Shown here piece by piece: positions 1-64,000 of a stretch of DNA of 64,000 nt. A model generated the notes under the pieces. That model was not told the DNA's origin, searched no databases, and saw nothing but the letters and a program-made list of their open reading frames with translations. The DNA is from Bacteroidia bacterium (GTDB lineage: Bacteria > Bacteroidota > Bacteroidia > Flavobacteriales_D > Sanyastnellaceae): NCBI GenBank assembly GCA_030427925.1, contig JAUICJ010000015.1:1-64000 (forward strand). Reading direction: 5' to 3'. The position numbers were made by a program, and so were the translations under genes. Each line of letters begins with the position of its first letter. Positions within the stretch are counted from its first letter, which is position 1.

Positions 1-64
1 CAGAGAAGTTAAGCCCACCAGCGCAGATGGTACTGCTACGGCGGGAGAGTATGTCGACGCCACT
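1..64 (+). rRNA. rrf: 5S ribosomal RNA, 3' part (truncated by window start)
   Basis: The first bases match the 3' half of a bacterial 5S rRNA: the conserved AGAAGTTAAGC block, the GATGGTACTGC helix region and the GGGAGAGTA loop near the end. The gene enters from the left, so the window begins just inside the end of an rRNA operon. The exact 3' end is estimated. A strong terminator follows directly, which fits the last gene of an rrn operon. Confidence 0.9.
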
Positions 65-67
65 CTT

Positions 68-98
68 GAGGGTCCCCTAACAGGGACCCTCTTTTTTT
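68..98 (+). terminator. Rho-independent terminator of the rRNA operon
   Basis: A perfect 9-bp stem (GAGGGTCCC, 68-76, with GGGACCCTC, 83-91) closes a 6-base loop and is followed by seven T residues. It lies directly behind the 5S rRNA and ends the operon before der. Confidence 0.93.
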
Positions 99-189
99 GC
101 CGTGAATTGTGCGAATCGCTTCAGGGCATGTGCACAGACGCAGTAAGTTTGAAGCCCGGAATTTTACTCCGGATTGAATCGATCAGGAT

Positions 190-1497
190 ATGCAGAATTT
201 GGTTGCAATTGTCGGACGGCCCAATGTGGGCAAGAGCACGCTGTTCAATCGGCTTACCGAGACGCGGGATGCCATCACCGATCCGACCAGCGGCACGACC
301 CGCGACCGGAAGTATGGGCATGCGCTTTGGACAGAGAAGGCATTCACGGTCATCGACACTGGCGGTTGGATTACCAAAAGTGATGACAAGTTCGAGGCGG
401 CGATTCGAACCCAGGTGCAATTGAGCGTCGAAGAGGCGGACCTCATTGTTTTCATGGTCGATGTGCAGACGGGCGTCACGGATTTGGATGAGGACATTGC
501 GCGCTTGTTGCGGCGCAGTGGCAAGCCCGTGCTGCTGGCATGCAACAAGGTCGATACCGGTGCGCACGACGTGGGTTCTTCGGAATTCTATGCCCTGGGT
601 TTGGATTCGCAAGTGCACACCATCAGTGCGTCGAGTGGTTATGGGACCGGTGAATTTTTGGATGCGCTGGTGTCGCAGTTGCCTGAGTTGCCGGAGCCGG
701 AGGACAGCGGGGTTCCGAAGATTGCGGTCATCGGGCGGCCTAACGTTGGCAAGAGCACGCTCATCAACACCTTGTTGGGACAGGAGCGGAACATTGTGAC
801 CGACATTGCCGGTACAACGCGCGACAGCATCCACACCCGCTACAACATGTTCGGTTTTGATTTTGAGTTGGTGGACACGGCAGGACTGCGTAAGCGGAAG
901 CAGGTGGAGGACCAACTGGAGTTTTACAGCACGCTGCGAACCATTCGCAGCATTGACGAGAGCGATGTGTGCATGCTGCTCATTGATGCGGCACAGGGGT
1001 TTGAGCGCCAGGACCTCCATGTGTTTTGGCAAGCCGTCAGCAGCTACCGGGGCATCGTCATCGTGGTCAACAAGTGGGATTTGATTGAGAAGGACAACAA
1101 CACGATGGCTGAGTACGAGGAGAAGATTCGCGAGCGCATTGCGCCGTTCACGGACGTGCCCATTGTGTTCACGTCCAACGTCACGAAGCAACGCATCATC
1201 AAGGCGTTTGAGGCGGCCTTGCACGTGAACGAGAACCGCCGGCGGCACATTCCTACGAGCGAGTTGAACGAGTTCTTGTTGCCCATTATGAATCACCAGC
1301 CGCCCCCCATGTTCAAGGGCAAGATGGTGCGCATCAAGTACGTGACCCAATTGCAATCGCAGACGCCGACGTTTGCCTTCTATTGCAACCTGCCGCAGTA
1401 CGTAAAAGACCCCTACAAGCGGTTCTTGGAGAACCACTTGCGGGAGGCTTATGATTTCTCAGGTGCTGCGCTGCGACTCTTTTTTCGCAAGAAGTAA
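190..1497 (+). CDS. der: GTPase Der (EngA), 50S ribosome assembly
   Basis: Der is a GTPase with two tandem G domains that acts in late 50S subunit assembly. This 435-residue product has the family's usual length. The first P-loop (GRPNVGKST) is at residues 9-17 with its NKVD box near 119; the second P-loop is at about 182-190 with NKWD near 294. The C-terminal KH-like domain fills about residues 350-435. The first ATG places the first P-loop at the usual distance from the N terminus. The last 39 bases overlap, in convergent orientation, the 3' end of the SulP transporter gene. Confidence 0.97.
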   Translation: MQNLVAIVGRPNVGKSTLFNRLTETRDAITDPTSGTTRDRKYGHALWTEKAFTVIDTGGWITKSDDKFEAAIRTQVQLSVEEADLIVFMVDVQTGVTDLDEDIARLLRRSGKPVLLACNKVDTGAHDVGSSEFYALGLDSQVHTISASSGYGTGEFLDALVSQLPELPEPEDSGVPKIAVIGRPNVGKSTLINTLLGQERNIVTDIAGTTRDSIHTRYNMFGFDFELVDTAGLRKRKQVEDQLEFYSTLRTIRSIDESDVCMLLIDAAQGFERQDLHVFWQAVSSYRGIVIVVNKWDLIEKDNNTMAEYEEKIRERIAPFTDVPIVFTSNVTKQRIIKAFEAALHVNENRRRHIPTSELNEFLLPIMNHQPPPMFKGKMVRIKYVTQLQSQTPTFAFYCNLPQYVKDPYKRFLENHLREAYDFSGAALRLFFRKK

Positions 1498-3039
1498 CGC
1501 TTTTTTGAATTGGGGCAGCGGCTTCTGGGGGCCTGCAGCTGCCGTGGGCTCAAGGTATTCCACGGCGATTTGATCCGTTACCGCATGGACGCGGAAGTCC
1601 TGAATGATTTCGAGAACGTCCGGGTCAACCCGTTGTGCCTTCGAGGCATCGAGTCGAATGCTGCCGCCGTTGGGGATGGACGCCAGGGCTTCACGGATGC
1701 CCGCTTTGTGAAGGAACGTCACGTCTTCTGGCAGCCGAATCACGCACGTGCTGGTGTCCGAATCGATCTGGTATTCCGTAAAGGGTCGGTGGTAATGGTC
1801 CAACAAGATGGTCACGATGGCCGTAGCCAAACCGATGCCGATGCCTACAAGCAAATCCGTGAACACGATGGCCAGCACCGTTACAAGGAACGGAACGAAT
1901 TGGCGCCGTCCTTCCTTATAGAGCCGCACAAAGGTCGACGGACGGGCAAGTTTATACCCGACGATCAACAGAATGGCGGCCAAACTCGCAAGCGGGATCA
2001 GGTTCAGCCATTGCGGAATGGTCAAGACCGCGATGAGCAGGAACGCGCCGTGCAAGATGGCGCTGAGCTTGGTAACCCCGCCGCTTTGGATGTTCGCTGA
2101 GCTGCGAACGATGACTTGGGTAACGGGCAGCCCGCCCAAGAGGCCGCTGAGGGCGTTGCCGACGCCTTGCACAACAAGTTCGCGATTTGTCGGGGTCACG
2201 CGCTTGTGCGGATCGAGCTTGTCGGTGGCTTCGACGCACAGCAAGGTCTCGAGGGAGGCCACCACAGCCAGGGCGATGGCGAGGGTCCAAACCTCCTTGC
2301 TGAGCACCATCGAAAAGTCCGGGAAATTCAAGAGGGAGGAAACGTCGCTGGTGATGGGAATGTTCACGAGGTGGTCAACGCTGAGGGCGAATTGGGCAGG
2401 GGCAATTCCTTGAAGGAAGGCGCCAAGGAGGACCGCGATGAGGGAGCCGGGGACGAGGCGGGACCAGTTTTGGCCTTTCACCCACTTGGTTTCCCAAACG
2501 AACAGCACGGCCAAGGACGCCAGCGCAATCAAGACGGCCCAAGGCTCGAGCAATCCTCCGGCGTGCCAAAGCTCCGAGAACGTGTTGTAGCCATCGGGCT
2601 GCAGGAAATCCAGCTCCCCCTCCGGGTCGGCGTCGTATCCGACGGCGTGCGGGATTTGCTTGAGGAAAATGATGATGCCGATGGCCGCCAGCATGCCTTG
2701 GATGACGGCGGAAGGGAAGTACAGGCCGATGACGCCTGCCCGCAACAGCCCGAGGGCGATTTGAATGGCCCCCGCGAGGACCACAGCCGAAAGGAACACG
2801 TGAAACGTGGGCAGCGATTCGATGCCGCCGAGGACGATGACCGTCAATCCAGCGGCGGGTCCGGAGACTCCTAGAGGAGATCCAGAAAGTGCGCCCACCA
2901 CGAGGCCTCCGATGATTCCGGCAATGATGCCAGAAAGGGGTGGGGCCCCGGAAGCAAGGGCGATTCCAAGGCAAAGCGGCAGGGCCACGAGGAAGACCAC
3001 GATGGATGCGGGCAGGTCGTTTTTGACGTGCTTGAACAT
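1459..3039 (-). CDS. SulP-family anion transporter with STAS domain, probable bicarbonate uptake (BicA-like)
   Basis: This 526-residue membrane protein opens with the SulP signature region (PLCLGIALASGAPPLSG near residue 21), continues with hydrophobic helices to about residue 420, and ends in a cytoplasmic STAS domain (about 430-526, with a DASKAQRVDPDV segment). SulP proteins carry sulfate or bicarbonate. Bicarbonate is inferred here because the genes just upstream on the same strand are a beta-carbonic anhydrase and a small acidic protein, and an SbtA-like permease lies 2 kb away. No sulfate-assimilation genes are present nearby. The gene lies 83 bases after the small upstream gene, with no clear terminator between. 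Confidence 0.9.
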   Translation of the reverse strand: MFKHVKNDLPASIVVFLVALPLCLGIALASGAPPLSGIIAGIIGGLVVGALSGSPLGVSGPAAGLTVIVLGGIESLPTFHVFLSAVVLAGAIQIALGLLRAGVIGLYFPSAVIQGMLAAIGIIIFLKQIPHAVGYDADPEGELDFLQPDGYNTFSELWHAGGLLEPWAVLIALASLAVLFVWETKWVKGQNWSRLVPGSLIAVLLGAFLQGIAPAQFALSVDHLVNIPITSDVSSLLNFPDFSMVLSKEVWTLAIALAVVASLETLLCVEATDKLDPHKRVTPTNRELVVQGVGNALSGLLGGLPVTQVIVRSSANIQSGGVTKLSAILHGAFLLIAVLTIPQWLNLIPLASLAAILLIVGYKLARPSTFVRLYKEGRRQFVPFLVTVLAIVFTDLLVGIGIGLATAIVTILLDHYHRPFTEYQIDSDTSTCVIRLPEDVTFLHKAGIREALASIPNGGSIRLDASKAQRVDPDVLEIIQDFRVHAVTDQIAVEYLEPTAAAGPQKPLPQFKKALLLAKKESQRST

Positions 3040-3122
3040 GAAGACAAGGGTTGAAGCCGGCGCAAGCCAGCGGATTTTTTGTTGAACAAAGGGGGACGCA
3101 GTAGCGCGTCACGGGCGAAGGT

Positions 3123-3476
3123 TCAGCAGCTTCGCCTCGGTGGGGGCGATGGGGGCAAACCGTGCCCTGCTCGCTCTGGCACAACCGCAAGGTTGTGCAG
3201 ACGGTCGCTCAACGACCGAAGACCATTCGGTGCCATCCAACCCCAGGCGACCACCTTCACCTCATCCTCCCGCTCTTCGTCCTCGCTCTCGTCGGCATCG
3301 CTCCGGTCGCTTTCCGCTTCTTCGGACCAAGGAGCGTCATCTTCCGAATTCTCCATTTCACTCCATGGGGCACAAGCCCAATGCGATTCCACCACCGAAG
3401 CACAGTGCACGACAAACCAAAGGCTCGCCAGCACGGCAATCCAAATGCGCACCGAAGGGAATCGCGTCGCGTCCAT
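3123..3476 (-). CDS. Small acidic protein with N-terminal membrane segment, function unknown, between carbonic anhydrase and SulP genes
   Basis: The product has 117 residues and I do not recognise a family. A hydrophobic segment at about residues 10-27 looks like a signal anchor. It is followed by a strongly acidic stretch (about residues 40-72, mostly Glu, Asp and Ser) and a basic, proline-containing tail. The start codon shares one base with the stop of the carbonic anhydrase gene (TGATG), which argues for real, translationally coupled expression. Its place between a carbonic anhydrase and a likely bicarbonate transporter suggests a role in linking or regulating them. That role is inference only. 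Confidence 0.6.
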   Translation of the reverse strand: MDATRFPSVRIWIAVLASLWFVVHCASVVESHWACAPWSEMENSEDDAPWSEEAESDRSDADESEDEEREDEVKVVAWGWMAPNGLRSLSDRLHNLAVVPERAGHGLPPSPPPRRSC

Positions 3477-4156
3477 CAGGCCGTTTCAGTTTCGGCCGCC
3501 CAGCTCGGCTGGACCACAAATTCCACGCGCCCTGTGGACACGTCATACATTCCACCGATCACGGCGATCTCCCCGGCCGCCTCCATGCCCGAAAGGATGG
3601 TGCTTTTTTCCCGGATTTGCTTCACCGTATGCGAGACGTTCGCTTCAACGCAGGCCTTGAGGTTGTCGTCGGTCGGCTCTGCCCCGCGCACCGATTGCAC
3701 GGCGCGCACGGCCGGTTCAATGTGCAGCAACAGCTCCGTGATGTGACCGTCCTCGAGTTTGCTCCACGCTCCTTGTACCGCGCCGCATTTCGTATGGCCG
3801 AGGACCAAAATCAACTTCGCTCCCGCATACTTGCACGCGTATTCCAAGCTTCCAAGGATGTCGGAACTGACGGTATTTCCCGCCACCCGCGCCACGAACA
3901 TGTCGCCGAACGCCGCGTCGAACACCTCCTCCACGGGAACCCGCGAATCGATGCATCCGAGCACTGCGGCATACGGATATTGGCCTGTAGCCGCATCCGC
4001 GAGCAGGTTGCCCCGGGATCGTCGATGCGTCAGGTGATTCAGGAAGCGCTCGTGGCCGCTTTGCAGCAAGCGAAACGCTTCGAAGGGCGTCAAGCTCGCC
4101 TGAAACGCTTGGTTAATGGCCCCTTCTAGGGCCAGGTAATCTTCAGTTTTTGGCAT
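3476..4156 (-). CDS. Beta-class carbonic anhydrase
   Basis: The enzyme interconverts CO2 and bicarbonate. The 226-residue protein has the full beta-class zinc site: the C-x-D-x-R motif at Cys68, Asp70 and Arg72, then His121 and Cys124 in GHTKCGA. The length is typical of bacterial plant-type enzymes, and no signal peptide is visible, so it is probably cytoplasmic. It is the first gene of a leftward unit with the small acidic protein and the SulP transporter, and it is divergent from a LysR regulator 151 bases away. It would supply or equilibrate bicarbonate for carboxylases. Confidence 0.95.
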   Translation of the reverse strand: MPKTEDYLALEGAINQAFQASLTPFEAFRLLQSGHERFLNHLTHRRSRGNLLADAATGQYPYAAVLGCIDSRVPVEEVFDAAFGDMFVARVAGNTVSSDILGSLEYACKYAGAKLILVLGHTKCGAVQGAWSKLEDGHITELLLHIEPAVRAVQSVRGAEPTDDNLKACVEANVSHTVKQIREKSTILSGMEAAGEIAVIGGMYDVSTGRVEFVVQPSWAAETETA

Positions 4157-4263
4157 GAGAACAGGTTATGGTGAATGGTTGATGAGCATGATGACAAGGA
4201 TTTCGTGGCGATCAGCAGAACAAAAATAACGAGGGCTGAATGTACGCATCAATCTTTGTGATG

Positions 4264-4282
4264 TTCAGGTCGGTGAACTGAA
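4264..4282. promoter_or_regulatory. Candidate LysR operator, TTCA-N11-TGAA dyad
   Basis: A 19-base imperfectly spaced palindrome (TTCAG, nine bases, CTGAA) lies in the divergent region between the carbonic anhydrase and LysR genes, 25 bases before the LysR start. LysR-type regulators commonly bind such T-N11-A-like dyads near their own gene and the divergent target. Binding is inferred. Confidence 0.4.
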
Positions 4283-4307
4283 GTTCGAGCACCCTTGTTC
4301 CTTCGTT

Positions 4308-5249
4308 ATGAACTTTACCCTTCAGCAATTGCGCGCCTTCGTAACGGTGGTTTCGGCGGGCAGCGTGACACGAGCAGCCGAGGAGTTGCACTTGACTCAA
4401 CCGGCGGTTTCGATGCAGCTGAGGGGATTTGAGGACGGGTTCGAGCGCCCGTTGTTCGAGCGGGTGGGCCGCCGCATGGACTTGACGCCGTTTGGCGAGG
4501 AGGTGTTGGAGCATGCCAAATCCATCCTCGACGAGGCCCATTCCATCCACCGCAAGCGCTCGGAACAGCCGGGCGAATGGACCGGCAACCTCTCCATCGC
4601 CTCGGTTTCCACCGGGAAATACGTGCTCCCCAGGTTCCTCGCGGCCTTCGCCGCCGACCACCCGCACGTTTCCATCCAGCTCGAAGTGACCAACCGCAGC
4701 CGCGTCATTGAACTTCTTGAGCAGAACGCCGTCGATTACGCGCTGGTCAGCCTCCCACCCGAACGCATGGAGGTGGAGTCGATTCCGCTCGTCCCGAATG
4801 AACTGCACATCGTCGCCCCTCCAGGATGGCGCATTCCCGATCCGCAGTCGCCAGCATTTGACGATTGGCTCAGCGAGTCCGCGCTGATTTTCCGCGAGTC
4901 AGGGAGTGGAACCCGCCGCGCTTTTGAGCGCCTGCTCACCGCACGAGGCGTTGACATCTCACCGGTTTGGGAGCTCGCAACGAACGAGGCCGTGAAGCAG
5001 GCCGTGATGGCCGGAATGGGCATCTCCTTGATGTCCGTTGCGGGTTTCGCCCCCGAAAAGCGCCTTGGCCTCATCGCCTCAACACCGGTGCACGGCGATT
5101 GGGAAACGGCTTGGCAGCTCGTGCGCAGAAAAGGAAAGCCCGTCACGGCGCTGCGCGCCCGATTCGAAGGCCATTTGTTGTCGAAACGCGATGCCCTCGT
5201 CGCCGAGCACTTCCCATGGGCCGCAGCGTGCGGGCAGATCAACCGATGA
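4308..5249 (+). CDS. LysR-family transcriptional regulator (CbbR/CmpR-like)
   Basis: The 313-residue protein has the LysR winged helix-turn-helix at about residues 3-62 (LRAFVTVVSAGSVTRAAEEL, then LTQPAVSMQL) and a periplasmic-binding-fold effector domain at about 90-300. Its overall look is closest to the CbbR, CmpR and CysB type. It is divergent from the carbonic anhydrase-SulP unit and its 3' end overlaps the SbtA-like gene by 11 bases, so it sits between two inorganic-carbon transport units. LysR regulators of this type control bicarbonate transport and CO2 fixation in cyanobacteria. The same role here is inferred from position. Confidence 0.9.
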   Translation: MNFTLQQLRAFVTVVSAGSVTRAAEELHLTQPAVSMQLRGFEDGFERPLFERVGRRMDLTPFGEEVLEHAKSILDEAHSIHRKRSEQPGEWTGNLSIASVSTGKYVLPRFLAAFAADHPHVSIQLEVTNRSRVIELLEQNAVDYALVSLPPERMEVESIPLVPNELHIVAPPGWRIPDPQSPAFDDWLSESALIFRESGSGTRRAFERLLTARGVDISPVWELATNEAVKQAVMAGMGISLMSVAGFAPEKRLGLIASTPVHGDWETAWQLVRRKGKPVTALRARFEGHLLSKRDALVAEHFPWAAACGQINR

Positions 5250-6192
5250 TGGCCTGATAAATCGGGAATCCGAGCGTCAAGTTCACAGGGAAGGTCACCG
5301 CGAGTGCCATGGGGATGTACAGGCCCGGCTGGGCCTCCGGAGCCGCAAGCCGCATCGCCGCAGGAACCGCGATGTACGAAGCGCTGGCCGCGAGCACACT
5401 GAACAGGAACCGGTCCCCGGGAGACGCAAACCACCAACCGGTGATGTAGGCCGTGATGGCACCGTTCACCAAAGGAACGACGATGGCGAGAGCGGGTGCG
5501 AACGCCCCGTGCTTCATGAAATTCCGCAACCCCCGCCCGCTCACGAGTCCCATGTCGAGCAGGAAAATGGCGAGGAAGCCCTTGAACAAGTCCGTGGTGA
5601 ACGGGTGGATGCCTTCGGCTTGCGCTTCCGTGGCCGTGGCGCCGATGACCAGGCTCCCGAGGATGAGCACCACGCTCCCATTGCCGAGGGCGTGGCGAAT
5701 GACTTCCTTCCAGGACAAATTCGAAGTCCCCGTCCCAAACCGTTCCTTCAAAAACACCCCGACCACAATGGCCGGCGCCTCCATGAGCGCCATGACGGCG
5801 ACCAAGTGACCGTGAAACGCCGTGCCCTGCGATTCGAGAAGTGAAACGGCCGTCACGAACGTCACCGCACTGATCGAACCGTATGCGGCCGCAATGGCTC
5901 CGGCGTTTTCGGAACCGAATTTGGCCCGAGCAAGGAAGAACACGTACAGCGGAACGGTCATGGCCAGCCCGATTCCCAGCAATGCAGCGCGCAGGAATTC
6001 AGATCCGGACGGACTGTGCGCCATCTCCTGCCCGCCTTCGAATCCGATGGCGAACAGCAGGTACAGGGAAATGAATTTGGAGGACGTTTCCGGAATGGCC
6101 AAATCCGATTTGATCTGGACCGCAAAGATGCCCAATAGGAAGAACAGCAGCGCCGGGTTCGTCAGGTTCTCCAGCAGCAATGAAGCGCTCAT
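5239..6192 (-). CDS. SbtA-like sodium-dependent bicarbonate permease
   Basis: The 317-residue, almost wholly hydrophobic protein carries the family's N-terminal pattern: a first helix after LTNPALLFFLLGIFA, then SDLAIPE, then KFISLYLLFAIGFEGG. This matches the Sbt_1 (formerly DUF897) permeases, which import bicarbonate with sodium across the inner membrane. No PII-like SbtB gene is adjacent. The start overlaps the stop of the Sua5 gene (ATGA), so it is probably co-transcribed with that gene. It is convergent with the LysR gene. Family assignment is good; substrate is inferred from family and neighbours. Confidence 0.87.
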   Translation of the reverse strand: MSASLLLENLTNPALLFFLLGIFAVQIKSDLAIPETSSKFISLYLLFAIGFEGGQEMAHSPSGSEFLRAALLGIGLAMTVPLYVFFLARAKFGSENAGAIAAAYGSISAVTFVTAVSLLESQGTAFHGHLVAVMALMEAPAIVVGVFLKERFGTGTSNLSWKEVIRHALGNGSVVLILGSLVIGATATEAQAEGIHPFTTDLFKGFLAIFLLDMGLVSGRGLRNFMKHGAFAPALAIVVPLVNGAITAYITGWWFASPGDRFLFSVLAASASYIAVPAAMRLAAPEAQPGLYIPMALAVTFPVNLTLGFPIYQAIIG

Positions 6193-7154
6193 GCCGCGGA
6201 TGAATTGTGGGGCCGCGCCGCCGCTCGCTGCACCCGTTCCCTCAGCGCCGCTCCCAATCCCGTTTCAGGGAAGGCCTCCACGCAAATGCGCTTCACGCCG
6301 CTTCCGTCCAATTCGATGAGGGCCGCGTAGAGGTTGCGCGCCGCTTCCGCAAGGTCGCCGGTCGAGGAGATGCGGTGGTGGCGAATGCCCGGTTCACCCG
6401 ACCACTCGGCCGCCCGAGCCGACCACGTGACCCAGGCGTCCCCCGGCTGAGGGAGTTCGAGGCAAACCGGCGTGTGGGGGGCGTAGTGATGGGGGAGTGC
6501 GCCCGGCGCTTCCGGTTGATGGGCATCCGGTCGGTGAAGGGGCCAGGCGTACTGGGTTTGGCTTTCCAAATCCTGAAGGGTCAACGCCCCCAACCGGTAC
6601 ACCTCGCCCACGCCATTCGCATCCCATCCCACGATCGTGGACTCGATGCCCGCTTCGCAAGGTCCGCCATCGAGGATGTGATCCACCCGATTTCCCATGC
6701 CCGCCAGCACGTGCTCCGCGCGCGTCGGGCTCACGTAGCCGCTCATGTTCGCACTCGGCGCGGCCAACGGCACATCAACCGCAGCAATCACAGCGCGGAA
6801 GAGCTTGGAATCGGGAATCCGAACCGCCACCCGCGGCAACCCCGCACACGCTTCGTCCAAAACGCCCTCACGCCGGGGCAACAACATCGTCAACGGTCCC
6901 GGCCAAAAGGCTTCCGCCAGCAACAAGGCTTCGCCATCCAAATGCGCCACCTCCTGCACCATGTCCAAATCGGAGCAGTGCAAAATGAGCGGGTTGTTGC
7001 CCGGTCGGTTTTTCGCGGCGTAGATGCGTTTCAGCACCGTGGGGTCGTCGCTTCTGCCTGCCAAACCGTAGACGGTTTCCGTGGGCAGGGCCACCAGCGC
7101 ACCGCGCATCAACAGCGCGGCCGCATGCTTCCAGTCGGATCCGATGCGTACCAT
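6189..7154 (-). CDS. L-threonylcarbamoyladenylate synthase (Sua5/YwlC type)
   Basis: The enzyme makes threonylcarbamoyl-AMP from threonine, bicarbonate and ATP, the first step of the t6A37 tRNA modification. The 321-residue protein has the YrdC domain (about 1-195), with the KNRPGNNPLILH and APSANMSG motifs, plus a C-terminal Sua5 domain (about 225-321). It follows metF by 57 bases. A near-consensus -7 box (GACCTTTG) lies four bases before its start, so it may also have its own promoter. Bicarbonate is a substrate of this enzyme, and its partner gene downstream encodes a bicarbonate permease; the link may be coincidental. Confidence 0.95.
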   Translation of the reverse strand: MVRIGSDWKHAAALLMRGALVALPTETVYGLAGRSDDPTVLKRIYAAKNRPGNNPLILHCSDLDMVQEVAHLDGEALLLAEAFWPGPLTMLLPRREGVLDEACAGLPRVAVRIPDSKLFRAVIAAVDVPLAAPSANMSGYVSPTRAEHVLAGMGNRVDHILDGGPCEAGIESTIVGWDANGVGEVYRLGALTLQDLESQTQYAWPLHRPDAHQPEAPGALPHHYAPHTPVCLELPQPGDAWVTWSARAAEWSGEPGIRHHRISSTGDLAEAARNLYAALIELDGSGVKRICVEAFPETGLGAALRERVQRAAARPHNSSAA

Positions 7155-7211
7155 GCCGCAAAGGTCTGCCGCCCCTCAACAACCGCGCATCAGGATGCGT
7201 GATGCCAGCAA

Positions 7212-8165
7212 TTAGAAAACCGCACGCGCGATGGTGGCCGTCGGTTCCGGTCGCCCCATCGTGTAAAAGTGCAACGCGGGAACGCCCGCCGCTTTCAGTT
7301 CCTTCGCCTGCGCAATGCACCACTCCACGCCGATGGCCCGCACATCCCGGTCGTCCTTGGCCGATTCCACCGCCTGGACCAACTCGTCCGGCATGTTCAC
7401 GTGGAAGTTTTGGGGCAGCGCTTGCAGTTGCCGGCGGTTTGCCAGCGGCTTCAGTCCGGGGATGATGGGCACATGAATGTCCGCGGCGCGGCAAGCCGCC
7501 ACGAAATCGAAGTACGCTTTGTTGTCGAAAAACATCTGGGTGATGACGTACTCAGCGCCGTCCTCGACTTTGCGCTTCAGCCACCGCAAGTCGCTCGCGG
7601 CATTGGGGGCTTCGAAGTGCTTTTCCGGATAGCCGGCCACGCCGATGCAAAAGTCCGTGGCGTTCGTGTTGCGCAATTCGGGATCGAGGTATTGCCCGCG
7701 GTTCATGTCCGCGATTTGGTTCAACAGGTCGATGGCATACGCGTGGCCATCCGCCTCCGCCTTGAATCGCCCTTCACTTCGGATGGGGTCGCCGCGCAGC
7801 ACGAGCACGTTGTCTACGCCCACGAAGTCCAAATCAATCAACGCGTTCTCCGTTTCCTCCTTTGAAAAGCCGCCGCAGATGATGTGCGGCACCGCGTCGA
7901 GGTTGTACTTGTGCTGGATGGCGGCGCAAATGCCCACCGTTCCCGGCCGCTTGCGCACCGTCCGCTTCTGCAGCAGCCCGGACTGCACTTCCCGGTACAC
8001 GTATTCCTCTCGGTGGTACGTCACATCGACGAACGCCGGTTCAAACGGCAGCAGTTCCTCCACCGTGTCGTGGATGCGTCCGATGTTTTCGCCCTTGAGC
8101 GGCGGCAGCAATTCGAAGCTGAACAACGTGCGCTTCGCCTCTTGAATGTGTTGGGTGATTTTCAT
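7212..8165 (-). CDS. metF: 5,10-methylenetetrahydrofolate reductase
   Basis: MetF is a flavoprotein that reduces methylene-THF to methyl-THF, the methyl donor for methionine synthase. The 317-residue protein begins with the family's FSFELLPP segment holding the catalytic glutamate and keeps the barrel motifs through GLKPL and the final helices. Its ATG overlaps the stop of the metH C-terminal gene by four bases (ATGA). It is the third gene of the S-box-controlled methionine operon. Confidence 0.96.
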
Positions 8166-10804
8166 GCCAAATGCAGATTCATCGAAAGCGCTTTTCGCGC
8201 CTGTTCATGGGCCATGCCACGCCGTTGGGCATAGTCCTCAAGTTGGTCCGCTCCCACAAGACCCACCGCGAAATAGCGGGCCTCTTGCGGAGCAAAATAG
8301 TAACCTGAAACCGCGGCGGCGGGGGTCATGGCGAGCGTTTCCGTCAGCCGAATGCCCAATCGGGTTTCCACGTCGAGCAGTTCCCAAATCGCGCGTTTGT
8401 CCTCGTGATCCGGACAAGCGGGATACCCCGGCGCTGGCCGAATTCCCCGATACCGTTCGCGAATCAGTTCTTCCACGGAACACGCCTCGTCGGGTGCATA
8501 GCCCCAAAGCCGAACGCGCACTTCGCGGTGAAGCCATTCGGCGAGGGCCTCCGCAATCCGGTCCCCCACGGCCTTTGCGAGGATGGAGGCGTAGTCGTCC
8601 CCGTCATCCGCGGCCGCTTGGGCCCACGCCTCCACGCCGTGGACGGCCGTCGCAAAGCACCCGATGTGGTCGTCTGCGGCCACGAAATCGGCCAACGACC
8701 GCTGCACCCCATCCCGTTGGGGAAGTTGTTGCCGGAGGAACTCGAACTGAACCCCTTGCGGCCCAACGGCCACGGATTCCGGCCCCACCCGACGGGCCGC
8801 GAAGAGGCCCGCGATGGCACACGGCCGAATCGTCGCTTCCGCCTCCCACTGGTCCAGCAACGCCTCCGCATCCACCAAAACCTTCCGCGCCTCTTCCCCC
8901 ACCACCTCGTCGTCGAGGATGCGCGGAAACGCCCCCGCCAAGCCCCACGCCCGGAAAAACGGTCCCCAATCAATCAGTTGGCGCAACTCGGCCACGTCCA
9001 CGCGCTCGAACACGTGCACCCCGGGATGGGCGGGCGCGGGCGCGGACTCGCCCGCAATCCCTCCCCGTTCGCGCGCCACCTCAAGCGGCAGCAGCGATTT
9101 CGCTTCCCGATCCCGCGCGTACTGCGCCCGTACCTTTTCTTGATCGGCCTTGAGTTCCGCGAGGAACCCCAGGCGCTGCGTGTCCGAAACGAGCTTCGCC
9201 ACGACCGGAACGGCCCGCGACGCGTCGTTTACGTGCACCACATCCACGGACGGTGCTCTGGGCGCCAGCTTGACCGCCGTATGCACCCGCGAGGTGGTGG
9301 CCCCTCCGATGAGCAGCGGTTGGGACATGCCGCGCTCGGCCATGGCCTCGACCACTTCGGCCATTTCCTCGAGCGACGGCGTGATGAGCCCGCTCAGTCC
9401 GATGACGTCCGCCCCTTCGCGCTCAGCGGCGTCGAGGATGTCGTGTTTCGGCACCATCACCCCGAGATCCACTACGCGGTAGCCGTTGCAGCCGAGCACC
9501 ACCCCCACGATGTTTTTCCCGATGTCGTGCACGTCCCCCTTGACGGTCGCGAGGACTACCGTGGCTGCGGGCCGGCCTTTCGCTTTTTCGGCCTCCAGAA
9601 AGGGCGTTAAGTAGGCCACAGCTTGCTTCATGACCCGGGCGCTTTTGACGACTTGGGGCAAGAACATTTTGCCTGCGCCAAACCGATCTCCCACCTCGTT
9701 CATGCCGTCCATCAGCGGCCCTTCGATGACTGCCAGCGGCGAGCCGAGTGCCTGTCGGGCCGCTTCGGCGTCTTCTTCCACGCACTCTGTAAGGCCCTGG
9801 ATGAGCGCGTGTTGCAGGCGCTCTCGCCAAGGCAGCTCCTTCCATGCGGCTTGTGCGCGGCCCGTTTGGGACGCTGCGCCCTCGCTGCCGTGCTCGTCGG
9901 CCCAAGCGAGCAACCGCTCGGAAGCGTCATCGCGCCGGTCGAGCAAGACGTCCTCCACGCGCTCGAGAAGATCGGCAGGCAGGTCATCGTAGACGCCGAG
10001 CAACGTGGGGTTGACGATGCCGAGGTCCATGCCTGCCCGAATGGCGTGGTAGAGGAAGGCCGAATGCATGGCCTCGCGCACCACGGGATGGCCACGGAAG
10101 GAGAAACTGACGTTGGAAACACCGCCGGACACGTGGGCGCCAGGCAGGTGGGCGCGGATCCAAGCGGTCGCCTCGATGAAGTCGAGGGCGTTCCGGCGGT
10201 GTTCCGCCATGCCCGTGGCGACCGGGAAGACGTTGGGGTCGAAGATGATGTCGTTGGGGGGGAAGTGGATTTGGTCCACCAAAAGCCGGTACGCCCGCTC
10301 GCAAATCGCAATGCGCCGCTCGTACGAATCGGCTTGGCCCTCCTCGTCGAAGGCCATCACAACGACCGCGGCCCCATAACGGCGAATGGTGCGCGCCTGC
10401 TGCAAGAACTCGGCCTCACCGGCTTTCAGCGAAATGGAATTCACGACCCCCTTGCCTTGCAACACCTGAAGGCCCGCTTCGATGATGGCGAAATCGCTCG
10501 AGTCGATCATGATGGGGATGCGGGCGATGTCCGGCTCGGAGGCAATGAGGTTCAGGAAGGTGCGCATGGCCTCGACGCCGTCGATGAGGCCTTCGTCCAT
10601 GTTGACGTCCAAAATCTGCGCCCCGCCTTCGACCTGTTCGCGGGCGATGGCGAGGGCCTCGTCGTACTGCCCTTCTCGAATGAGCCGTGCAAACCGCCTG
10701 CTTCCGGTCACGTTGGTGCGCTCACCGATGTTGATGAAGTTCGACTCCGGCGTGACGTTCAGGGGCTCGAGGCCAGCGAGTTGCAGGGTGGTGGTTCGGC
10801 TCAT
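8162..10804 (-). CDS. metH: Cobalamin-dependent methionine synthase, C-terminal subunit (pterin, B12 and AdoMet activation domains)
   Basis: This 880-residue protein holds the methyl-THF-binding barrel (about residues 10-270), the cap and B12-binding domains (about 310-540) and the AdoMet reactivation domain (about 560-880). The B12-coordinating motif DVHDIG is visible with its histidine near residue 426. It works with the separate homocysteine-binding protein encoded just upstream. The two genes overlap by ATGA, which supports coupled synthesis of a split enzyme rather than a broken gene. Such splitting is usual in Flavobacteriia. Confidence 0.96.
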
Positions 10805-11829
10805 GAGGCGGGGGCGTTGGCGGGCAAGGGACGGGGCGCGTACTCAGCGGCCACGCGGGCGAGGGCGGCGATGTGGTCGGGGGTCGTTCCGCAACAACCG
10901 CCGAGGATGTTCAGCCAGCCCTGTTCGAGGAAGGGACGAACGGCTTCTGCCATCGCGTCCGGCCCTTGGTCGTACTCGCCGAGTTCATTCGGCAAGCCGG
11001 CATTCGGGTAGGCGCTCACGCGGCACGGGGCCTCGCGCGCCATGACCTCCAAGAAGGGAGTGAGCTGTTCAGCTCCCAAGGCACAGTTCAGGCCGATGCT
11101 GAAGGCTGGAACGTGTTGCAGGGAGATGAGGAAGGCCTCCGTGGTTTGGCCACTCAAGGTCCTCCCCGAGGCATCCGTGATCGTGCCCGAAATCAGGATG
11201 GGCAACCGCTCACCCCGTGCGTCGAAGGCTTCTTCAATGGCGAACAAAGCCGCCTTCGCGTTCAAGGTGTCGAAAATCGTCTCCACCAACAAGGCGTCGG
11301 CACCGCCCGCCATCAGCCCATCCGCCTGCTCCCGATAGGCCGCGACCAACTCGGTGAACGTGATGGCACGAAAACCCGGCCGGTTCACGTCGGGGGAGAG
11401 CGAGGCGGTTTTGTTCGTCGGTCCGAGGGCCCCGGCCACAAAGCGAGGCACCCCCGTGCGCGCCTCCGCCTCATCCGCTGCTTCCCGGGCAATCCGCGCA
11501 GCGGCTTCGTTGATGCGAAACGCCCAGTCTTCCAATCCGTAATCCGCTTGGGCAATGCGCGTTGCGCTGAAGGTGTTCGTTTCCACAAGGTCCGCACCTG
11601 CGGCCAAGTATTCCGCGTGGATGCCTTTCACGACCTCCGGGCGCGTCAAACACAGCACGTCGTTGTTGCCTTTGAGCGGTCGTTCGTGTACAGCGAACAG
11701 CCGACCGCGAAAGTCCTCCTCGGAAAGGCGGTGCCGTTGGATCATCGTGCCCATGGCACCGTCGAGGATGAGGACGCGCTCGGCGGCAGCCTCGTGCAGG
11801 GTGTGGGTTCGTTCAGAAAGGGAGTTCAT
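10801..11829 (-). CDS. metH: Methionine synthase, N-terminal homocysteine S-methyltransferase subunit
   Basis: This 342-residue protein is the homocysteine-binding half of cobalamin-dependent methionine synthase. It has the [11 protein letters not shown] start of the barrel and the zinc cysteines in GLNCALG and GGCCGT. I chose the ATG at 11829 because it gives the usual short N terminus. An in-frame ATG at 11898 lies inside the P1 helix of the SAM riboswitch and would add 23 residues, so either start is possible. No Shine-Dalgarno sequence is visible. It is the first gene of the metH-metH-metF operon. Confidence 0.94.
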
Positions 11830-11892
11830 GCCGTTGCGATCGATGTTGGGCTCAGTCGCGCAAGCGGAAGGGTTCAACAAGAACCGTTCGTG

Positions 11893-11993
11893 GCTCATCT
11901 TTCCCACGGTTAGGTGGGGAGGATGTGGCACCCGGCCCATTCCCGGGTTGCCAAGACTTCACAGGGCCTGTCCCTCCGTCTTTCGCGATAAGC
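11893..11993 (-). ncRNA. SAM-I (S-box) riboswitch aptamer upstream of metH
   Basis: Read on the minus strand, the region contains the S-box core: CTTATC, GGAGGGA, GGCCC, TGTGAAG, GGCAACC and GGTGCCA in the right order. The helices close: P1 GCTTATC (11993-11987) with GATGAGC (11899-11893), P2 AAGAC with GTCTT, P3 CCCGG with CCGGG, and P4 CCCAC with GTGGG. It would sense S-adenosylmethionine and switch off the methionine operon. No terminator with a U-run follows, so control is probably at translation. An in-frame ATG lies within the 3' strand of P1. Confidence 0.92.
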
Positions 11994-11997
11994 ATTC

Positions 11998-12005
11998 GCA
12001 AGGTA
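11998..12005 (-). promoter_or_regulatory. Probable -7 box of the metH operon
   Basis: On the minus strand TACCTTGC resembles the Bacteroidota -7 consensus TAnnTTTG. It is placed so that transcription would start at about 11991-11993, exactly at the 5' strand of riboswitch helix P1. The same variant box occurs before the NUDIX gene at 14114-14121. Confidence 0.6.
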
Positions 12006-12044
12006 CGTCGAAATCGCGAAGATTATTTCACGCAGATTTCCCAT

Positions 12045-12052
12045 TACTTTTG
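12045..12052 (+). promoter_or_regulatory. -7 box of metK
   Basis: TACTTTTG matches the Bacteroidota TAnnTTTG box. It lies 7 bases before the metK start codon, so the mRNA would have almost no 5' leader. It also decides against any start further upstream. Confidence 0.65.
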
Positions 12053-12059
12053 CATCCAC

Positions 12060-13319
12060 ATGAGCTATTACTTCACCTCAGAGTCCGTTTCGGAAGGGCA
12101 TCCAGATAAGGTTGCAGACCAAATCTCGGACGCCATCATCGACCACTTCCTCGCCGCCGACGCCCAGTCGAAAGTAGCCTGCGAGACCCTCGTGACCACG
12201 GGTCAGGTCGTGCTTGCCGGAGAAATCAAGAGCGAGGCGTACGTCGACGTCCAGCAAGTCGCCCGCGACGTCATCGAACGCATCGGATACACGAAGAGCG
12301 ACTACATGTTCGAAGCACAATCGTGCGGAATTTTGAGCGCGCTCCACGAGCAATCCCCCGACATCAACCAAGGCGTCGACCGCGCCACTCCCGAGGAACA
12401 GGGAGCCGGCGACCAGGGCATGATGTTCGGTTACGCCTGCCGCGAGACCGAGAACTTCATGCCGCTTCCGCTCGAGCTCAGCCACCGCTTGCTCCGCGAG
12501 CTCGCCACCATCCGCCGCGAGGAAAACAGCCCGATGCCCTACCTGCGGCCGGATGCCAAGTCCCAAGTGACCATCCAATACGCCGACGACGACACGCCCG
12601 AGCGCATCGAGGCCATCGTCGTTTCCACGCAACACGACCCCTTCCACGAAGACGAGCAGACCATGCTCGACCAAATCAAAAAGGATGTCCAAGACGTCCT
12701 CATTCCCCGTGTGAAGGCGACGATGTCCGAGGACGTGCAGGCGCTGTTCGGCGATGACATCAAGTTGCACGTCAATCCCACGGGCAAGTTCGTCATCGGA
12801 GGCCCGCACGGCGATACGGGGTTGACCGGTCGAAAGATCATCGTCGACACGTACGGAGGCAAGGGTGCCCACGGTGGCGGTGCGTTCAGCGGCAAGGATC
12901 CGTCGAAGGTGGACCGCAGTGCGGCCTACGCTGCGCGCTACATCGCCAAGCATTTGGTGGCTGCCGGCTTGTGCGACGAGGCCTTGGTGCAACTCGCTTA
13001 CGCCATCGGCGTAGCCGAGCCGGTCGGCTTCTACATCAACACGTACGGAACGTCTCACATGAACTTAACGGACGGTGAAATCGCGGACGTGGTGCGGACG
13101 ATTTTCCCGACCCGCCCTTACGACATCGAACAGGCCTTCCAGCTCCGGATGCCCATCTACGAGGAGACCGCTGCCTACGGCCACATGGGGCGCGAACCCG
13201 AAGTCAAGACGAAGACCTTCCGCCACGCAAACGGCAAGGATTTCAGCGTGGAAGTCACGCTCTTCCCGTGGGAGAAACTGGACCGCGTTGAAGCGGTTCG
13301 CGAGGCATTTGGCCTTTGA
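12060..13319 (+). CDS. metK: S-adenosylmethionine synthetase
   Basis: MetK makes S-adenosylmethionine from methionine and ATP. The 419-residue protein starts [16 protein letters not shown], holding the methionine- and ATP-binding first motif, and contains the [12 protein letters not shown] and [16 protein letters not shown] signatures. An open frame extends 45 codons upstream, but the promoter box lies inside that stretch, so the ATG at 12060 is chosen. It is divergent from the SAM-riboswitch-controlled methionine operon, and no S-box precedes metK itself. Confidence 0.97.
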
Positions 13320-13340
13320 TCCTCCGGGGTTTGCAACGAA

Positions 13341-13367
13341 AAACGGCCCGTTCTGCGGGCCGTTTTT
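13341..13367. terminator. Bidirectional terminator between metK and the NUDIX gene
   Basis: A perfect 10-bp stem (AAACGGCCCG, 13341-13350, with CGGGCCGTTT, 13356-13365) has a 5-base loop and T-runs available on both strands. It sits between two convergent genes and can end both transcripts. Confidence 0.9.
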
Positions 13368-13379
13368 GCGTCGTGTCGG

Positions 13380-14096
13380 TCAGAACAGGAAGTCGTAACC
13401 GGTGAGCTTCATTTTTTCGTATTTCTCCCGGTTGAAGCCGAACAATTGGCTGCCCTTGTGCTGCCCCCGTCCGCTGCCATCGGATTTCTTTTCGAGGTCG
13501 ATGAGCAAGGTGGTCTTGAACAGTTTCTTGCGGAAATTCCGCTTGTCGAAGCTTTTGCCGAGCGCCGCTTCGTAAAGGGTTTGCAGCTGGCCGAGGGTGA
13601 ATTCTTCAGGGAGCAAATTGAAGCCCACAGGTCGCCGTTTAACGCGCCGCTTAAGCCGTTCCTTGGCGTACTGCACGATGTCGTTGTGGTCGTAGGCCAA
13701 ATCCGGCATCTGCAAATAAGGAACCCACTGCATGCCATATTTCTCCCAACGCTCCGCTTGGAAGTCCTCCTTCCTCACCAATGCGTAGTGGGCCACGTTG
13801 ACCACCCGCCCGCCCGGGTGGCGGTACACTTTGCCGAAGGCCTGCAGCTGTTCGATGATTTCGGGATCGTCGTAGCCGAACAACTGCTCGAACATCTTCC
13901 GGGCACTCAACATGAATTCCGCGGTGTGGTGGATGTAGCGGCTCGGCAGCATCAGCGCGCCCTCAAACGGCTTGCGCGCGCTCTTCGCGACCAGGATTTG
14001 CAATTGCTGTCCATCGAACCCGATGAGCACCAAACTCAGGGAGATGGCGACGTTGAAATCCGGTTCTTCTTGGGGGTACTGAAGGGAATCGGTCAT
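13380..14096 (-). CDS. NUDIX-domain protein with C-terminal winged helix (NrtR-like regulator)
   Basis: The 238-residue protein begins with a NUDIX-like domain (about residues 10-135, with IALSLVLIGFDG-type opening and LMLPSRYIH) and ends with a helix-turn-helix region (about 150-238; EEFTLGQLQTLYEAALG, FDKRNFRKKL). This is the layout of NrtR-type regulators, which sense NAD metabolites or sugar nucleotides. The classical NUDIX catalytic box is not clear, as in many regulators of this type. The start is set at MTDSLQ. A TACCTTGC promoter box lies at 14114-14121. No NAD or sugar genes are adjacent to reveal the target. Confidence 0.85.
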   Translation of the reverse strand: MTDSLQYPQEEPDFNVAISLSLVLIGFDGQQLQILVAKSARKPFEGALMLPSRYIHHTAEFMLSARKMFEQLFGYDDPEIIEQLQAFGKVYRHPGGRVVNVAHYALVRKEDFQAERWEKYGMQWVPYLQMPDLAYDHNDIVQYAKERLKRRVKRRPVGFNLLPEEFTLGQLQTLYEAALGKSFDKRNFRKKLFKTTLLIDLEKKSDGSGRGQHKGSQLFGFNREKYEKMKLTGYDFLF

Positions 14097-14245
14097 GGCT
14101 GCGGGGTGAACGCGCAAGGTAATTCACTTCTCAATGCGGGGTCGTTGGAGTTTGTTAAGGAATGGGCACCACCGGCAGGGGATTGTGCATAACCGTGTCG
14201 ATGCGTTGTGGATTTCCCGGGGCGGAAGGTGGTGGTGAATGGGGG

Positions 14246-14253
14246 TAAATTCG
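14246..14253 (+). promoter_or_regulatory. -7 box of dnaB
   Basis: TAAATTCG, the variant box used repeatedly in this window, stands 29 bases before the dnaB start codon and would give a leader of about two dozen bases. Confidence 0.5.
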
Positions 14254-14282
14254 AGGTTCCATTTTTGGTCCAAAATCCGTCC

Positions 14283-15824
14283 ATGAGCGATTCCCCATAC
14301 ACCACCAACAACCGCGTGCGGAATGCCACGCGCAGCCCGCTTTCTCCGGAACTTTCCCTCGGCAAATTGCCGCCTCAAGCCCTGGAACTCGAAGAGGCGG
14401 TGCTCGGTGCGATGATGCTCGAAGCGACGGCCGTCAATGCCGTAATCGACGTCCTCCAAGCCGAGAGCTTCTACAAGGACGGACACAAGGCCATCTACGC
14501 CGCCATTGCCCAACTCTTCAACGACTCCGAGCCGGTGGACATGTTGACTGTGACGGAAAAGTTGCGCAAGAACGGCGACCTCGCCCTCGTCGGTGGCGCC
14601 GCTGCGGTGGCCAAATTGACGGCGCGGGTTGCGAGCACAGCGAACATCGAGGCCCACGCCCGCATCATCTCGCAGAAGCACATCCAACGCGAACTCATCC
14701 GGGTTTCAACCGAAATCACCACGAAGGCATTCGAGGAAACGACGGACGTGCTGGACCTCCTCGATGAGGCGGAAAGCAACCTGTTCGAAGTGGCGCAGGG
14801 CAACATCCGCCGGAGCTATGAGTCCATGAAGGACATCATGAAGAAGGCCCTCGAAGAAATCGACAACGCCCGAAGCCAAGAGGGCGGCGTGAGCGGCATT
14901 CCGTCCGGATTTGCAGGCATCGACAAGGTCACCGGTGGATTCCAACGGAGCGACATGGTCGTCCTCGCCGCTCGCCCGGGGATGGGCAAGACGGCGTTCG
15001 TGCTGTCCATGGCGCGCAACGTCACCGTCGATCACGGCATTCCGGTCGCCTTGTTTTCGCTGGAAATGTCCGCCATCCAAATCGTGCAGCGCCTCATCTC
15101 CTCCGAGACCGAAATCAGTTCCGACAAGTTCAGGAAAGGCACCCTGGAGGACCACGAGTACACGCAGCTTCACGAGCGCATCGGCAAGTTGTCCAAGGCG
15201 CCCTTGTTCATCGACGACACCCCGGCGCTGAGTGTCTTTGAGTTGCGGGCCAAGTGCCGCCGACTGAAGTCCGCAAACGGCATCGAAATGGTCATCATCG
15301 ACTACCTCCAGCTCATGAGCGCCGGTTCCGACAAAGGCAACCGCGAACAGGAGATTTCGACGATTTCGCGTTCCATCAAGTCCATTGCGAAGGAGCTGGA
15401 CATCCCCATCATTGCGCTGTCCCAGCTTTCGCGGAGTGTGGAAACGCGAGGGGGCGACAAGCGGCCGATGTTGTCCGACCTGCGGGAATCGGGGGCCATT
15501 GAGCAGGACGCGGATTTGGTCGCGTTCATTTACCGGCCGGAGTATTATGGCTTCACGGATTACAAGGATGGCATCGACACGGCGGGGTTGGGGGAATTCA
15601 TTTTGGCCAAACACCGGCACGGCGCCCTCGAAGACATCCGGCTGCGCTTTGTCCAGCGCCTCGCGAAGTTCACGAACTGGGACGAGTTCGAACAAGGTCC
15701 GGGCTTCGATCGCGGGGGCGGCACCGGGGGGATGATGCCCAACAACGACTTCATGAACCAGCCGCCGACGGTGACGGTTCGGTCCCGGATGGATGACCTT
15801 CCCGAATCCGACGCGCCCTTCTGA
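14283..15824 (+). CDS. dnaB: Replicative DNA helicase DnaB
   Basis: DnaB is the hexameric helicase that unwinds DNA at the replication fork. The 513-residue protein has the N-terminal primase-interacting domain (LPPQALELEEAVLGAMM near residue 25), the RecA-like helicase domain with Walker A PGMGKTAF near residue 233, and the late motifs LSQLSRSVE and LSDLRESGAIEQDAD. No intein is present. The ATG at 14283 follows the promoter box and gives the usual N terminus. Confidence 0.97.
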   Translation: MSDSPYTTNNRVRNATRSPLSPELSLGKLPPQALELEEAVLGAMMLEATAVNAVIDVLQAESFYKDGHKAIYAAIAQLFNDSEPVDMLTVTEKLRKNGDLALVGGAAAVAKLTARVASTANIEAHARIISQKHIQRELIRVSTEITTKAFEETTDVLDLLDEAESNLFEVAQGNIRRSYESMKDIMKKALEEIDNARSQEGGVSGIPSGFAGIDKVTGGFQRSDMVVLAARPGMGKTAFVLSMARNVTVDHGIPVALFSLEMSAIQIVQRLISSETEISSDKFRKGTLEDHEYTQLHERIGKLSKAPLFIDDTPALSVFELRAKCRRLKSANGIEMVIIDYLQLMSAGSDKGNREQEISTISRSIKSIAKELDIPIIALSQLSRSVETRGGDKRPMLSDLRESGAIEQDADLVAFIYRPEYYGFTDYKDGIDTAGLGEFILAKHRHGALEDIRLRFVQRLAKFTNWDEFEQGPGFDRGGGTGGMMPNNDFMNQPPTVTVRSRMDDLPESDAPF

Positions 15825-15854
15825 GCGCAGCGCTCGCCTTCGTAACTTCGGAAC

Positions 15855-17135
15855 ATGGCAAAGCGAACGGTGCACCCAGTGCGGTGGTGGGTATTGGTGG
15901 TCTTGTTGTTTTGGGGAGCGGGCGCTCAGGCGAGCCGGGTGTTGCTGCCCATGGACGACAGCCAGCAGAACCATTTGAAAGCGTACGGCATCGCCTTTTG
16001 GGTGCTTGAGAATGACCTCGAAGTCGAGTGGTTGTTGAATTACCGAGGTGGCAGTTTCCTCCTTCCGAATGCTCCCGAAATCGTTTCCGAGTGCATCATT
16101 CGGGGGGTGTCGCACCAGGTCATTGCCGATGTGCAAGCCGCGGCCATCCTCTCGGAAATCGCCGATCCCGAGGTGAACATGGAGCACGTGAAGCTGGAAG
16201 TGGCACCGAAGATTGCGGTGTACAGTCCGGATGGCAAGATGCCGTGGGACGATGCGGTGACGTTGGTTTTGGCCTATGCGGAAATTCCCTACGACCGCGT
16301 GTACGATGCGGAAGTGCTGAACGGTGAGCTGGTGGATTACGATTGGCTGCACCTTCACCACGAGGATTTCACGGGCCAATTTGGCAAGTTCTATCGCAGC
16401 TACCGCAATGCGCCTTGGTACCAGGACGAAGTGGCGAACCAAACCGCCTCCGCGCGCACGCTCGGGTTCCACAAGGTGAGCCACATGAAGCGGGAAGTGG
16501 CCCTGACCATTCGGGATTTCGTCTTGGGCGGGGGCTTCCTCTTTACGATGTGTTCTGGGACGGATTCGTTTGACATCGCCCTCGCCGCAGAGGACGTGGA
16601 CATTTGTGCGGCACCCTTTGACGGCGATCCCGCCGACCCGAATGCCGCCAACGCCATCGATTACGAGCGCGGGTTTGCGTTTCAAGACTACACGCTGGAG
16701 ATGGACCCCATGGTGTACGAGTTTTCCAACATCGACGCCACGGAGGACCACACGAAGCTCAAGCAGCTCAACGATTTCTTCACCCTGTTCGAGTTTTCGG
16801 CCAAATGGGACATCATTCCCACCATGTTGACGCAGTCCCACGAGCGCGCCATTCCCGGATTCATGGGCCAAACCACAGCTTTCCGAAAGGATTTCGTTCG
16901 CCCCGATGTCATCATCATGGGCGAAACCAAGAGCACCCGGTCAGCGAAGTACATCCACGGGGAGTTGGGGCAGGGGCAGTGGACATATTATGGAGGGCAC
17001 GATCCGGAGGACTACCGCCATTTGGTCAACGATCCGCCGACGGACCTGAACCTGCATCCCAATTCATGCGGATACCGGCTCATCCTGAACAACATCCTGT
17101 TCCCCGCCGCGAAAAAGAAGGAGCGAAAAACCTGA
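15855..17135 (+). CDS. Exported conserved Bacteroidota protein of unknown function (often labelled asparagine synthetase B)
   Basis: The 426-residue protein has a signal peptide (hydrophobic residues 11-25, ending GAQAS) and a basic tail. Related Bacteroidota proteins are commonly annotated asparagine synthetase B, but no N-terminal cysteine nucleophile and no ATP-pyrophosphatase motif are visible. The order of beta strands and the segment FVLGGGFLFTMCSGTDS resemble a class I glutamine-amidotransferase-like fold. That fold is inference, and no clear catalytic triad is seen. A TAACTTCG box stands four bases before the ATG, implying a leaderless mRNA. Two bases separate its stop from the convergent SiaB-like gene. 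Confidence 0.8.
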   Translation: MAKRTVHPVRWWVLVVLLFWGAGAQASRVLLPMDDSQQNHLKAYGIAFWVLENDLEVEWLLNYRGGSFLLPNAPEIVSECIIRGVSHQVIADVQAAAILSEIADPEVNMEHVKLEVAPKIAVYSPDGKMPWDDAVTLVLAYAEIPYDRVYDAEVLNGELVDYDWLHLHHEDFTGQFGKFYRSYRNAPWYQDEVANQTASARTLGFHKVSHMKREVALTIRDFVLGGGFLFTMCSGTDSFDIALAAEDVDICAAPFDGDPADPNAANAIDYERGFAFQDYTLEMDPMVYEFSNIDATEDHTKLKQLNDFFTLFEFSAKWDIIPTMLTQSHERAIPGFMGQTTAFRKDFVRPDVIIMGETKSTRSAKYIHGELGQGQWTYYGGHDPEDYRHLVNDPPTDLNLHPNSCGYRLILNNILFPAAKKKERKT

Positions 17136-17137
17136 GC

Positions 17138-17713
17138 TCAGTTCCGAACGAGCACCGAAAGCGTGAACATGAACAGTTCGTCGCCGCATTCGGAGAACTG
17201 GTAATTGAGCGGCCCTTCTGATCGCTTGGCCATGCTCAGCAGCCCCAGTCCTGCGCCTCCCCGTTCGCTCAATTCGCCTTCGCAAAGGGTTTCCACATAG
17301 GCTTTGCGCAATTCGTCGCGGCTCATGCCATTCACCGTGGCCAGGCGTTCGCGCAATTCGGACGCCATGTCAAAGTCAACGATGTTTCCCGTTTGGACTT
17401 GGAACCCGAGTGGGGTTTGTTCGAGGGTGAGGAAGAAGGGGGTTTCGCCTTGCGCATCGACCCACCCGTGGCGCGAAACGTTCTGAAGGGCTTCGATGAG
17501 GACGTGCCCGACCCGCCGGGATCGCTTCAGCGGGCTGCCAACTGACATCACCGCTTGTTCACTCAAAGCCAACAACGCATCCGAGGCGGCTCCCGACAAA
17601 TTGCCCGTGTACGAGACCAAAATCCCCATGTCACCACCGGAATCCGCGCGGCCTTGAAGACGCTGGTGCATCTCCTCGCGCAGGGGGCGGTGTATGGATT
17701 CGAAGTCGTGCAT
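17138..17713 (-). CDS. SiaB-family protein kinase-like protein (DUF6272)
   Basis: The 191-residue product resembles SiaB-type proteins, HATPase-fold kinases related to anti-sigma regulators. The visible N-box-like segment is VGHVLIEALQNVSRHG near residue 80, and the G-box-like segment is GGAGLGLLSMAKRS near residue 160. SiaB kinases in other bacteria act on an STAS partner in partner-switching control of aggregation. No STAS or phosphatase partner is adjacent here. The start at 17713 follows a TATTTTCG box by about 20 bases. The 170 bases upstream hold nothing else recognisable. Confidence 0.72.
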   Translation of the reverse strand: MHDFESIHRPLREEMHQRLQGRADSGGDMGILVSYTGNLSGAASDALLALSEQAVMSVGSPLKRSRRVGHVLIEALQNVSRHGWVDAQGETPFFLTLEQTPLGFQVQTGNIVDFDMASELRERLATVNGMSRDELRKAYVETLCEGELSERGGAGLGLLSMAKRSEGPLNYQFSECGDELFMFTLSVLVRN

Positions 17714-17886
17714 CGCTAAAAGGGTAGACGAAAATACGAAAAACAACGATGAACAAACAAATGTCATCGACGTTTTGCGCGATTTTAACAACACCAAGAT
17801 ACTTCGAGTTGCGCTGTGCACGGGGGAGGGGGGCTGAAAATGTACCGAGAGTTTTCCACGGCACTAAGCAGTTTCGTCGGGAGTTA

Positions 17887-18180
17887 TCAGGCGGAAACGT
17901 TGCGGTGACGGCGCACGTGGTGTTCCGAAATGAGCGAAATCCCTTCCGGTGTGCGGATCATGTCATAAAAACTGGGGTGCATGAAATTCAGCGTCCGCTG
18001 GAACGGACGGCCTTCGAAGTGGCAACGCCACACTTGCAAGGCGAGGCGTTTCGTGGTTTCCCAAGCGTACGGGTTGAAGCCCATCGGACGGGAAAACCGC
18101 TCGACCCAAAGGCGCGCTTCTGCGAGGTTGGTCACGGTGTTGCTGGCTTGGAAGGCCATGGGGTTCAAGGGAAGTGCCAT
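17887..18180 (-). CDS. Small protein of unknown function
   Basis: The 97-residue product is not recognised. It is soluble, with no signal peptide or membrane segment, and rich in Arg, His and aromatic residues (a PFQRTLNFMHPSFYDMI stretch near residue 60). It lies 50 bases after the gene at 18231-18599 on the same strand and may be the last gene of a unit led by the WYL regulator. Both small proteins contain a TPEG motif near their C termini. Coding potential is judged from length, context and composition. Confidence 0.5.
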   Translation of the reverse strand: MALPLNPMAFQASNTVTNLAEARLWVERFSRPMGFNPYAWETTKRLALQVWRCHFEGRPFQRTLNFMHPSFYDMIRTPEGISLISEHHVRRHRNVSA

Positions 18181-18230
18181 GATGCATTGCGTTTAACAAG
18201 ACAAAGGATGGAAGCCACATCGTAACCGAT

Positions 18231-18599
18231 TTACGAACCGGTTTTTTTTTGAAATCCGGGCGAAGAATCTACGGGGACAACGGGCGCGTAGCGCAAGCCC
18301 TCGGGGGTGGTGAGCACCCGAAAAGCGAGGGCAGGAAGCCGGTAGCGTTGGACGTCGCTCACCTCCCAACGCGCGGAATGCCCCAGATGCGCCGCCACTT
18401 CCCCGAGGAATGCGATCCGCACCGGACGCGGCCAAACCGCGCGAGCAAGCTGATCAAGGGCCCAAAGGTTGCAACGCAGCACATGCACGTGCCCCGCGGC
18501 GTCCCGGCACGTGAGTTCGGCGCAGCGGGGTTGAGCGAGCAATTGAATGGCCAGCACCCGGCTGGCAGGAAGGGTCAAGGGAAGGTGGGAAGTGATCAT
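18231..18599 (-). CDS. Small protein of unknown function downstream of the WYL regulator
   Basis: The 122-residue product is not recognised. It has no signal peptide and mixes short hydrophobic stretches with Arg- and Cys-containing loops. It begins 33 bases after the WYL regulator gene on the same strand, so co-expression is likely. The start at MITSHLPL was chosen over an in-frame codon seven residues upstream because it is the first ATG. Confidence 0.5.
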   Translation of the reverse strand: MITSHLPLTLPASRVLAIQLLAQPRCAELTCRDAAGHVHVLRCNLWALDQLARAVWPRPVRIAFLGEVAAHLGHSARWEVSDVQRYRLPALAFRVLTTPEGLRYAPVVPVDSSPGFQKKTGS

Positions 18600-18632
18600 G
18601 GGGCGAAGCAACGCCCCCACCTCGTAACGGAT

Positions 18633-19655
18633 TTACGTTTTGTACGCGTCCAACGATTTTTTCAAGGCGTCCACCACCCGCTCGCGCAAAGCCACGGGTG
18701 CCAGCACTTCCACCGCAGCACCCGCGCCGAGGATCCACTCCACCAATTCATACGTCAGGAGCACCCGCAAGCGCAACGCCACGCGGCCATCGTCCAGCGG
18801 CGTCAGGGATTGGCTGGCGTGGACGGGCTGGCTCGCGACATAGCGGGCGTGCAACGCGCTGCAGTGAAGCAGGACGTCCTGCGGCTCTGCGTCCAGTTCG
18901 GTGATGCCGATCGAGTGGGCAAAAAACCGGTCCGACGAAAAGTCCGGAGCCGGCTCGAACCGCTCTTCGGTCAGCGTGACTTCCTCCACCCGGTCGAGGC
19001 CGAAGGTCAGGTAGTCGCTCCGCTGGGCGGACCAGGCGATGAGGTACCAGCGGTTGCGGTATTCCTTGAGCAAGTAGGGTGCGAGGTGATACGATTTGGC
19101 CTCCGTTGCGCCAAATTTCCGGTAACGGAGCATCACCCGCCGTCGCTCCCTGATCGCCTTGAACACGTCCCCTAGAAACTCCGAACCGCCCACCACCGGC
19201 GACGTCTCGAACTGCACCACATCGGTGAGCTGCTCGGCATCGAGGTCGGGCGCCAAGCTCAGGCGGTCCTGGATTTTTCCCAAGGCTTGGTCGAACTGGG
19301 CAAAGACGGGCAAGTCCCGGTATTGCAGCAGCGTTCGCGCCGCGAAATGGATGGCATCGCGCTCCTCGTCGTTCAACTGGACGTCGTTGATGCTGTAGTC
19401 AGGATCCGTGTAGTAGTAGCCCTTGCGGTCGCGGTTGAAGGCGATGGGCGCATAAAAGCCGAGGGACGACTCGTTCTTCATCGCCCACATGTCCTTCTCG
19501 ATGGTCGAGGCGCTGATGCGTTCGCGTTGGCTGCCGTACAGGGCTTCCTCGCAGGCCTGTTGGAGGTCGGATTTCGTGGGGAAGGGGCGCGCGGAATTCG
19601 TCAGGCACCGGTCGATGATCCGGTAACGCATGAGGGCATTCTTGTTCACGGCCAT
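18633..19655 (-). CDS. WYL-domain transcriptional regulator (YafY/PafC-like)
   Basis: The 340-residue protein has an N-terminal helix-turn-helix region (about residues 5-80) and a WYL domain (about 150-225; RRRVMLRYRKF, then YHLAPYLLKEYRNRWYLIAW) with a C-terminal extension. WYL regulators respond to ligands, often nucleotides or DNA-damage signals. No DNA-repair or defence gene is adjacent; the neighbours are a muramidase-like protein upstream and two small unknowns downstream. A TAATTTCG promoter box stands four bases before the ATG and overlaps the stop codon of the upstream gene. Confidence 0.92.
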   Translation of the reverse strand: MAVNKNALMRYRIIDRCLTNSARPFPTKSDLQQACEEALYGSQRERISASTIEKDMWAMKNESSLGFYAPIAFNRDRKGYYYTDPDYSINDVQLNDEERDAIHFAARTLLQYRDLPVFAQFDQALGKIQDRLSLAPDLDAEQLTDVVQFETSPVVGGSEFLGDVFKAIRERRRVMLRYRKFGATEAKSYHLAPYLLKEYRNRWYLIAWSAQRSDYLTFGLDRVEEVTLTEERFEPAPDFSSDRFFAHSIGITELDAEPQDVLLHCSALHARYVASQPVHASQSLTPLDDGRVALRLRVLLTYELVEWILGAGAAVEVLAPVALRERVVDALKKSLDAYKT

Positions 19656-19659
19656 GATC

Positions 19660-19667
19660 CGAAATTA
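19660..19667 (-). promoter_or_regulatory. -7 box of the WYL gene, built on the upstream stop codon
   Basis: On the minus strand TAATTTCG is followed after four bases by the WYL gene's ATG. Its first three bases are the TAA stop of the muramidase-like gene. The predicted transcript would start at or next to the start codon. Confidence 0.55.
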
Positions 19668-20336
19668 AGGCGTTTTTTCGTCGGCTTGCAGTTCGCTTTC
19701 AAAGCGCTGCATCAAGGCCAAACCCCGATCCACATACCCCGGATGGAACGTCCTCGCCACCCCGTCGGCCGGGAACGGCTTGCCCGTGTTGTGCAGGTGG
19801 AAGGCGTCCTTGAATCGCCCTGCGCGGAGGGCGTCGCCGTAGGTCTCGTCGATCCAGCGGATGCCCAGCGGGATGGCCGCGTCGCCGCGCAGATCGCGGA
19901 TTTGGACATCCAGCCCGACGCACTTGTAGCCCATGAGCTGGAAGGGCCCCCAACTCGTCGCCAAGTTCCGCAACGCCTCCTCGCTCGCCCCTTGCAGCTT
20001 CTCCGTGGTCACGTTTTCGATGCGCTCGCGCTTGCCCGCTTGGACCGCCACCAGCCGGTCGAAAACGTGCGGTTCGAAGCGCCGTCCCGCCGGCTTGCGC
20101 CCCCCGCTTTCCAATTCAATCAAGGCCAAACAATACGCCGCAGGCAACTCCCGCTTCCCCGCCTCCTCCAGCACCTCCTCCCCATAATGCCGCCACGTGG
20201 CGCGGTGCCCGTGCAGCAGCCCACCGCCGTCCCACCGGCCATTCCACCGCCGACCAAATTCCCAACCGCCCGCAGCGACGGCGAGCAACACCGCCACCGA
20301 CAGCACCACGCTCCAAGTGCGCCCGCGCCGCTTCAT
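19665..20336 (-). CDS. N-acetylmuramidase-like protein (DUF3380-type) with N-terminal membrane anchor
   Basis: The 223-residue protein has a hydrophobic signal or anchor at about residues 8-24, followed by a lysozyme-like domain. The segments ALIELESGG (likely catalytic glutamate), FEPHVFDRL and SWGPFQLMGYKCVGL are those of DUF3380 N-acetylmuramidases, which cleave peptidoglycan. Full-length family members are mostly phage endolysins, so a chromosomal, membrane-anchored copy is probably a cell-wall remodelling enzyme. The start overlaps the DUF554 stop by four bases (ATGA). Confidence 0.78.
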   Translation of the reverse strand: MKRRGRTWSVVLSVAVLLAVAAGGWEFGRRWNGRWDGGGLLHGHRATWRHYGEEVLEEAGKRELPAAYCLALIELESGGRKPAGRRFEPHVFDRLVAVQAGKRERIENVTTEKLQGASEEALRNLATSWGPFQLMGYKCVGLDVQIRDLRGDAAIPLGIRWIDETYGDALRAGRFKDAFHLHNTGKPFPADGVARTFHPGYVDRGLALMQRFESELQADEKTP

Positions 20337-20992
20337 GCCCCCACGGCCTCAAGCGCCCACCGGACGACCGGCAGCCAAAGCAGGGCGGGCAGGAAGTTCA
20401 CGAGCGGCAGGGATTTGACCTGCAGCAGGTCGAGGCCCAAACCCAGCAGCAGCAAACCGCCCAGCGCCGACCCTTCCTGGATCAGTTCGGGTGAAACCGC
20501 GTCCCCAAGTCCCATGAAGGCGAGGGTGAGGCCGCCCTGGATGACGAGCACGGCCGGGGCCGCCCACAGCACCCCACGCCCCGCCGCCGCTGCAAGGAAC
20601 GCCGAGCTCACCAAATCCATCGTCCCCTTCGCGTACAAAATCGAAGCGTCCCCATGCAGCGCGTCCTCCATGCAGCCCACCACCGTCATCGCCCCCACGC
20701 AGAACAGCAACACCGCCTGAACGAGTCCGCCCGAAGCGGCGCCGGAAGTCCAGCGCTCCAGGCGTTGATGCAGGTGCAGGGTTTGGCCCACCGCAGCGCC
20801 CAAAATCAAGGACAGGAACACCGCAAACGGGTCCTGCATCTTGCCCACCATCAGCACCGCGAGGCCCAACGTGAAGAGGCCCAGCGCCTGGAACGTGACC
20901 GCGCGCAACGACTCCGGCAAGCGCCCGCGCAACGCGAGCCCCACCGAAGCGCCCACGGCCACTGCCGCCGCATTGTATAGCGTACCCAACAT
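20333..20992 (-). CDS. DUF554 family membrane protein (YdfK/YqgA-like)
   Basis: The 219-residue hydrophobic protein starts with the family pattern MLGTLYNAAAVAVGASVG and shows about six or seven membrane segments. The family's function is unknown. It is the first gene of a leftward unit with the muramidase-like protein. A TAACTTTC box stands four bases before the start codon and overlaps by two bases the -7 box of the divergent tgt gene. Confidence 0.9.
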   Translation of the reverse strand: MLGTLYNAAAVAVGASVGLALRGRLPESLRAVTFQALGLFTLGLAVLMVGKMQDPFAVFLSLILGAAVGQTLHLHQRLERWTSGAASGGLVQAVLLFCVGAMTVVGCMEDALHGDASILYAKGTMDLVSSAFLAAAAGRGVLWAAPAVLVIQGGLTLAFMGLGDAVSPELIQEGSALGGLLLLGLGLDLLQVKSLPLVNFLPALLWLPVVRWALEAVGA

Positions 20993-20996
20993 GCGG

Positions 20997-21010
20997 GAAA
21001 GTTACATTTG
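20997..21010. promoter_or_regulatory. Overlapping divergent -7 boxes of DUF554 gene and tgt
   Basis: TAACTTTC on the minus strand (21004-20997) serves the DUF554 gene, and TACATTTG on the plus strand (21003-21010) serves tgt. The two boxes share bases 21003-21004, so one polymerase should block the other. Confidence 0.6.
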
Positions 21011-21028
21011 CACCCGATTCCCACCGCA

Positions 21029-22159
21029 ATGAAATTCACCCTCGAAGCCACAGACCCCGGTTCCCGCGCGCGCGCAGGCCGATTGACGACGGATCACGGT
21101 GTCATTGAGACGCCGATTTTCATGCCCGTCGGGACCATCGGCAGCGTGAAGGCGGTGCCGCAGCGGGACTTGAAGGAGGACATCAACGCGGACATCATCC
21201 TCGGCAACACGTACCATTTGTACTTGCGGCCGGGGACGGACACGTTGGAGAAGGCGGGGGGATTGCACCGGTTCATGAACTGGGATCGGCCGATTTTGAC
21301 GGACAGTGGGGGGTTCCAGGTGTACAGTTTGGCCGATAACCGGAAGATCAAGGAGGAGGGCGTGACGTTCCGCAGCCACATCGACGGGAGCAAGCACTTC
21401 CTCAGCCCGGAGGTGTCGATGGACATCCAGCGGAGCATCGGGGCGGACATCATCATGGCGTTCGACGAGTGCCCGCCGTATCCGAGCGAGTACGGGTACG
21501 CGCGGAAGTCCATGGAAATGACGCACCGGTGGCTCGATCGCTGCATCGCGCGGCTGGCGGAGACGGAGCCGCTGTACGGGCACGGGCAGGAGCTGTTTCC
21601 CATCGTGCAGGGCTCGACCTTCAAGGACTTGCGGGTCGCGTCGGCGGAGGCGATTGCGGAGCGCGGGGCGGCGGGGAACGCCATCGGGGGGCTGAGCGTG
21701 GGCGAGCCGCACGAGGAGATGTACGCCACGTGCGACGTGGTTTGCGGCATCCTGCCCGAGGACAAACCCCGCTACCTCATGGGCGTCGGCACCCCCGCGA
21801 ACATCCTCGAATGCATCGCCCTCGGCGTCGACCTGTTCGACTGCGTGATGCCCACCCGCAACGCCCGCAACGGCACGTTGTTCACGTGGCAGGGCGTCAT
21901 GAACCTCAAGAACGCGAAGTGGGAACAGGACTTCTCGCCCCTCGATCCGGAGGGCACGTCCCCCGTAGACCACTACTACACGCGGTCGTACGTGCGGCAT
22001 TTGTTCAAGGCGAATGAGTTGCTCGCGCTGTACATCGCGTCGGTGCACAATTTGGCCTTCTACCTCGACCTCGTGCGCACGGCGCGCCAGCACATTCAAG
22101 CCGGTGATTTCCGCGAATGGAAGGACCGCGTGCTGCCGCAACTGACAGCGAAGGTCTAA
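21029..22159 (+). CDS. tgt: tRNA-guanine transglycosylase (queuine tRNA-ribosyltransferase)
   Basis: Tgt exchanges guanine-34 of certain tRNAs for a 7-deazaguanine in queuosine synthesis. The 376-residue protein has the TPIFMPVGT opening, the catalytic FDECPPY aspartate, the GGLSVGEP loop and the second aspartate region DLFDCVMPTRNARNGTLF. The four zinc ligands of proteobacterial Tgt (CxCxxC and a His) are not present: the segment reads PEGTSPVDHYYTRSY. This appears to be the zinc-free Bacteroidota form. The ATG at 21029 lies 18 bases after a TACATTTG box. Confidence 0.96.
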   Translation: MKFTLEATDPGSRARAGRLTTDHGVIETPIFMPVGTIGSVKAVPQRDLKEDINADIILGNTYHLYLRPGTDTLEKAGGLHRFMNWDRPILTDSGGFQVYSLADNRKIKEEGVTFRSHIDGSKHFLSPEVSMDIQRSIGADIIMAFDECPPYPSEYGYARKSMEMTHRWLDRCIARLAETEPLYGHGQELFPIVQGSTFKDLRVASAEAIAERGAAGNAIGGLSVGEPHEEMYATCDVVCGILPEDKPRYLMGVGTPANILECIALGVDLFDCVMPTRNARNGTLFTWQGVMNLKNAKWEQDFSPLDPEGTSPVDHYYTRSYVRHLFKANELLALYIASVHNLAFYLDLVRTARQHIQAGDFREWKDRVLPQLTAKV

Positions 22160-22164
22160 TTTCG
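22157..22164 (+). promoter_or_regulatory. -7 box of the lptG-like gene, built on the tgt stop codon
   Basis: TAATTTCG begins with the TAA stop of tgt and is followed after four bases by the next ATG, predicting a leaderless transcript for the permease gene. Confidence 0.55.
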
Positions 22165-22168
22165 CGGC

Positions 22169-23308
22169 ATGGCAGGCGGCAGTTCTTGGCTCCAGCGGAT
22201 CGGGCTCACCCGCCTCGATCGCTACATCATGCGGAAGTTCCTCAGCACGTTCTTCTTCATGATCGGCGTGTTTTGCGTCATCGCCGTCGTGTTCGATTTG
22301 ATGGAGTACCTCGACGATTTGCTGCGGAATGAAGCGCCGCTCGGGGGGACGTTGCTGTACTACTTGAGCTTCTGTTTTTACTTCGGGAATTTGCTGAGTG
22401 GGTTCATCGTGTTCCTGACCATCATTTGGTTCACGAGCCGGCTGGCGCAGCAAACGGAGGTCATCGCGATGTTGAGCGGCGGGATGAGTTTTCGGCGGTT
22501 TTTGCGCCCGTATTTCCTGGCGGCCACGCTGCTGGCGGGCATGACGTTGGTGATTTCCCATTGGATTTTGCCGTTGGCGAATGGCCAAAAACTGGACTTC
22601 GACTTCCAATACATCCACACGAAATTCTCCATCGCGGACCAGCACCTCTACCGCGAAATCCAGCCCGGCGTCATCGCCTACTTCCGCAGCATCACCGTGG
22701 ACCGCGAAACCGGCTACCGATTCCAGCTCGAGCGTTGGAACGAAGCCGGCCAAATGACCCAGCACATCACCGCCGCGAAAGCCCAATGGCAATCGGAGGA
22801 CAGCACCTGGCACCTCGTGAACGCGGCCATCCGCGACCTCGACCCCGCTTCGGGCACCGAGCGCTTCCGTTACCTGACGGCCTTCGACACCACCCTCGCA
22901 ATGCGCATCAGCGACTTCGGCCAGCGGTCCGAACTCATCTCCACGATGACCACCCCCCAACTCGACGAGCACATCGCCGCCGTATCCGCCCTCGGTGCTC
23001 CCATCACCCGGCTGGTCCTGGAACGCCATGCCCGCACGACGAACGCCTTCACCATTTTCGTGATGACCCTCATCGGCGTTGCGGTGGCCTCCCGCAAACA
23101 GCGCGGCGGCATGGGCATGCACCTCTTCCTGGCCGTGCTCATCGCCTTCGCCTACGTGTTCTCCTGGAAACTCATCACCGTTTACGCGGCCGAAGCGCCC
23201 ATCCCGGAGGGCTGGGACCGGGAAGTGTGGTGGCTGTTCTCGGCGTGGTTGCCCAACTTGCTGTTCGGTGCACTCGGCGTGGTCCTTTACCGCCTCGCTC
23301 CGAAGTGA
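22169..23308 (+). CDS. LptF/LptG-family permease (YjgP/YjgQ)
   Basis: The 379-residue inner-membrane protein belongs to the YjgP/YjgQ family, which extracts lipopolysaccharide from the inner membrane with LptB. It begins LDRYIMRKFLSTFFFM, shows three N-terminal membrane helices, a long periplasmic domain (about residues 120-280) and three C-terminal helices. Bacteroidota usually carry more than one family member, and I cannot say whether this is F or G. Its stop directly abuts that of the convergent YciI-like gene. Confidence 0.92.
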   Translation: MAGGSSWLQRIGLTRLDRYIMRKFLSTFFFMIGVFCVIAVVFDLMEYLDDLLRNEAPLGGTLLYYLSFCFYFGNLLSGFIVFLTIIWFTSRLAQQTEVIAMLSGGMSFRRFLRPYFLAATLLAGMTLVISHWILPLANGQKLDFDFQYIHTKFSIADQHLYREIQPGVIAYFRSITVDRETGYRFQLERWNEAGQMTQHITAAKAQWQSEDSTWHLVNAAIRDLDPASGTERFRYLTAFDTTLAMRISDFGQRSELISTMTTPQLDEHIAAVSALGAPITRLVLERHARTTNAFTIFVMTLIGVAVASRKQRGGMGMHLFLAVLIAFAYVFSWKLITVYAAEAPIPEGWDREVWWLFSAWLPNLLFGALGVVLYRLAPK

Positions 23309-23749
23309 TCACTGCGTGATGGACTGCGTGGCGAGCTGTTCGTGCAACGCGTTGACGGCCAGCAAGGCGGCGCTGCCGTACCACGGATGCAATTCCATAT
23401 CAAACACCCCGGCCGCAACCGCCGGGTCGCTCGCGGTCCAAGCCCGCGCACTGTCCACTGAAGGCGTATCGAACACGTACAGTCCGCGCAATGACCCGCC
23501 GTCGAGGAAGGGTCCCGCGAGCACGAGCTTGCCTTCTTCAGCCATCCGCTCGATGTTCTGCAAGTGCGCCGCTTGCAACGCTTGCGCCTCCTCCTGCGTG
23601 GCGCTCCGATTCGATCCCGTTTTAAGGTGGGCGAGCACGTAGGAGCGCATGCCATATGCATCGGCCCCCTCGCGCGTCATGCTGACGGTGGGCACATCCG
23701 GTTTGGCCGTGCAGGCCAACAACACCATGAGAGGAACGATTCGCAACAT
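23309..23749 (-). CDS. YciI-related lipoprotein
   Basis: The 146-residue product opens with a lipoprotein signal (VPLMVLLACTAKP; the Cys is the likely acylated residue) and carries a YCII-related dimeric alpha/beta-barrel fold: a Q-rich helix QALQAAHLQNIERMAEEGKL, then LAGPFLDGGSLRGLYVFD, then a final SVDSARAWTASDPAV segment. YCII proteins are small proteins of mostly unknown function. Lipid anchoring of such a domain is a Bacteroidota habit. It starts four bases after ispE ends and is the last gene of the era-ispE unit. Confidence 0.85.
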   Translation of the reverse strand: MLRIVPLMVLLACTAKPDVPTVSMTREGADAYGMRSYVLAHLKTGSNRSATQEEAQALQAAHLQNIERMAEEGKLVLAGPFLDGGSLRGLYVFDTPSVDSARAWTASDPAVAAGVFDMELHPWYGSAALLAVNALHEQLATQSITQ

Positions 23750-23753
23750 GCGG

Positions 23754-24602
23754 TCAAGATAGCACGCCAGCCCAAGCCGTCCACCCCCGCACCGCGGCGC
23801 GATCCGCCACCCGCATGGCCTGTTCGTGCGACGCGTACAGGCCGAAGACCGCCGAGCCGGTGCCGGTGAGCTGCGTGTAGGTGGCCCCCTCCGCCACGTG
23901 CGCCAACGCCTCGGCCACTTCCGGAACCAACGCCGCCACCCCGTTCGTGAAGCTGTTGCCCACCCCTTCTGCATGCCACCGCTCCACGGGTGCATCGGGC
24001 AATCGCCGCAAATTGAACGGCGCCGGCGCCACCTCCAACCGATCAAACGCCTCCCGCGTGCTCACGTGCACCCCCGGATGGACGACCGCCACCGACCACC
24101 CGTTCCAACTCGGACGCCCCGCGCGAATCGGTTCGATGCGTTCCCCCCGGCCGCTCACAAACGCGGGCCCATCCTCCAAAAAGAACGGGCAATCCGAACC
24201 CAACGCTTCGGCGTGCGCCCGCAGCCCTTCTGGCCCCAGGCCCAATCCCGCCGCTTCGTCAATGGCCCGCAACATCCACGTGCCGTCCGCGCTCCCACCG
24301 CCCAATCCCGCGCCCATCGGCAACACCTTGTGCAACCGCACCCGCAAACTCGGCAGGTCGAACCCGGCATCGGCAAGCTCCCGATGCGCCCGCTCCACCA
24401 AATTTGACCCCGGAGCTCCTTCGGGAATCGCCAATCCGGAATACGCCACCTCCAGCGCGCCGCGCCCCTCCACGACGTGCACTTCCAGCACGTCCGTCCA
24501 ATCGATGGCCACGAACACGCTCTCGAGGTCGTGAAAACCATCCGGGCGGCGGCCCGTCACGAAGAGGCCGAGGTTCAGTTTGGCAGGAGGAAAGTGAACC
24601 AT
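23754..24602 (-). CDS. ispE: 4-diphosphocytidyl-2-C-methyl-D-erythritol kinase
   Basis: IspE phosphorylates CDP-methylerythritol in the MEP isoprenoid pathway. The 282-residue protein has AKLNLGL at its N terminus, the GHMP kinase loop LPMGAGLGGGSADG near residue 90 and the C-terminal TGTGSAVFG motif. The ATG at 24602 is selected because it places AKLNLGL at the usual position. It follows era by 10 bases on the same strand. Confidence 0.96.
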   Translation of the reverse strand: MVHFPPAKLNLGLFVTGRRPDGFHDLESVFVAIDWTDVLEVHVVEGRGALEVAYSGLAIPEGAPGSNLVERAHRELADAGFDLPSLRVRLHKVLPMGAGLGGGSADGTWMLRAIDEAAGLGLGPEGLRAHAEALGSDCPFFLEDGPAFVSGRGERIEPIRAGRPSWNGWSVAVVHPGVHVSTREAFDRLEVAPAPFNLRRLPDAPVERWHAEGVGNSFTNGVAALVPEVAEALAHVAEGATYTQLTGTGSAVFGLYASHEQAMRVADRAAVRGWTAWAGVLS

Positions 24603-24612
24603 CGCGGAAAAC

Positions 24613-25620
24613 TCAGTCGAAGTATCCGAACCGGCGCAACTTCGACTCGTCGTCGCGCCAATCCTTGTCCACCCGCACGTACAGGTCGAGGAAGATCTTC
24701 TTTCCAATGAGGACCTCGATGTCGCGCCGCGCATCCATGCCCACGCGCTTGATCATGTTGCCGCGGGCGCCGATGACGATTTGCTTCTGTGTCTCGCGGG
24801 CTACGCGGATTTCCGCGCGAATTTTCACCAGTGCGCCTTCGTCCTCATACGACTCCACCACCACTTCGCACGAGTACGGAATCTCCTGCTTGTAGTGCGT
24901 CAGGATCTTCTCCCGAACGATTTCCGCGACAAAAAACCGCATGGGCTTATCGGTCAACTCGTCCTTCGGGAAATACGGCGGCGCCACAGGCAGCGACTCG
25001 ACGATGTGCTCGAGGAGGGAATCCACGTTGAACCCGTGAAGGGCGCTGATGGGGGCCACCGAAGCCGAAGGCATTTGTTCCTTCCAGTAGGCCACCCGCT
25101 GAACGGCACGTTCCTGATCGGCCAGGTCAATCTTGTTGATCAAAATGAAGGTCGGCAAGTTCATCTTCGTGATCTTCTCCCACGTCTGCGGATCCGCCAT
25201 CGCGTCTTCGAACACGTCCGTCACCACGAGCAACACGTCGGCGTCCTGAAGCGCCGTCCGCACGAACTTCATCATCCCTTCCTGGAGCTTGTAGGCCGGG
25301 TCGAGGACCCCGGGCGTGTCGCTGTAGACGATCTGCCACATGGGGTCGTTGACGATGCCCATGATGCGGTGACGCGTCGTTTGGGCCTTCTTGTTGATGA
25401 TGCTCAGGCGGGTGCCGACGAGCTTGTTCATCAGCGTGCTCTTGCCCACGTTGGGCGAACCGATGATGTTGACGAAACCGGCTCGGTGTCCCTCAGGCGC
25501 CTCGAGCTTCGGATCGGGCAATTCCCAAGGGAGCGTTTTCGGGTCGACCTCGTGGTTTTCGACCAAAGGAACGCGCTTCTTCGGTTGCTCGTTGGCTGGT
25601 TGTGAGGAGTTAGGGGCCAT
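24613..25620 (-). CDS. era: GTPase Era with N-terminal extension
   Basis: Era is a GTPase that binds the 3' end of 16S rRNA and acts in 30S assembly. The 335-residue protein has the P-loop GSPNVGKST near residue 54, DTPG, NKID and a C-terminal KH domain (IVIGARGNMIKRVGMDARRDIE). It carries about 45 extra residues before the G domain, rich in Pro, Glu and Lys, compared with typical Era of about 300 residues. A canonical TACCTTTG box (minus strand, 25651-25644) lies 23 bases before the ATG. Confidence 0.96.
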   Translation of the reverse strand: MAPNSSQPANEQPKKRVPLVENHEVDPKTLPWELPDPKLEAPEGHRAGFVNIIGSPNVGKSTLMNKLVGTRLSIINKKAQTTRHRIMGIVNDPMWQIVYSDTPGVLDPAYKLQEGMMKFVRTALQDADVLLVVTDVFEDAMADPQTWEKITKMNLPTFILINKIDLADQERAVQRVAYWKEQMPSASVAPISALHGFNVDSLLEHIVESLPVAPPYFPKDELTDKPMRFFVAEIVREKILTHYKQEIPYSCEVVVESYEDEGALVKIRAEIRVARETQKQIVIGARGNMIKRVGMDARRDIEVLIGKKIFLDLYVRVDKDWRDDESKLRRFGYFD

Positions 25621-25643
25621 GGTTGCGGTCAGCAGGTGAGGTG

Positions 25644-25651
25644 CAAAGGTA
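25644..25651 (-). promoter_or_regulatory. -7 box of era
   Basis: TACCTTTG on the minus strand fits the Bacteroidota TAnnTTTG box exactly and predicts a leader of about 17 bases for the era-ispE-yciI transcript. Confidence 0.65.
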
Positions 25652-25703
25652 GGGGGGATGCGTCGGCAGCGGGCAGGCTGTAAAAAGTTTTAGGCCAAAA
25701 CCC

Positions 25704-25733
25704 TTGCACAGGGAAAAAACAGCAGTACCTTTG
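25704..25733 (+). promoter_or_regulatory. Promoter of tRNA-fMet with -33 and -7 boxes
   Basis: TTG (25704-25706), a 19-base spacer and TACCTTTG (25726-25733) reproduce the full Bacteroidota primary sigma consensus. The start would fall about 20 bases before the mature tRNA. This is the clearest complete promoter in the window. Confidence 0.8.
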
Positions 25734-25760
25734 GCCTCCGCTACGGCGGAAAACACAGAT

Positions 25761-25833
<73 letters not shown>

Positions 25834-25838
25834 CACAG

Positions 25839-25867
25839 AAAAATGCCCGGTTTACGCCGGGCATTTT
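25839..25867 (+). terminator. Terminator of the tRNA gene
   Basis: AATGCCCGG and CCGGGCATT form a strong stem with a six-base loop; As before and Ts after extend it. It lies six bases behind the tRNA and nine bases before the AlkB-like start codon. Confidence 0.88.
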
Positions 25868-25875
25868 CATTCCCG

Positions 25876-26484
25876 ATGAACCCATCCATGTCCCGCTTTG
25901 AAACGTTGATCGATGGCCCCGATGGCCGAGCGCGCCTGTGGTCCGATGCGGTGGCGAGCGCCGAAGCGTTGATGGCCGAACTCGAGCGCGAAGTGGATTG
26001 GCAGACCGAGTTCATTCGGATGTTCGGGAAGACGTATGAAGTGCCGCGCAAAGTGGCCTGGCACGGTGATGCGGGGGCGGTGTACCGCTACGCCGGAGTC
26101 ACCCACGAACCCGCGCCGTGGTTTCCTGCACTCGAACGGTTGCGCGATCTCGTTTCTGAGCGGGCGGCCGCCCCGTTCAATTCCGTCCTGCTCAACCGGT
26201 ACCGGGATGGGAAGGACCACATGGGCTGGCACCGCGACAACGAGCGGGAGCTCGGAGAGCAACCGGTCATTGCTTCGGTTTCGCTCGGTGTGGAACGCCG
26301 ATTCGAATTCCGGCACGTGACCACCAAGGAACGCGTGTCCTGCCGCCTGCCCGCCGGATCGGTCCTCGTCATGGACGGACCGCTCCAGGCGATGTGGCAG
26401 CACCGCTTGCCGCGTGAACCCAAGGTCACGGAGCCGCGCATCAACCTGACGTTTCGGTACGTGCTCAGTCGCAGAACGAGCTGA
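25876..26484 (+). CDS. AlkB-like 2-oxoglutarate/Fe(II) dioxygenase
   Basis: AlkB-family enzymes remove alkyl groups from nucleic-acid bases. The 202-residue protein has the substrate loop YGVTHEP-like segment (YAGVTHEPAPW), the iron-binding HxD in MGWHRDNE, the distal histidine in MWQHRLPRE and the 2-oxoglutarate-binding RINLTFR. A second ATG at 25888 is an alternative start. The last 20 bases overlap the convergent haloperoxidase gene. The AlkB (ALKBH2-like) subgroup cannot be fixed by eye. Confidence 0.93.
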   Translation: MNPSMSRFETLIDGPDGRARLWSDAVASAEALMAELEREVDWQTEFIRMFGKTYEVPRKVAWHGDAGAVYRYAGVTHEPAPWFPALERLRDLVSERAAAPFNSVLLNRYRDGKDHMGWHRDNERELGEQPVIASVSLGVERRFEFRHVTTKERVSCRLPAGSVLVMDGPLQAMWQHRLPREPKVTEPRINLTFRYVLSRRTS

Positions 26485-28618
26485 AGAGCGTCAGGAAATC
26501 GAGGACGTCCGTTGAACCGATCAGGGCGCTGTTGTCCAGGTCATACGGCCCCGTCCAAGCGTTCCCATAAGCGCCGAGCAGCAGCAACAGGTCATCGAGC
26601 GCCCGCATGCCATCGCCGTTGAAGTCGCCCTCGCAGTCCGCGCTGGGCAGGAACCCGTCGCCGCATTCCATGGCCCATTGTGGGAAGACGTACGATTCGG
26701 CTTTGCAGAATGCCGCTTCGGCCACTTCGATTCCGATTTGGCGTCCACGCCCATCGTCCATCGGCGGGTGAATGCCCCCCCACATCCTCGACAAGGCACT
26801 TTCGTTCGCCGCATCCTGGTAGGTCGCCCACTGCAAATCGAAGCTCTGCGAAGGCCCCTCTTCGAAAACGAGGAACTCGTTCTGCTCGATGTGCCAGGTG
26901 CCAAGCCCTCCCGGGAAGTAGTTGCTGCCCGTCAACTGCGTCAAGATCTCGGCAGCGGCTCGCGAGAACGTGGAATGCCCGCTCACGTAGCCGGCGAACG
27001 GTGGGGTCACAAAGGACGGGCGCTGGTAGGGCCACCAGTATTCGGCGAGGATCCAGCCCACGCCCGCTTCGTCGATGAGGGGAACCTCCACGTAGTCGGG
27101 GCCGCGCCACGTGTACAGCTTGATCTTGCCGATGTGTTCGCCGTTCAGGCCTTGAAGCGGGTCGCCCGCCTCGACCACTTCGATGTAGCCCGGGATGAGC
27201 GGAATGCCTTTGGGCGAGTAGTTGTCGAGGGACGGGTCGGTGCTTTGGCCTTGCCCGGCCATGTAGCGAATGGCGGACACTGGGCGGATGTAATCGTAGA
27301 ATCCCTTGACGCTCCACGTGGCCACCGCGCTGTCGTGCATCGCGCCTGCGAGCGTGAGGTAGGCTTTTACGGTGTATTCCAAATCCGGGATCACCGGCCC
27401 CTGTCCGCGCCACCGGTGATCGAAATCCGGGTAGTCCATGATTTCGTTCAACAGCGTGAACCAGTGTCCGGGGGGTGTTTCCGAATCCGGACCATCCGCC
27501 CAAAACTCCGCAATGGCCCGTGCGTAGTCGCCTCGGGGCACCATATTCGGTTCATACGGCTCGCCGGTCACGGGATTCATCGCGTGCCCAGGCGTCGTGT
27601 GCCCTCCTTCGAAGAATTCGTAAAACGTGGGGAAATCGGCCAGATCGGTCACGAAGCTCCCGTCCGTCCCCACTCCGTTGGGTGAAATGTCCCACATCAC
27701 CCCATCCGAAGGATCGAGGTGCGATTGCCAAACCGAAACCATCGAAAAGTTCCACTTGTACGGGTCGTCGATTCCCAAGCCGTTCACGGTGTCGATGTAC
27801 GCCGGCGCACCGGGGTCCTTCCAGACATGGAACGTGCACCCGTCCCGCTCCACGAATTCCAAATCGCTGGAATCCAATGCAAACGGCGTTACGCGGCCCC
27901 ATTCTGGCCCCACGAATGCGGGAACTTCGGTGGAGGCGTTGCCGCTTTGGTCAATGAACAACGTCAATTCGATGGCTTGCCAGTGGTCCGGATCGATGAT
28001 GTCGGGGTTGCCCGGCAGTTCCGGCTTGATGTTCGGGTTCACGGCTTCGTAGCAGATGGGCGCAAACCCATTCGCCTCGTTGGAGCCGTCGCTCATCCCC
28101 ATGGCAATGATGTGCTCGGCGATGTAGTTGCCCAAGGCCGCCGGTCCGTCCGTCGCGTAGTCGGTGGAGGTGAAGCTCGAAGGGTAGCCGTAGGCAGCCA
28201 TTTGGTCCTCGATGTTGGCCATGGTCAAATCCCCGTCCGGCGAATCCGCAAACCGGTGGATCATGATGCGGTAAACCGCGTAGCTCATGGCCTCCTCCTG
28301 AGCGGCCTGAACGCCTTCGGGGGTGTCCGGGATCGCGAGCTGGGCGGGGTCGAAAGGGCAGGTGTAGTTGCCGAAGGTTTGGCCTAGGAAAAACGGAACC
28401 GCGGGCCCATCGTCGTAGGCGACCCACGCATCGTACATCGCGATGGAAGTGTGCAGCAAGTTCCGCGCATGAACCGTCGGCCGTGCGAAATCATTCCGAA
28501 TGCCTTCTAGCACCTGCTCGTTCCACGTGTGCGCCACGTTCATCTCTTGCGTGAGGCCCATTGCAGGCAGGGAGCAGGCCAAAGCGAGGCCCGCAGCAAA
28601 TCGCGTCAAAAAGTTCAT
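26465..28618 (-). CDS. Secreted vanadium-dependent haloperoxidase-like PAP2 enzyme with dockerin-like C terminus
   Basis: The 717-residue protein has a signal peptide and a long all-helical PAP2-superfamily domain. The vanadate or phosphate pocket is complete: K-x6-RP at Lys438, Arg445 and Pro446, SGH with His548, and S-R-x5-H with Arg611 and His617. Enzymes of this family oxidise halides with peroxide or act as phosphatases; which applies here is not decidable by eye. The last 60 residues contain two EF-hand-like segments (GDFNGDGMRALDDLLLLLG, then DLDNSA...STDVLDFLTLF) instead of a T9SS tail. A TAAATTCG box (minus, 28645-28638) precedes it. Confidence 0.9.
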   Translation of the reverse strand: MNFLTRFAAGLALACSLPAMGLTQEMNVAHTWNEQVLEGIRNDFARPTVHARNLLHTSIAMYDAWVAYDDGPAVPFFLGQTFGNYTCPFDPAQLAIPDTPEGVQAAQEEAMSYAVYRIMIHRFADSPDGDLTMANIEDQMAAYGYPSSFTSTDYATDGPAALGNYIAEHIIAMGMSDGSNEANGFAPICYEAVNPNIKPELPGNPDIIDPDHWQAIELTLFIDQSGNASTEVPAFVGPEWGRVTPFALDSSDLEFVERDGCTFHVWKDPGAPAYIDTVNGLGIDDPYKWNFSMVSVWQSHLDPSDGVMWDISPNGVGTDGSFVTDLADFPTFYEFFEGGHTTPGHAMNPVTGEPYEPNMVPRGDYARAIAEFWADGPDSETPPGHWFTLLNEIMDYPDFDHRWRGQGPVIPDLEYTVKAYLTLAGAMHDSAVATWSVKGFYDYIRPVSAIRYMAGQGQSTDPSLDNYSPKGIPLIPGYIEVVEAGDPLQGLNGEHIGKIKLYTWRGPDYVEVPLIDEAGVGWILAEYWWPYQRPSFVTPPFAGYVSGHSTFSRAAAEILTQLTGSNYFPGGLGTWHIEQNEFLVFEEGPSQSFDLQWATYQDAANESALSRMWGGIHPPMDDGRGRQIGIEVAEAAFCKAESYVFPQWAMECGDGFLPSADCEGDFNGDGMRALDDLLLLLGAYGNAWTGPYDLDNSALIGSTDVLDFLTLFSSFCD

Positions 28619-28637
28619 GCCAGGATGGTTGGAGCTT

Positions 28638-28645
28638 CGAATTTA
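28638..28645 (-). promoter_or_regulatory. -7 box of the haloperoxidase gene
   Basis: TAAATTCG on the minus strand stands 19 bases before the haloperoxidase ATG and would give a leader of about 14 bases. Confidence 0.5.
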
Positions 28646-28699
28646 ACGCCTTCGGTTGAATCCGAGCGGGATTTGGGTCGGATTCCTAAATTCGCGGCC

Positions 28700-28999
28700 A
28701 TGAACAACAACGTTTTGACCATTCTCTTTTGCCTCGCCTTTGCGGGCATCGGATTCGCAATCGGCCGGGTGACCGCTCCGCATTCCTGCTCCATGCACCG
28801 CGGTGCGACCCGTGCGCACGTCCTGCACGATGAGGCGGTGGAGGTGATCGTTGCTGAAGCTTCGGATTCCGTAGTGGTCATTCCGGGCGGTGAAGTCACC
28901 TGGGTGCAAGACGGCGATGAAATCCGCGTCAACGTGGAGATCGAGGAGGACGGCGAAGGCCGCCGCATCATCGAACGCCGCGTCGTGGTGGAAGACTGA
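28700..28999 (+). CDS. Small single-pass membrane protein, function unknown
   Basis: The 99-residue product has one hydrophobic helix at its N terminus (LTILFCLAFAGIGFAIG) and a soluble, acidic, valine-rich domain ending in alternating Glu and Arg. I do not recognise a family. A TAAATTCG box lies five bases before the ATG, so the start at 28700 is favoured over upstream codons and the mRNA is probably leaderless. It is divergent from the haloperoxidase gene, and its 3' end abuts the remains of a pirin gene. Confidence 0.7.
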   Translation: MNNNVLTILFCLAFAGIGFAIGRVTAPHSCSMHRGATRAHVLHDEAVEVIVAEASDSVVVIPGGEVTWVQDGDEIRVNVEIEEDGEGRRIIERRVVVED

Positions 29000-29005
29000 A
29001 AACCA

Positions 29006-29587
29006 GCTTTCAACGAGGAACCCCATGCGCCCCGCTTGGTCGTCGCGGAGGTCGTCGTTGATTTCACGGGGTGCACGCATCACAAAAGGGCCGTGAGCGA
29101 CACGGGGCTCCGAGGGGGGCGCCGCTCAGGAACAGCACACGAGCAGGCTCGTCACACCGAAGCTGCAAGGCGTCATCGGTCGATGCGCCGTCCAGGACCA
29201 GCATCGCCTTGCCATCGGCAACCTGCCCATTGAGCGCGACGTGTGGCCGTTCCACTCGCCTTGCACGAGGGCGATGTCCCAGCCGCCTTCCTCCGCAAGG
29301 CGCACCTCGGGCCGCTCGCTGTGCACGATTCCCGCGCCGCTGTCCATCCATTGCGTGCCCCCTGCCCGCACCACGCGGTCGTTGCCGCGGCTGTTCTGGT
29401 GGCGGATCGCATCGGCATGGATGCACGGGACCGGTGAGAAGCCGCGGTGGTGGCCGACGCCCACTTCGAGTTGGTTTTGGCCACCATGCAACCCCCTCTG
29501 CCAATGGTGCACCAACAAAAACGGGCCGATGCGCTCCACTTCCCGTGCGGGGAGCGGCTGTTCAATCCAATGGTTGCCCATCAACAC
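29006..29587 (-). pseudogene. Pirin-family gene remnant with internal deletion and two frameshifts
   Basis: Three reading frames on the minus strand read through as a pirin. The N-terminal cupin (29587 to about 29248) shows WIEQPLPAREVERIGPFLLV, HHRGF and QWMDSGAGIVHSE. The frame then changes near 29245, and the C-terminal cupin follows (GKAMLVLDGASTDDALQLR, ARVLFLSGAPLG). The frame changes again in a run of six C residues near 29115, and the end reads GPFVMRAPREI, then QAGRMGF. About 100 residues between the two cupins are missing compared with normal pirins of about 280. Deletion plus two shifts points to decay. Sequencing error could explain only the homopolymer shift. Confidence 0.85.
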
Positions 29588-29672
29588 GCGGCGGGCAGGA
29601 ACTCATAAGATTTTTCGAGGCAAGCTGAGAACTTCAAACAGGAATTGCAGAATGCCAAACTCGTCGGCGCAT

Positions 29673-29680
29673 TATCTTTG
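29673..29680 (+). promoter_or_regulatory. -7 box of the lipoprotein gene at 29688
   Basis: TATCTTTG fits TAnnTTTG and stands seven bases before the ATG, so the transcript would have a leader of only a base or two. Confidence 0.6.
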
Positions 29681-29687
29681 AACACAA

Positions 29688-30167
29688 ATGTCACCCATGA
29701 ACCGTTCGACTTCCTTCCTTTTTGCAGCATTCGCTGCCGTTCCCCTCATGTTGTCCACAGGCTGCGGCTCCGGAGCAGAAACCGCTGATGGTTCGGCGCC
29801 CGAGGACGATGCCGCCGCTGCCGTCTGCGCTTGCATGCAGGAAAAGCAAAGCAAGTTGACGGGGGTGTTGGAACAACCCGGGACCGAAAACTGGACGGCT
29901 GAACAATGGACCAACGCCATTTCCTCAGAGGCGAGCCCGTGCATGCAATCCAAAGCCACTCCCCAAGAAGAACTGGCGGCCTCGAAGCTCGAAAAAGAAT
30001 GCCCTGGATACGAGGCCTATGCAGAAAAGGTCAAGGAGTTCAGCCAGCGACTCGCCTCGGCAAAAACCCAAGAGCGCGAGGAACAGGTTCAAGACATCCA
30101 GGAGCTGACCGGAGGCGGCGGTGCCCGTGATTTGCTCGATCAGTTGAGCAACAAGGGCAAGCAGTAA
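29688..30167 (+). CDS. Lipoprotein of unknown function
   Basis: The 159-residue product starts with a lipoprotein signal (LMLSTGC, Cys near residue 26) followed by an acidic linker. The mature part is helical and charged, with four cysteines in the first half (CACMQEKQ, PCMQSK, EKECPGY) and a glutamine- and glutamate-rich helix toward the C terminus. I do not recognise a family. An ATG three codons later is an alternative start. Convergent with xseB, with seven bases between. Confidence 0.78.
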   Translation: MSPMNRSTSFLFAAFAAVPLMLSTGCGSGAETADGSAPEDDAAAAVCACMQEKQSKLTGVLEQPGTENWTAEQWTNAISSEASPCMQSKATPQEELAASKLEKECPGYEAYAEKVKEFSQRLASAKTQEREEQVQDIQELTGGGGARDLLDQLSNKGKQ

Positions 30168-30174
30168 TTCGCCT

Positions 30175-30399
30175 TCATTCTTCCCCTTCTTCGCTGATTC
30201 CCAGCTGGTCGAGCAAGTCCTTGACCTCTTTTTCCGTGCCTTTCAAATGCTCCGAGCAATAGGCGAGCAGGACCGAGGAGCGGCGGATGTATTCCGTTAA
30301 AGAGTCCACGGAAACTTCCGGGGATTGGAGGGTTTGGACGATGTCGCGAAGCTCTTCAAAAGCCGCGTCGAAGGATTCGGGTGAAGGAGGAGTTGCCAT
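30175..30399 (-). CDS. xseB: Exodeoxyribonuclease VII small subunit
   Basis: XseB is the small subunit of the nuclease that degrades single-stranded DNA to oligonucleotides. The 74-residue protein has the family pattern SFDAAFEELRDIVQTLQS, then SVDSLTEYIRRS, then a final acidic helix. I use the ATG at 30399; a TTG two codons upstream would overlap the xseA stop. It directly follows xseA. Confidence 0.92.
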   Translation of the reverse strand: MATPPSPESFDAAFEELRDIVQTLQSPEVSVDSLTEYIRRSSVLLAYCSEHLKGTEKEVKDLLDQLGISEEGEE

Positions 30400-30401
30400 G
30401 T

Positions 30402-31805
30402 TCAAGTGCGTTCTGTAGGGGGAGTGGAAGCCACCACCTCGACTTCCAGCGCCCCGTTGTGCAGTTGCAACGTGAGCCGGTCACCGGGTTGGACAGCGTC
30501 GTGATCCGTGATGCTTTTCCCATCCTTACGGACAATTGCGAAGCCGCGTTTCAACGTGTGCTCTAATGCGTAGGCGTGAAGGGTCGAAGCGAATTGGGCC
30601 AAATGATCGGTGCGCAACCGCAGGAGGCGACCCGGTTCGAGGCGAACCACGCGTTCGGCTTGGGTCAATTCCGCCCGCGACGCATCGATTCGGCGACCAG
30701 CGGCGTGGGCAAGCGCTTCCCCGAGGTGTTGGAGGTCGTTGCGGCGCGAAGTCAGTTGGGTGTTCGCGGCGTGGCCAATGCGGTCGCGGTGATTTTCGAG
30801 GGCGTGCTGGCGGTTGCTCAGTTGCAGCCGCGCGTTGCTTCCAATGCGGTGGCGGAAGTCCAGGAGGTGTTGCTGACGCTGGCGCGTGTGGAAGTCGGCT
30901 TGGCGGGCTGCGGTTTGGGCCAAATCCAACACCTCCGCCCACGCCGCCGCACACCGCTCGACCCACCGGTTCGCACAATCCGTCGGCGTCTTGTGGGCAG
31001 TGTGCGCGACCAAATCCGCCACCACCGAATCGCTCTCGTGCCCGATTCCCGTCCAAACCGGCACCGCCGCCGCCGCAATGCGCCTGCACAAATTCAGGTC
31101 ATTGAAGCAGTCCAAATCGATTTTCGATCCGCCCCCACGAACCACCACGATGACGTCGGGTTTCCACGCCTCGGCCTGCGCGAGCGCCCGAATGAGGTCG
31201 GCAGGCGCCCCGTCTCCCTGAACCCGCGCAGCACAGACCTCCAACTGCATGCGCAGTCCATACGGGTTGCGCAACGCCACCGTACAAAAATCCCGAAACC
31301 CACTGGTTCCCGGCGATCCCACCAAGGCCACACGCTGCGGCACCCGGCTGAGCGGCAGCCGCCGATTCCATTTCGTTTCTCCCGAGGCGACGAGCTGCTT
31401 GATGGTGGCCTGCTTGCGCCGTTCGAGTTCGCCCAACATGAATCCGAGGTCGATCTTTTCGACGTGCAGGCTCAACCCGTGCACCTCATGGAAGGACACC
31501 CGTGCATGAAAGACGATTTCCGCCCCAGGGCGCAGCACTTGCGGCAAGTCGTCCCCGAGCTCTTCCTGAATGCGCAAGCCGTTGGCACGCCAAATCACGC
31601 CGCGCATCGCCGCCTGCTTCACGCCTTCGCTCTCGTCAATCAGGTCGAGGTAAACGTGGCCCCGGCCCAACGTGCCATTGACCTTCACGATTTCCGCTCG
31701 AACCATCCACACCCGGTTACCGGTCGCCCGATCCAACGCCGACTTGATCGACGTGGCCACCTGCCGCAGCGAGTAAATCTTCGGAGGAGAGGCGGTTTCG
31801 CTCAC
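30402..31805 (-). CDS. xseA: Exodeoxyribonuclease VII large subunit
   Basis: XseA is the catalytic subunit of exonuclease VII. The 467-residue protein has the N-terminal OB fold (RVWMVRAEIVKVNGTLGRGHVYLDL), the catalytic domain with VALVGSPGTSGFRDF, VVVRGGGSKIDLDCFND and WTGIGHESD, a long coiled-coil stretch, and a C-terminal RGFAIVRKDG segment. No ATG fits the start; a GTG at 31805 gives the expected N terminus and lies five bases after the upstream gene. The frame stays open far upstream, into that gene, but shows no homology there. Confidence 0.93.
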   Translation of the reverse strand: MSETASPPKIYSLRQVATSIKSALDRATGNRVWMVRAEIVKVNGTLGRGHVYLDLIDESEGVKQAAMRGVIWRANGLRIQEELGDDLPQVLRPGAEIVFHARVSFHEVHGLSLHVEKIDLGFMLGELERRKQATIKQLVASGETKWNRRLPLSRVPQRVALVGSPGTSGFRDFCTVALRNPYGLRMQLEVCAARVQGDGAPADLIRALAQAEAWKPDVIVVVRGGGSKIDLDCFNDLNLCRRIAAAAVPVWTGIGHESDSVVADLVAHTAHKTPTDCANRWVERCAAAWAEVLDLAQTAARQADFHTRQRQQHLLDFRHRIGSNARLQLSNRQHALENHRDRIGHAANTQLTSRRNDLQHLGEALAHAAGRRIDASRAELTQAERVVRLEPGRLLRLRTDHLAQFASTLHAYALEHTLKRGFAIVRKDGKSITDHDAVQPGDRLTLQLHNGALEVEVVASTPPTERT

Positions 31806-31810
31806 GGGCT

Positions 31811-32608
31811 TCAGGGATTCCAAATCCGCGCCACCCGGCCACCCTCGGCGGCGAACAGCACCAGTCCTGAGGGCAAGCTCGACACGTCCAGCCGGTTCAG
31901 GCCGGGCTGCAAGTTCCATGCTCCCAACAACTGCCCATTCACAGAAAAGGCCTGAAGGTGCTCTGCGGCATGCGTCGTCCACTCAAGCGCGCCCGAGCGC
32001 ACCGCGGGGGCGGCGTCTTCAAACCGGCAATCTGGACCGCAAATGGCCGTGGCAGCCCCTTCGGTGAAGGTCATGGAGCCGCCGGCAAACGAATCTCCTG
32101 CGGTGCCGCCGTTGCCGTTCGCCGCCAGCGATGCGTAATACACCGTGACGTCGCCGGACCCCGCGGCTGGAGCCGTCCAATCCACGGTGAACGTATTCGA
32201 CGCGCTCAAGTCGTTGTGTTCCACGATGTGCCGACCGCCCACGCTTTCGAGTTGGGCGTTCGCCGACGGGTTCGAGAAGGTGCCCGCATTGCTGTTGTCG
32301 GCCAAAAGGGCCGTGGCTTGCAGGCCGAAGCCGGAGGGTGAGTTGGAGGCGTTGACGGTGAACACGAGGCGCATGGTTTGGCCTGGCAAGTAGAAGATGA
32401 AGTCCGTGGCTTGCTCCAGATCCGTCAGCATCACCATCGGTTGGGGCGCGAAATTCCCGCCACTGTGGCATTGCGTGCACGCCGGCTGGCTGCCTGGAGC
32501 CCCGGTCCGATCTTTCCCCTGGTGTTCCGCTACTCCGGCGCTGTTCGCCATCAAGCCCAAGGCCAAAGCCGTGGTGCAACCAAGTCCGATGAAGCGCGTC
32601 TTTTTCAT
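31811..32608 (-). CDS. Exported choice-of-anchor V (reeler-like) protein with one CXXCH motif
   Basis: The 265-residue protein has a signal peptide and, early in the mature part, a single CTQCH motif (Cys44, Cys47, His48) typical of haem-c attachment. A reeler-like beta domain follows (about residues 55-195), as in choice-of-anchor V proteins. The C terminus (about 205-265) has the layout of a T9SS type A tail, with FSVNGQLLGAWN and LDVSSLPSGLVLF. It is probably surface exposed. Function is unknown; haem binding is inferred. It is the first gene of the xseAB unit. Confidence 0.82.
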   Translation of the reverse strand: MKKTRFIGLGCTTALALGLMANSAGVAEHQGKDRTGAPGSQPACTQCHSGGNFAPQPMVMLTDLEQATDFIFYLPGQTMRLVFTVNASNSPSGFGLQATALLADNSNAGTFSNPSANAQLESVGGRHIVEHNDLSASNTFTVDWTAPAAGSGDVTVYYASLAANGNGGTAGDSFAGGSMTFTEGAATAICGPDCRFEDAAPAVRSGALEWTTHAAEHLQAFSVNGQLLGAWNLQPGLNRLDVSSLPSGLVLFAAEGGRVARIWNP

Positions 32609-32667
32609 GTGTCGTGTTTGTTCGCGACAAGTTACAGAATGCACCCAATCCGACTTAATTTGGTCTC

Positions 32668-33456
32668 ATGAAAATGTTCCGTCGATTTGCAGTCGTGGCC
32701 TTGGCTGCGGCTTTGGCTCCTCAGGCGTTCGCCCAAAAAGTGGACGGCGAAGCCCCCGCTCAATTCGAGCAACTCGTAAAGGTGAACCTCCTGGATTTCG
32801 CCTTCGGTCAGTACACGGCGGTTTACGAACGCGTCATCGGTCCGTACACCTCCGTCGCGCTCAACCTCGGCGGCATCGGTTACTACGATTCCGCGGAATC
32901 GTACAGCATCGGCTCGTACTACGACGAATTCGGGTACTGGTACAATGCTCCGGCTGAAGTGGAAATGGAGGTCAGCGGTTGGGAATTGACGCCCGAAATC
33001 CGCCGTTACGGGTTCATCTTCGATGGCATGCCCGAGGGGCTCTATGCATCGGCGTTCGTTCAGTTGCGCGGGCTGAGCGCGGTGGTGGATGAGACCCTTG
33101 ATTTGGAGGAGATCAACTCCGAGGTCTACGGGTTGGACTACCCCTATGAAGTGGACCACACCTTGAATTTCTTCAGCTTCGGTGGCGGATTCAACTTGGG
33201 CTACCAATGGATGGCGGACAACGGCTTGGCCATTGACGCGTACTTCGGCCCGATGTTCCGCCGCGTGAGCCGTTCGATGGAGTTCGACAGCTTGCCTTCC
33301 TTGGTCGGGGAGGACGCGCAGGCGGTGGCTGAAGATGCCACGGAAGACCGGATGCGGAATGAGTATTGGTTGCAGCGTCCCTATTCCAATGACCTGTACA
33401 CCGGCCGCACGGGCCCCTGGGTGCGCGGCGGGATCTCGGTGGCGATTTCGTTTTAA
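32668..33456 (+). CDS. Outer-membrane beta-barrel protein (DUF3575-like)
   Basis: The 262-residue protein has a signal peptide ending AFAQ, alternating hydrophobic strands rich in Tyr, Gly and Phe, and a terminal aromatic residue (VAISF), as in small outer-membrane barrels. The start region VKVNLLDFAFGQYTAVYERVIGP resembles DUF3575 proteins of Bacteroidota. Its role is unknown. A near-consensus AATTTGG box lies four bases before the ATG. The stop overlaps the next gene's start (TAATG), so the three genes from here to 34306 form a coupled unit. Confidence 0.8.
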   Translation: MKMFRRFAVVALAAALAPQAFAQKVDGEAPAQFEQLVKVNLLDFAFGQYTAVYERVIGPYTSVALNLGGIGYYDSAESYSIGSYYDEFGYWYNAPAEVEMEVSGWELTPEIRRYGFIFDGMPEGLYASAFVQLRGLSAVVDETLDLEEINSEVYGLDYPYEVDHTLNFFSFGGGFNLGYQWMADNGLAIDAYFGPMFRRVSRSMEFDSLPSLVGEDAQAVAEDATEDRMRNEYWLQRPYSNDLYTGRTGPWVRGGISVAISF

Positions 33457-33935
33457 TGCGATTCGCTATTTTCGTAAGCATCCTGTTCGCGGCGTGCACC
33501 GCTCCGGAGGTCGTCAGGCCGGGGGAGGAGGAGGTGTTGGCCGTCATTGACCGGTGCTTCGAAGGGATGAGGACCCACGACGCGGCGTTGTTGGAGGCCT
33601 CGGTTCGTCCAGATGCCGTCATCACCCGCTTGCGGACCCGCGACGATGGCAGCGTGGACGCGTTCACCACCACCGGTGCTCAGTTCGTGGATGAAATTGG
33701 GAAGCCTGGCCCGGCTTACATCGAGCGCATTTGGAATCCGGAGGTGCTCATGGGACCGCGATTGGCCACCGTTCGAGCGCCGTACGATTTCTACGTGGAC
33801 ACCGTTTTCAGTCACTGCGGCATCGACCACTTCACCCTCGTGCGCGAAACGACGCGGTGGCGCATCCAAAGCATCGCGTACACCTTCGAAGCTTCGAATG
33901 AAGCGGACTGCACGGCACAATTTTCAAGCCCATGA
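33456..33935 (+). CDS. NTF2-like/SnoaL-type lipoprotein
   Basis: The 159-residue product starts with a lipoprotein signal (VSILFAACTAP; Cys14) and has an NTF2-like fold pattern: helix EEVLAVIDRCFEGMRTHDAALLEASVRP, then strands ending FTLVRETTRWRIQSIAY. Such domains bind small molecules or act as enzymes of the SnoaL or DUF4440 type. The exact role cannot be read. Its start shares one base with the stop of the beta-barrel gene and its stop overlaps the next start by four bases. Confidence 0.8.
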   Translation: MRFAIFVSILFAACTAPEVVRPGEEEVLAVIDRCFEGMRTHDAALLEASVRPDAVITRLRTRDDGSVDAFTTTGAQFVDEIGKPGPAYIERIWNPEVLMGPRLATVRAPYDFYVDTVFSHCGIDHFTLVRETTRWRIQSIAYTFEASNEADCTAQFSSP

Positions 33936-34306
33936 AACGAATCATTCGCTGGATCTTGATCGGCGTCATCGCCCTGGCGGCGGTGGGCGCTTGGTCCCTT
34001 TGGAATCAACCCCATACCGATTTCACGAAATTGGAGGCGGCCGCTCAACTGTCGGACGCCGAGGTGGTCGCGTCCTTCAATGGGGAGGCTTCGCCGTGGC
34101 TGAATCAGCCGATTGAAGTCACGGGGCAAGTGGTTTCGGCGACCGCGAATTCCCTGCTGCTGGATGCTGGCGTGATGTGCCACTGGTCGGAAGAGGTGCT
34201 GAAGGCTGGGGGGTTGGAGGGCCAAACCGTCACCGTGCACGGCCGCTTGGTCGGTTACGATGCGTTGTTTGGCGAGGCGCGTTTGGACCAATGCACGTTG
34301 CGCTAG
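33932..34306 (+). CDS. Membrane-anchored OB-fold protein (tRNA_anti-like)
   Basis: The 124-residue protein has one N-terminal membrane helix (IIRWILIGVIALAAVGAWSLW) and a small beta-rich domain: an EVVASFNGEASPW helix, then NQPIEVTGQVVSATANSLLLD, VMCHW, TVTVHGRLVGYDALFG and LDQCTL. This matches the OB-fold tRNA_anti-like family found in Bacteroidota. Function is unknown. It is the last gene of the coupled three-gene envelope unit. Confidence 0.78.
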   Translation: MKRIIRWILIGVIALAAVGAWSLWNQPHTDFTKLEAAAQLSDAEVVASFNGEASPWLNQPIEVTGQVVSATANSLLLDAGVMCHWSEEVLKAGGLEGQTVTVHGRLVGYDALFGEARLDQCTLR

Positions 34307-34342
34307 GGCCAAATCCTTCCGGCCCCGCCGCAACATTTAACG

Positions 34343-34350
34343 TACTTTCG
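34343..34350 (+). promoter_or_regulatory. -7 box of the surface protein gene
   Basis: TACTTTCG matches the TAnnTTTG/TTCG pattern and lies 16 bases before the ATG of the large surface protein. Confidence 0.5.
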
Positions 34351-34366
34351 TAGTCCATTCAAGGAG

Positions 34367-37300
34367 ATGCGTAAATCGATATTCACCACCGCCTTGTTCC
34401 TCGCTTTTGCTGGGGGCGTTTGGGGCCAACTCACCATCACGTCTGACCTCACGCTCGAGGAGTACGTGAACGACATCCTGCTCGGTTCGGGCGTCAGCGC
34501 TTCGAACATCACCTACACGGGCAGCATGCTGCAGCTGGGGTACCTCGAGAACGGGGAGGATGACTTCTCCGTTGCTTCGGGCTTGGTGCTGAGTACGGAG
34601 GTGGCGGAGGCCACGGATTGCGGTGATGTCGGATTTTGTGCCGACTGCATCGGCATGTTCACGGACAACGACTTGTTGGACATCGCGAACAGCGTTCCGC
34701 CTTTGATCGGCCAAAACTTCACCGTAGCCGATGTCAACGACGGGTGCATCCTCGAATTCGATTTCATCGCGACCGGTGACACGGTCCGGTTCAATTACGT
34801 CTTTGCTTCGGATGAATACCTCACGTTCGTGAACACCACCTACAACGATGTGTTCGCCTTCTTTTTGAGTGGTCCGGGCATCACCGGTCCTTACGCAAGT
34901 CCAGCGGGATTCCCGGATGGCGCCGTGAACATCGCGGAAGTCCCTGACAGCGACCCTTCGTTGCCCATCACCATTTCATCGGTGAATCCCAATACGAACG
35001 CGGAGTACTACATCGACAACCCGGGCGGGCAGGATCCGTGCATCAACGGTTACACCGTTCCGTTCACCGCAGAATGGCCCGTGGAATGCGGAGAGACGTA
35101 CCACATCAAGCTCGCCATCGCCGACGGCACGGACGGGGCGCTGGAGTCCATCGTGGTGCTGGAGGAAGGTTCGTTCACCTCAACGGCGGTGGTGGATGTG
35201 GATTTGTCCATCGACGTCGGCGGCCCGGAGGAGAACACGATTTACGAGGGCTGCGGAACGGCGACCCTGACCTTTACACGTCCCATTGAGACCATCCTCG
35301 AGTTGGAGGAAATGGTGATCATCGACTATTCTTCCAGCATCGGCATCAACGGCGTGGACTTTTCCCTCTTGCCGGACACCATTGTGTTCCCGCCCAATGT
35401 GCCCACCGTGTCGTTTGAATTGCAGGCCTTTGAGGACGGCATCAGCGAACCTGCCGAGACCGTCATTTTCGAAATCTTGAACTTGGCTGCGTGCAACAAC
35501 GAAGGGTTGGTCACGTATTTTGAGTTCGAAATCGCGGACGATCCCGATCCCCTTGAAATCGTCGCCCCTGGGGTTCAAATGTGTCCCGGGGAGTCCCGGG
35601 TGTTGCTTCCGGAAGTTACCGGAGGATACGGGCACTACACCTACTCGTGGTGCGACGGTTCGGATGCGGATACCCTGGTGGTGAGCCCGCCGGACAGCTA
35701 CACGTGCACGCTCATCGTCGGGGACACCTGCTCGCTGCCAACGGCGGCCGCGGATTTCGATGTCCAGGTCTTGCTCCCGCCGAATGCAACGGCAGGGGAG
35801 GACCTCATTGCCTGCGGAGACGCCGCGTTGGAAGGCAGCATCATTGGGTTGCCGCCTGCGTCCTGCGTCAATGAATCCGGTGCTTACACCTATTGTTATG
35901 ACAACGCGCAGGACGTGTCATTCACCTACTGCCCGGACAATCCCGGGGACGGTTCGTTCATGACCGTGTCGTTTGAAGCCGGTTCGGTGGAGAATTTCTT
36001 CGATGAGTTTTGGGTGTACGATGGTCCGGATACCGGGTCGCCGCTGCTGGCGGGACCGATTTATGGCGATTTGAGCGGGCTCACGTTCACGGCGAACAAC
36101 CCGAACGGCTGCATCACCATCGCGCTGACGCCGGATTTTTCCGTTTCGTGCACGAGCGGTTCCCAGACCGAATGGGCTTACAATGTAGGTTGCACCAATG
36201 CGGGCGGGGTCAATTGGCTGTGGACGCCCAGCGCAGGGTTGAGTTCCACCACGTTGCCGAATCCGACGGTCACCATCACGGACCCGACGGTGTACACGCT
36301 GACGGCGAGTTTGGCCTATTACCCGTTCTGCGCGATGACGGATGAAGTCCTTGTGACGCCATCGTTCTCCTTTGAAATCAACGCCACGGACCCGAGCTGC
36401 TTCGGCAACGACGGTCAAGTGGAGGTGGAAGTGACGCCCAACGGCACCAACGGGCCGTGGACCATCGAGGCGGTGAACGGTGCGGGCCAAGTGGTTGCTT
36501 CTGCGCTGAATTTCAGCGGATTCAGTGTGTTGAGCGGCCTGGTGCCGGGAGATTACGAAGTGTGGGTGTCGGACAGCTATTGCGATGCGATGGAGCCGAT
36601 TGCCCTCGCGGAGCCGGACCTGTTGACCATCACGGCTTCGGCCGATACCACGATCTGCATCAATGGCACCGCCACGCTGACGGCCGTTCCTGCATTTGCA
36701 GATCCGAACTTGACGTGGATTTGGTCGACTGGTGAGGACACGCCTTCGATCGAGGTGGGACCGGTGGGGCCAACGCTTTACACCGTGGAGGCCACGTACG
36801 ATGCAGGTTGTTTGACGAATGAAGTCCAAATCCTGGTCGATCAATACGATCCCCTTTCTATCCTGCTTTCTGCCGATGACGCCATCTGCATCGGGGACAG
36901 CGCTGTGGCTGGAGTCACGGAGGTGTTTGGAGGGCTTCCCCCTTACGCGTACGCATGGAGTGCGCCAGGGACGGGAGGGAATTTCAATCCGTCGTTGCAA
37001 GAGCAGTTGGTTTCGCCCGCGGCGACCACCTCCTTTTGCGTCGAGGTGACGGACGCCTGCGAAACACCGATGGTGGACGGATGCGTAGAAATCACCATTC
37101 CCGACCCCGTCGATCCGGCGTTCACCACCGATACGCTCGGCGGATGCCACCCGTTGACGATTGCTTTCGAAGGGCTCGCCTCGAATCCGGAGTCCATCGC
37201 GACCGAGTACTGGAGCTTCGGGGACGGAGGCGAATCGACCGCGATGGGTGGAGCTTCGCACACGTACATTGACGAAGGGGTTTGGGACATTCAGCACACC

Positions 37301-37903
37301 GTGGTGACGGTGGACGGATGCGTGTTCACGGCCTTTGAACCGGCCTACCTCGTAACCTACGACCCGCCCCAAGCGGAATTCGCAGCCTCTCCTTGGCAGT
37401 CCGCCGTTCCGCTCACGTACGTTGAATTCACCGAGTACGCGTACAACGAGGCCACGTATTCATGGGATTTCGGTGGTTTGGGCACCTCGGAAGAGCCCAA
37501 TCCCGACTTCACGTTCCCTGAAGATGTTTCGGCCGAGTACGCCATTACGCTGACAGTCCAAAACGAGTGGGGCTGCACCGATGCCATCACCCACAGCATC
37601 CTCATCCAGGAGTCCTTCGTGCTCTTCGTGCCCAACATGTTCACCCCGGACATGGACGGCTTGAACGACGCGTGGAAAATCACGGGCATCGACGTGGACG
37701 AAACGGATTTCGTCGTCCAGGTATTCGATCGGTGGGGCGAGGTGATTTACCAAAGCAGCGACATCCATGCCGCATGGGTCGGGGATGTGGACAACGGGAC
37801 GCACTTCGCTCCGAATGGCACGTACGTGTGGCGCGTGGAGACCAAAAGTTTGGCCACGGGAGAACGCCAAGAAGTGCTGGGCCACGTGACCATCGCGCGT
37901 TGA
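34367..37903 (+). CDS. Large secreted surface protein: choice-of-anchor L, Calx-beta, CUB-like, PKD and gliding-motility-associated C-terminal domains
   Basis: The 1178-residue protein has a signal peptide (ending VWGQ), a choice-of-anchor L domain (about 22-270), a Calx-beta-like domain (about 275-385), a CUB-like domain (about 500-610; FDEFWVYDGPDTGSP), Ig-like stretches, a PKD domain with YWSFGDGGES near residue 945, and a type B T9SS C-terminal domain (about 1090-1178; FVPNMFTPDMDGLNDAW, then VQVFDRWGEVIY). It should be exported by T9SS and attached to the surface, perhaps for adhesion. A perfect AAGGAG touches the ATG with no spacing and is probably not used. Its stop is one base from the convergent Nramp-like gene. 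Confidence 0.92.
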   Translation: MRKSIFTTALFLAFAGGVWGQLTITSDLTLEEYVNDILLGSGVSASNITYTGSMLQLGYLENGEDDFSVASGLVLSTEVAEATDCGDVGFCADCIGMFTDNDLLDIANSVPPLIGQNFTVADVNDGCILEFDFIATGDTVRFNYVFASDEYLTFVNTTYNDVFAFFLSGPGITGPYASPAGFPDGAVNIAEVPDSDPSLPITISSVNPNTNAEYYIDNPGGQDPCINGYTVPFTAEWPVECGETYHIKLAIADGTDGALESIVVLEEGSFTSTAVVDVDLSIDVGGPEENTIYEGCGTATLTFTRPIETILELEEMVIIDYSSSIGINGVDFSLLPDTIVFPPNVPTVSFELQAFEDGISEPAETVIFEILNLAACNNEGLVTYFEFEIADDPDPLEIVAPGVQMCPGESRVLLPEVTGGYGHYTYSWCDGSDADTLVVSPPDSYTCTLIVGDTCSLPTAAADFDVQVLLPPNATAGEDLIACGDAALEGSIIGLPPASCVNESGAYTYCYDNAQDVSFTYCPDNPGDGSFMTVSFEAGSVENFFDEFWVYDGPDTGSPLLAGPIYGDLSGLTFTANNPNGCITIALTPDFSVSCTSGSQTEWAYNVGCTNAGGVNWLWTPSAGLSSTTLPNPTVTITDPTVYTLTASLAYYPFCAMTDEVLVTPSFSFEINATDPSCFGNDGQVEVEVTPNGTNGPWTIEAVNGAGQVVASALNFSGFSVLSGLVPGDYEVWVSDSYCDAMEPIALAEPDLLTITASADTTICINGTATLTAVPAFADPNLTWIWSTGEDTPSIEVGPVGPTLYTVEATYDAGCLTNEVQILVDQYDPLSILLSADDAICIGDSAVAGVTEVFGGLPPYAYAWSAPGTGGNFNPSLQEQLVSPAATTSFCVEVTDACETPMVDGCVEITIPDPVDPAFTTDTLGGCHPLTIAFEGLASNPESIATEYWSFGDGGESTAMGGASHTYIDEGVWDIQHTVVTVDGCVFTAFEPAYLVTYDPPQAEFAASPWQSAVPLTYVEFTEYAYNEATYSWDFGGLGTSEEPNPDFTFPEDVSAEYAITLTVQNEWGCTDAITHSILIQESFVLFVPNMFTPDMDGLNDAWKITGIDVDETDFVVQVFDRWGEVIYQSSDIHAAWVGDVDNGTHFAPNGTYVWRVETKSLATGERQEVLGHVTIAR

Positions 37904-37904
37904 T

Positions 37905-39308
37905 TCAGCGCACCACCGCGTACAGCACCGCGAATCCAATCAGGAAGGCCAAGCCCGCCCACGCCCACGCCTGAAGCCACTTCGGAGGGCGAGCCGCCTC
38001 CTTTACCCGTCGGGTGACGAGCACCAAGTTCGCCACCCCGATGGCGGGCGCCACGAGGAAGCTCAAGGTGGTGGCCACGTCCACCAACACGGTGATGTTC
38101 GAGGGAAAGGCAAGGATGAGCAACAAGGCGCCCGCAGCGAGCGCGGCCAATGCGACGGTTTCGTGCCGTTCGTCTTCGGTCGCACCGCGCACCGAGGCCC
38201 ACGAGGCGGACAACGCCCGCGCGTAGCCGTCCAAGCACGCCACGATGGTGCCCAACATCGCCGTGAACGCCGCCGCCGCAACGGGCCACCAACTCCACCC
38301 GCCGAGCACGTCCGTGTACACGTCGACGAACCCCGCGGCGAAGGCTGCCGTGCCTTCGGGAAATGCCCGCCCTTCCGCGTGAAGCAGGAGCGCGCCGAGT
38401 CCGAGGAACAGCAGGGCGAGCACCGCGCTGATGGCGTAGCCGAGGTTGAATTCGCGCAGGGTGTCGCGGAGGGGAGGATGGTATCCGGTTTGGCGCATGC
38501 GCTCGAGCGTCCACAAGCTGTTCCACGCGCTCAAGTCCACGGCAGTCGGCATCCACCCCATCAGCGCGATGAGGAAAGCCAACCCCGCGCCTGACCACGG
38601 GTCGAAATCCCCAGGAGGCGGCGGGACCGCAGAAAGCGGTGTGTGTGACCACGCCAGCCCGAAGGCCACCACGGTGCTGATCACCAAGATGCTCGCAACG
38701 ACCTTGATGAGGCCGTCGAGTGCCCGGAACTTCCCCCACGCGAGCAGCACCGTCGAGGCGGCGAACAGGCCGATGGCCACCGCGGGCGTAGCGTTCCCCC
38801 CGGTTGCAGCGCTCGCGCCGAGGAGGTGGTCCAAAAACGAGGCCGTAACGATGCCAATGGCGCCGAGCACGAAAAAGGAGGTCGTGACGGTGAGCAGGAA
38901 GTAGCCCCAAGCCGCGCCTTTCCCCAAGGAGCGGTAGCCGGCGATGAGGTGCTGGCCGGTGGCGTTGGCATAGCGGCTGCCGAACTCGAAGAACGGGTAC
39001 TTCGCCACGTTCGCGGCGACGACCGCCCAAACAAGCCCCCAGCCGGCCATTGCGCCGGCGCGCGTCGACTGCACCAGGTGGCTCACGCCGATGGCCGTCG
39101 AGGCGAACAGGATGCCGGGGCCGAGGAGCTGGCCGAGGCGGCTCGGCGGGCGATTCCGCGCGTCGAGCGTGCGGTAGGTGACGAAGATGCGCCAGGCGGT
39201 CAGGATTTGGCCTAGGCGCCCCATCCGAGCCAAATCCGGATGCTTCGCATACCGCGGCAAAACCCGATTCAACCGGCTCAGCGCCTCCCAAAAAAAGCGG
39301 GCAATCAT
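37905..39308 (-). CDS. Nramp-related membrane transporter lacking the metal-binding DPGN motif
   Basis: The 467-residue protein has about eleven membrane helices in the Nramp arrangement, starting with GPGILFAS in the first core helix. In place of the DPGN metal site it reads TAIGVSH, and helix six reads MGWMPTAVDLSAWNSLW, so the Asp, Asn and helix-six Met positions are not standard. Similar divergent Nramp-like proteins occur in Bacteroidota and are listed as divalent metal transporters, but the substrate is uncertain. The gene is convergent with the surface protein, one base apart. Confidence 0.82.
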   Translation of the reverse strand: MIARFFWEALSRLNRVLPRYAKHPDLARMGRLGQILTAWRIFVTYRTLDARNRPPSRLGQLLGPGILFASTAIGVSHLVQSTRAGAMAGWGLVWAVVAANVAKYPFFEFGSRYANATGQHLIAGYRSLGKGAAWGYFLLTVTTSFFVLGAIGIVTASFLDHLLGASAATGGNATPAVAIGLFAASTVLLAWGKFRALDGLIKVVASILVISTVVAFGLAWSHTPLSAVPPPPGDFDPWSGAGLAFLIALMGWMPTAVDLSAWNSLWTLERMRQTGYHPPLRDTLREFNLGYAISAVLALLFLGLGALLLHAEGRAFPEGTAAFAAGFVDVYTDVLGGWSWWPVAAAAFTAMLGTIVACLDGYARALSASWASVRGATEDERHETVALAALAAGALLLILAFPSNITVLVDVATTLSFLVAPAIGVANLVLVTRRVKEAARPPKWLQAWAWAGLAFLIGFAVLYAVVR

Positions 39309-39358
39309 GCCTCAATGATAGCACGATTGCCCGCTCGTCCGCAAATCCGCGCGGCCCG

Positions 39359-39901
39359 TCAGCTCTTTTTCTCCCCGACGAACCAGTCCTCCTTGTACTT
39401 GAACAGCACGTTGAACGTCGTGAGGCTGCCGTAAATCCGCGTGATGTACTGCTGGAGTTCGACCTTGTCGCTGTCGCTCAGCTTGTCGTTCGCGTTCAGT
39501 TTCGCCTCGAGCACCCGCAGGCGGTCGCGCGTCATGACGATTTTATGGAAAAACTGGTCGATGGGCACTTCCTTGCCTTTCAAGCTCGAGTCTTCCGGTT
39601 GCATGACGAGCATGCCGCCGTCCCACTTGTCGGCGAGGGACACCAGTTCGATCGCGTCGTCGCCTTTCATTTCGTCGATGTATTCGGCGAAGACGTGCTC
39701 GACGGCCGTGATGATGTCGCTGACGTCGGGTTGCGGGCTGTCGAACGTGCTCGCTTCGAGGACGTCAAAGTGCCCGTACGATTTGGCGATTTCCTTTTCG
39801 CCGTGGTCTTTGAAGTAGACGCGCCAAAAATCACCTTCTTGGCCAAAAATGACCCCTTCTCCGTTCGTGGGGTGCTGGACTTTTGCTCCGATTCCAATCA
39901 T
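39359..39901 (-). CDS. Conserved Bacteroidota protein of unknown function
   Basis: The 180-residue cytoplasmic protein starts with a small beta domain resembling CarD/Tudor-like folds (IGAKVQHPTNGEGVIFGQEGD, about residues 3-50) and continues as a helical domain (about 60-180). A family role is not known to me. The N-terminal fold suggests contact with RNA polymerase, RNA or protein partners, which is only an inference. It lies 50 bases upstream of the Nramp-like gene on the same strand and is divergent from the GH13 lipoprotein. Confidence 0.75.
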   Translation of the reverse strand: MIGIGAKVQHPTNGEGVIFGQEGDFWRVYFKDHGEKEIAKSYGHFDVLEASTFDSPQPDVSDIITAVEHVFAEYIDEMKGDDAIELVSLADKWDGGMLVMQPEDSSLKGKEVPIDQFFHKIVMTRDRLRVLEAKLNANDKLSDSDKVELQQYITRIYGSLTTFNVLFKYKEDWFVGEKKS

Positions 39902-39925
39902 GGCTTCAACAGTTGTGCTTGCTTT

Positions 39926-39933
39926 TACTTTTG
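39926..39933 (+). promoter_or_regulatory. -7 box of the GH13 lipoprotein gene
   Basis: TACTTTTG is a full match to TAnnTTTG and stands four bases before the ATG, predicting a leaderless transcript and fixing the start at 39938. Confidence 0.68.
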
Positions 39934-39937
39934 TCGC

Positions 39938-41287
39938 ATGAAAAATGTTGCATTGTGGGTGGGGTTTGTGGCGATTTTATTCGCTGGCTGCAAGGAGCCG
40001 GAGCCCGAGCCGCTACCGGAGCCTCGGCCAGCCGCGCCCGAGTGGTCGCTCGATCAGCTGACCGTGTATGAGGTGTTCCCGCGGCAGTTTTCGGGTTCAG
40101 GGCATTTGAACGCCGTGCGGACGCGGATTCCGGAGTTGCAGGCCTTGGGGGTGAATTGCGTTTGGCTCATGCCGGTCCATCCCATCAGCCAGGTCAACAT
40201 GAACGGGACGTACGGTTCGCCCTATGCGGTGGCGGATTACAAGGCGGTGCACCCGGACCTCGGCGACCTCGATGTGATGCGGGCGTTGGTGGATGAGTTG
40301 CACGAGGCGGGCATGCTGTGCATCATCGACTGGGTGGCGAACCACACGGGTTGGGACCATCCGTGGATCGCGGAGCATCCGGACTGGTACACGCAGGATG
40401 GGTCGGGCAACATCGTCATTCCGCCGGGGACGAATTGGTCGGACGTGGCGGAATTGAATTACGGGTCGGCTGCGATGCGGGAGGCGATGGCGGATGCGTT
40501 GCGGTTTTGGTCCGAGGACGTCGGGGTGGACGGGTTTCGGTGCGACTATGCGGTGGGGGTGCCGACGGATTTTTGGGCGCCGGTCATTGGGGAGTTGAAC
40601 GCGGCGCGGCCGGATGCTCCGTTGCTGTGGTTGGCGGAGGCGGAGGCGCCTGCTTTGCACGAGGCGGGCTTTGAGTTGTCGTACAGCTGGCAGGGCTTCG
40701 GGGCGGTGGAAAGCGTGGTTGCCGCGGGGGAGTTGCCCGAGGTGATATCCGCGTCGTACCTTGGGGAAGTGGCGTCGATCCCGGCAGGGCATCGGAAGTT
40801 GCGGTTTGTGACAAACCACGATGAAACGTCGTGGAACGCTCCGGCGCCCACGATGTACGGTGGGGTGGAGGCGATGAAGTGCGCGCAGGCCATCACGGCG
40901 TTTTTGCCGGGGGTGCCTTTGGTCTACAACGGCCAGGAAGTCGGGAGTGACCAGGTGCTGAACCTCTTCGAGGACGTGCCCATCGACTGGTCGACGCACC
41001 CTGAGCTGCGCGGCTGGTACGCGGCGCTGCTGACGGCGCGCGCAGCCCATCCGGCCTTTGCGGGAACGGGGCTGGCCTTTCATCCCGCGGATGACGTGTT
41101 CGTGGCCGAGCGCGTCCACGGGGCGGGGGAGCCACGAGCCCTCCTCGTGGCGAACGTGCGCCCGTTCTCGCAGGCGTTTGATTTCGGACCGTGGTGGGGG
41201 GGCGATTGGTCGGAGGTGTTCACCGGGGGCGGCATGCCCGCGAGCGCGACGTTGGCGCCGTTTGAAGTGCGGATGTTCGTCCGCTGA
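39938..41287 (+). CDS. GH13 alpha-amylase-family lipoprotein
   Basis: The 449-residue protein has a lipoprotein signal (AILFAGC), a Pro/Glu-rich linker and a GH13 barrel that acts on alpha-glucans. The catalytic set is complete: DWVANH (region I), nucleophile Asp203 in GFRCDYA, acid/base Glu234 in LWLAEAE, and His294-Asp295 in TNHD. The barrel ends with a short C-terminal beta domain. Lipid anchoring suggests the outer membrane or periplasmic face. No SusC/SusD pair, GH65 or sugar transporter is nearby, so the substrate cannot be narrowed. Confidence 0.93.
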   Translation: MKNVALWVGFVAILFAGCKEPEPEPLPEPRPAAPEWSLDQLTVYEVFPRQFSGSGHLNAVRTRIPELQALGVNCVWLMPVHPISQVNMNGTYGSPYAVADYKAVHPDLGDLDVMRALVDELHEAGMLCIIDWVANHTGWDHPWIAEHPDWYTQDGSGNIVIPPGTNWSDVAELNYGSAAMREAMADALRFWSEDVGVDGFRCDYAVGVPTDFWAPVIGELNAARPDAPLLWLAEAEAPALHEAGFELSYSWQGFGAVESVVAAGELPEVISASYLGEVASIPAGHRKLRFVTNHDETSWNAPAPTMYGGVEAMKCAQAITAFLPGVPLVYNGQEVGSDQVLNLFEDVPIDWSTHPELRGWYAALLTARAAHPAFAGTGLAFHPADDVFVAERVHGAGEPRALLVANVRPFSQAFDFGPWWGGDWSEVFTGGGMPASATLAPFEVRMFVR

Positions 41288-41360
41288 TTCACCGGCACGC
41301 GTGAACAACTCGTTCTGACCGGGTTCGGGGATGCCGGCAATCGGACCGAACTTGGGCGCC

Positions 41361-42173
41361 ATGGCACGCAGCATCTGGAAGCGGTACCGTTGGGACCGCA
41401 TCGGTCTCGTTACCGGAACGTTCAGTTTGATGGTCATCGGCTTGGTCGCTTGGGTCAGTCCGGACGTCCCTCCCAGCGAGGGAAGCTCCGCGGCCGTACT
41501 CAGCCATCCCGACGCCCCGCCGAGCGTGGAGCCCGCGGGCGCTTTGCCCACCAGCCGGCGCGTCGAGCCGCAGCCGCAGCCGCAGCCTGAGGCCGAACCG
41601 GCTCCCAAGCCGCCCGCGAACATCAAGCCGTGTTCGTGCAACAAGTCCGCGCTGAAGATTCCGCGCAACCCGTACACCGCCCACCGCGTGGCCGCCCGCA
41701 ACCTGCCCAATTCGTTCTTCGTGAAGGACAAATCCGGTTTGGACTGGGGCCGCAAAGCCGGCAAACTCGTTCCTGTTGAAGACGGTCGCGGCTACCACAT
41801 CGCTCCGTTATCCCACAGCCACAAAGCCCTGCTCCCCGAAGCGCGCAATGTCCTTCACGCCATCGGCAATGCGTTCGCCGACGAACTCAAGGGAACCCCC
41901 AGCGAAGGCGCATTGATCCGCATTTCTTCGATGACGCGCACCGCTGCGCAACAAAAGGCCCTCGGACAGCGCAATTACAACGCCATCGGCGAAGAGTCGA
42001 CCCACAGTTACGGAGCCTCGTTTGACATCGCCTTCACGGATCGCCCCTCGAATGACGTCACCTGCAGCGATGCCACCCGGGCCATCCAAAAGGTGCTGTT
42101 GGACTTCCAACGGCGCGGCGAAATTCTGGTCGTTCCCGAAGGCACGTGCATGCACGTGACCGTGCGGCCGTAA
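41361..42173 (+). CDS. DUF5715-family protein, peptidase M15-like fold, membrane anchored
   Basis: The 270-residue product has a membrane anchor (about residues 15-32), a long Pro/Glu/Gln linker (about 40-85) and a C-terminal domain with the M15-like zinc pattern S-x-H-x-x-G-x-x-x-D (THSYGASFDIAF) and a later histidine in MHVTV. Such proteins may trim peptidoglycan peptides in the periplasm; activity is inferred. An earlier in-frame codon 10 residues upstream is less likely. Its stop directly abuts that of the convergent lipase gene. Confidence 0.8.
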   Translation: MARSIWKRYRWDRIGLVTGTFSLMVIGLVAWVSPDVPPSEGSSAAVLSHPDAPPSVEPAGALPTSRRVEPQPQPQPEAEPAPKPPANIKPCSCNKSALKIPRNPYTAHRVAARNLPNSFFVKDKSGLDWGRKAGKLVPVEDGRGYHIAPLSHSHKALLPEARNVLHAIGNAFADELKGTPSEGALIRISSMTRTAAQQKALGQRNYNAIGEESTHSYGASFDIAFTDRPSNDVTCSDATRAIQKVLLDFQRRGEILVVPEGTCMHVTVRP

Positions 42174-43568
42174 TCAGTGGCTGACCACGAGCCGCTGCGC
42201 GGCCGCTCCCGAGCGCACCACGTACACGCCAGCAGGCCAATCCGTCACGTGGATGATCGGTCCCTGCCCTTCCGCCACCTTGCGCCCCGAGGGCCCATAA
42301 GCCTGCCACGCGTCGGCTGAACCCAAACGCGTCCACCGCACGGCATCCCCAGCGGGGTTCGGCGCGAATTGCCCGGCCGCGGCATCCGCATCGGCCACGT
42401 TCCACAGTTCGCAAACGGTCGCTAACTGACTGAACCACAAGGCCGCGCCGAAGATGGCTTGTCCAGCGCATCCGCTGTGGTCGTAGGCGCCCAAGTTGAT
42501 GGCCGTCACGTCCGGTGCGCCAGCTGCTTGCATGGCCGCTTCAGCAGCCAAGGCGTTTTCGTAGTAAACCTGTTCGTCCTCGGTGCAGTAGTACAACCGC
42601 GTTGGGGCTTGCGGCGCCCAATCGTGCACGTCGTTGTCCTGCGCAGCTTCAAGGAACGGATTCCCGGGTTCAAGGAGCGTGTTGAGCAGGTTCGGTTGCG
42701 CGAAATCTTCCGTCAGCACCGGCAGGGCCGCGTTGATTTCGGCTCCAGAAGTCATGCCGTCGAACAGGCCCGGAAGCTCGCTGGCGTAAGGTTCCAAGAA
42801 GTATTCGTTCAAGTCGCCGTAGAGGTTGCCGTACACGCTTTGCCAACCGAGTGCGACATAGGCCAAATACGCAGGGTTCGAATAACTCGCGTCCGCAAAC
42901 GTCCAAGGGAATTGCGTTCCCGAAATGTCATACGGTCCAGATCCGGGTGCGGCCGCCACGACGGTGTATTGAGGGCGTTCGGCCTCGAGTTTGCGGTGAA
43001 TTGCAGCGGCGGCGTGTCCGCCTTGTGAGTACCCGGAAAGGAAGATTTGGCTTGCATCGTGCTGGCCCACGCTCATGCCCGATTCGTCGAACAGCGCATC
43101 CAACATGAAGACCCCTGCATCCGCCTCGCTCGCGGCGTGGACGTACGGGTGCAGGTGCAGGTCGTCGGTTCCGAGGCCCACGTAATCCGGCATGAGCACC
43201 GTGAATCCGAGGCCTGCCATCAGGAAGCCCAACTCGCCCTCGTAGTTCAGGAAGGACGGCGTGTTCTCGCGCTCGAACACTGTCCCGTGCGCGTACAAGT
43301 GGACCGGGTTCGCGCAGCCCGCCGCCAGGTCCGTAGGCACGAACACCGCGCCGCTGACGGAAATGGTGTCCTCCCCGAAGGGCATCGGATAGGTCAAGCG
43401 ATACGCCTGAACCCCCGATACCGGATTGAACAGCGCCGAAGGCAGGCCATAGGCAGCAGCGAGGTTTTCGACTTCGCTCAAGGAGCGGTTGCCGATTTCG
43501 AGGTACTGGGCGGACGCGGTTCCCGCCATCACGGCGGCAAGTGCGAAGGAGGCGAGGTGCTTCATCAT
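42174..43568 (-). CDS. Secreted alpha/beta-hydrolase (lipase-like) with T9SS type A C-terminal domain
   Basis: The 464-residue protein has a signal peptide (ending GTASAQ), an alpha/beta-hydrolase domain (about residues 50-380) with nucleophile Ser181 in GYSQGGH and a late histidine in AYDHSGC, and a T9SS type A tail (about 400-464; FAPNPAGDAVRW, WPAGVYVVR). It resembles secretory lipases. It should be released or surface-attached by the type IX system. Its substrate is unknown. Confidence 0.9.
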   Translation of the reverse strand: MMKHLASFALAAVMAGTASAQYLEIGNRSLSEVENLAAAYGLPSALFNPVSGVQAYRLTYPMPFGEDTISVSGAVFVPTDLAAGCANPVHLYAHGTVFERENTPSFLNYEGELGFLMAGLGFTVLMPDYVGLGTDDLHLHPYVHAASEADAGVFMLDALFDESGMSVGQHDASQIFLSGYSQGGHAAAAIHRKLEAERPQYTVVAAAPGSGPYDISGTQFPWTFADASYSNPAYLAYVALGWQSVYGNLYGDLNEYFLEPYASELPGLFDGMTSGAEINAALPVLTEDFAQPNLLNTLLEPGNPFLEAAQDNDVHDWAPQAPTRLYYCTEDEQVYYENALAAEAAMQAAGAPDVTAINLGAYDHSGCAGQAIFGAALWFSQLATVCELWNVADADAAAGQFAPNPAGDAVRWTRLGSADAWQAYGPSGRKVAEGQGPIIHVTDWPAGVYVVRSGAAAQRLVVSH

Positions 43569-43591
43569 CAGGGGGTAAAAATGGACAAAAG

Positions 43592-43631
43592 AAAGCGCCC
43601 CGCCAAGTCAAATGACTCAACGGGGCGCTTT
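43592..43631 (-). terminator. Terminator downstream of lpdA
   Basis: An 11-bp perfect stem (AAAGCGCCCCG, 43592-43602, with CGGGGCGCTTT, 43621-43631) encloses an 18-base loop. Leftward transcripts from lpdA end with a U-rich run here, before the lipase gene. Confidence 0.85.
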
Positions 43632-43644
43632 TTCCGTCGTGGAA

Positions 43645-45033
43645 TCAGAGGTGGATGACCTCGTCGTAGGCCGCCGCCGCCGCCTCCATCACCGCTTCGC
43701 TGAGCGTTGGGTGCGGGTGCACGGTCTTGATGAGTTCGTGCCCGGTGGTTTCGAGTTTCCGGACGGCCACGAGTTCCGCGATCATCTCGGTGACGTTCGC
43801 GCCGATCATGTGACCGCCGAGCAGCTCGCCGTACTTCGCGTCGAAGATGAGCTTCACGAAGCCGTCCTTGTGTCCTGCGGCGCTCGCTTTGCCGGAGGCA
43901 CTGAACGGGAACTTGCCGACCTTGATTTCGCGGCCCGCAGCCTTCGCGGCTTCTTCCGTCATGCCCACGCTCGCCACTTCCGGGAAGCAGTAAGTGCAGC
44001 CGGGGATGTTGCCGTAGTCGATGGGTTCCGGGTGGTGTCCAGCGATTTTTTCCACACAGGTGATGCCTTCTGCGGAAGCCACGTGGGCCAAAGCCGGGCC
44101 GGGCACGCAATCGCCGATCGCGTAGTAGCCGGGAATGTTCGTCGCGTAGTAATCGTCCACGATGATCTTGCCCTTGTCGGTCACGATGCCCACGTCTTCA
44201 AGGCCGATGCCTTCGATGTTCGCCACCACGCCCGCGGCGCTGAGGACGACGTCGCATGCGATTTGGCTTTCCCCTTTTTTCGTCTTCACGGTCACCACGT
44301 TCTCCGCGCCCGAGGTGTCCACGCCCGTCACCTCCGCAGACGTCATGATCTTGATGCCTTGCTTTTTGAGCGAGCGCTCGAGCTGCTTGCTCACTTCGGC
44401 GTCCTCCACCGGGGTGATGCGGTCCATGTATTCGACGACCGTGACCTCCGTGCCGATGGCGTTGTAGAAGTAGGCGAACTCGACGCCGATGGCGCCGCTG
44501 CCGACGACAACGAGGCGCTTCGGCTGTTCGGCCAAGGTCATGGCTTCGCGGTAGCCGATGATGCGCTTGCCGTCTTGGGGCATGCTCGGCAGGTGGCGCG
44601 AGCGGGCGCCGGTCGCAACGATGATGTGGTCAGCGGAAACGGTTGATTCCGAGCCGTCGGCGGCCACCACGTGGACTTGCTTGCCGGGCTTCAGGGTGCC
44701 GTTGCCCATGATGACGTCGATTTTGTTCTTCTTCATCAGGAACTGCACGCCTTGCGACATGCCCTCAGCCACGCCGCGGCTGCGCTTTACCATGCCGCCG
44801 AAGTCCACTTCCGGAGCGGCCACGTTGATGCCGTAGTCGGCCGCGTGGTTGATGTAGTCGAATACGTTCGCGCTCTTGAGCAGCGCTTTCGTGGGGATGC
44901 AGCCCCAGTTGAGGCAAATGCCGCCGAGGGCTTCGCGCTCGATGACTGCGGTTTTCAGTCCCAATTGGCTGGCGCGGATGGCGGTGACGTAACCGCCGGG
45001 CCCGCTGCCGAGAACAACAACGTCGTATTTCAT
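43645..45033 (-). CDS. lpdA: Dihydrolipoyl dehydrogenase (E3)
   Basis: E3 reoxidises the lipoyl groups of 2-oxoacid dehydrogenase complexes with NAD. The 462-residue protein has the FAD-binding GSGPGGY near residue 9, the redox disulfide in GGICLNWGCIPTKALL, the NAD-binding VVVGSGAIGVE and the C-terminal HPHPTLSE base motif. The start at 45033 gives the usual N terminus; a canonical TAACTTTG box (minus, 45059-45052) lies 18 bases before it. The fused E1 gene that could use it lies 2.7 kb away on the other strand. Confidence 0.96.
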   Translation of the reverse strand: MKYDVVVLGSGPGGYVTAIRASQLGLKTAVIEREALGGICLNWGCIPTKALLKSANVFDYINHAADYGINVAAPEVDFGGMVKRSRGVAEGMSQGVQFLMKKNKIDVIMGNGTLKPGKQVHVVAADGSESTVSADHIIVATGARSRHLPSMPQDGKRIIGYREAMTLAEQPKRLVVVGSGAIGVEFAYFYNAIGTEVTVVEYMDRITPVEDAEVSKQLERSLKKQGIKIMTSAEVTGVDTSGAENVVTVKTKKGESQIACDVVLSAAGVVANIEGIGLEDVGIVTDKGKIIVDDYYATNIPGYYAIGDCVPGPALAHVASAEGITCVEKIAGHHPEPIDYGNIPGCTYCFPEVASVGMTEEAAKAAGREIKVGKFPFSASGKASAAGHKDGFVKLIFDAKYGELLGGHMIGANVTEMIAELVAVRKLETTGHELIKTVHPHPTLSEAVMEAAAAAYDEVIHL

Positions 45034-45051
45034 CGGTGAGGAATTTCGCCG

Positions 45052-45059
45052 CAAAGTTA
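45052..45059 (-). promoter_or_regulatory. -7 box of lpdA
   Basis: TAACTTTG on the minus strand is a full TAnnTTTG match placed 18 bases before the lpdA ATG. Confidence 0.65.
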
Positions 45060-45100
45060 CAGCAAGCGAGGGGAGCGGCGTGGGTCACTTTGGGAGTCCG

Positions 45101-45108
45101 TACATTTG
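45101..45108 (+). promoter_or_regulatory. -7 box of the adk-obgE operon
   Basis: TACATTTG matches TAnnTTTG. It leaves a leader of about 40 bases before the adk ATG, one of the longer leaders in this window. Confidence 0.6.
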
Positions 45109-45155
45109 CCGACCTTTGTGGGCGAATCGCGCCGAGGGCGCACAATTTTGGAAGG

Positions 45156-45728
45156 ATGCTGAATTTGGTATTGTTTGGGCCTCCGGGGGCAGGTAAAGGC
45201 ACGCAGAGCGCGTTTTTGGTGGAGGCGTATGCGCTGGTGCACCTCAGCACGGGGGACATTTTCCGGGCGAACATCAAGGGCCAAACCGATTTGGGCCAAC
45301 TCGCTCAATCCTACATGAATCAAGGAAAACTCGTCCCAGACGACGTGACCATCAACATGCTCGAAGCGGAAGTGAACAAGCATCCGGACGCCAAGGGCTT
45401 CATATTCGATGGCTTTCCGCGCACCACCGCCCAAGCGGCTGCGTTGGACGCGTTTCTGGAAGGCCGCGGTGCCCCCATTTCGGGCATGCTGTCCCTTGAG
45501 GTTCCCGAAGATGAATTGAAGGCGCGTTTGACGAAACGGGCAGAAACCAGCGGTCGTCCCGATGACGCTGACCCAGCAGTCGTCCAAAAGCGCATCGACG
45601 TTTACCACGCCGAGACCGCGCCGGTTGCCGCCCATTACGCCGCTCAAGGCAAGCTCCACGCCATCAACGGGGTGGGCTCCCTCGAAGACATCACCGAGCG
45701 GTTGCGTTCGGCGATTGACTCCATTTAA
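45156..45728 (+). CDS. adk: Adenylate kinase
   Basis: Adk interconverts ATP, ADP and AMP. The 190-residue protein has the P-loop [10 protein letters not shown] near residue 8, the AMP-site STGDIFRA and DGFPRT motifs, and a short LID, as in the Bacteroidota short form. The ATG at 45156 is used because the promoter lies within the longer open frame. It is followed by obgE after eight bases. Confidence 0.96.
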
Positions 45729-45736
45729 TCCAACAC

Positions 45737-46741
45737 ATGGCCAGCGAGAACTTCGTCGACTACGTCAAAATTTGTTGTCGTTCCGGCCATGGAGGTGCGG
45801 GTTCCGCTCACTTCATGCGGAACCGCGTGACCGCGAAAGGTGGGCCGGACGGGGGCGATGGCGGCCGCGGCGGTCACGTCATTGCACGCGGCAGCCGCAA
45901 CCACTGGACGCTCCTGCATTTGAAGTACCAGCGCCACGTCATCGCCAAGCCCGGCGAATGCGGCACCGGCAACCACAAACACGGCGCCGATGGTGCGGAC
46001 GTCTTCATTGACGTTCCGCTCGGAACGGTCGTGAAGGACGCCGAAACCGGCGAAGTCCAGGTGGAAATCACCGAGGATGGGCAGGAAGTCATCTTGACGA
46101 AAGGCGGGCGAGGCGGTTTGGGCAACGATCACTTCAAGAGTTCCACGCACCAAACCCCGCGCTACGCACAACCCGGCGAAGAGGGGCTGGAGGAATGGAA
46201 AATCCTCGAACTGAAGCTGCTTGCGGACGTGGGCCTCGTCGGTTTCCCCAACGCAGGCAAATCCACCCTGCTCAGCGTGATTTCCGCCGCGAAGCCCGAA
46301 ATCGCTGACTACCCGTTCACCACCTTGCGTCCCAACCTCGGCATGGTGTCGTACCGGGATAACCGATCCTTTGTGGTCGCCGACATCCCGGGCATCATCG
46401 AAGGGGCCGCGGAAGGCAAGGGGCTGGGCCTGCGGTTCCTCCGCCACATCGAACGCAACCCCGTGTTGCTGTTCCTCGTGCCGGCCGACAGCATGGACAT
46501 CCGCGCCGATTACGAGACGCTGCTGCACGAGTTGGAGAAGTACAACCCGGAGTTGCTCGAGAAGCAGCGCCTGCTTGCGATTTCCAAGAGCGATTTGCTC
46601 GACGACGAGTTGCGCGCGGCGGTGGCCGAGGAATTGGACGGCCTGAACCCCATTTTCTTTTCGAGCGTGGCGCAACAGGGTTTGGACCGGTTGAAAGACC
46701 AAATCTGGAACGCCATTCAGTCCGACCCCCTCCGTCCATGA
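45737..46741 (+). CDS. obgE: GTPase ObgE/CgtA
   Basis: ObgE is a GTPase involved in 50S ribosome maturation and stress control. The 334-residue protein has the glycine-rich Obg domain (about residues 1-158; [14 protein letters not shown]) and a G domain with [12 protein letters not shown] near residue 168, DIPGIIEGA and a late SKSDL. The C-terminal extension seen in some Obg proteins is absent. It lies between adk and psuG, with an ATGA overlap to the latter. Confidence 0.96.
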
Positions 46742-47649
46742 ACCGCCTCCACCTGCACGACGAAGTCCGCGACGCACTGAGCACGGGCCGCCCGGTTGTG
46801 GCCCTCGAGAGCACGATCATCGCGCACGGCATGCCGCATCCGCGCAACCTCGAAACGGCCCGCGCCCTCGAGGACGATGTGCGCGCCGCCGGAGCGGTCC
46901 CTGCCGTCATCGCGGTGGCCGGCGGCCGCCTCCAAATCGGCTGCGACGCCCCATTGCTCGAACGCCTCGCCACCGAACCCGGCGTGGCAAAGGTCTCCCG
47001 CCGCGACCTCGGCACCGCCCTCGCGGGCAACGGCCTCGGCGCCACCACCGTCAGCGGCACCCTCATCGGCGCCCGCCTCGCCGGCATCCGCGTCTTCGCC
47101 ACCGGCGGCATCGGCGGCGTCCACCGCGGCGTCGAACTCACGGGCGACGTCTCCGCCGACCTCCAGGAACTGGCCGTGAGCCCCGTCGCGGTCGTCTCCG
47201 CCGGCGCGAAGTCCATCCTCGACCTCCCGCGCACCCTCGAAGCGCTGGAAACCCTCGGCGTCCCGGTCATCGGTTGGCGCACCGACGAATTCCCGGCCTT
47301 CTTCACGCCGTCGAGCGGACTGCGGCTCGTGCACCGGTCCGATGAGCTCGATGACCTCGCGGCGCGCCTTGCGGCCCAATGGGAGCTCGGGCTCGACACC
47401 GGAGCGCTCGTCGCGAACCCCATTCCGGCGGAGGCTGCAGCGGCCGCGGCGCCGGTTGAGGCAGCCACCCAAGCGGCGCTGCAGGCCGCGGAGGCCGCGG
47501 GGATTGCGGGGCGCGACCTCACGCCGTTCCTGCTCGCCGAAATCGTGAAGCGGACGGACGGGGCGAGCCTCGATGCCAACGTTGCGCTGGCCCGCAACAA
47601 CGCCCGCCTCGCGGGTGGGCTCGCCGTCGCTCTCGCCGCACGCGGTTGA
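46738..47649 (+). CDS. psuG: Pseudouridine-5'-phosphate glycosidase
   Basis: PsuG splits pseudouridine 5'-phosphate to uracil and ribose 5-phosphate. The 303-residue protein has the family motifs [36 protein letters not shown] and DVSADLQEL. The usual kinase partner PsuK is not adjacent. The gene overlaps obgE by four bases. Its GC content and Ala/Arg use are higher than those of the neighbours, mostly at third codon positions. Confidence 0.93.
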
Positions 47650-47681
47650 CCGGCGCCCCTTTTCGAGGGGGGAAATCGCCT

Positions 47682-47689
47682 TAAATTCG
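47682..47689 (+). promoter_or_regulatory. -7 box of the E1 dehydrogenase gene
   Basis: TAAATTCG stands four bases before the ATG at 47694, predicting a leaderless transcript. Confidence 0.58.
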
Positions 47690-47693
47690 CGTC

Positions 47694-50081
47694 ATGAAAG
47701 AAGCCGCTTCCCCCCACCCGGAACTTCGGGAACAGGACTTCCGCGAGCTGTTGCTGGCGGATTACCGTTTGGCCTGCATCAGCCGAGAAACCTCGCTGCT
47801 GGGCCGGAAAGAGGTGCTCACCGGCAAGGCCAAATTCGGCATCTTCGGCGACGGAAAGGAACTGGCGCAAATTGCCCTTGCGAAGGTCATGGAGCCCGGC
47901 GATTGGCGCTCCGGCTACTACCGCGACCAAACCCTGCTGATGGCGCTCGACCTCATCAGCGTGAAGCAATACTTTGCCGCCCTGTATGCGGACACGGACC
48001 TCGCGCACGAACCGTCGAGCCGCGGTCGCCAAATGGGCGGCCACTTCGCCACGCGTTTCCTCGATGACGAAGGCCGCTGGCTGGACCAAACGCAACAGGT
48101 CAACGTCTCTGCCGACATCAGCCCGACCGCCGGCCAAATGCCCCGCCTGCTCGGCCTCGCTCAGGCGTCCAAGCTGTACAAGCGCCTCCCCGAGGCGGCC
48201 GCTGCAAAGGCGGGCTTCACGCGGGGTGGGCGGGAAATCGCGGTGGGCACCATTGGCGACGCTTCAACATCGGAGGGGCCGTTCTGGGAAACCATGAACG
48301 CCGCGTGCGTGTTGGGCGTTCCGCTGCTCATGAACGTATGGGATGACGGCTACGGCATCAGCGTTCCGAAGTCGTACCAAACGACGAAATCGTCCATCTC
48401 CGACGCGCTCAGCGGGATGGAGATCAGCGACGGCACGAACGGCATGTACATCTACCGCGTGAAGGGGTGGGATTACCCGGCCTTGGTGGCGACGTACGAG
48501 GAGGCGGCCGCGCGGTGCCGCGAGGAGCAGGTGCCCGTGCTCGTGCACGTGGAGGAGATGACGCAGCCGCAGGGCCACAGCACCTCGGGTTCGCACGAGC
48601 GGTACAAGTCGGCCGAGCGGATGGCGTGGGCGAAGGAGTACGACTGCATTCGGCAGTTTGGGCGGTTCATTGCGCTGGAGGGGGCGGCGACGGAGGCGGA
48701 GTTGGAGGACATTGCGAAGGACGCGAAGCAGGCCGTTCGGGCGGAGCAGAAGGCGGCGTGGGCGGCGTTCCAGGCGCCGATTTTGGCGGAGCGGGACGAG
48801 GTGGTGGGCCAAATCCAAGCCCTGCTCGGCCCCGACGCGGCGACCGATTTGGCCGCCGACCCGGCGCCGATCCGCGCCCAGCTGCACGCCTCGGCCCGGC
48901 AGGCCCTCGCGCAGACGGCGGGGACGCACTCGCCGGCTCGAGCGGCTTTGGCGGCGTGGGTGAAGCGCGAGACGGAGGCGAACCGGGAGCGGTACAGCTC
49001 GGAACTGTACAGCACCGGGTACGACAGCGCGCTCGAAGTCGCTCCGGTGGCGGCGCGTTATGACGACGATGCACCCCTCGTGGACGGGCGGCAAGTCCTG
49101 CAGCGCAACTTCGAGGTGATCTTCGAACGGCGGCCTGAGGTCCTGACTTTCGGGGAGGACACGGGCGGCATCGGTGGGGTCAACCAGGTGATGGAGGGCA
49201 TGCAGGCCCGCTTCGGCGCGGATCGCGTCACGGATACGGGCATTCGGGAGTGCACGATCGCGGGGCAGGGCATCGGTTTGGCCATGCGCGGCTTCCGGCC
49301 CATCGCGGAAATCCAGTACCTCGACTACATCTACTACGCGCTCCAAATCCTGCGGGACGACGCGGCCACCGTCCGCTACCGCAGCGCCGGCGGCCAAAAA
49401 GCGCCCGTCATCATCCGCACCCGCGGCCACCGGCTCGAAGGCATTTGGCACAGTGGCTCTCCGATGGGGGCGCTGCTCGGCTCGCTCCGCGGCATGCACA
49501 TTTGCGTCCCCCGCAACATGACCCAAGCGGCCGGGATGTACAACACGCTCCTCGAAGCCGAAGAGCCCGCCCTGGTCATCGAATGCCTGAACGGCTACCG
49601 CAGCAAAGAGCGGATGCCCGCGAACCCCGGCGATTACCGCGTCGCCCTTGGCATCCCCGAGGTCGTCCGCACCGGAAAGGACCTCACGCTGGTCAGCTAC
49701 GGCTCGACCTTCAACCTCGCGGCCCGCGCCGCGGAGCGGCTCGCTGAGCACGGCGCCGAAGTCGAGCTCGTCGACCTCCAAACGCTCCTCCCGTTCGACC
49801 TCAACGCCACCTGCCTGAGCAGCCTCGCCAAGACGAACCGCCTGCTCATCGTCGACGAGGACGTCCCCGGCGGGGCTTCCGCCTACATCCTCGACGGCAT
49901 CATGAAGCAAGGAGCGTTCAAGCATTTGGACAGCGAGCCCACCGTCCTCAGCGCCCAGCCCCACCTTCCGCCCTACGGTTCAGACGGCGACTACTTCAGC
50001 AAGCCGAGCGTCGAAGACATTTACGAAACGGCCTGGCGCATGCTGCACGAAGCGGAGCCCCAGCGCTTTCCCGCCCTGTGA
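47694..50081 (+). CDS. Fused E1 alpha/beta subunit of a 2-oxoacid dehydrogenase complex, probably branched-chain type
   Basis: The 795-residue thiamine diphosphate enzyme joins both E1 chains in one protein. The alpha part (about residues 20-380) has FGDGKELAQIALAKVM, YRDQTLLMAL and the cofactor motif GDASTSEGPFWETMNAA. The beta part (about 460-795) has FGEDTGGIGGVNQ, EIQYLDYIYYA and VDLQTLLPFD. Such fusions are common in Bacteroidota and usually serve branched-chain 2-oxoacids. The E3 gene lpdA is nearby; no E2 is in view. It is followed by a coupled S4-domain gene. Confidence 0.9.
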   Translation: MKEAASPHPELREQDFRELLLADYRLACISRETSLLGRKEVLTGKAKFGIFGDGKELAQIALAKVMEPGDWRSGYYRDQTLLMALDLISVKQYFAALYADTDLAHEPSSRGRQMGGHFATRFLDDEGRWLDQTQQVNVSADISPTAGQMPRLLGLAQASKLYKRLPEAAAAKAGFTRGGREIAVGTIGDASTSEGPFWETMNAACVLGVPLLMNVWDDGYGISVPKSYQTTKSSISDALSGMEISDGTNGMYIYRVKGWDYPALVATYEEAAARCREEQVPVLVHVEEMTQPQGHSTSGSHERYKSAERMAWAKEYDCIRQFGRFIALEGAATEAELEDIAKDAKQAVRAEQKAAWAAFQAPILAERDEVVGQIQALLGPDAATDLAADPAPIRAQLHASARQALAQTAGTHSPARAALAAWVKRETEANRERYSSELYSTGYDSALEVAPVAARYDDDAPLVDGRQVLQRNFEVIFERRPEVLTFGEDTGGIGGVNQVMEGMQARFGADRVTDTGIRECTIAGQGIGLAMRGFRPIAEIQYLDYIYYALQILRDDAATVRYRSAGGQKAPVIIRTRGHRLEGIWHSGSPMGALLGSLRGMHICVPRNMTQAAGMYNTLLEAEEPALVIECLNGYRSKERMPANPGDYRVALGIPEVVRTGKDLTLVSYGSTFNLAARAAERLAEHGAEVELVDLQTLLPFDLNATCLSSLAKTNRLLIVDEDVPGGASAYILDGIMKQGAFKHLDSEPTVLSAQPHLPPYGSDGDYFSKPSVEDIYETAWRMLHEAEPQRFPAL

Positions 50082-50305
50082 TGCAAGAGGAACACTTCGA
50101 ATTGCGCACCGAGTTCATCGACTTGTTGCAGCTGCTCAAGGCCACGGGCAACGCCGCCACCGGTGGTGAAGCGAAGCAGGCCGTGGAGGAGGGCCTCGTG
50201 ACCGTGAACGGCGAGCCCGAAGACCGCAAGCGCCGCAAGCTGCGCGCCGGTGACGTGGTGGAGTTGGCGGGCCAAATCCGCATCACCCTGCACGCGGCCG
50301 TGTAA
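50081..50305 (+). CDS. Small S4-domain RNA-binding protein (YbcJ-like)
   Basis: The 74-residue protein is almost only an S4 RNA-binding domain: FIDLLQLLKATGNAATGGEAKQ (split by the helix turn), then GLVTVNGEPEDRKRRKLRAGDVVEL. YbcJ-type proteins bind RNA, probably on the ribosome. Its ATG shares one base with the E1 stop codon (TGATG), so translation is coupled to that gene. A GTG one codon earlier is an alternative start. Confidence 0.88.
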   Translation: MQEEHFELRTEFIDLLQLLKATGNAATGGEAKQAVEEGLVTVNGEPEDRKRRKLRAGDVVELAGQIRITLHAAV

Positions 50306-50379
50306 AAAATACAAGCCCGAATCGGCCTGCGTTTGGTCATTTTTCGTGTTATTTGGGAGTTGGAATCAACCCCATTTGC

Positions 50380-53229
50380 ATGAGAACTCTACTGTTGGCC
50401 CTCGGCCTGGTGCTCGCTTGGAGCGCCTCGGCCCAAGTGACGTTGCGCGGACGCGTGTTGGATGCGGACCTCGGGGATCCGGTGTTTTCCGCGAACGTGG
50501 TGGTGAAGGGCACAACGACCGGGGTGACCACGGATTTCGATGGCCAGTTCCTGATCCAAGTGCCGTCGTTGCCCACGACCTTGCAGGTGAGTTTCATCGG
50601 GTACATGACCCAAGAGTTGGTGGTGAATGAGCCTTCGAATCGCTTGGAAATCAAGTTGCCCTCGGACCAAATCCTCATCGACGCCGCCGAGGTGGTGGGC
50701 TCGCGCATTTCCGAAAAACAAAAGCAGGCGCCGTTGACGGTCGAGACGATGGATGTTTTGGCCATCCGCGAAGCGCCTTCAGGCAACTTCTACGAGGGCC
50801 TCGGCAACCTGAAAGGCGTGGACGTGACCAGTGCGAGCTTGGGCTTCAAGATCATCAACACGCGCGGATTCAATTCGACGTCGCCCGTGCGCTCGCTGCA
50901 ACTCATCGACGGGGTGGACAACCAGAGCCCCGGCCTGAATTTCTCGCTGGGCAATTTCCTCGGGGCGTCGGATTTGGACGTGATGAGCGTGGACATCGTT
51001 GCTGGCGCGTCGTCGGCTTTTTACGGTCCGGGCGCGTTCAACGGTGTGGTGAGCATGCGGACCAAATCCCCGTTCCGCTTCCCCGGCGTTTCCTTCTCCC
51101 TCAAGGCCGGCGAGCGCGAACTCAACGAATTCGCCCTGCGCTACGCGGACTACACCACGAACGAAGACGGCGATCCGGTGCTGGGATTCAAATTGAATGC
51201 GTTTCGGTTCACCGCGCAGGATTGGGAAGCCACGAACTACAATCCCGTGGACGCCTCGGGAGTCGACCCCTCGAATGCAGGCCGCTTCGATGCCGTGAAC
51301 ATCTATGGCGACGAGTACCGCCCGGTGTTCGACTACTCCGGGGACAACTCGCAGAACGCCCGGGGGCTGGGCAGCGTGTTCCGGACGGGTTATCGTGAAT
51401 CGGATTTGGTGGATTACGGGACCGAGAACACGAAGTTGGGGGCGACGGTGACGCTGCGGCTGCAGCCTGACCGGACGTACGAATCGCCGGAGCTGGAGTA
51501 CGGGTTCAGTTCGGGGTTTGGCACGACGGTTTATCAAGGCGACAACCGCTTCAGCCTGCGCGACATCGAGTTTTATCAGCACAAGTTGGAGGTGCGCCAA
51601 ACCGACCAATGGTTCGTCCGCGCCTACCGCACGAGCGAAGACGCGGGAAACAGCTACGATCCCTACGCCACGGCGCTCCGGTTGCAGGAGGAGACCCGGA
51701 GCGACTACCAGTGGTCAAAGGTCTACTACCGGTATTGGGTGGACAGCATCGTGCCGGGCATCAACCAAACCTGGCCGGCGTTGGAGCAGGTCGGGGTGGA
51801 CCCAGACTTCGGTTTCCCCATCTTCGGCTATCCCGATGGGGCCATCGATGATTGGTATGCGACCAATGCGGACAGTTTGGCGTTGTGGCACGGTCAGGTG
51901 CAAGATTGGACCAACAACGGTTACGCCGGGCTCAACGACGTCGCCTCCAATCCCCTCGGGCACTTGCAACCCGGTACGCCGGAATTCGAGGAGGCGTTCA
52001 ATCGCTTGATTCAAGGCAAGAACAACGAAGAAGAGCAGGGGACGCGGTTCTTTGACCAGTCGAGTTTGGTCCACGTCCACGGAGAGTACACGTTCAAGCC
52101 TGAATTCGTGGAAGAATGGCGCGTGGGAGCCAATTTCCGTCGCTACTCGCCCAACAGCGACGGCACCATTTTCTCGGACACCGCCGGTCGGGTCATCACG
52201 AACCAGGAAGTCGGGATGTACACAGGGTTGAAGCGCCGCTTTTTGGAGGACAAACTCATCGCGACCGCGACCATTCGAGCGGACAAGAACCAAAACTTCA
52301 ACTGGGTCGTCTCACCCGCGGCGTCCTTGGTCTACTCCCCGACGGAATCGGATTACTTGCGGTTGTCGTTCAGTTCCGCACTGCGCAACCCGACGCTCGC
52401 GGACCAGTACCTCTTCCTCGATGTGGGGCCTGCAACCCTCGTCGGGAACTTGGATGGGGCGACGGATTTGGTGACGCTTTCGAGCTTCGTGGACTACCGC
52501 AACAGCATCAGCTCGGCCAATGGGCTTCCGTTTGGCAATTTGGACACGCTCGATTACTTCGACATCGCACCGTTGCGGCCGGAGCAGGTGCGCACGTTCG
52601 AAGTGGGGTACCGAACGACCCTGGGCGAGCGGCTGTACGTCGACGCAGGGTATTATTTCAGCCGGTACAACCACTTCATCGGGTACAACATCGGATTGGA
52701 TGTGTTGTTCGAAAATCCGGATTTTGACCAGTCCATCACCGGGGTGGATGTCTACCGCTATGCCGCGAATTCCCTGAACGAGGTCCTCACGCAAGGCTTC
52801 AGCATCGGGGTGAACACCTACATCGGTGATCACTACATGCTCGCGGGAAACTACAGCTGGAATCAGCTCCTGAAAAGTGCAGAAGACGACCCCATCATCC
52901 CGGCATTCAACACCCCGGAGCACAAGTACAACCTTTCCTTCAGTGGCCGGGATTTGAGTTTCCGAGATTGGGGCGTTTGGGGATTCGGAGTCAACTACAA
53001 ATGGGTGCAAGGGTTCTTGTTTGAAGGCTCGCCGCAGTTCACGGGCTTCGTGCCCACATACGATTTGCTGGATGCCCAGGTGAACCTTCGGGTGGACAAA
53101 TGGAACACCACCTTCAAATTCGGCGGATCCAACCTGCTTGAAAACATCCACATCGAAACGTACGGAGGACCCTATGTGGGGCGCATGGCTTACGCGAGCC
53201 TGATTTTCGATTTGAATCACCGGGAATGA
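50380..53229 (+). CDS. TonB-dependent receptor with CarboxypepD_reg-like domain
   Basis: The 949-residue outer-membrane protein has a signal peptide (ending ASAQ), a carboxypeptidase-regulatory-like domain (about residues 23-110; FSANVVVKGTTTGVTTDFDG), a plug domain (about 110-230; NFYEGLGNLKGVDV, SLQLIDGVDNQSPG) and a beta-barrel ending in an aromatic-rich strand. No SusD partner follows, so it is more like a siderophore, vitamin or peptide receptor than a Sus pair. The transported compound is not deducible. Confidence 0.93.
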   Translation: MRTLLLALGLVLAWSASAQVTLRGRVLDADLGDPVFSANVVVKGTTTGVTTDFDGQFLIQVPSLPTTLQVSFIGYMTQELVVNEPSNRLEIKLPSDQILIDAAEVVGSRISEKQKQAPLTVETMDVLAIREAPSGNFYEGLGNLKGVDVTSASLGFKIINTRGFNSTSPVRSLQLIDGVDNQSPGLNFSLGNFLGASDLDVMSVDIVAGASSAFYGPGAFNGVVSMRTKSPFRFPGVSFSLKAGERELNEFALRYADYTTNEDGDPVLGFKLNAFRFTAQDWEATNYNPVDASGVDPSNAGRFDAVNIYGDEYRPVFDYSGDNSQNARGLGSVFRTGYRESDLVDYGTENTKLGATVTLRLQPDRTYESPELEYGFSSGFGTTVYQGDNRFSLRDIEFYQHKLEVRQTDQWFVRAYRTSEDAGNSYDPYATALRLQEETRSDYQWSKVYYRYWVDSIVPGINQTWPALEQVGVDPDFGFPIFGYPDGAIDDWYATNADSLALWHGQVQDWTNNGYAGLNDVASNPLGHLQPGTPEFEEAFNRLIQGKNNEEEQGTRFFDQSSLVHVHGEYTFKPEFVEEWRVGANFRRYSPNSDGTIFSDTAGRVITNQEVGMYTGLKRRFLEDKLIATATIRADKNQNFNWVVSPAASLVYSPTESDYLRLSFSSALRNPTLADQYLFLDVGPATLVGNLDGATDLVTLSSFVDYRNSISSANGLPFGNLDTLDYFDIAPLRPEQVRTFEVGYRTTLGERLYVDAGYYFSRYNHFIGYNIGLDVLFENPDFDQSITGVDVYRYAANSLNEVLTQGFSIGVNTYIGDHYMLAGNYSWNQLLKSAEDDPIIPAFNTPEHKYNLSFSGRDLSFRDWGVWGFGVNYKWVQGFLFEGSPQFTGFVPTYDLLDAQVNLRVDKWNTTFKFGGSNLLENIHIETYGGPYVGRMAYASLIFDLNHRE

Positions 53230-53295
53230 ACTCCTGCTCAAATGCGTTCGTCGGGAAAAAAGTGTGATTAGTACACTCAATTCGAGTTTTTTTCG

Positions 53296-53324
53296 TACTT
53301 TGAGGCTCAAACTTATGTTGAGCC
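53296..53324 (+). promoter_or_regulatory. -7 box and 5'-leader hairpin of the tandem-hydrolase protein gene
   Basis: TACTTTGA (53296-53303) resembles a -7 box. It is followed by a perfect 7-bp inverted repeat, GGCTCAA (53304-53310) and TTGAGCC (53318-53324), with a 7-base loop. The transcript would start within or next to the hairpin, placing the stem at the 5' end of the mRNA. Confidence 0.5.
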
Positions 53325-53345
53325 AAACCGCTGAATCCAAATCGC

Positions 53346-56300
53346 ATGAATAGGTTCTTACTCGCCGCCGCAGCCTTCACCTTCGGGTCGTCCGCGGTAT
53401 TTGCGCAAACGCGCTACCTCGATCCCATCTTCGATGAAGTGAATGTCACTTCTGACGTTGTCTATGGGTCCAACATCACCGTTTTACCGGCCATGCAAGG
53501 CGCGCCTCCCATGGAGCAGCCGTTGCTGTTGGACATCTATGAGCCCGCGGGGGACACGGAGACGGATCGGCCCGTTTTGTTGTATTTCCATACGGGCAAC
53601 TTCTTGCCCCCCTTCATCAACGGCAGCCCGCTCGGGACGAAATCGGACAACACCGCCGTTGAGATTTGCACGCGCTATGCCCAAAAGGGATACGTGGTGG
53701 CTTCGGTGGATTACCGACTCGGTTGGAACCCGCTCGCAGGAACCCAAGAGGAGCGGTCCATTCAGCTCATTCAAGCGGCTTACCGCGGCGTGCAAGACAG
53801 CCGCACGGCCGTGCGTTTTTTCCGCAAGACGGAAGCAGAAGACGGTGATCCATACGGCATCGACGGCTCCAAAATCGGCATGATCGGAGAAGGTACGGGA
53901 GGCTACATCACCTTGGCTTCTGCGACGATTTCGGACTACAACGACATCATTTTGGATGACGGCGGTGCCCCCATTACGAAGTTTTGGTACAACAGTGGTG
54001 CGAATTACATCCCGATGGTCATCGAGACCATCCACGGCAATCCGGACGCGACGATCAACACCTTCGCTCCCGATGGCGTGACCCAGCTGTGCGTAGCGAA
54101 CCACGTGGAGTACAGTTCAGACTTCAGTTTTCAAATGAACATGGGCGGTGCGCTCGGTGATTTGAATTGGTTGGATGAAGGGGACATGCCGATGGTTTCC
54201 TTCCAGACGCCCTACGATCCGTTCGCTCCTTACGAAACCTCGGTCCTCATCGTTCCGACGACGCAAGAACCGGTAATTGAAGTTTCGGGTGCATACGATG
54301 TTCACCAAGAGATCAACGGCTACGCCACGAACAACAACGAGGTGTTCGCAGCCTTCGGGTTTGACGACCCGGCAGCTCCGGCGAACATGGGCTGGGATGG
54401 TTTGTTCCCGGTGTTGAACCAGCTCGACGCCAACGGCAATCCGACCGAGCCGTTTGACAGCGCTCCTTGGCAGTGGTGGGATTACGCTGCCGCTGCGGCC
54501 ATCGACCCGACGGTCGCTGCGACGCAATTGAGCTTGAATCCGACCATGAGCGAGTCAGAAGCCATGGGATGGATTGACCAAATCGACGATTACAACACCC
54601 CTCGCATGGGCGTGGCCATGGGCTTGCTCAACGAGAATTCGTTCGAGGACCAAACCCGCTACATGGATGAAGTCTTCGATGAGGTCGTTGTGACTTCGGG
54701 CGTGGTATACGGACAGAACATTTCGGTGTTGCCTGCTTTGCAAGGTGCTCCTCCTGCTCCGCAGAACCTCTTGATGGACATCTACGAGCCGGCAGGCGAT
54801 ACCGAAACTGAGCGTCCCCTGATTCTGTACTTCCACACCGGTAACTTCTTGCCTCAGTTCTTGAACGGCAGCCCGCTCGGAACCCGCACCGACAGCGCTG
54901 CAGTCGAGATCTGCTCGCGGTTCGCTCGGATGGGTTACGTCGTCGCTTCAGTGGATTATCGTTTGGGCTGGAATCCGCTGGCTTCGACTCAGCAGGAGCG
55001 CTCCATTCAATTGATCCAAGCGGCTTACCGCGGGGTTCAGGACAGCCGGACGGCAGTGCGTTACTTCCGCATGACCGCTGCTGAGGAAGGCAACCCATGG
55101 GGCATTGACGAATCGCGCATCGCGATGTTCGGTGAAGGAACGGGAGGCTACATCACCTTGGCATCGGCCACCATTGAGGACTACAACGACATCATCCTGG
55201 ATGACATGGGGTCTCCGATCACCAAGTTTTGGTACGACAATGGCGGCAACTTCATTCCGATGGTCATCGAGACCATTCACGGAAATCCCGACGCGACTAC
55301 GGACACGTACGCTCCAGACGGCGTGACGCAGTTGTGCATGGCGAATCACGTGGGCTACAGCTCGGAGTTCTCCTTCCAAATGAACATGGGCGGTGCGCTC
55401 GGTGATTTGAACTGGCTCGATGAGGGCGACATTCCGATGGTTTCGTTCCAAACCCCGCACGACCCGTTTGCTCCTTATGAGACCTCAGTGCTCGTGGTGC
55501 CGACGACGAACGAACCGGTGATTGAAGTTTCGGGTGCCCATGACATCCACGAAGAAATCAACGGTTACGCCACGAACAACAACGCGGTATTTGCGGAAAT
55601 TGGCCTTCCGGACCCTGCATCGGACAACAACAACGGATGGGATGGTTTGTACCCCGTTTTCAACAACTACGTAGGCGGCGTGCCTACGGAGCCTTTTGAC
55701 AGCTCGCCTTGGCAGTGGTGGGATTACGAGACCATTGCAGCCGTGGATGCGGAAATGGCTTCAACGCAGTTGACTTTGAACCCCACGATGGGTCCGGACG
55801 AAGCGAACTTCTGGATTGACATCATCCAGGACTACACAGCACCGCGTTTGGCGGCGTCCTGGGAGCTGGTCGAACTCGGCCCCGGTTGCACCGATGATGC
55901 GGCCTGCAACTACAACTCCCTCGCCACCACAGACGACGGTTCTTGTGAATACGCGGAAGAAGGATTTGACTGCGACGGGAACGCCACGGCCATCCCCGGT
56001 TGCACGGATCCGATTGCCTGCAACTACGACGGGGCTGCAAACGAAAACGATGGTTCTTGCGATTACTTGGACACGACGCTCCCAACTGGCGCGGATGCTC
56101 CTTGGTTGGTCGGTTTGACCTTGACGGGCACGCCGTATGAGTCGTTGGGTGCAGCATGCGAATCAGCAGGCACGGTGAACCCGAACATCGCGGTGAACGG
56201 GGTGATCATGGGCGACGGCACCGGGGGCAACCTCGGGTTGAGCAACGTTTCGGATCCCACGGGCTTGCTCGGTGAGTTGGTTGCAGTGGCGAGCGTAACG

Positions 56301-57248
56301 GCATTCGGCATTTGCGGCGATAACATTGCGGTCAGCATTGCAGGCCAAATGGTGTTCCTCGTGGAGCAAGACGGCTACTGGATTTCACCCATCGCGGTCA
56401 GCAACGGCCAGTACCTCTGGGTCGCACCGATGGGCAATTTCGCCATCGGTTGCGCCGATCCGGGCGCTTGCAACTTCACGTCACCTTGCGACCTGAGCTT
56501 GGCATGCGCTTATCCCGATGCGGATGAAGACGGGGTATTAGATTGCAATGAAATCGTTGGATGCCAGGACCAAGCGGCGGACAACTACAACGCGAACGCT
56601 ACGGATCCAGGCAACTGCCTGTACAACGGTTGCACGGACATGGACGCCCTGAACTTCGATGAAGGGGCGAACGTGGACGATGGTTCTTGCACGTACTTGG
56701 TGGCCTTCCGGGTCAACATGTCTCAAGAAGCAGTCAGCCCGAACGGCGTGCACTTGGCGGGCGGTTTCCAAGGTTGGGATCCCAGCACGTTGGCCATGGC
56801 ACCCATTGGATTTGGCATCTACGAGGTGCAGGTCCAGCTCCAGGCGGGAACGTATGAGTACAAGTACGTCAATGGAAACGAGTGGGGCGCGGACGAATCC
56901 GTTTCGCCGTGTGGCAATGGCGGCAACCGCGTGATCGAAGTTCCTTCCGTTTTGACGACGGTCGGTCCCTGCTTCGGCAGCTGCGATCCGTGCGTGGGCT
57001 GCTCCAACCCCATGTTCGTGGAGTACAATCCGTTCTTCGGTGGCAACGACGCCGATTGCGTGACGCCCATCGTGATGGGTTGCACGTACGAGAACGCGAC
57101 GAACTACAACGCACAAGCGAACACCGATGATGGTTCGTGTGTCATCGAGGCCGGCAGCGCTTGCCCGGGCGACCTGAACAACGATGGAGCAGTGGGAACC
57201 AACGACTTGCTGGCCTTCTTGGCAAGCTTCGGTCTCGTCTGCGACTGA
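53346..57248 (+). CDS. Secreted multidomain protein with two tandem alpha/beta-hydrolase-like domains, Cys-rich repeats, a glycan-binding-like domain and a dockerin-like tail
   Basis: The 1300-residue protein has a signal peptide, two closely similar hydrolase-like domains (about residues 23-435 and 438-845), and about six short Cys-rich repeats of the GCTD-x-A-x-NYN-x-DDGSC type (from residue 847). Then come a beta-sandwich like an E-set or glycogen-binding domain (about 1120-1200; FRVNMSQEAVSPNGVHLAGG) and a last GDLNNDGAVGTNDLLAFLA segment. In both hydrolase domains the nucleophile elbow reads GEGTGG instead of GESAGG (Gly183 and Gly598), so neither should be a normal serine esterase. Function is unknown. 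Confidence 0.88.
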   Translation: MNRFLLAAAAFTFGSSAVFAQTRYLDPIFDEVNVTSDVVYGSNITVLPAMQGAPPMEQPLLLDIYEPAGDTETDRPVLLYFHTGNFLPPFINGSPLGTKSDNTAVEICTRYAQKGYVVASVDYRLGWNPLAGTQEERSIQLIQAAYRGVQDSRTAVRFFRKTEAEDGDPYGIDGSKIGMIGEGTGGYITLASATISDYNDIILDDGGAPITKFWYNSGANYIPMVIETIHGNPDATINTFAPDGVTQLCVANHVEYSSDFSFQMNMGGALGDLNWLDEGDMPMVSFQTPYDPFAPYETSVLIVPTTQEPVIEVSGAYDVHQEINGYATNNNEVFAAFGFDDPAAPANMGWDGLFPVLNQLDANGNPTEPFDSAPWQWWDYAAAAAIDPTVAATQLSLNPTMSESEAMGWIDQIDDYNTPRMGVAMGLLNENSFEDQTRYMDEVFDEVVVTSGVVYGQNISVLPALQGAPPAPQNLLMDIYEPAGDTETERPLILYFHTGNFLPQFLNGSPLGTRTDSAAVEICSRFARMGYVVASVDYRLGWNPLASTQQERSIQLIQAAYRGVQDSRTAVRYFRMTAAEEGNPWGIDESRIAMFGEGTGGYITLASATIEDYNDIILDDMGSPITKFWYDNGGNFIPMVIETIHGNPDATTDTYAPDGVTQLCMANHVGYSSEFSFQMNMGGALGDLNWLDEGDIPMVSFQTPHDPFAPYETSVLVVPTTNEPVIEVSGAHDIHEEINGYATNNNAVFAEIGLPDPASDNNNGWDGLYPVFNNYVGGVPTEPFDSSPWQWWDYETIAAVDAEMASTQLTLNPTMGPDEANFWIDIIQDYTAPRLAASWELVELGPGCTDDAACNYNSLATTDDGSCEYAEEGFDCDGNATAIPGCTDPIACNYDGAANENDGSCDYLDTTLPTGADAPWLVGLTLTGTPYESLGAACESAGTVNPNIAVNGVIMGDGTGGNLGLSNVSDPTGLLGELVAVASVTAFGICGDNIAVSIAGQMVFLVEQDGYWISPIAVSNGQYLWVAPMGNFAIGCADPGACNFTSPCDLSLACAYPDADEDGVLDCNEIVGCQDQAADNYNANATDPGNCLYNGCTDMDALNFDEGANVDDGSCTYLVAFRVNMSQEAVSPNGVHLAGGFQGWDPSTLAMAPIGFGIYEVQVQLQAGTYEYKYVNGNEWGADESVSPCGNGGNRVIEVPSVLTTVGPCFGSCDPCVGCSNPMFVEYNPFFGGNDADCVTPIVMGCTYENATNYNAQANTDDGSCVIEAGSACPGDLNNDGAVGTNDLLAFLASFGLVCD
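53412..55860 (+). repeat. Internal tandem duplication of a 1245-base hydrolase-like unit
   Basis: The segment beginning at 53412 recurs beginning at 54657. The two copies encode about 410 residues each, align without large gaps and are visibly more alike in protein than in DNA. Shared blocks include DIYEPAGDTET, YFHTGNFLP, VVASVDYRLGWNPLA and FSFQMNMGGALGDLNWLDEG. This is an old in-frame duplication within one gene, kept under protein-level constraint. Confidence 0.9.
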
Positions 57249-57261
57249 TTGATTTGAATTC

Positions 57262-57297
57262 AAAAAAGGCCGCCTCGTTCGAGGCGGCCTTTTTTTT
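57262..57297 (+). terminator. Terminator of the tandem-hydrolase protein gene
   Basis: GGCCGCCTC (57268-57276) pairs perfectly with GAGGCGGCC (57281-57289) over a GTTC loop, extended by A-T pairs and a T-run. It lies 14 bases behind the stop codon. Confidence 0.93.
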
Positions 57298-57444
57298 GGC
57301 ATGGTTTTCGGGATGCCCCTCCCCGAGAAAGCACACTGGGCCTCAAGTCCAAACAAATCTGAAAATCGAAACACCATGCGCACAACTCCCGTAAACTCCG
57401 TATCTTTCGAAAACAATCAATCAGCTCAACAGAACCAAAACACC

Positions 57445-57894
57445 ATGAAAAAGTTCTTGACGGCCCTGGTCTTGGGCCTCGGTTTCTTCACCTTCGTTCA
57501 AGCCCAAGAAGTAGCGAACGGTCCCCTCATCTCATTGGATAAAGAAGTGCACGACTACGGCACCATCCAGCAGAACGATGACGGAGCATGCGTCTTCACG
57601 GTGACCAATTCGGGTACGGAGCCCCTGATCATTTCGCGTTGCAAAGGTTCTTGTGGTTGCACGGTGCCGAAGTGCGACACCGACCCGATCATGCCCGGCA
57701 ACACATCGGAAATCACGGTTCGCTACGACACGAAGCGCATCGGCCCGATCAACAAGTCCGTGACCATCACATCCAATGCGGCAAACGAACCGACGAAGGT
57801 CATCCGCATCAAAGGAAAGGTCGAAGCAGCCGATGCGGGCGCCGGCGCTCCGGTAAAGTCCACCTCTGCAGGAGCCCCTACGAACAAAGAATAA
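57445..57894 (+). CDS. DUF1573-domain exported protein
   Basis: The 149-residue protein has a signal peptide (ending VQAQ) and a DUF1573 beta-sandwich of the HYDIN/ASPM type (about residues 30-125): HDYGTIQQNDDGACVFTVTNSG, a Cys-rich RCKGSCGCTVPKC loop, then SITSNAANEP-like strands. The tail is Ala/Gly/Ser/Thr rich. DUF1573 proteins are common in Bacteroidota envelopes; their role is unknown. A TATCTTTC box lies at 57401-57408, leaving an A-rich leader of about 30 bases. Confidence 0.9.
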   Translation: MKKFLTALVLGLGFFTFVQAQEVANGPLISLDKEVHDYGTIQQNDDGACVFTVTNSGTEPLIISRCKGSCGCTVPKCDTDPIMPGNTSEITVRYDTKRIGPINKSVTITSNAANEPTKVIRIKGKVEAADAGAGAPVKSTSAGAPTNKE

Positions 57895-57918
57895 GACAGC
57901 GTTTGCACGCTGATGTGA

Positions 57919-57952
57919 AAGCACCGCTCCCGAAATGGAGCGGTGCTTTTTT
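57919..57952 (+). terminator. Terminator between the DUF1573 gene and valS
   Basis: AAGCACCGCTCC (57919-57930) pairs perfectly with GGAGCGGTGCTT (57937-57948) over a six-base loop and is followed by a T-run. Confidence 0.93.
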
Positions 57953-57997
57953 TGGTGCCACTAAATGTGCGATTTTTGCACACCTTCAAAGACCCCA

Positions 57998-60625
57998 ATG
58001 ATGGAACTCCCGAAAACCTACAACCCTGCAGAGGCGGAATCGAAGTGGTACAGCTTTTGGCTCGAACATGGATTTTTCAAGTCCGTTCCCGACGAGCGCG
58101 AGCCGTACACCGTGGTCATTCCTCCGCCCAACGTAACGGGCGTGTTGCACATGGGGCACATGTTGAACAACACGATTCAGGACGTGCTCGTGCGCCGCGC
58201 GCGCATGCAGGGCAAGAACGCCTGCTGGGTTCCCGGGACGGATCACGCTTCCATCGCAACGGAAGCGAAGGTGGTGCAGCGACTGCGCAAGGAGGGCATT
58301 AAGAAGAGCGATTTGAGCCGCGACGCATTCATGGAGCACGCTTGGGCGTGGACCCACGAGCACGGCGGCATCATCCTCGAGCAGCTCAAGAAGTTGGGGG
58401 CGAGCTGCGATTGGGACCGCACGCGGTTCACGATGGACGAAAAGTACTATGAAGGAGTCGTGGACACGTTCATCGATTTGCACAAGAAGGGGCTGATTTA
58501 CCGCGGCGTGCGCATGGTGAACTGGGATCCAGTGGCGCTCACGGCGTTGAGCGATGAGGAAGTCATTCACAAGGAGGAGCAAGGCCAAATCTACCACCTG
58601 CGCTACGAGGTCGAAGGCGGAGGGGACCTCGTCATCGCCACCACACGACCCGAAACCATCCTCGGCGACACCGCCATCTGCGTCCATCCCGATGACGAGC
58701 GTTTCACCCACCTCCACGGCAAGCGCGCCCAGGTGCCGATTTGCGACCGGTGGGTCCCCATCATCCAGGACGAATACGTCGACCGCGAATTTGGAACGGG
58801 TTGCCTCAAGGTCACCCCCGCCCACGACGTGAACGACTACGAACTCGGCAAGACCCACGACCTCGAGACCATTGACATCCTCAACGCCGATGGCACGCTC
58901 AACGAGCACGGTGGCGCGTATGCGGGCATGGACCGGTTTGCGGTACGCAAGGCCATCGTCAAGGACCTCGAATCGGCGGGGCACCTCGTCAAAGTCGAGC
59001 CGCACACGAACAAAGTCGGGCGATCCGAGCGCACCGATGCGGTCATTGAACCCCGGCTCTCGTTGCAGTGGTTCATGTCGATGTCGGAGATTTCGAAACC
59101 GGCTTTGGCCCACGTCATGGACGACACCATTCGGTTCTTCCCGCCGAAGTTCAAGAACTCCTACCGGAACTGGATGGAGCAAATCAAGGACTGGTGCATC
59201 AGCCGCCAACTCTGGTGGGGACACCGCATTCCGGCTTGGTATTTCGGAGAAGGGGACGACGATTACGTGGTGGCGAAAACGGCTGAAGAGGCCCTCGTGG
59301 CCGCCCGGGCGAAGAGCGGCAATGCCGGGTTGGGCTTGGACGATGTGCGGCAGGACGAGGACGTCATGGACACGTGGTTCAGCAGCTGGCTTTGGCCCAT
59401 CCAGGTGTTCGACGGCCTCTACAGCGAGGAGGAGGTCAGCTACTACTACCCCACGGCGGACCTCGTGACGGCGCCGGAGATCATGTTCTTTTGGGTGGCG
59501 CGGATGATCATCGCGGGCTACGAGTACCGCAACGCGCCTCCGTTCAAGAACGTTTACTACACCGGCATCGTGCGCGACAAGCAAGGTCGGAAGATGTCGA
59601 AGAGCCTCGGCAACAGCCCGGACCCCATCGAACTGATGGAGCAATTCGGAGCCGACGGCGTGCGGGTGGGCATGTTGCTGACCTCGCCCGCGGGCAACGA
59701 CCTGCCGTTCGACGACAAGTTGTGCGAACAAGGGCGGAATTTCTCGAACAAGATTTGGAACGCGTTCCGGTTGGTCAACGGGTGGGAGGTGTCGGATGAC
59801 GCGCCTCAACCCGAGGCCGCTGCGCTTGCGATTCGGTGGATGCGGAGCCGGTTGAATGCGGCGATCGGTGAATTGGAAGGCCTGTTCGCTGAGTTTCGGT
59901 TGAGCGAGGCGTTGATGACCACCTACCGGCTCGTTTGGGATGATTTCTGCAGCTGGACGTTGGAGTTGGTGAAGCCGCCATTTGGCCAGCCCATCGACGC
60001 GACCACGCGCAAGGAGACGGTGGCGCTGTTCGAAGACCTCCTGAAGTTGCTGCACCCCTTCATGCCCTTCCTGACGGAGGAATTGTGGCACTGGATGGGA
60101 GAGCGCAAAGGGCCCGAGGACGCCATCGTGGTGGCGCCTTGGCCGGTTGCGGGAACCGTGGATTCCGCCTTGCTCGCGGACTTTGAAGTGTTCAAGCAAA
60201 TTGTCTCCGAAGTGCGGACCATTCGAAAGGAAAACCAAGTTCCGAACAAGGAGCAACTGACGCTGCATCACATGGCTGGAGCGGGGTACCCTGCGTACCT
60301 CGAGCCGGGCGTCATGCACCTGTGCAATTTGGAGTCGGTGACCGCGGTGACGGAGAAAGTGCCGAACAGCTTCGGATTCTTGGTCGGAACCCATGCGTTT
60401 TACCTGCCGTTCGGTGCGAACGTGGACGTGGAAGCGGAAAAGGCCAAACTCCACAAGGAGCTCGACTACATCCGCGGATTCCGCAAAGGCGTGGAGGGCA
60501 AGTTGTCGAATGAGCGATTTGTCCAAAACGCTCCCGAGCAAGTCGTTGACCTCGAGCGCAAGAAATTGGCGGACGCGGACGCGAAAATCGCAGCCATCGA
60601 AGCCAAACTCGCGGAGTTCAGCTGA
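57998..60625 (+). CDS. valS: Valine--tRNA ligase
   Basis: ValRS charges tRNA-Val. The 875-residue class I synthetase has the HIGH-type motif [14 protein letters not shown] near residue 40, the editing domain with [17 protein letters not shown], the KMSKS motif [11 protein letters not shown] near residue 540 and a C-terminal coiled coil (about 810-875). The ATG at 57998 is used; a second ATG follows immediately. It heads a rightward run of genes reaching the SDR and FMN-binding genes. Confidence 0.97.
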
Positions 60626-60661
60626 TGCGAACAATGCCGGGCGGGACGCTGTTCTACCGGC

Positions 60662-60832
60662 ATGGGATGGTTTAAACGAGACCCCGCTAAGCGGCTTCGG
60701 AAGGAGCACGCTCGGCTGTTGGAAGAAGCGCACCGCTTGAGCACGATCGATCGGGCTAAATCGGACGCCTGCATCGCCGAGGCAGCCAAGGTGGAACAGC
60801 AATTGGTGGACCTTCAAAACGGCGCGTCATGA
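60662..60832 (+). CDS. DUF6435-family small protein
   Basis: This 56-residue protein starts MGWFKRDPAKRLRKEHARLL and continues as charged helices ending in VEQQLVDLQNG, the pattern of the DUF6435 family (typical members begin with a GLFKKDP-like motif and are about 55 residues long). Its function is unknown. It begins 36 bases after valS, and its stop overlaps the start of the SDR gene by four bases (ATGA), which supports real translation. Confidence 0.88.
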   Translation: MGWFKRDPAKRLRKEHARLLEEAHRLSTIDRAKSDACIAEAAKVEQQLVDLQNGAS

Positions 60833-61533
60833 AGGTGGCGATCATCGGGGATTCCCGAGGCATCGGCGCCGCCCTGCGCGAACAATTGCTCGCGTCGGGT
60901 GCGGAGGTCGTCGGCGTTTCGCGGACCGGAGTCCAGCGACCAGCGGACGCCCATTCCAGCAAGTACCAAAGCCTCGTTTTCGACGCCGTGGCGCATCCGT
61001 GCGACCTCAGTGGGTTTGCTACGCAGTTGGACGGTTTGGTCTACTGCCCGGGCAGCATTTCACTCAAACCGCTCCGCGGATTGAAGCGGGAGCAATTCCT
61101 GAGTGACTTGGAAGTGAATTACCTCGGGGCTGTTCAAACCCTTCAGGCCAACCACAAGCTGTTGCAAGCGGCAGGAAACGCCTCGGTGGTGCTCTTCAGC
61201 ACGGTGGCAGTGGGAACCGGCATGCCCTATCACGCGTCCATCGCGGGAGCGAAGGGCGCGGTAGAAGGCCTGACCCGCACGTTGGCGGCCGAGTGGGCTC
61301 CCGCCATCCGCGTCAACGCCATCGCACCGTCTTTGACCGACACGTCGCTGGCCGAACCCTTGCTGAACTCCGAGGCCAAGCGCACGGCCGCCGCAGAACG
61401 GCACCCGGCCGGTCGCATTGCATCTGCAGAGGAAGTCGCTTCTCTGGCGGCGTGGTTGCTCACCCCGGCATCTGCCAGCATGACGGGCCAGGTTTTGGCC
61501 GTGGACGGCGGCATGTCGCGCGTTCGGAAATGA
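60829..61533 (+). CDS. SDR-family protein with atypical active site
   Basis: The 234-residue Rossmann-fold protein has the cofactor loop GDSRGIGAAL near residue 7, VNYLGAVQTL, and the C-terminal GQVLAVDGGMS. The usual Tyr-x3-Lys pair is not in place: the segment reads PYHASIAGAKGAVEGL, with the tyrosine eight residues before the lysine and Ile near the normal Tyr position. It belongs to an SDR subgroup with HASIAxAKGAVEGL. NAD(P) binding is likely; the reaction is unknown. The gene overlaps its neighbours by four bases on both sides. Confidence 0.88.
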   Translation: MKVAIIGDSRGIGAALREQLLASGAEVVGVSRTGVQRPADAHSSKYQSLVFDAVAHPCDLSGFATQLDGLVYCPGSISLKPLRGLKREQFLSDLEVNYLGAVQTLQANHKLLQAAGNASVVLFSTVAVGTGMPYHASIAGAKGAVEGLTRTLAAEWAPAIRVNAIAPSLTDTSLAEPLLNSEAKRTAAAERHPAGRIASAEEVASLAAWLLTPASASMTGQVLAVDGGMSRVRK

Positions 61534-62213
61534 AGGACCTGACCTTCGACTGGGAGGCGCTCAGTGGAATGGAGCGGAACCGCCGGGCGCAGCTCGTGAA
61601 TTCGATCAGCGGGGTCAAACCCGCGAACCTCCTCGGCACCGAAGGACCGGACGGCACGCCGAATTGCGCCATCATCAGTTCCGTAGTCCACCTCGGTTCC
61701 GACCCCGCGCTCCTCGGTCACGTCATGCGGCCGCCGGTCGCGCGGGAGCGGGGCAGCCACAGCTACCACAACCTCAAAGAAACGGGACAGTACACCTTGA
61801 ACCACGTTTCCACCGCTTGGTACCAGCGTGCGCACCAAACCTCCGCGCGCTACCCAGACGGCACAAGCGAGTTCGAGGCGGTGGGATTGACCCCGCTGTT
61901 CCGATGTGGGTTCGACGCGCCGGCGGTCGCGGAATCGCCAGTCCGCATGGGGCTTGAATTTCAGGAGGAGCTCGCGTTGCCGAACGGCTGCAAGTTCATC
62001 ATCGGCGCGCTGCGCTGGGTGGAGTTCGCCGAGGAGCTGTGGGCCGAGGATGGCGCGGTGGATTTGGCGCGCGCGGAGGTCGCGGCCATCACGGGTTTGG
62101 ACGGGTACCATGGGCTGCGGCCGATTGCGCGTTTGTCCTATGCCAAACCCGACCAGCCCCTCGCCGAAAGCCCCGATTTCCAACGCGCACCAACTGCGCC
62201 GAAACAGCCGTAA
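61530..62213 (+). CDS. Flavin reductase-like FMN-binding split-barrel protein
   Basis: The 227-residue protein resembles the flavin-reductase-like split-barrel family: LVNSISGVKPANLLGTEGPDG, then VVHLGSDPALLGHVMRPP, then SYHNLKETGQYTLNHV. Members bind FMN and often reduce it or use it as cofactor. The coupled SDR gene upstream (ATGA overlap) suggests a two-protein redox step. The TAA stop forms the first three bases of the next gene's promoter box. Confidence 0.85.
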   Translation: MKDLTFDWEALSGMERNRRAQLVNSISGVKPANLLGTEGPDGTPNCAIISSVVHLGSDPALLGHVMRPPVARERGSHSYHNLKETGQYTLNHVSTAWYQRAHQTSARYPDGTSEFEAVGLTPLFRCGFDAPAVAESPVRMGLEFQEELALPNGCKFIIGALRWVEFAEELWAEDGAVDLARAEVAAITGLDGYHGLRPIARLSYAKPDQPLAESPDFQRAPTAPKQP

Positions 62214-62218
62214 ATTCG
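62211..62218 (+). promoter_or_regulatory. -7 box of the hydrolase gene, built on the upstream stop codon
   Basis: TAAATTCG starts with the TAA stop of the split-barrel gene and is followed after four bases by the ATG at 62223, predicting a leaderless transcript. Confidence 0.57.
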
Positions 62219-62222
62219 CTGC

Positions 62223-63107
62223 ATGTCGACGCCGCAACCTTTGCAAGACGTGAACGGCCGGACGCTGCTCCACCACGAGATCATCGCGCAGCAGCCCGAT
62301 GCCCCGTGGCTCGTGTTCGTCCACGGCGCAGGCGGCTCCATCCGCACGTGGAAGTTCCAAATCGATGCGTTCGCGGCCCATTATCGGCTGCTCCTCATCG
62401 ACTTGCGCGACCACGGCTATTCAAAGGACATCCTGCCGGAATACCCGGCCTACGATTTCGACATCGTGGCGGAGGACGTGCTGCACCTGGTTGACCACCT
62501 CGGCATCAACAAGGCGCATTTCGTAAGCCTCAGCATCGGGAGTGTCATCCTGCAAAAGATCGACATCGAACGGCCCGAACTCATCGATCGCATGGTCATG
62601 GCCGGGGCAATTTTCGATGGCAGCAGGGCGATGCACCTGTTCGTGCACGCGGGCAAGGCGTTGAATTACGTGTTGCCGTACCAGGCGTTGTACTGGTTGT
62701 TCAGCTTCATCGTCTTGCCGCGGAAGAATCACCGCCTGAGTCGTTACATCTTCCGTCGCCAGAGCCGCCGGTTGAGCCAGCGCGAATTCTTGAAGTGGGT
62801 GGAGCTGTACAAACCGTTCTTCAAGTTGGTTGCGCAGTACGTGAACCGACCAGTGGAGAAGAAGGGGCTTGTGGTGATGGGGGATCAGGACCACATTTTT
62901 TTCCGGGCGGCAGAGCGGTTTGCGCGGATTCAGCGGAACATGCGGCTGGCGGTCATCGAGAACTGCGGTCACGTGTGCAGCATTGAAGCGCCGGAACTGT
63001 TCAATGATTTGGTCTTGAAATTCTTGAGCGATCAGGAAGTGCCGGATGTGGTGACCGCGACGCCGGTGCCTCAGGATTGGGCGGAGCTGAAGGCCCTGAA
63101 AGGGTAA
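62223..63107 (+). CDS. Alpha/beta hydrolase
   Basis: The 294-residue cytoplasmic protein has the oxyanion segment VFVHGAGGSIRTW, the strand-turn LLIDLRDHGYS, a nucleophile serine in SLSIGS (Ser in place of the first Gly of GxSxG) and the catalytic histidine in CGHVCSIE. A MGDQDHIF segment holds the likely acid. A cap region with aromatic helices lies at about residues 140-200. The substrate is unknown. Confidence 0.9.
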   Translation: MSTPQPLQDVNGRTLLHHEIIAQQPDAPWLVFVHGAGGSIRTWKFQIDAFAAHYRLLLIDLRDHGYSKDILPEYPAYDFDIVAEDVLHLVDHLGINKAHFVSLSIGSVILQKIDIERPELIDRMVMAGAIFDGSRAMHLFVHAGKALNYVLPYQALYWLFSFIVLPRKNHRLSRYIFRRQSRRLSQREFLKWVELYKPFFKLVAQYVNRPVEKKGLVVMGDQDHIFFRAAERFARIQRNMRLAVIENCGHVCSIEAPELFNDLVLKFLSDQEVPDVVTATPVPQDWAELKALKG

Positions 63108-63138
63108 AAGCGGCCTTCCCCGGAGGGAAAGCCGCTTG
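63106..63138. terminator. Bidirectional terminator between hydrolase and BspA-type genes
   Basis: AAAAGCGGC pairs with GCCGCTT around an inner CTTCCC/GGGAAA stretch. It lies between two convergent genes, 35 bases apart, and could end both. Confidence 0.7.
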
Positions 63139-63141
63139 AAT

Positions 63142-64000
63142 TCACAGCGTGGTGAACGAAACTTCTGGTCCGTATTGCGTGCCAATGGCATTCGTTGCGA
63201 AGGCGCGCACGAAGTAGGTGGTCCCTCCCGTGAGCCCCGAAGCCGAAGCGCTGAAGGTGCCCATTCCCGTTGACGTCGAAACCACGGTGTCGGCAGTGGT
63301 GGGCGTACCCGCGGTGTTCAGGACGAAGCCCTGCGAAGTGATGGACTGGCCGCCGTGCGAGCCCACAATCCCGTGGAGGTCGGCCGCATCCGCAGCGAGG
63401 TTGTCCGCGGCAAGGGTGTTGACGATGGGAGCGGAGCCCGCGTTGGCTGCGGTGCTTTTTCCCGCGGTGGTCAGGGCGGTGGATTGGGCGAGGTTTCCGT
63501 AGCGGTCTACGGTTTGGCCTGCGTCCAACGTCGTGCCGCCAAACGGGGTCACGAAGCGGACGTCCACCACTTCCTCCACGCTCCCCGCGTCGCTCAGGTT
63601 CGTGATGTTGCTGACCAAGGTCGCCCGTGCATCCACCACCACCGGAATGTTCGAATGCTTCGAACTCGAATTCAACTGGAAATCGCCGGTCAGCCGCTCC
63701 GCCCAATTCAGCAACAGCGCATCGTAATGGTGCACGCTCAGCTGCACGTTGGTCATGAAATTGCGGCTGTATGCGGCGGGGTTGATGGGCCAAGCCGACA
63801 AGTCCTGGTCGAACGACTGCGCACCATGCAAGAAATCCGTGAATTGGGTCACGTTGCTCACGTCCCACGCACCCAAGGGTTGGTTGAACGCGATGTCGTT
63901 CTTGAACAGGCTCGACATGTTGGTCACGTTCGATACATTCCAGCTGTTGAGCGGTTGATTGAACGAGGGGGCGTTGAAAAACGTGCCTTGCAGGTCCGTC
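63142..64000 (-). CDS. BspA-type (DUF285) surface protein with fibronectin-like C terminus, N-terminal part outside the window
   Basis: The visible 286 codons begin with DUF285 repeats of the form FNQPL-x-WDVSNVTNM (two or three copies), then an unclassified beta segment, and end with a Bacteroidota FN3-like domain (SITSQGFVLNT, then TYFVRAFATNAIGTQYG). The frame runs off the right edge, so the signal peptide and most repeats are not seen. No T9SS tail follows the FN3-like domain; the stop comes directly after VSFTTL. BspA-type proteins act in adhesion. The missing part may hold other domains. Confidence 0.88.
   Translation of the reverse strand, partial: TDLQGTFFNAPSFNQPLNSWNVSNVTNMSSLFKNDIAFNQPLGAWDVSNVTQFTDFLHGAQSFDQDLSAWPINPAAYSRNFMTNVQLSVHHYDALLLNWAERLTGDFQLNSSSKHSNIPVVVDARATLVSNITNLSDAGSVEEVVDVRFVTPFGGTTLDAGQTVDRYGNLAQSTALTTAGKSTAANAGSAPIVNTLAADNLAADAADLHGIVGSHGGQSITSQGFVLNTAGTPTTADTVVSTSTGMGTFSASASGLTGGTTYFVRAFATNAIGTQYGPEVSFTTL

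Follow-up and report, generated by a model that had tools for sequence, protein, structure and literature searches.

The locus

The window (the whole stretch of DNA that was analysed, 64,000 nucleotides of a Bacteroidia bacterium) carries a gene for a TonB-dependent receptor (TBDT) and, 116 bases downstream on the same strand, a gene for a secreted protein with two hydrolase-like domains. The features discussed below are as follows.

50353..53229, + strand: TonB-dependent receptor, directly upstream, proposed partner (Pfam, linkage)
53346..57248, + strand: putative secreted tandem pseudo-esterase, 1300 amino acids (open reading frame and translation)
53346..53405, + strand: signal peptide, residues 1-20, cleavage probably between SAVFA and QTRYLDP, no lipobox Cys (sequence)
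53406..54629, + strand: alpha/beta-hydrolase-fold domain 1, residues 21-428 (Pfam BD-FAE, relatives)
53892..53894, + strand: codon of Gly183, nucleophile place of domain 1 (alignment of relatives)
54216..54218, + strand: codon of Asp291, the acid residue kept in domain 1 (alignment of relatives)
54651..55871, + strand: domain 2, the tandem copy of domain 1, with alpha/beta-hydrolase fold, residues 436-842 (Pfam, self-comparison)
55137..55139, + strand: codon of Gly598, nucleophile place of domain 2
55461..55463, + strand: codon of Asp706, the acid residue kept in domain 2
55884..57150, + strand: Cys-rich repeats GCTDxxACNYNxxAxxDDGSC, with the X25-like domain between them (sequence)
56760..56942, + strand: X25/AMPK1-CBM-like glycan-binding-type domain, residues 1139-1199 (Pfam PF22058)
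57162..57245, + strand: C-terminal tail CPGDLNNDGAVGTNDLLAFLASFGLVCD, where other orthologues have a type IX tail

The receptor is matched by the Pfam families TonB_dep_Rec_b-barrel, CarbopepD_reg_2 and Plug, and possesses an N-terminal carboxypeptidase-regulatory-like domain. Removal of the signal peptide from the downstream protein leaves an N-terminal glutamine, as in the Q-rule described for Bacteroidetes (PMC5837995); a cysteine following the signal peptide was looked for by eye and none was seen, the mature N-terminus being QTRY. The second domain begins anew with QTRY, like the mature N-terminus, and is 76-77% identical to the first. As the original prediction claimed, both copies contain YFHTGNFLP (His82 and His497), VASVDYRLGWNP and GEGTGG (Gly183 and Gly598), and each passes Pfam BD-FAE separately (39.2 and 38.8 bits; cut-off 26.8). 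The glycan-binding-like domain is likewise real, and is matched by X25_BaPul_like in the whole protein with 27.4 bits against a cut-off of 27.

Rfam identified one SAM riboswitch and one tRNA in the window, away from the receptor gene; near the receptor gene itself, Rfam gave no match in the window or at six related loci, and so no riboswitch clue to the cargo. A scan with the sigma-70 consensus returned no promoters. Such consensus promoters are not expected to fit Bacteroidota.

The two domains are of the alpha/beta-hydrolase fold. Structure prediction, which had been proposed as a check and was made with AlphaFold, is usable in the N-terminal half, which includes the strand-elbow-helix, and poor in the C-terminal half (two models with mean pLDDT 48.1 and 51.3, from 23 and 25 alignment rows made up of the window sequence and related loci only). 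Foldseek gave 408 matches at E ≤ 0.001, and all 50 of the 408 that were listed are hydrolase-fold proteins. The VIA structural comparison, which took in only the chains ranked by Foldseek and carries no implication for other folds, reached Z values of up to 15.0 with a model weak in its C-terminal half.

The catalytic triad is lost throughout an old clade

The BD-FAE structure has Ser128, Asp237 and His269 (PMC8165983). The genome of the window encodes a paralogue (locus L003) whose nucleophile elbow reads GVSAGG, and ungapped alignment of the two elbows places glycine of the window protein at the nucleophile position. Among related domains, this position is glycine in 94 of 94 readable domains (hereafter the Gly type) and serine in all 16 active-type paralogues aligned with them. 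The acid Asp is kept in both groups (95/95 Gly-group rows and 16/16 Ser-type rows), and the catalytic His column holds histidine in 16/16 paralogues and in none of the 94 Gly-type rows, 89 of which have a gap there. The original prediction had suggested looking for homologues with serine at the elbow; the complete set of Ser, Asp and His is present in 16 of 16 such paralogues.

The Gly type forms one clade in the tree (SH-aLRT 98), is found in eight family-rank groups of Bacteroidota, and is under purifying selection, with dN/dS of about 0.04-0.12. Glycine does occupy the nucleophile place in both copies of the window protein, but the absence of serine does not reflect two independent losses, because the clade is far older than the tandem duplication. 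With the Ser-to-Gly change and the loss of the His segment fixed in an old clade at this dN/dS, the proposed selection for a non-catalytic job is supported, and the interpretation as a whole in part: the original prediction took a clade-wide state for a trait of two copies, and it missed the main clue, the TBDT neighbour.

In comparison with BD-FAE/HSL-like esterases (PF20434, PF07859), the Gly type has the fold of the N-terminal half and its motifs in common, and the Asp is kept. It differs by the absence of the nucleophile Ser and of the His segment, by HTG in place of HGG, and by new invariant residues, among them Trp127, Asn128, Asn331, Asp341, Trp375, Trp377, Trp378 and Arg420. The window protein is thus presumably a pseudo-esterase, without catalysis.

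Linkage to one TonB-dependent receptor

A co-oriented TBDT gene lies no more than 600 bases upstream at 72 of the 83 Gly-type loci whose upstream sequence extends for 300 bases or more; of 16 Ser-type loci, 0 have one. The same contrast appears in a sample of the phylum (6/6 Gly-type versus 0/23 Ser-type loci). Across 100 related genomes, 76 possess the Gly type, and in 68 of these its gene immediately follows that of one particular TBDT; both genes occur in 73 genomes, the TBDT only in 1, the Gly type only in 3, and neither in 23. The linkage is not absolute, since the second Gly-type copies of five close genomes (L087-L091) are without a TBDT match upstream, and in two genomes (G032 and G051) the match lies on a separate contig.

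Neighbouring genes can be passed on together although their products do not interact, and a co-oriented E1 dehydrogenase gene, found upstream at 11 of the 21 loci compared, does indicate a wider conserved stretch; an accidental neighbourhood of unrelated genes is nevertheless very improbable, given that the TBDT adjoins the Gly type in 21/21 of these loci while the outer neighbours vary, that the two are jointly absent from G013, G018, G050 and G083, and that fragments of both broken genes lie side by side in G099.

In 9 of the 100 genomes (G061, G063, G072, G074, G075, G081, G087, G092 and G096), the next gene downstream, in the same orientation, encodes MurQ (N-acetylmuramic acid 6-phosphate etherase). 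Because MurQ is present in 91/100 genomes, and in the genome of the window is encoded elsewhere, we take this as no more than a lead to the nature of the cargo.

Export and known transporter partners

Most orthologues sampled consist of the domain and a secretion tail, some with further domains. The Pfam family Por_Secre_tail (T9SS type A sorting domain) occurs in 7 of 8 Gly-type proteins scanned and in 2 of 2 more, as in type IX cargo, and the type IX translocon gene SprA is present in the window's own genome (1835.7 bits). The window protein differs in this respect: it has no recognised type IX sorting domain at Pfam E ≤ 1, and ends instead in the different short recurring tail. It is expected to be surface-exposed.

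The gene order, in which a TBDT with a CarboxypepD-like domain is directly followed by the gene of an exported partner, resembles SusCD/RagAB. However, the window partner has neither a SusD domain (no SusD family among its Pfam matches at E ≤ 1) nor a lipobox, and the TBDT stays below the SusC/RagA (TIGR04056) cut-off, with 125 bits against 368.25 and a match to its N-terminal part only. BtuG and XusB are surface partners of Bacteroidota TBDTs (PMC10404256, PMC13142918). The BtuBG and XusAB systems likewise combine a small-molecule TBDT with a surface partner, the BtuG gene lying beside that of the TBDT, but BtuG and XusB are lipoproteins, from which the pseudo-esterase differs in export tail and in fold. 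The fold of BtuG is a propeller. The parts of the open-access literature that were covered yielded no description of an inactive hydrolase that partners a TBDT.

A pseudo-esterase as a proposed capturing partner

We propose that the window protein is an exported pseudo-esterase that acts as a ligand-capturing partner (a lid or docking protein) of the upstream TBDT, in a role like that of SusD, BtuG or XusB but with a different fold and way of export, a reading to which we give about an even chance. The weak models, the lack of a recognised type IX tail in the window protein itself, the imperfect linkage and the low SusC score of the TBDT count against it. Because the same presumably dead esterase adjoins one TBDT in dozens of related bacteria, the protein probably captures cargo for the receptor instead of cutting a substrate, and the two products would be physical partners. 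The ancestor may have been a secreted BD-FAE-like esterase whose gene was duplicated. One copy would have lost the nucleophile Ser and the catalytic His segment and acquired the invariant residues listed above, which are aromatic and polar, become linked to the TBDT and then been retained; in the window's lineage, the Gly-type domain would later have been doubled and binding-type repeats added.

Neuroligins, described as a non-catalytic binding hydrolase fold (PMC8526735), and other cholinesterase-like non-catalytic proteins have in common with the Gly type the hydrolase fold, glycine at the nucleophile place, an extracellular location and a putative binding job, but serve eukaryotic adhesion and have no TBDT. 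The neuroligin structure 2wqz was aligned with Gly at the nucleophile place (E 2.8e-06), a similarity of local sequence only. The likeness speaks for the capturing partner, and would also suit a free surface binder or adhesin, in which the dead domains bind an extracellular glycan or protein and the TBDT handles a separate step, as would the X25/CBM-like domain and Cys-rich repeats of the window protein and the L087-L091 copies lacking an adjacent TBDT match. Such a binder is unlikely in view of the strong linkage to one TBDT across many genera, and of the absence of the extra binding modules from most orthologues sampled. The Cys-rich repeats and X25-like domain are confined to some close relatives, and therefore do not define the function, contrary to the weight that the original prediction had placed on them.

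The invariant Asp291, together with residue 83 (Thr in 89 and Ser in 3 of 94 Gly-type rows) and residue 184 (Thr or Ser in 92/94), would be compatible with a changed catalytic mechanism, in which Thr/Ser184 or Thr83 works with Asp291, or a metal acts, in the triad's stead. However, two natural members, both with a TBDT upstream, have Ala at residue 184 (GQGAGG in L080 and GFGAGG in L073), the best-conserved serine column is S120 with 80/94, and the 94 rows contain no conserved His besides His82 of the oxyanion region (90/94). Another serine serving as nucleophile is thus without sequence support; judged from the alignment, no other Ser or His is conserved enough to substitute for the triad, and we regard a changed mechanism as distinctly improbable.

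Secretion of PopC in Myxococcus is reported to require a TBDT, Oar (PMC6434023), and the window TBDT has the N-terminal carboxypeptidase-regulatory-like domain mentioned above, so that the receptor might serve secretion or anchoring of the pseudo-esterase instead of cargo import. Since orthologues have type IX tails themselves, export is already provided for, and such a role is improbable.

Returning to the capturing partner, the pair could represent a new class of Bacteroidota TonB-dependent import, a broader proposal that we rate at somewhat short of an even chance. Its lid would be a dead alpha/beta-hydrolase, derived from an esterase that perhaps once acted on the same cargo and exported often by type IX, and not a lipoprotein of the SusD, BtuG or XusB type. 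As a warning for annotation, BD-FAE-type matches with a GxG[TS]GG elbow beside a TBDT should not be read as esterases. Transporter-lid pairs are central to Bacteroidota feeding, and those described so far in the work cited here use surface lipoproteins (PMC10404256, PMC13142918). If true, the proposal would widen the set of lid folds, demonstrate a path from enzyme to receptor, and provide a handle on a cargo imported by many Flavobacteriales.

Both hydrolase-like domains have lost the nucleophile serine

The 1300-residue pseudo-esterase is encoded 116 bases downstream of a TonB-dependent receptor (TBDT), on the same strand.

Features of the locus and domains of the encoded protein
47694–50081, upstream of the TBDT: E1 dehydrogenase, alpha/beta fused
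50353–53229, + strand: TBDT (Pfam TonB_dep_Rec_b-barrel, CarbopepD_reg_2 and Plug)
53346–57248, + strand: pseudo-esterase
about the first 20 residues: signal peptide read from the sequence, ending in VFA before QTRY
residues 21–428 and 436–842: hydrolase-like domains 1 and 2, 76–77% identical to each other
C-terminal to the hydrolase domains: Cys-rich repeats of the GCTDxxACNY type
residues 1139–1199: X25/AMPK1-CBM-like domain
end of the protein: short C-terminal tail CPGDLNNDGAVGTNDLLAFLASFGLVCD
57162–57245: coding sequence of this tail, which is 28 residues long, Cys-flanked and EF-hand/dockerin-like, CPxDLNxDGxVxTxDLLxFLxxFGxxC

Each hydrolase domain separately passes the Pfam BD-FAE esterase model (39.2 and 38.8 bits; cut-off 26.8), and both carry the elbow GEGTGG, with Gly183 and Gly598 in the nucleophile place, confirming that the nucleophile serine is replaced in both domains. 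In an alignment of 111 domains gathered from the window genome, 100 relative genomes and named contigs, 16 domains have the elbow G[VST]SAG[GSA]; these are the paralogues (Ser type), including the window genome's own copy, L003. Glycine occupies the elbow in all 94 readable domains of the remaining 95 (Gly type), the sole unreadable row (L014) being a cut-off copy. Asp291 is retained in 95 of 95 Gly-group rows. The catalytic histidine, present in 16/16 paralogues, lies in a segment that is absent from the Gly type (0/94; 89 gaps and five other residues), in which His82 of the oxyanion region (90/94) is the only His column above 65%. Ten residues, Asn92, Asp101, Trp127, Asn128, Asn331, Asp341, Trp375, Trp377, Trp378 and Arg420, are invariant or nearly so in the Gly type and missing in the Ser type. 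Judged from the alignment, the site looks kept but altered, not decaying.

A scan of the alignment for a replacement nucleophile finds no Ser column above 80/94 in the Gly type, so the sequence lends no support to another serine in that role. A hydroxyl shifted by one residue would be compatible with the Thr or Ser at position 184, beside the elbow glycine, in 92 of 94 rows; however, two natural members have alanine there (GQGAGG in L080 and GFGAGG in L073), and both still have the TBDT upstream, which counts against this alternative.

Two AlphaFold models were obtained from shallow alignments, and both are weak. The second predicts a strand (152–161) followed by a helix (163–174), with the turn at domain Gly163 (protein Gly598), a modelled strand–turn–helix that is normal nucleophile-elbow geometry. 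The Foldseek matches listed are hydrolase-fold proteins, a feruloyl esterase being the top one, and VIA-align against hydrolase-fold chains ranked by Foldseek gives Z up to 15.0. A PDB profile search matched esterases and neuroligins, the GSGAGA of the latter aligning to GqGtGg of the Gly-type profile; neuroligins are described as binding proteins that are non-catalytic since the active-site serine is missing (PMC8526735).

The altered site defines a conserved clade

A quick-search tree with 99 Gly-type domains, 39 Ser-type domains and one unlabelled domain (139 in all), built with the elbow columns included and with long branches on several rows, sets the Gly type apart by a single branch (SH-aLRT 98). 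The Gly clade spans eight family-rank groups of Bacteroidota (f1, f2, f3, f4, f5, f7, f8 and f18), f7 through a single long-branched row, and it was within f1 that the tandem copies arose. Since the two copies cluster together in the window's genus and in the relative genome G010, and separate in other genera, the tree points either to several duplications or to homogenisation. By substitution counting, dN/dS between the window and the related locus L005 is 0.039 for one copy and 0.060 for the other, and comparing the window's copies with each other gives 0.118. The dS values, 1.2–1.7, are partly saturated.

The pseudo-esterase and TBDT genes form a conserved pair

Of the Gly-type loci among 107 with a hydrolase match, 83 extend 300 bases or more upstream. 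This TBDT lies within 600 bases on the same strand in 72 of them; in a further one, L059, it is present in an overlapping open frame. None of the 16 loci of Ser type, which represent 15 distinct genes because L003 and L004 are the same, has this TBDT upstream, at a detection limit of 150 residues and with too little upstream sequence in a few.

Because the loci include near-identical genomes, the count was repeated per genome. A Gly-type gene is present in 76 of the 100 relatives and this TBDT (E≤1e-100) in 74; both occur in 73, the TBDT only in one, the Gly type only in three and neither in 23. In 68 of the 76, the TBDT precedes the Gly-type gene on one strand, with fewer than 600 bases between matches in 63 and about 1450 in five, where the TBDT is probably matched only in part. 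The exceptions are G005, G023 and G039 (Gly-type gene close to a contig start, or truncated TBDT match), G032 and G051 (different contigs), and G052, G096 and G099 (no TBDT match at E≤1e-100; a TBDT piece lies upstream in the first two). The sole TBDT-only genome, G029, is cut at a contig start. Joint absence also occurs inside groups where the two are otherwise present (G013, G018 and G050 of f1; G083 of f8), and some of these cases may be incomplete assemblies. In G099 (contig C3), fragments of a TBDT gene and of a Gly-type gene are neighbours (L164), which looks like joint decay of the pair; another Gly-type copy in this genome (L165) is interrupted. Sequences were fetched afterwards for seven genomes whose type rested only on score and for a second locus in G055 (L156–L163); all eight loci have a GxGTGG elbow and a TBDT match. 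In the window genome, of eight scored TBDT candidates (23 at first look), only the adjacent one passes 1e-100.

A phylum-wide sample of 395 genomes gave 30 with a match at E≤1e-20. Of the loci fetched from it, window genome aside, the TBDT is present at 6/6 of Gly type (L107–L112; f1 and f18) versus 0/23 of Ser type (L113–L135). Across 21 extended neighbourhoods, 20 of them fetched and one that of the window, the TBDT is the immediate upstream gene every time (21/21). The outer neighbours vary: an E1 dehydrogenase gene is found upstream, on the same strand, in 11/21, and others recur only in subgroups. In nine of the 100 genomes (G061, G063, G072, G074, G075, G081, G087, G092 and G096; loci L136, L137, L138 and L139), all in f2, f4 and f5, a MurQ gene directly follows the pseudo-esterase gene on its strand, a position that hints at cell-wall sugars as cargo in those three family-rank groups only. 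An Rfam search of the window and six related loci found no riboswitch near the TBDT. Elsewhere in the window is a SAM riboswitch (RF00162; 11892–11994, − strand; 77.1 bits).

An alternative C-terminal tail

Pfam Por_Secre_tail, the type IX secretion tail, is found in 7/8 and a further 2/2 scanned Gly-type relatives, and the window genome has 53 matches to it (E≤0.001) as well as SprA (1835.7 bits). A CPGDLNxDG...DLLxFL tail takes its place in the window protein and in its close relatives. Since the two tails replace each other among orthologues, we infer the same role for both, in export or anchoring. The protein's 35-residue C-terminal end has 65 matching places in its genome; among the 20 further top-ranked places fetched (L168–L187), the reading frame stops no more than about 30 residues after the motif begins in 19, two of which were judged by eye, and the remaining place is internal. 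The 28-residue tail may be an undescribed signal for export or anchoring. Another ORF of the window (26468–26641, − strand) contains two tandem weak matches to the motif.

A putative binding partner for the receptor

The original prediction took the loss of both serines as a sign of selection for a non-catalytic job, such as ligand binding, or of a changed mechanism. Clade-wide retention of the altered site and the low dN/dS favour a non-catalytic job, and the reading is partly confirmed; the main finding is the conserved pair of TBDT and pseudo-esterase. We found no description of this pair in the open-access literature searched, and one could exist elsewhere. Unlike in SusCD, the partner here has neither a SusD domain nor a lipobox, and the window TBDT reaches only 125 bits against a SusC cut-off of 368. 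TBDTs working with a surface partner are described in reports on BtuBG (PMC10404256) and XusAB (PMC13142918), a likeness that by analogy may indicate a way of working, not family membership. In such an arrangement, the dead hydrolase domain would bind a ligand extracellularly, within or near the former active site, and would then pass it to the TBDT.
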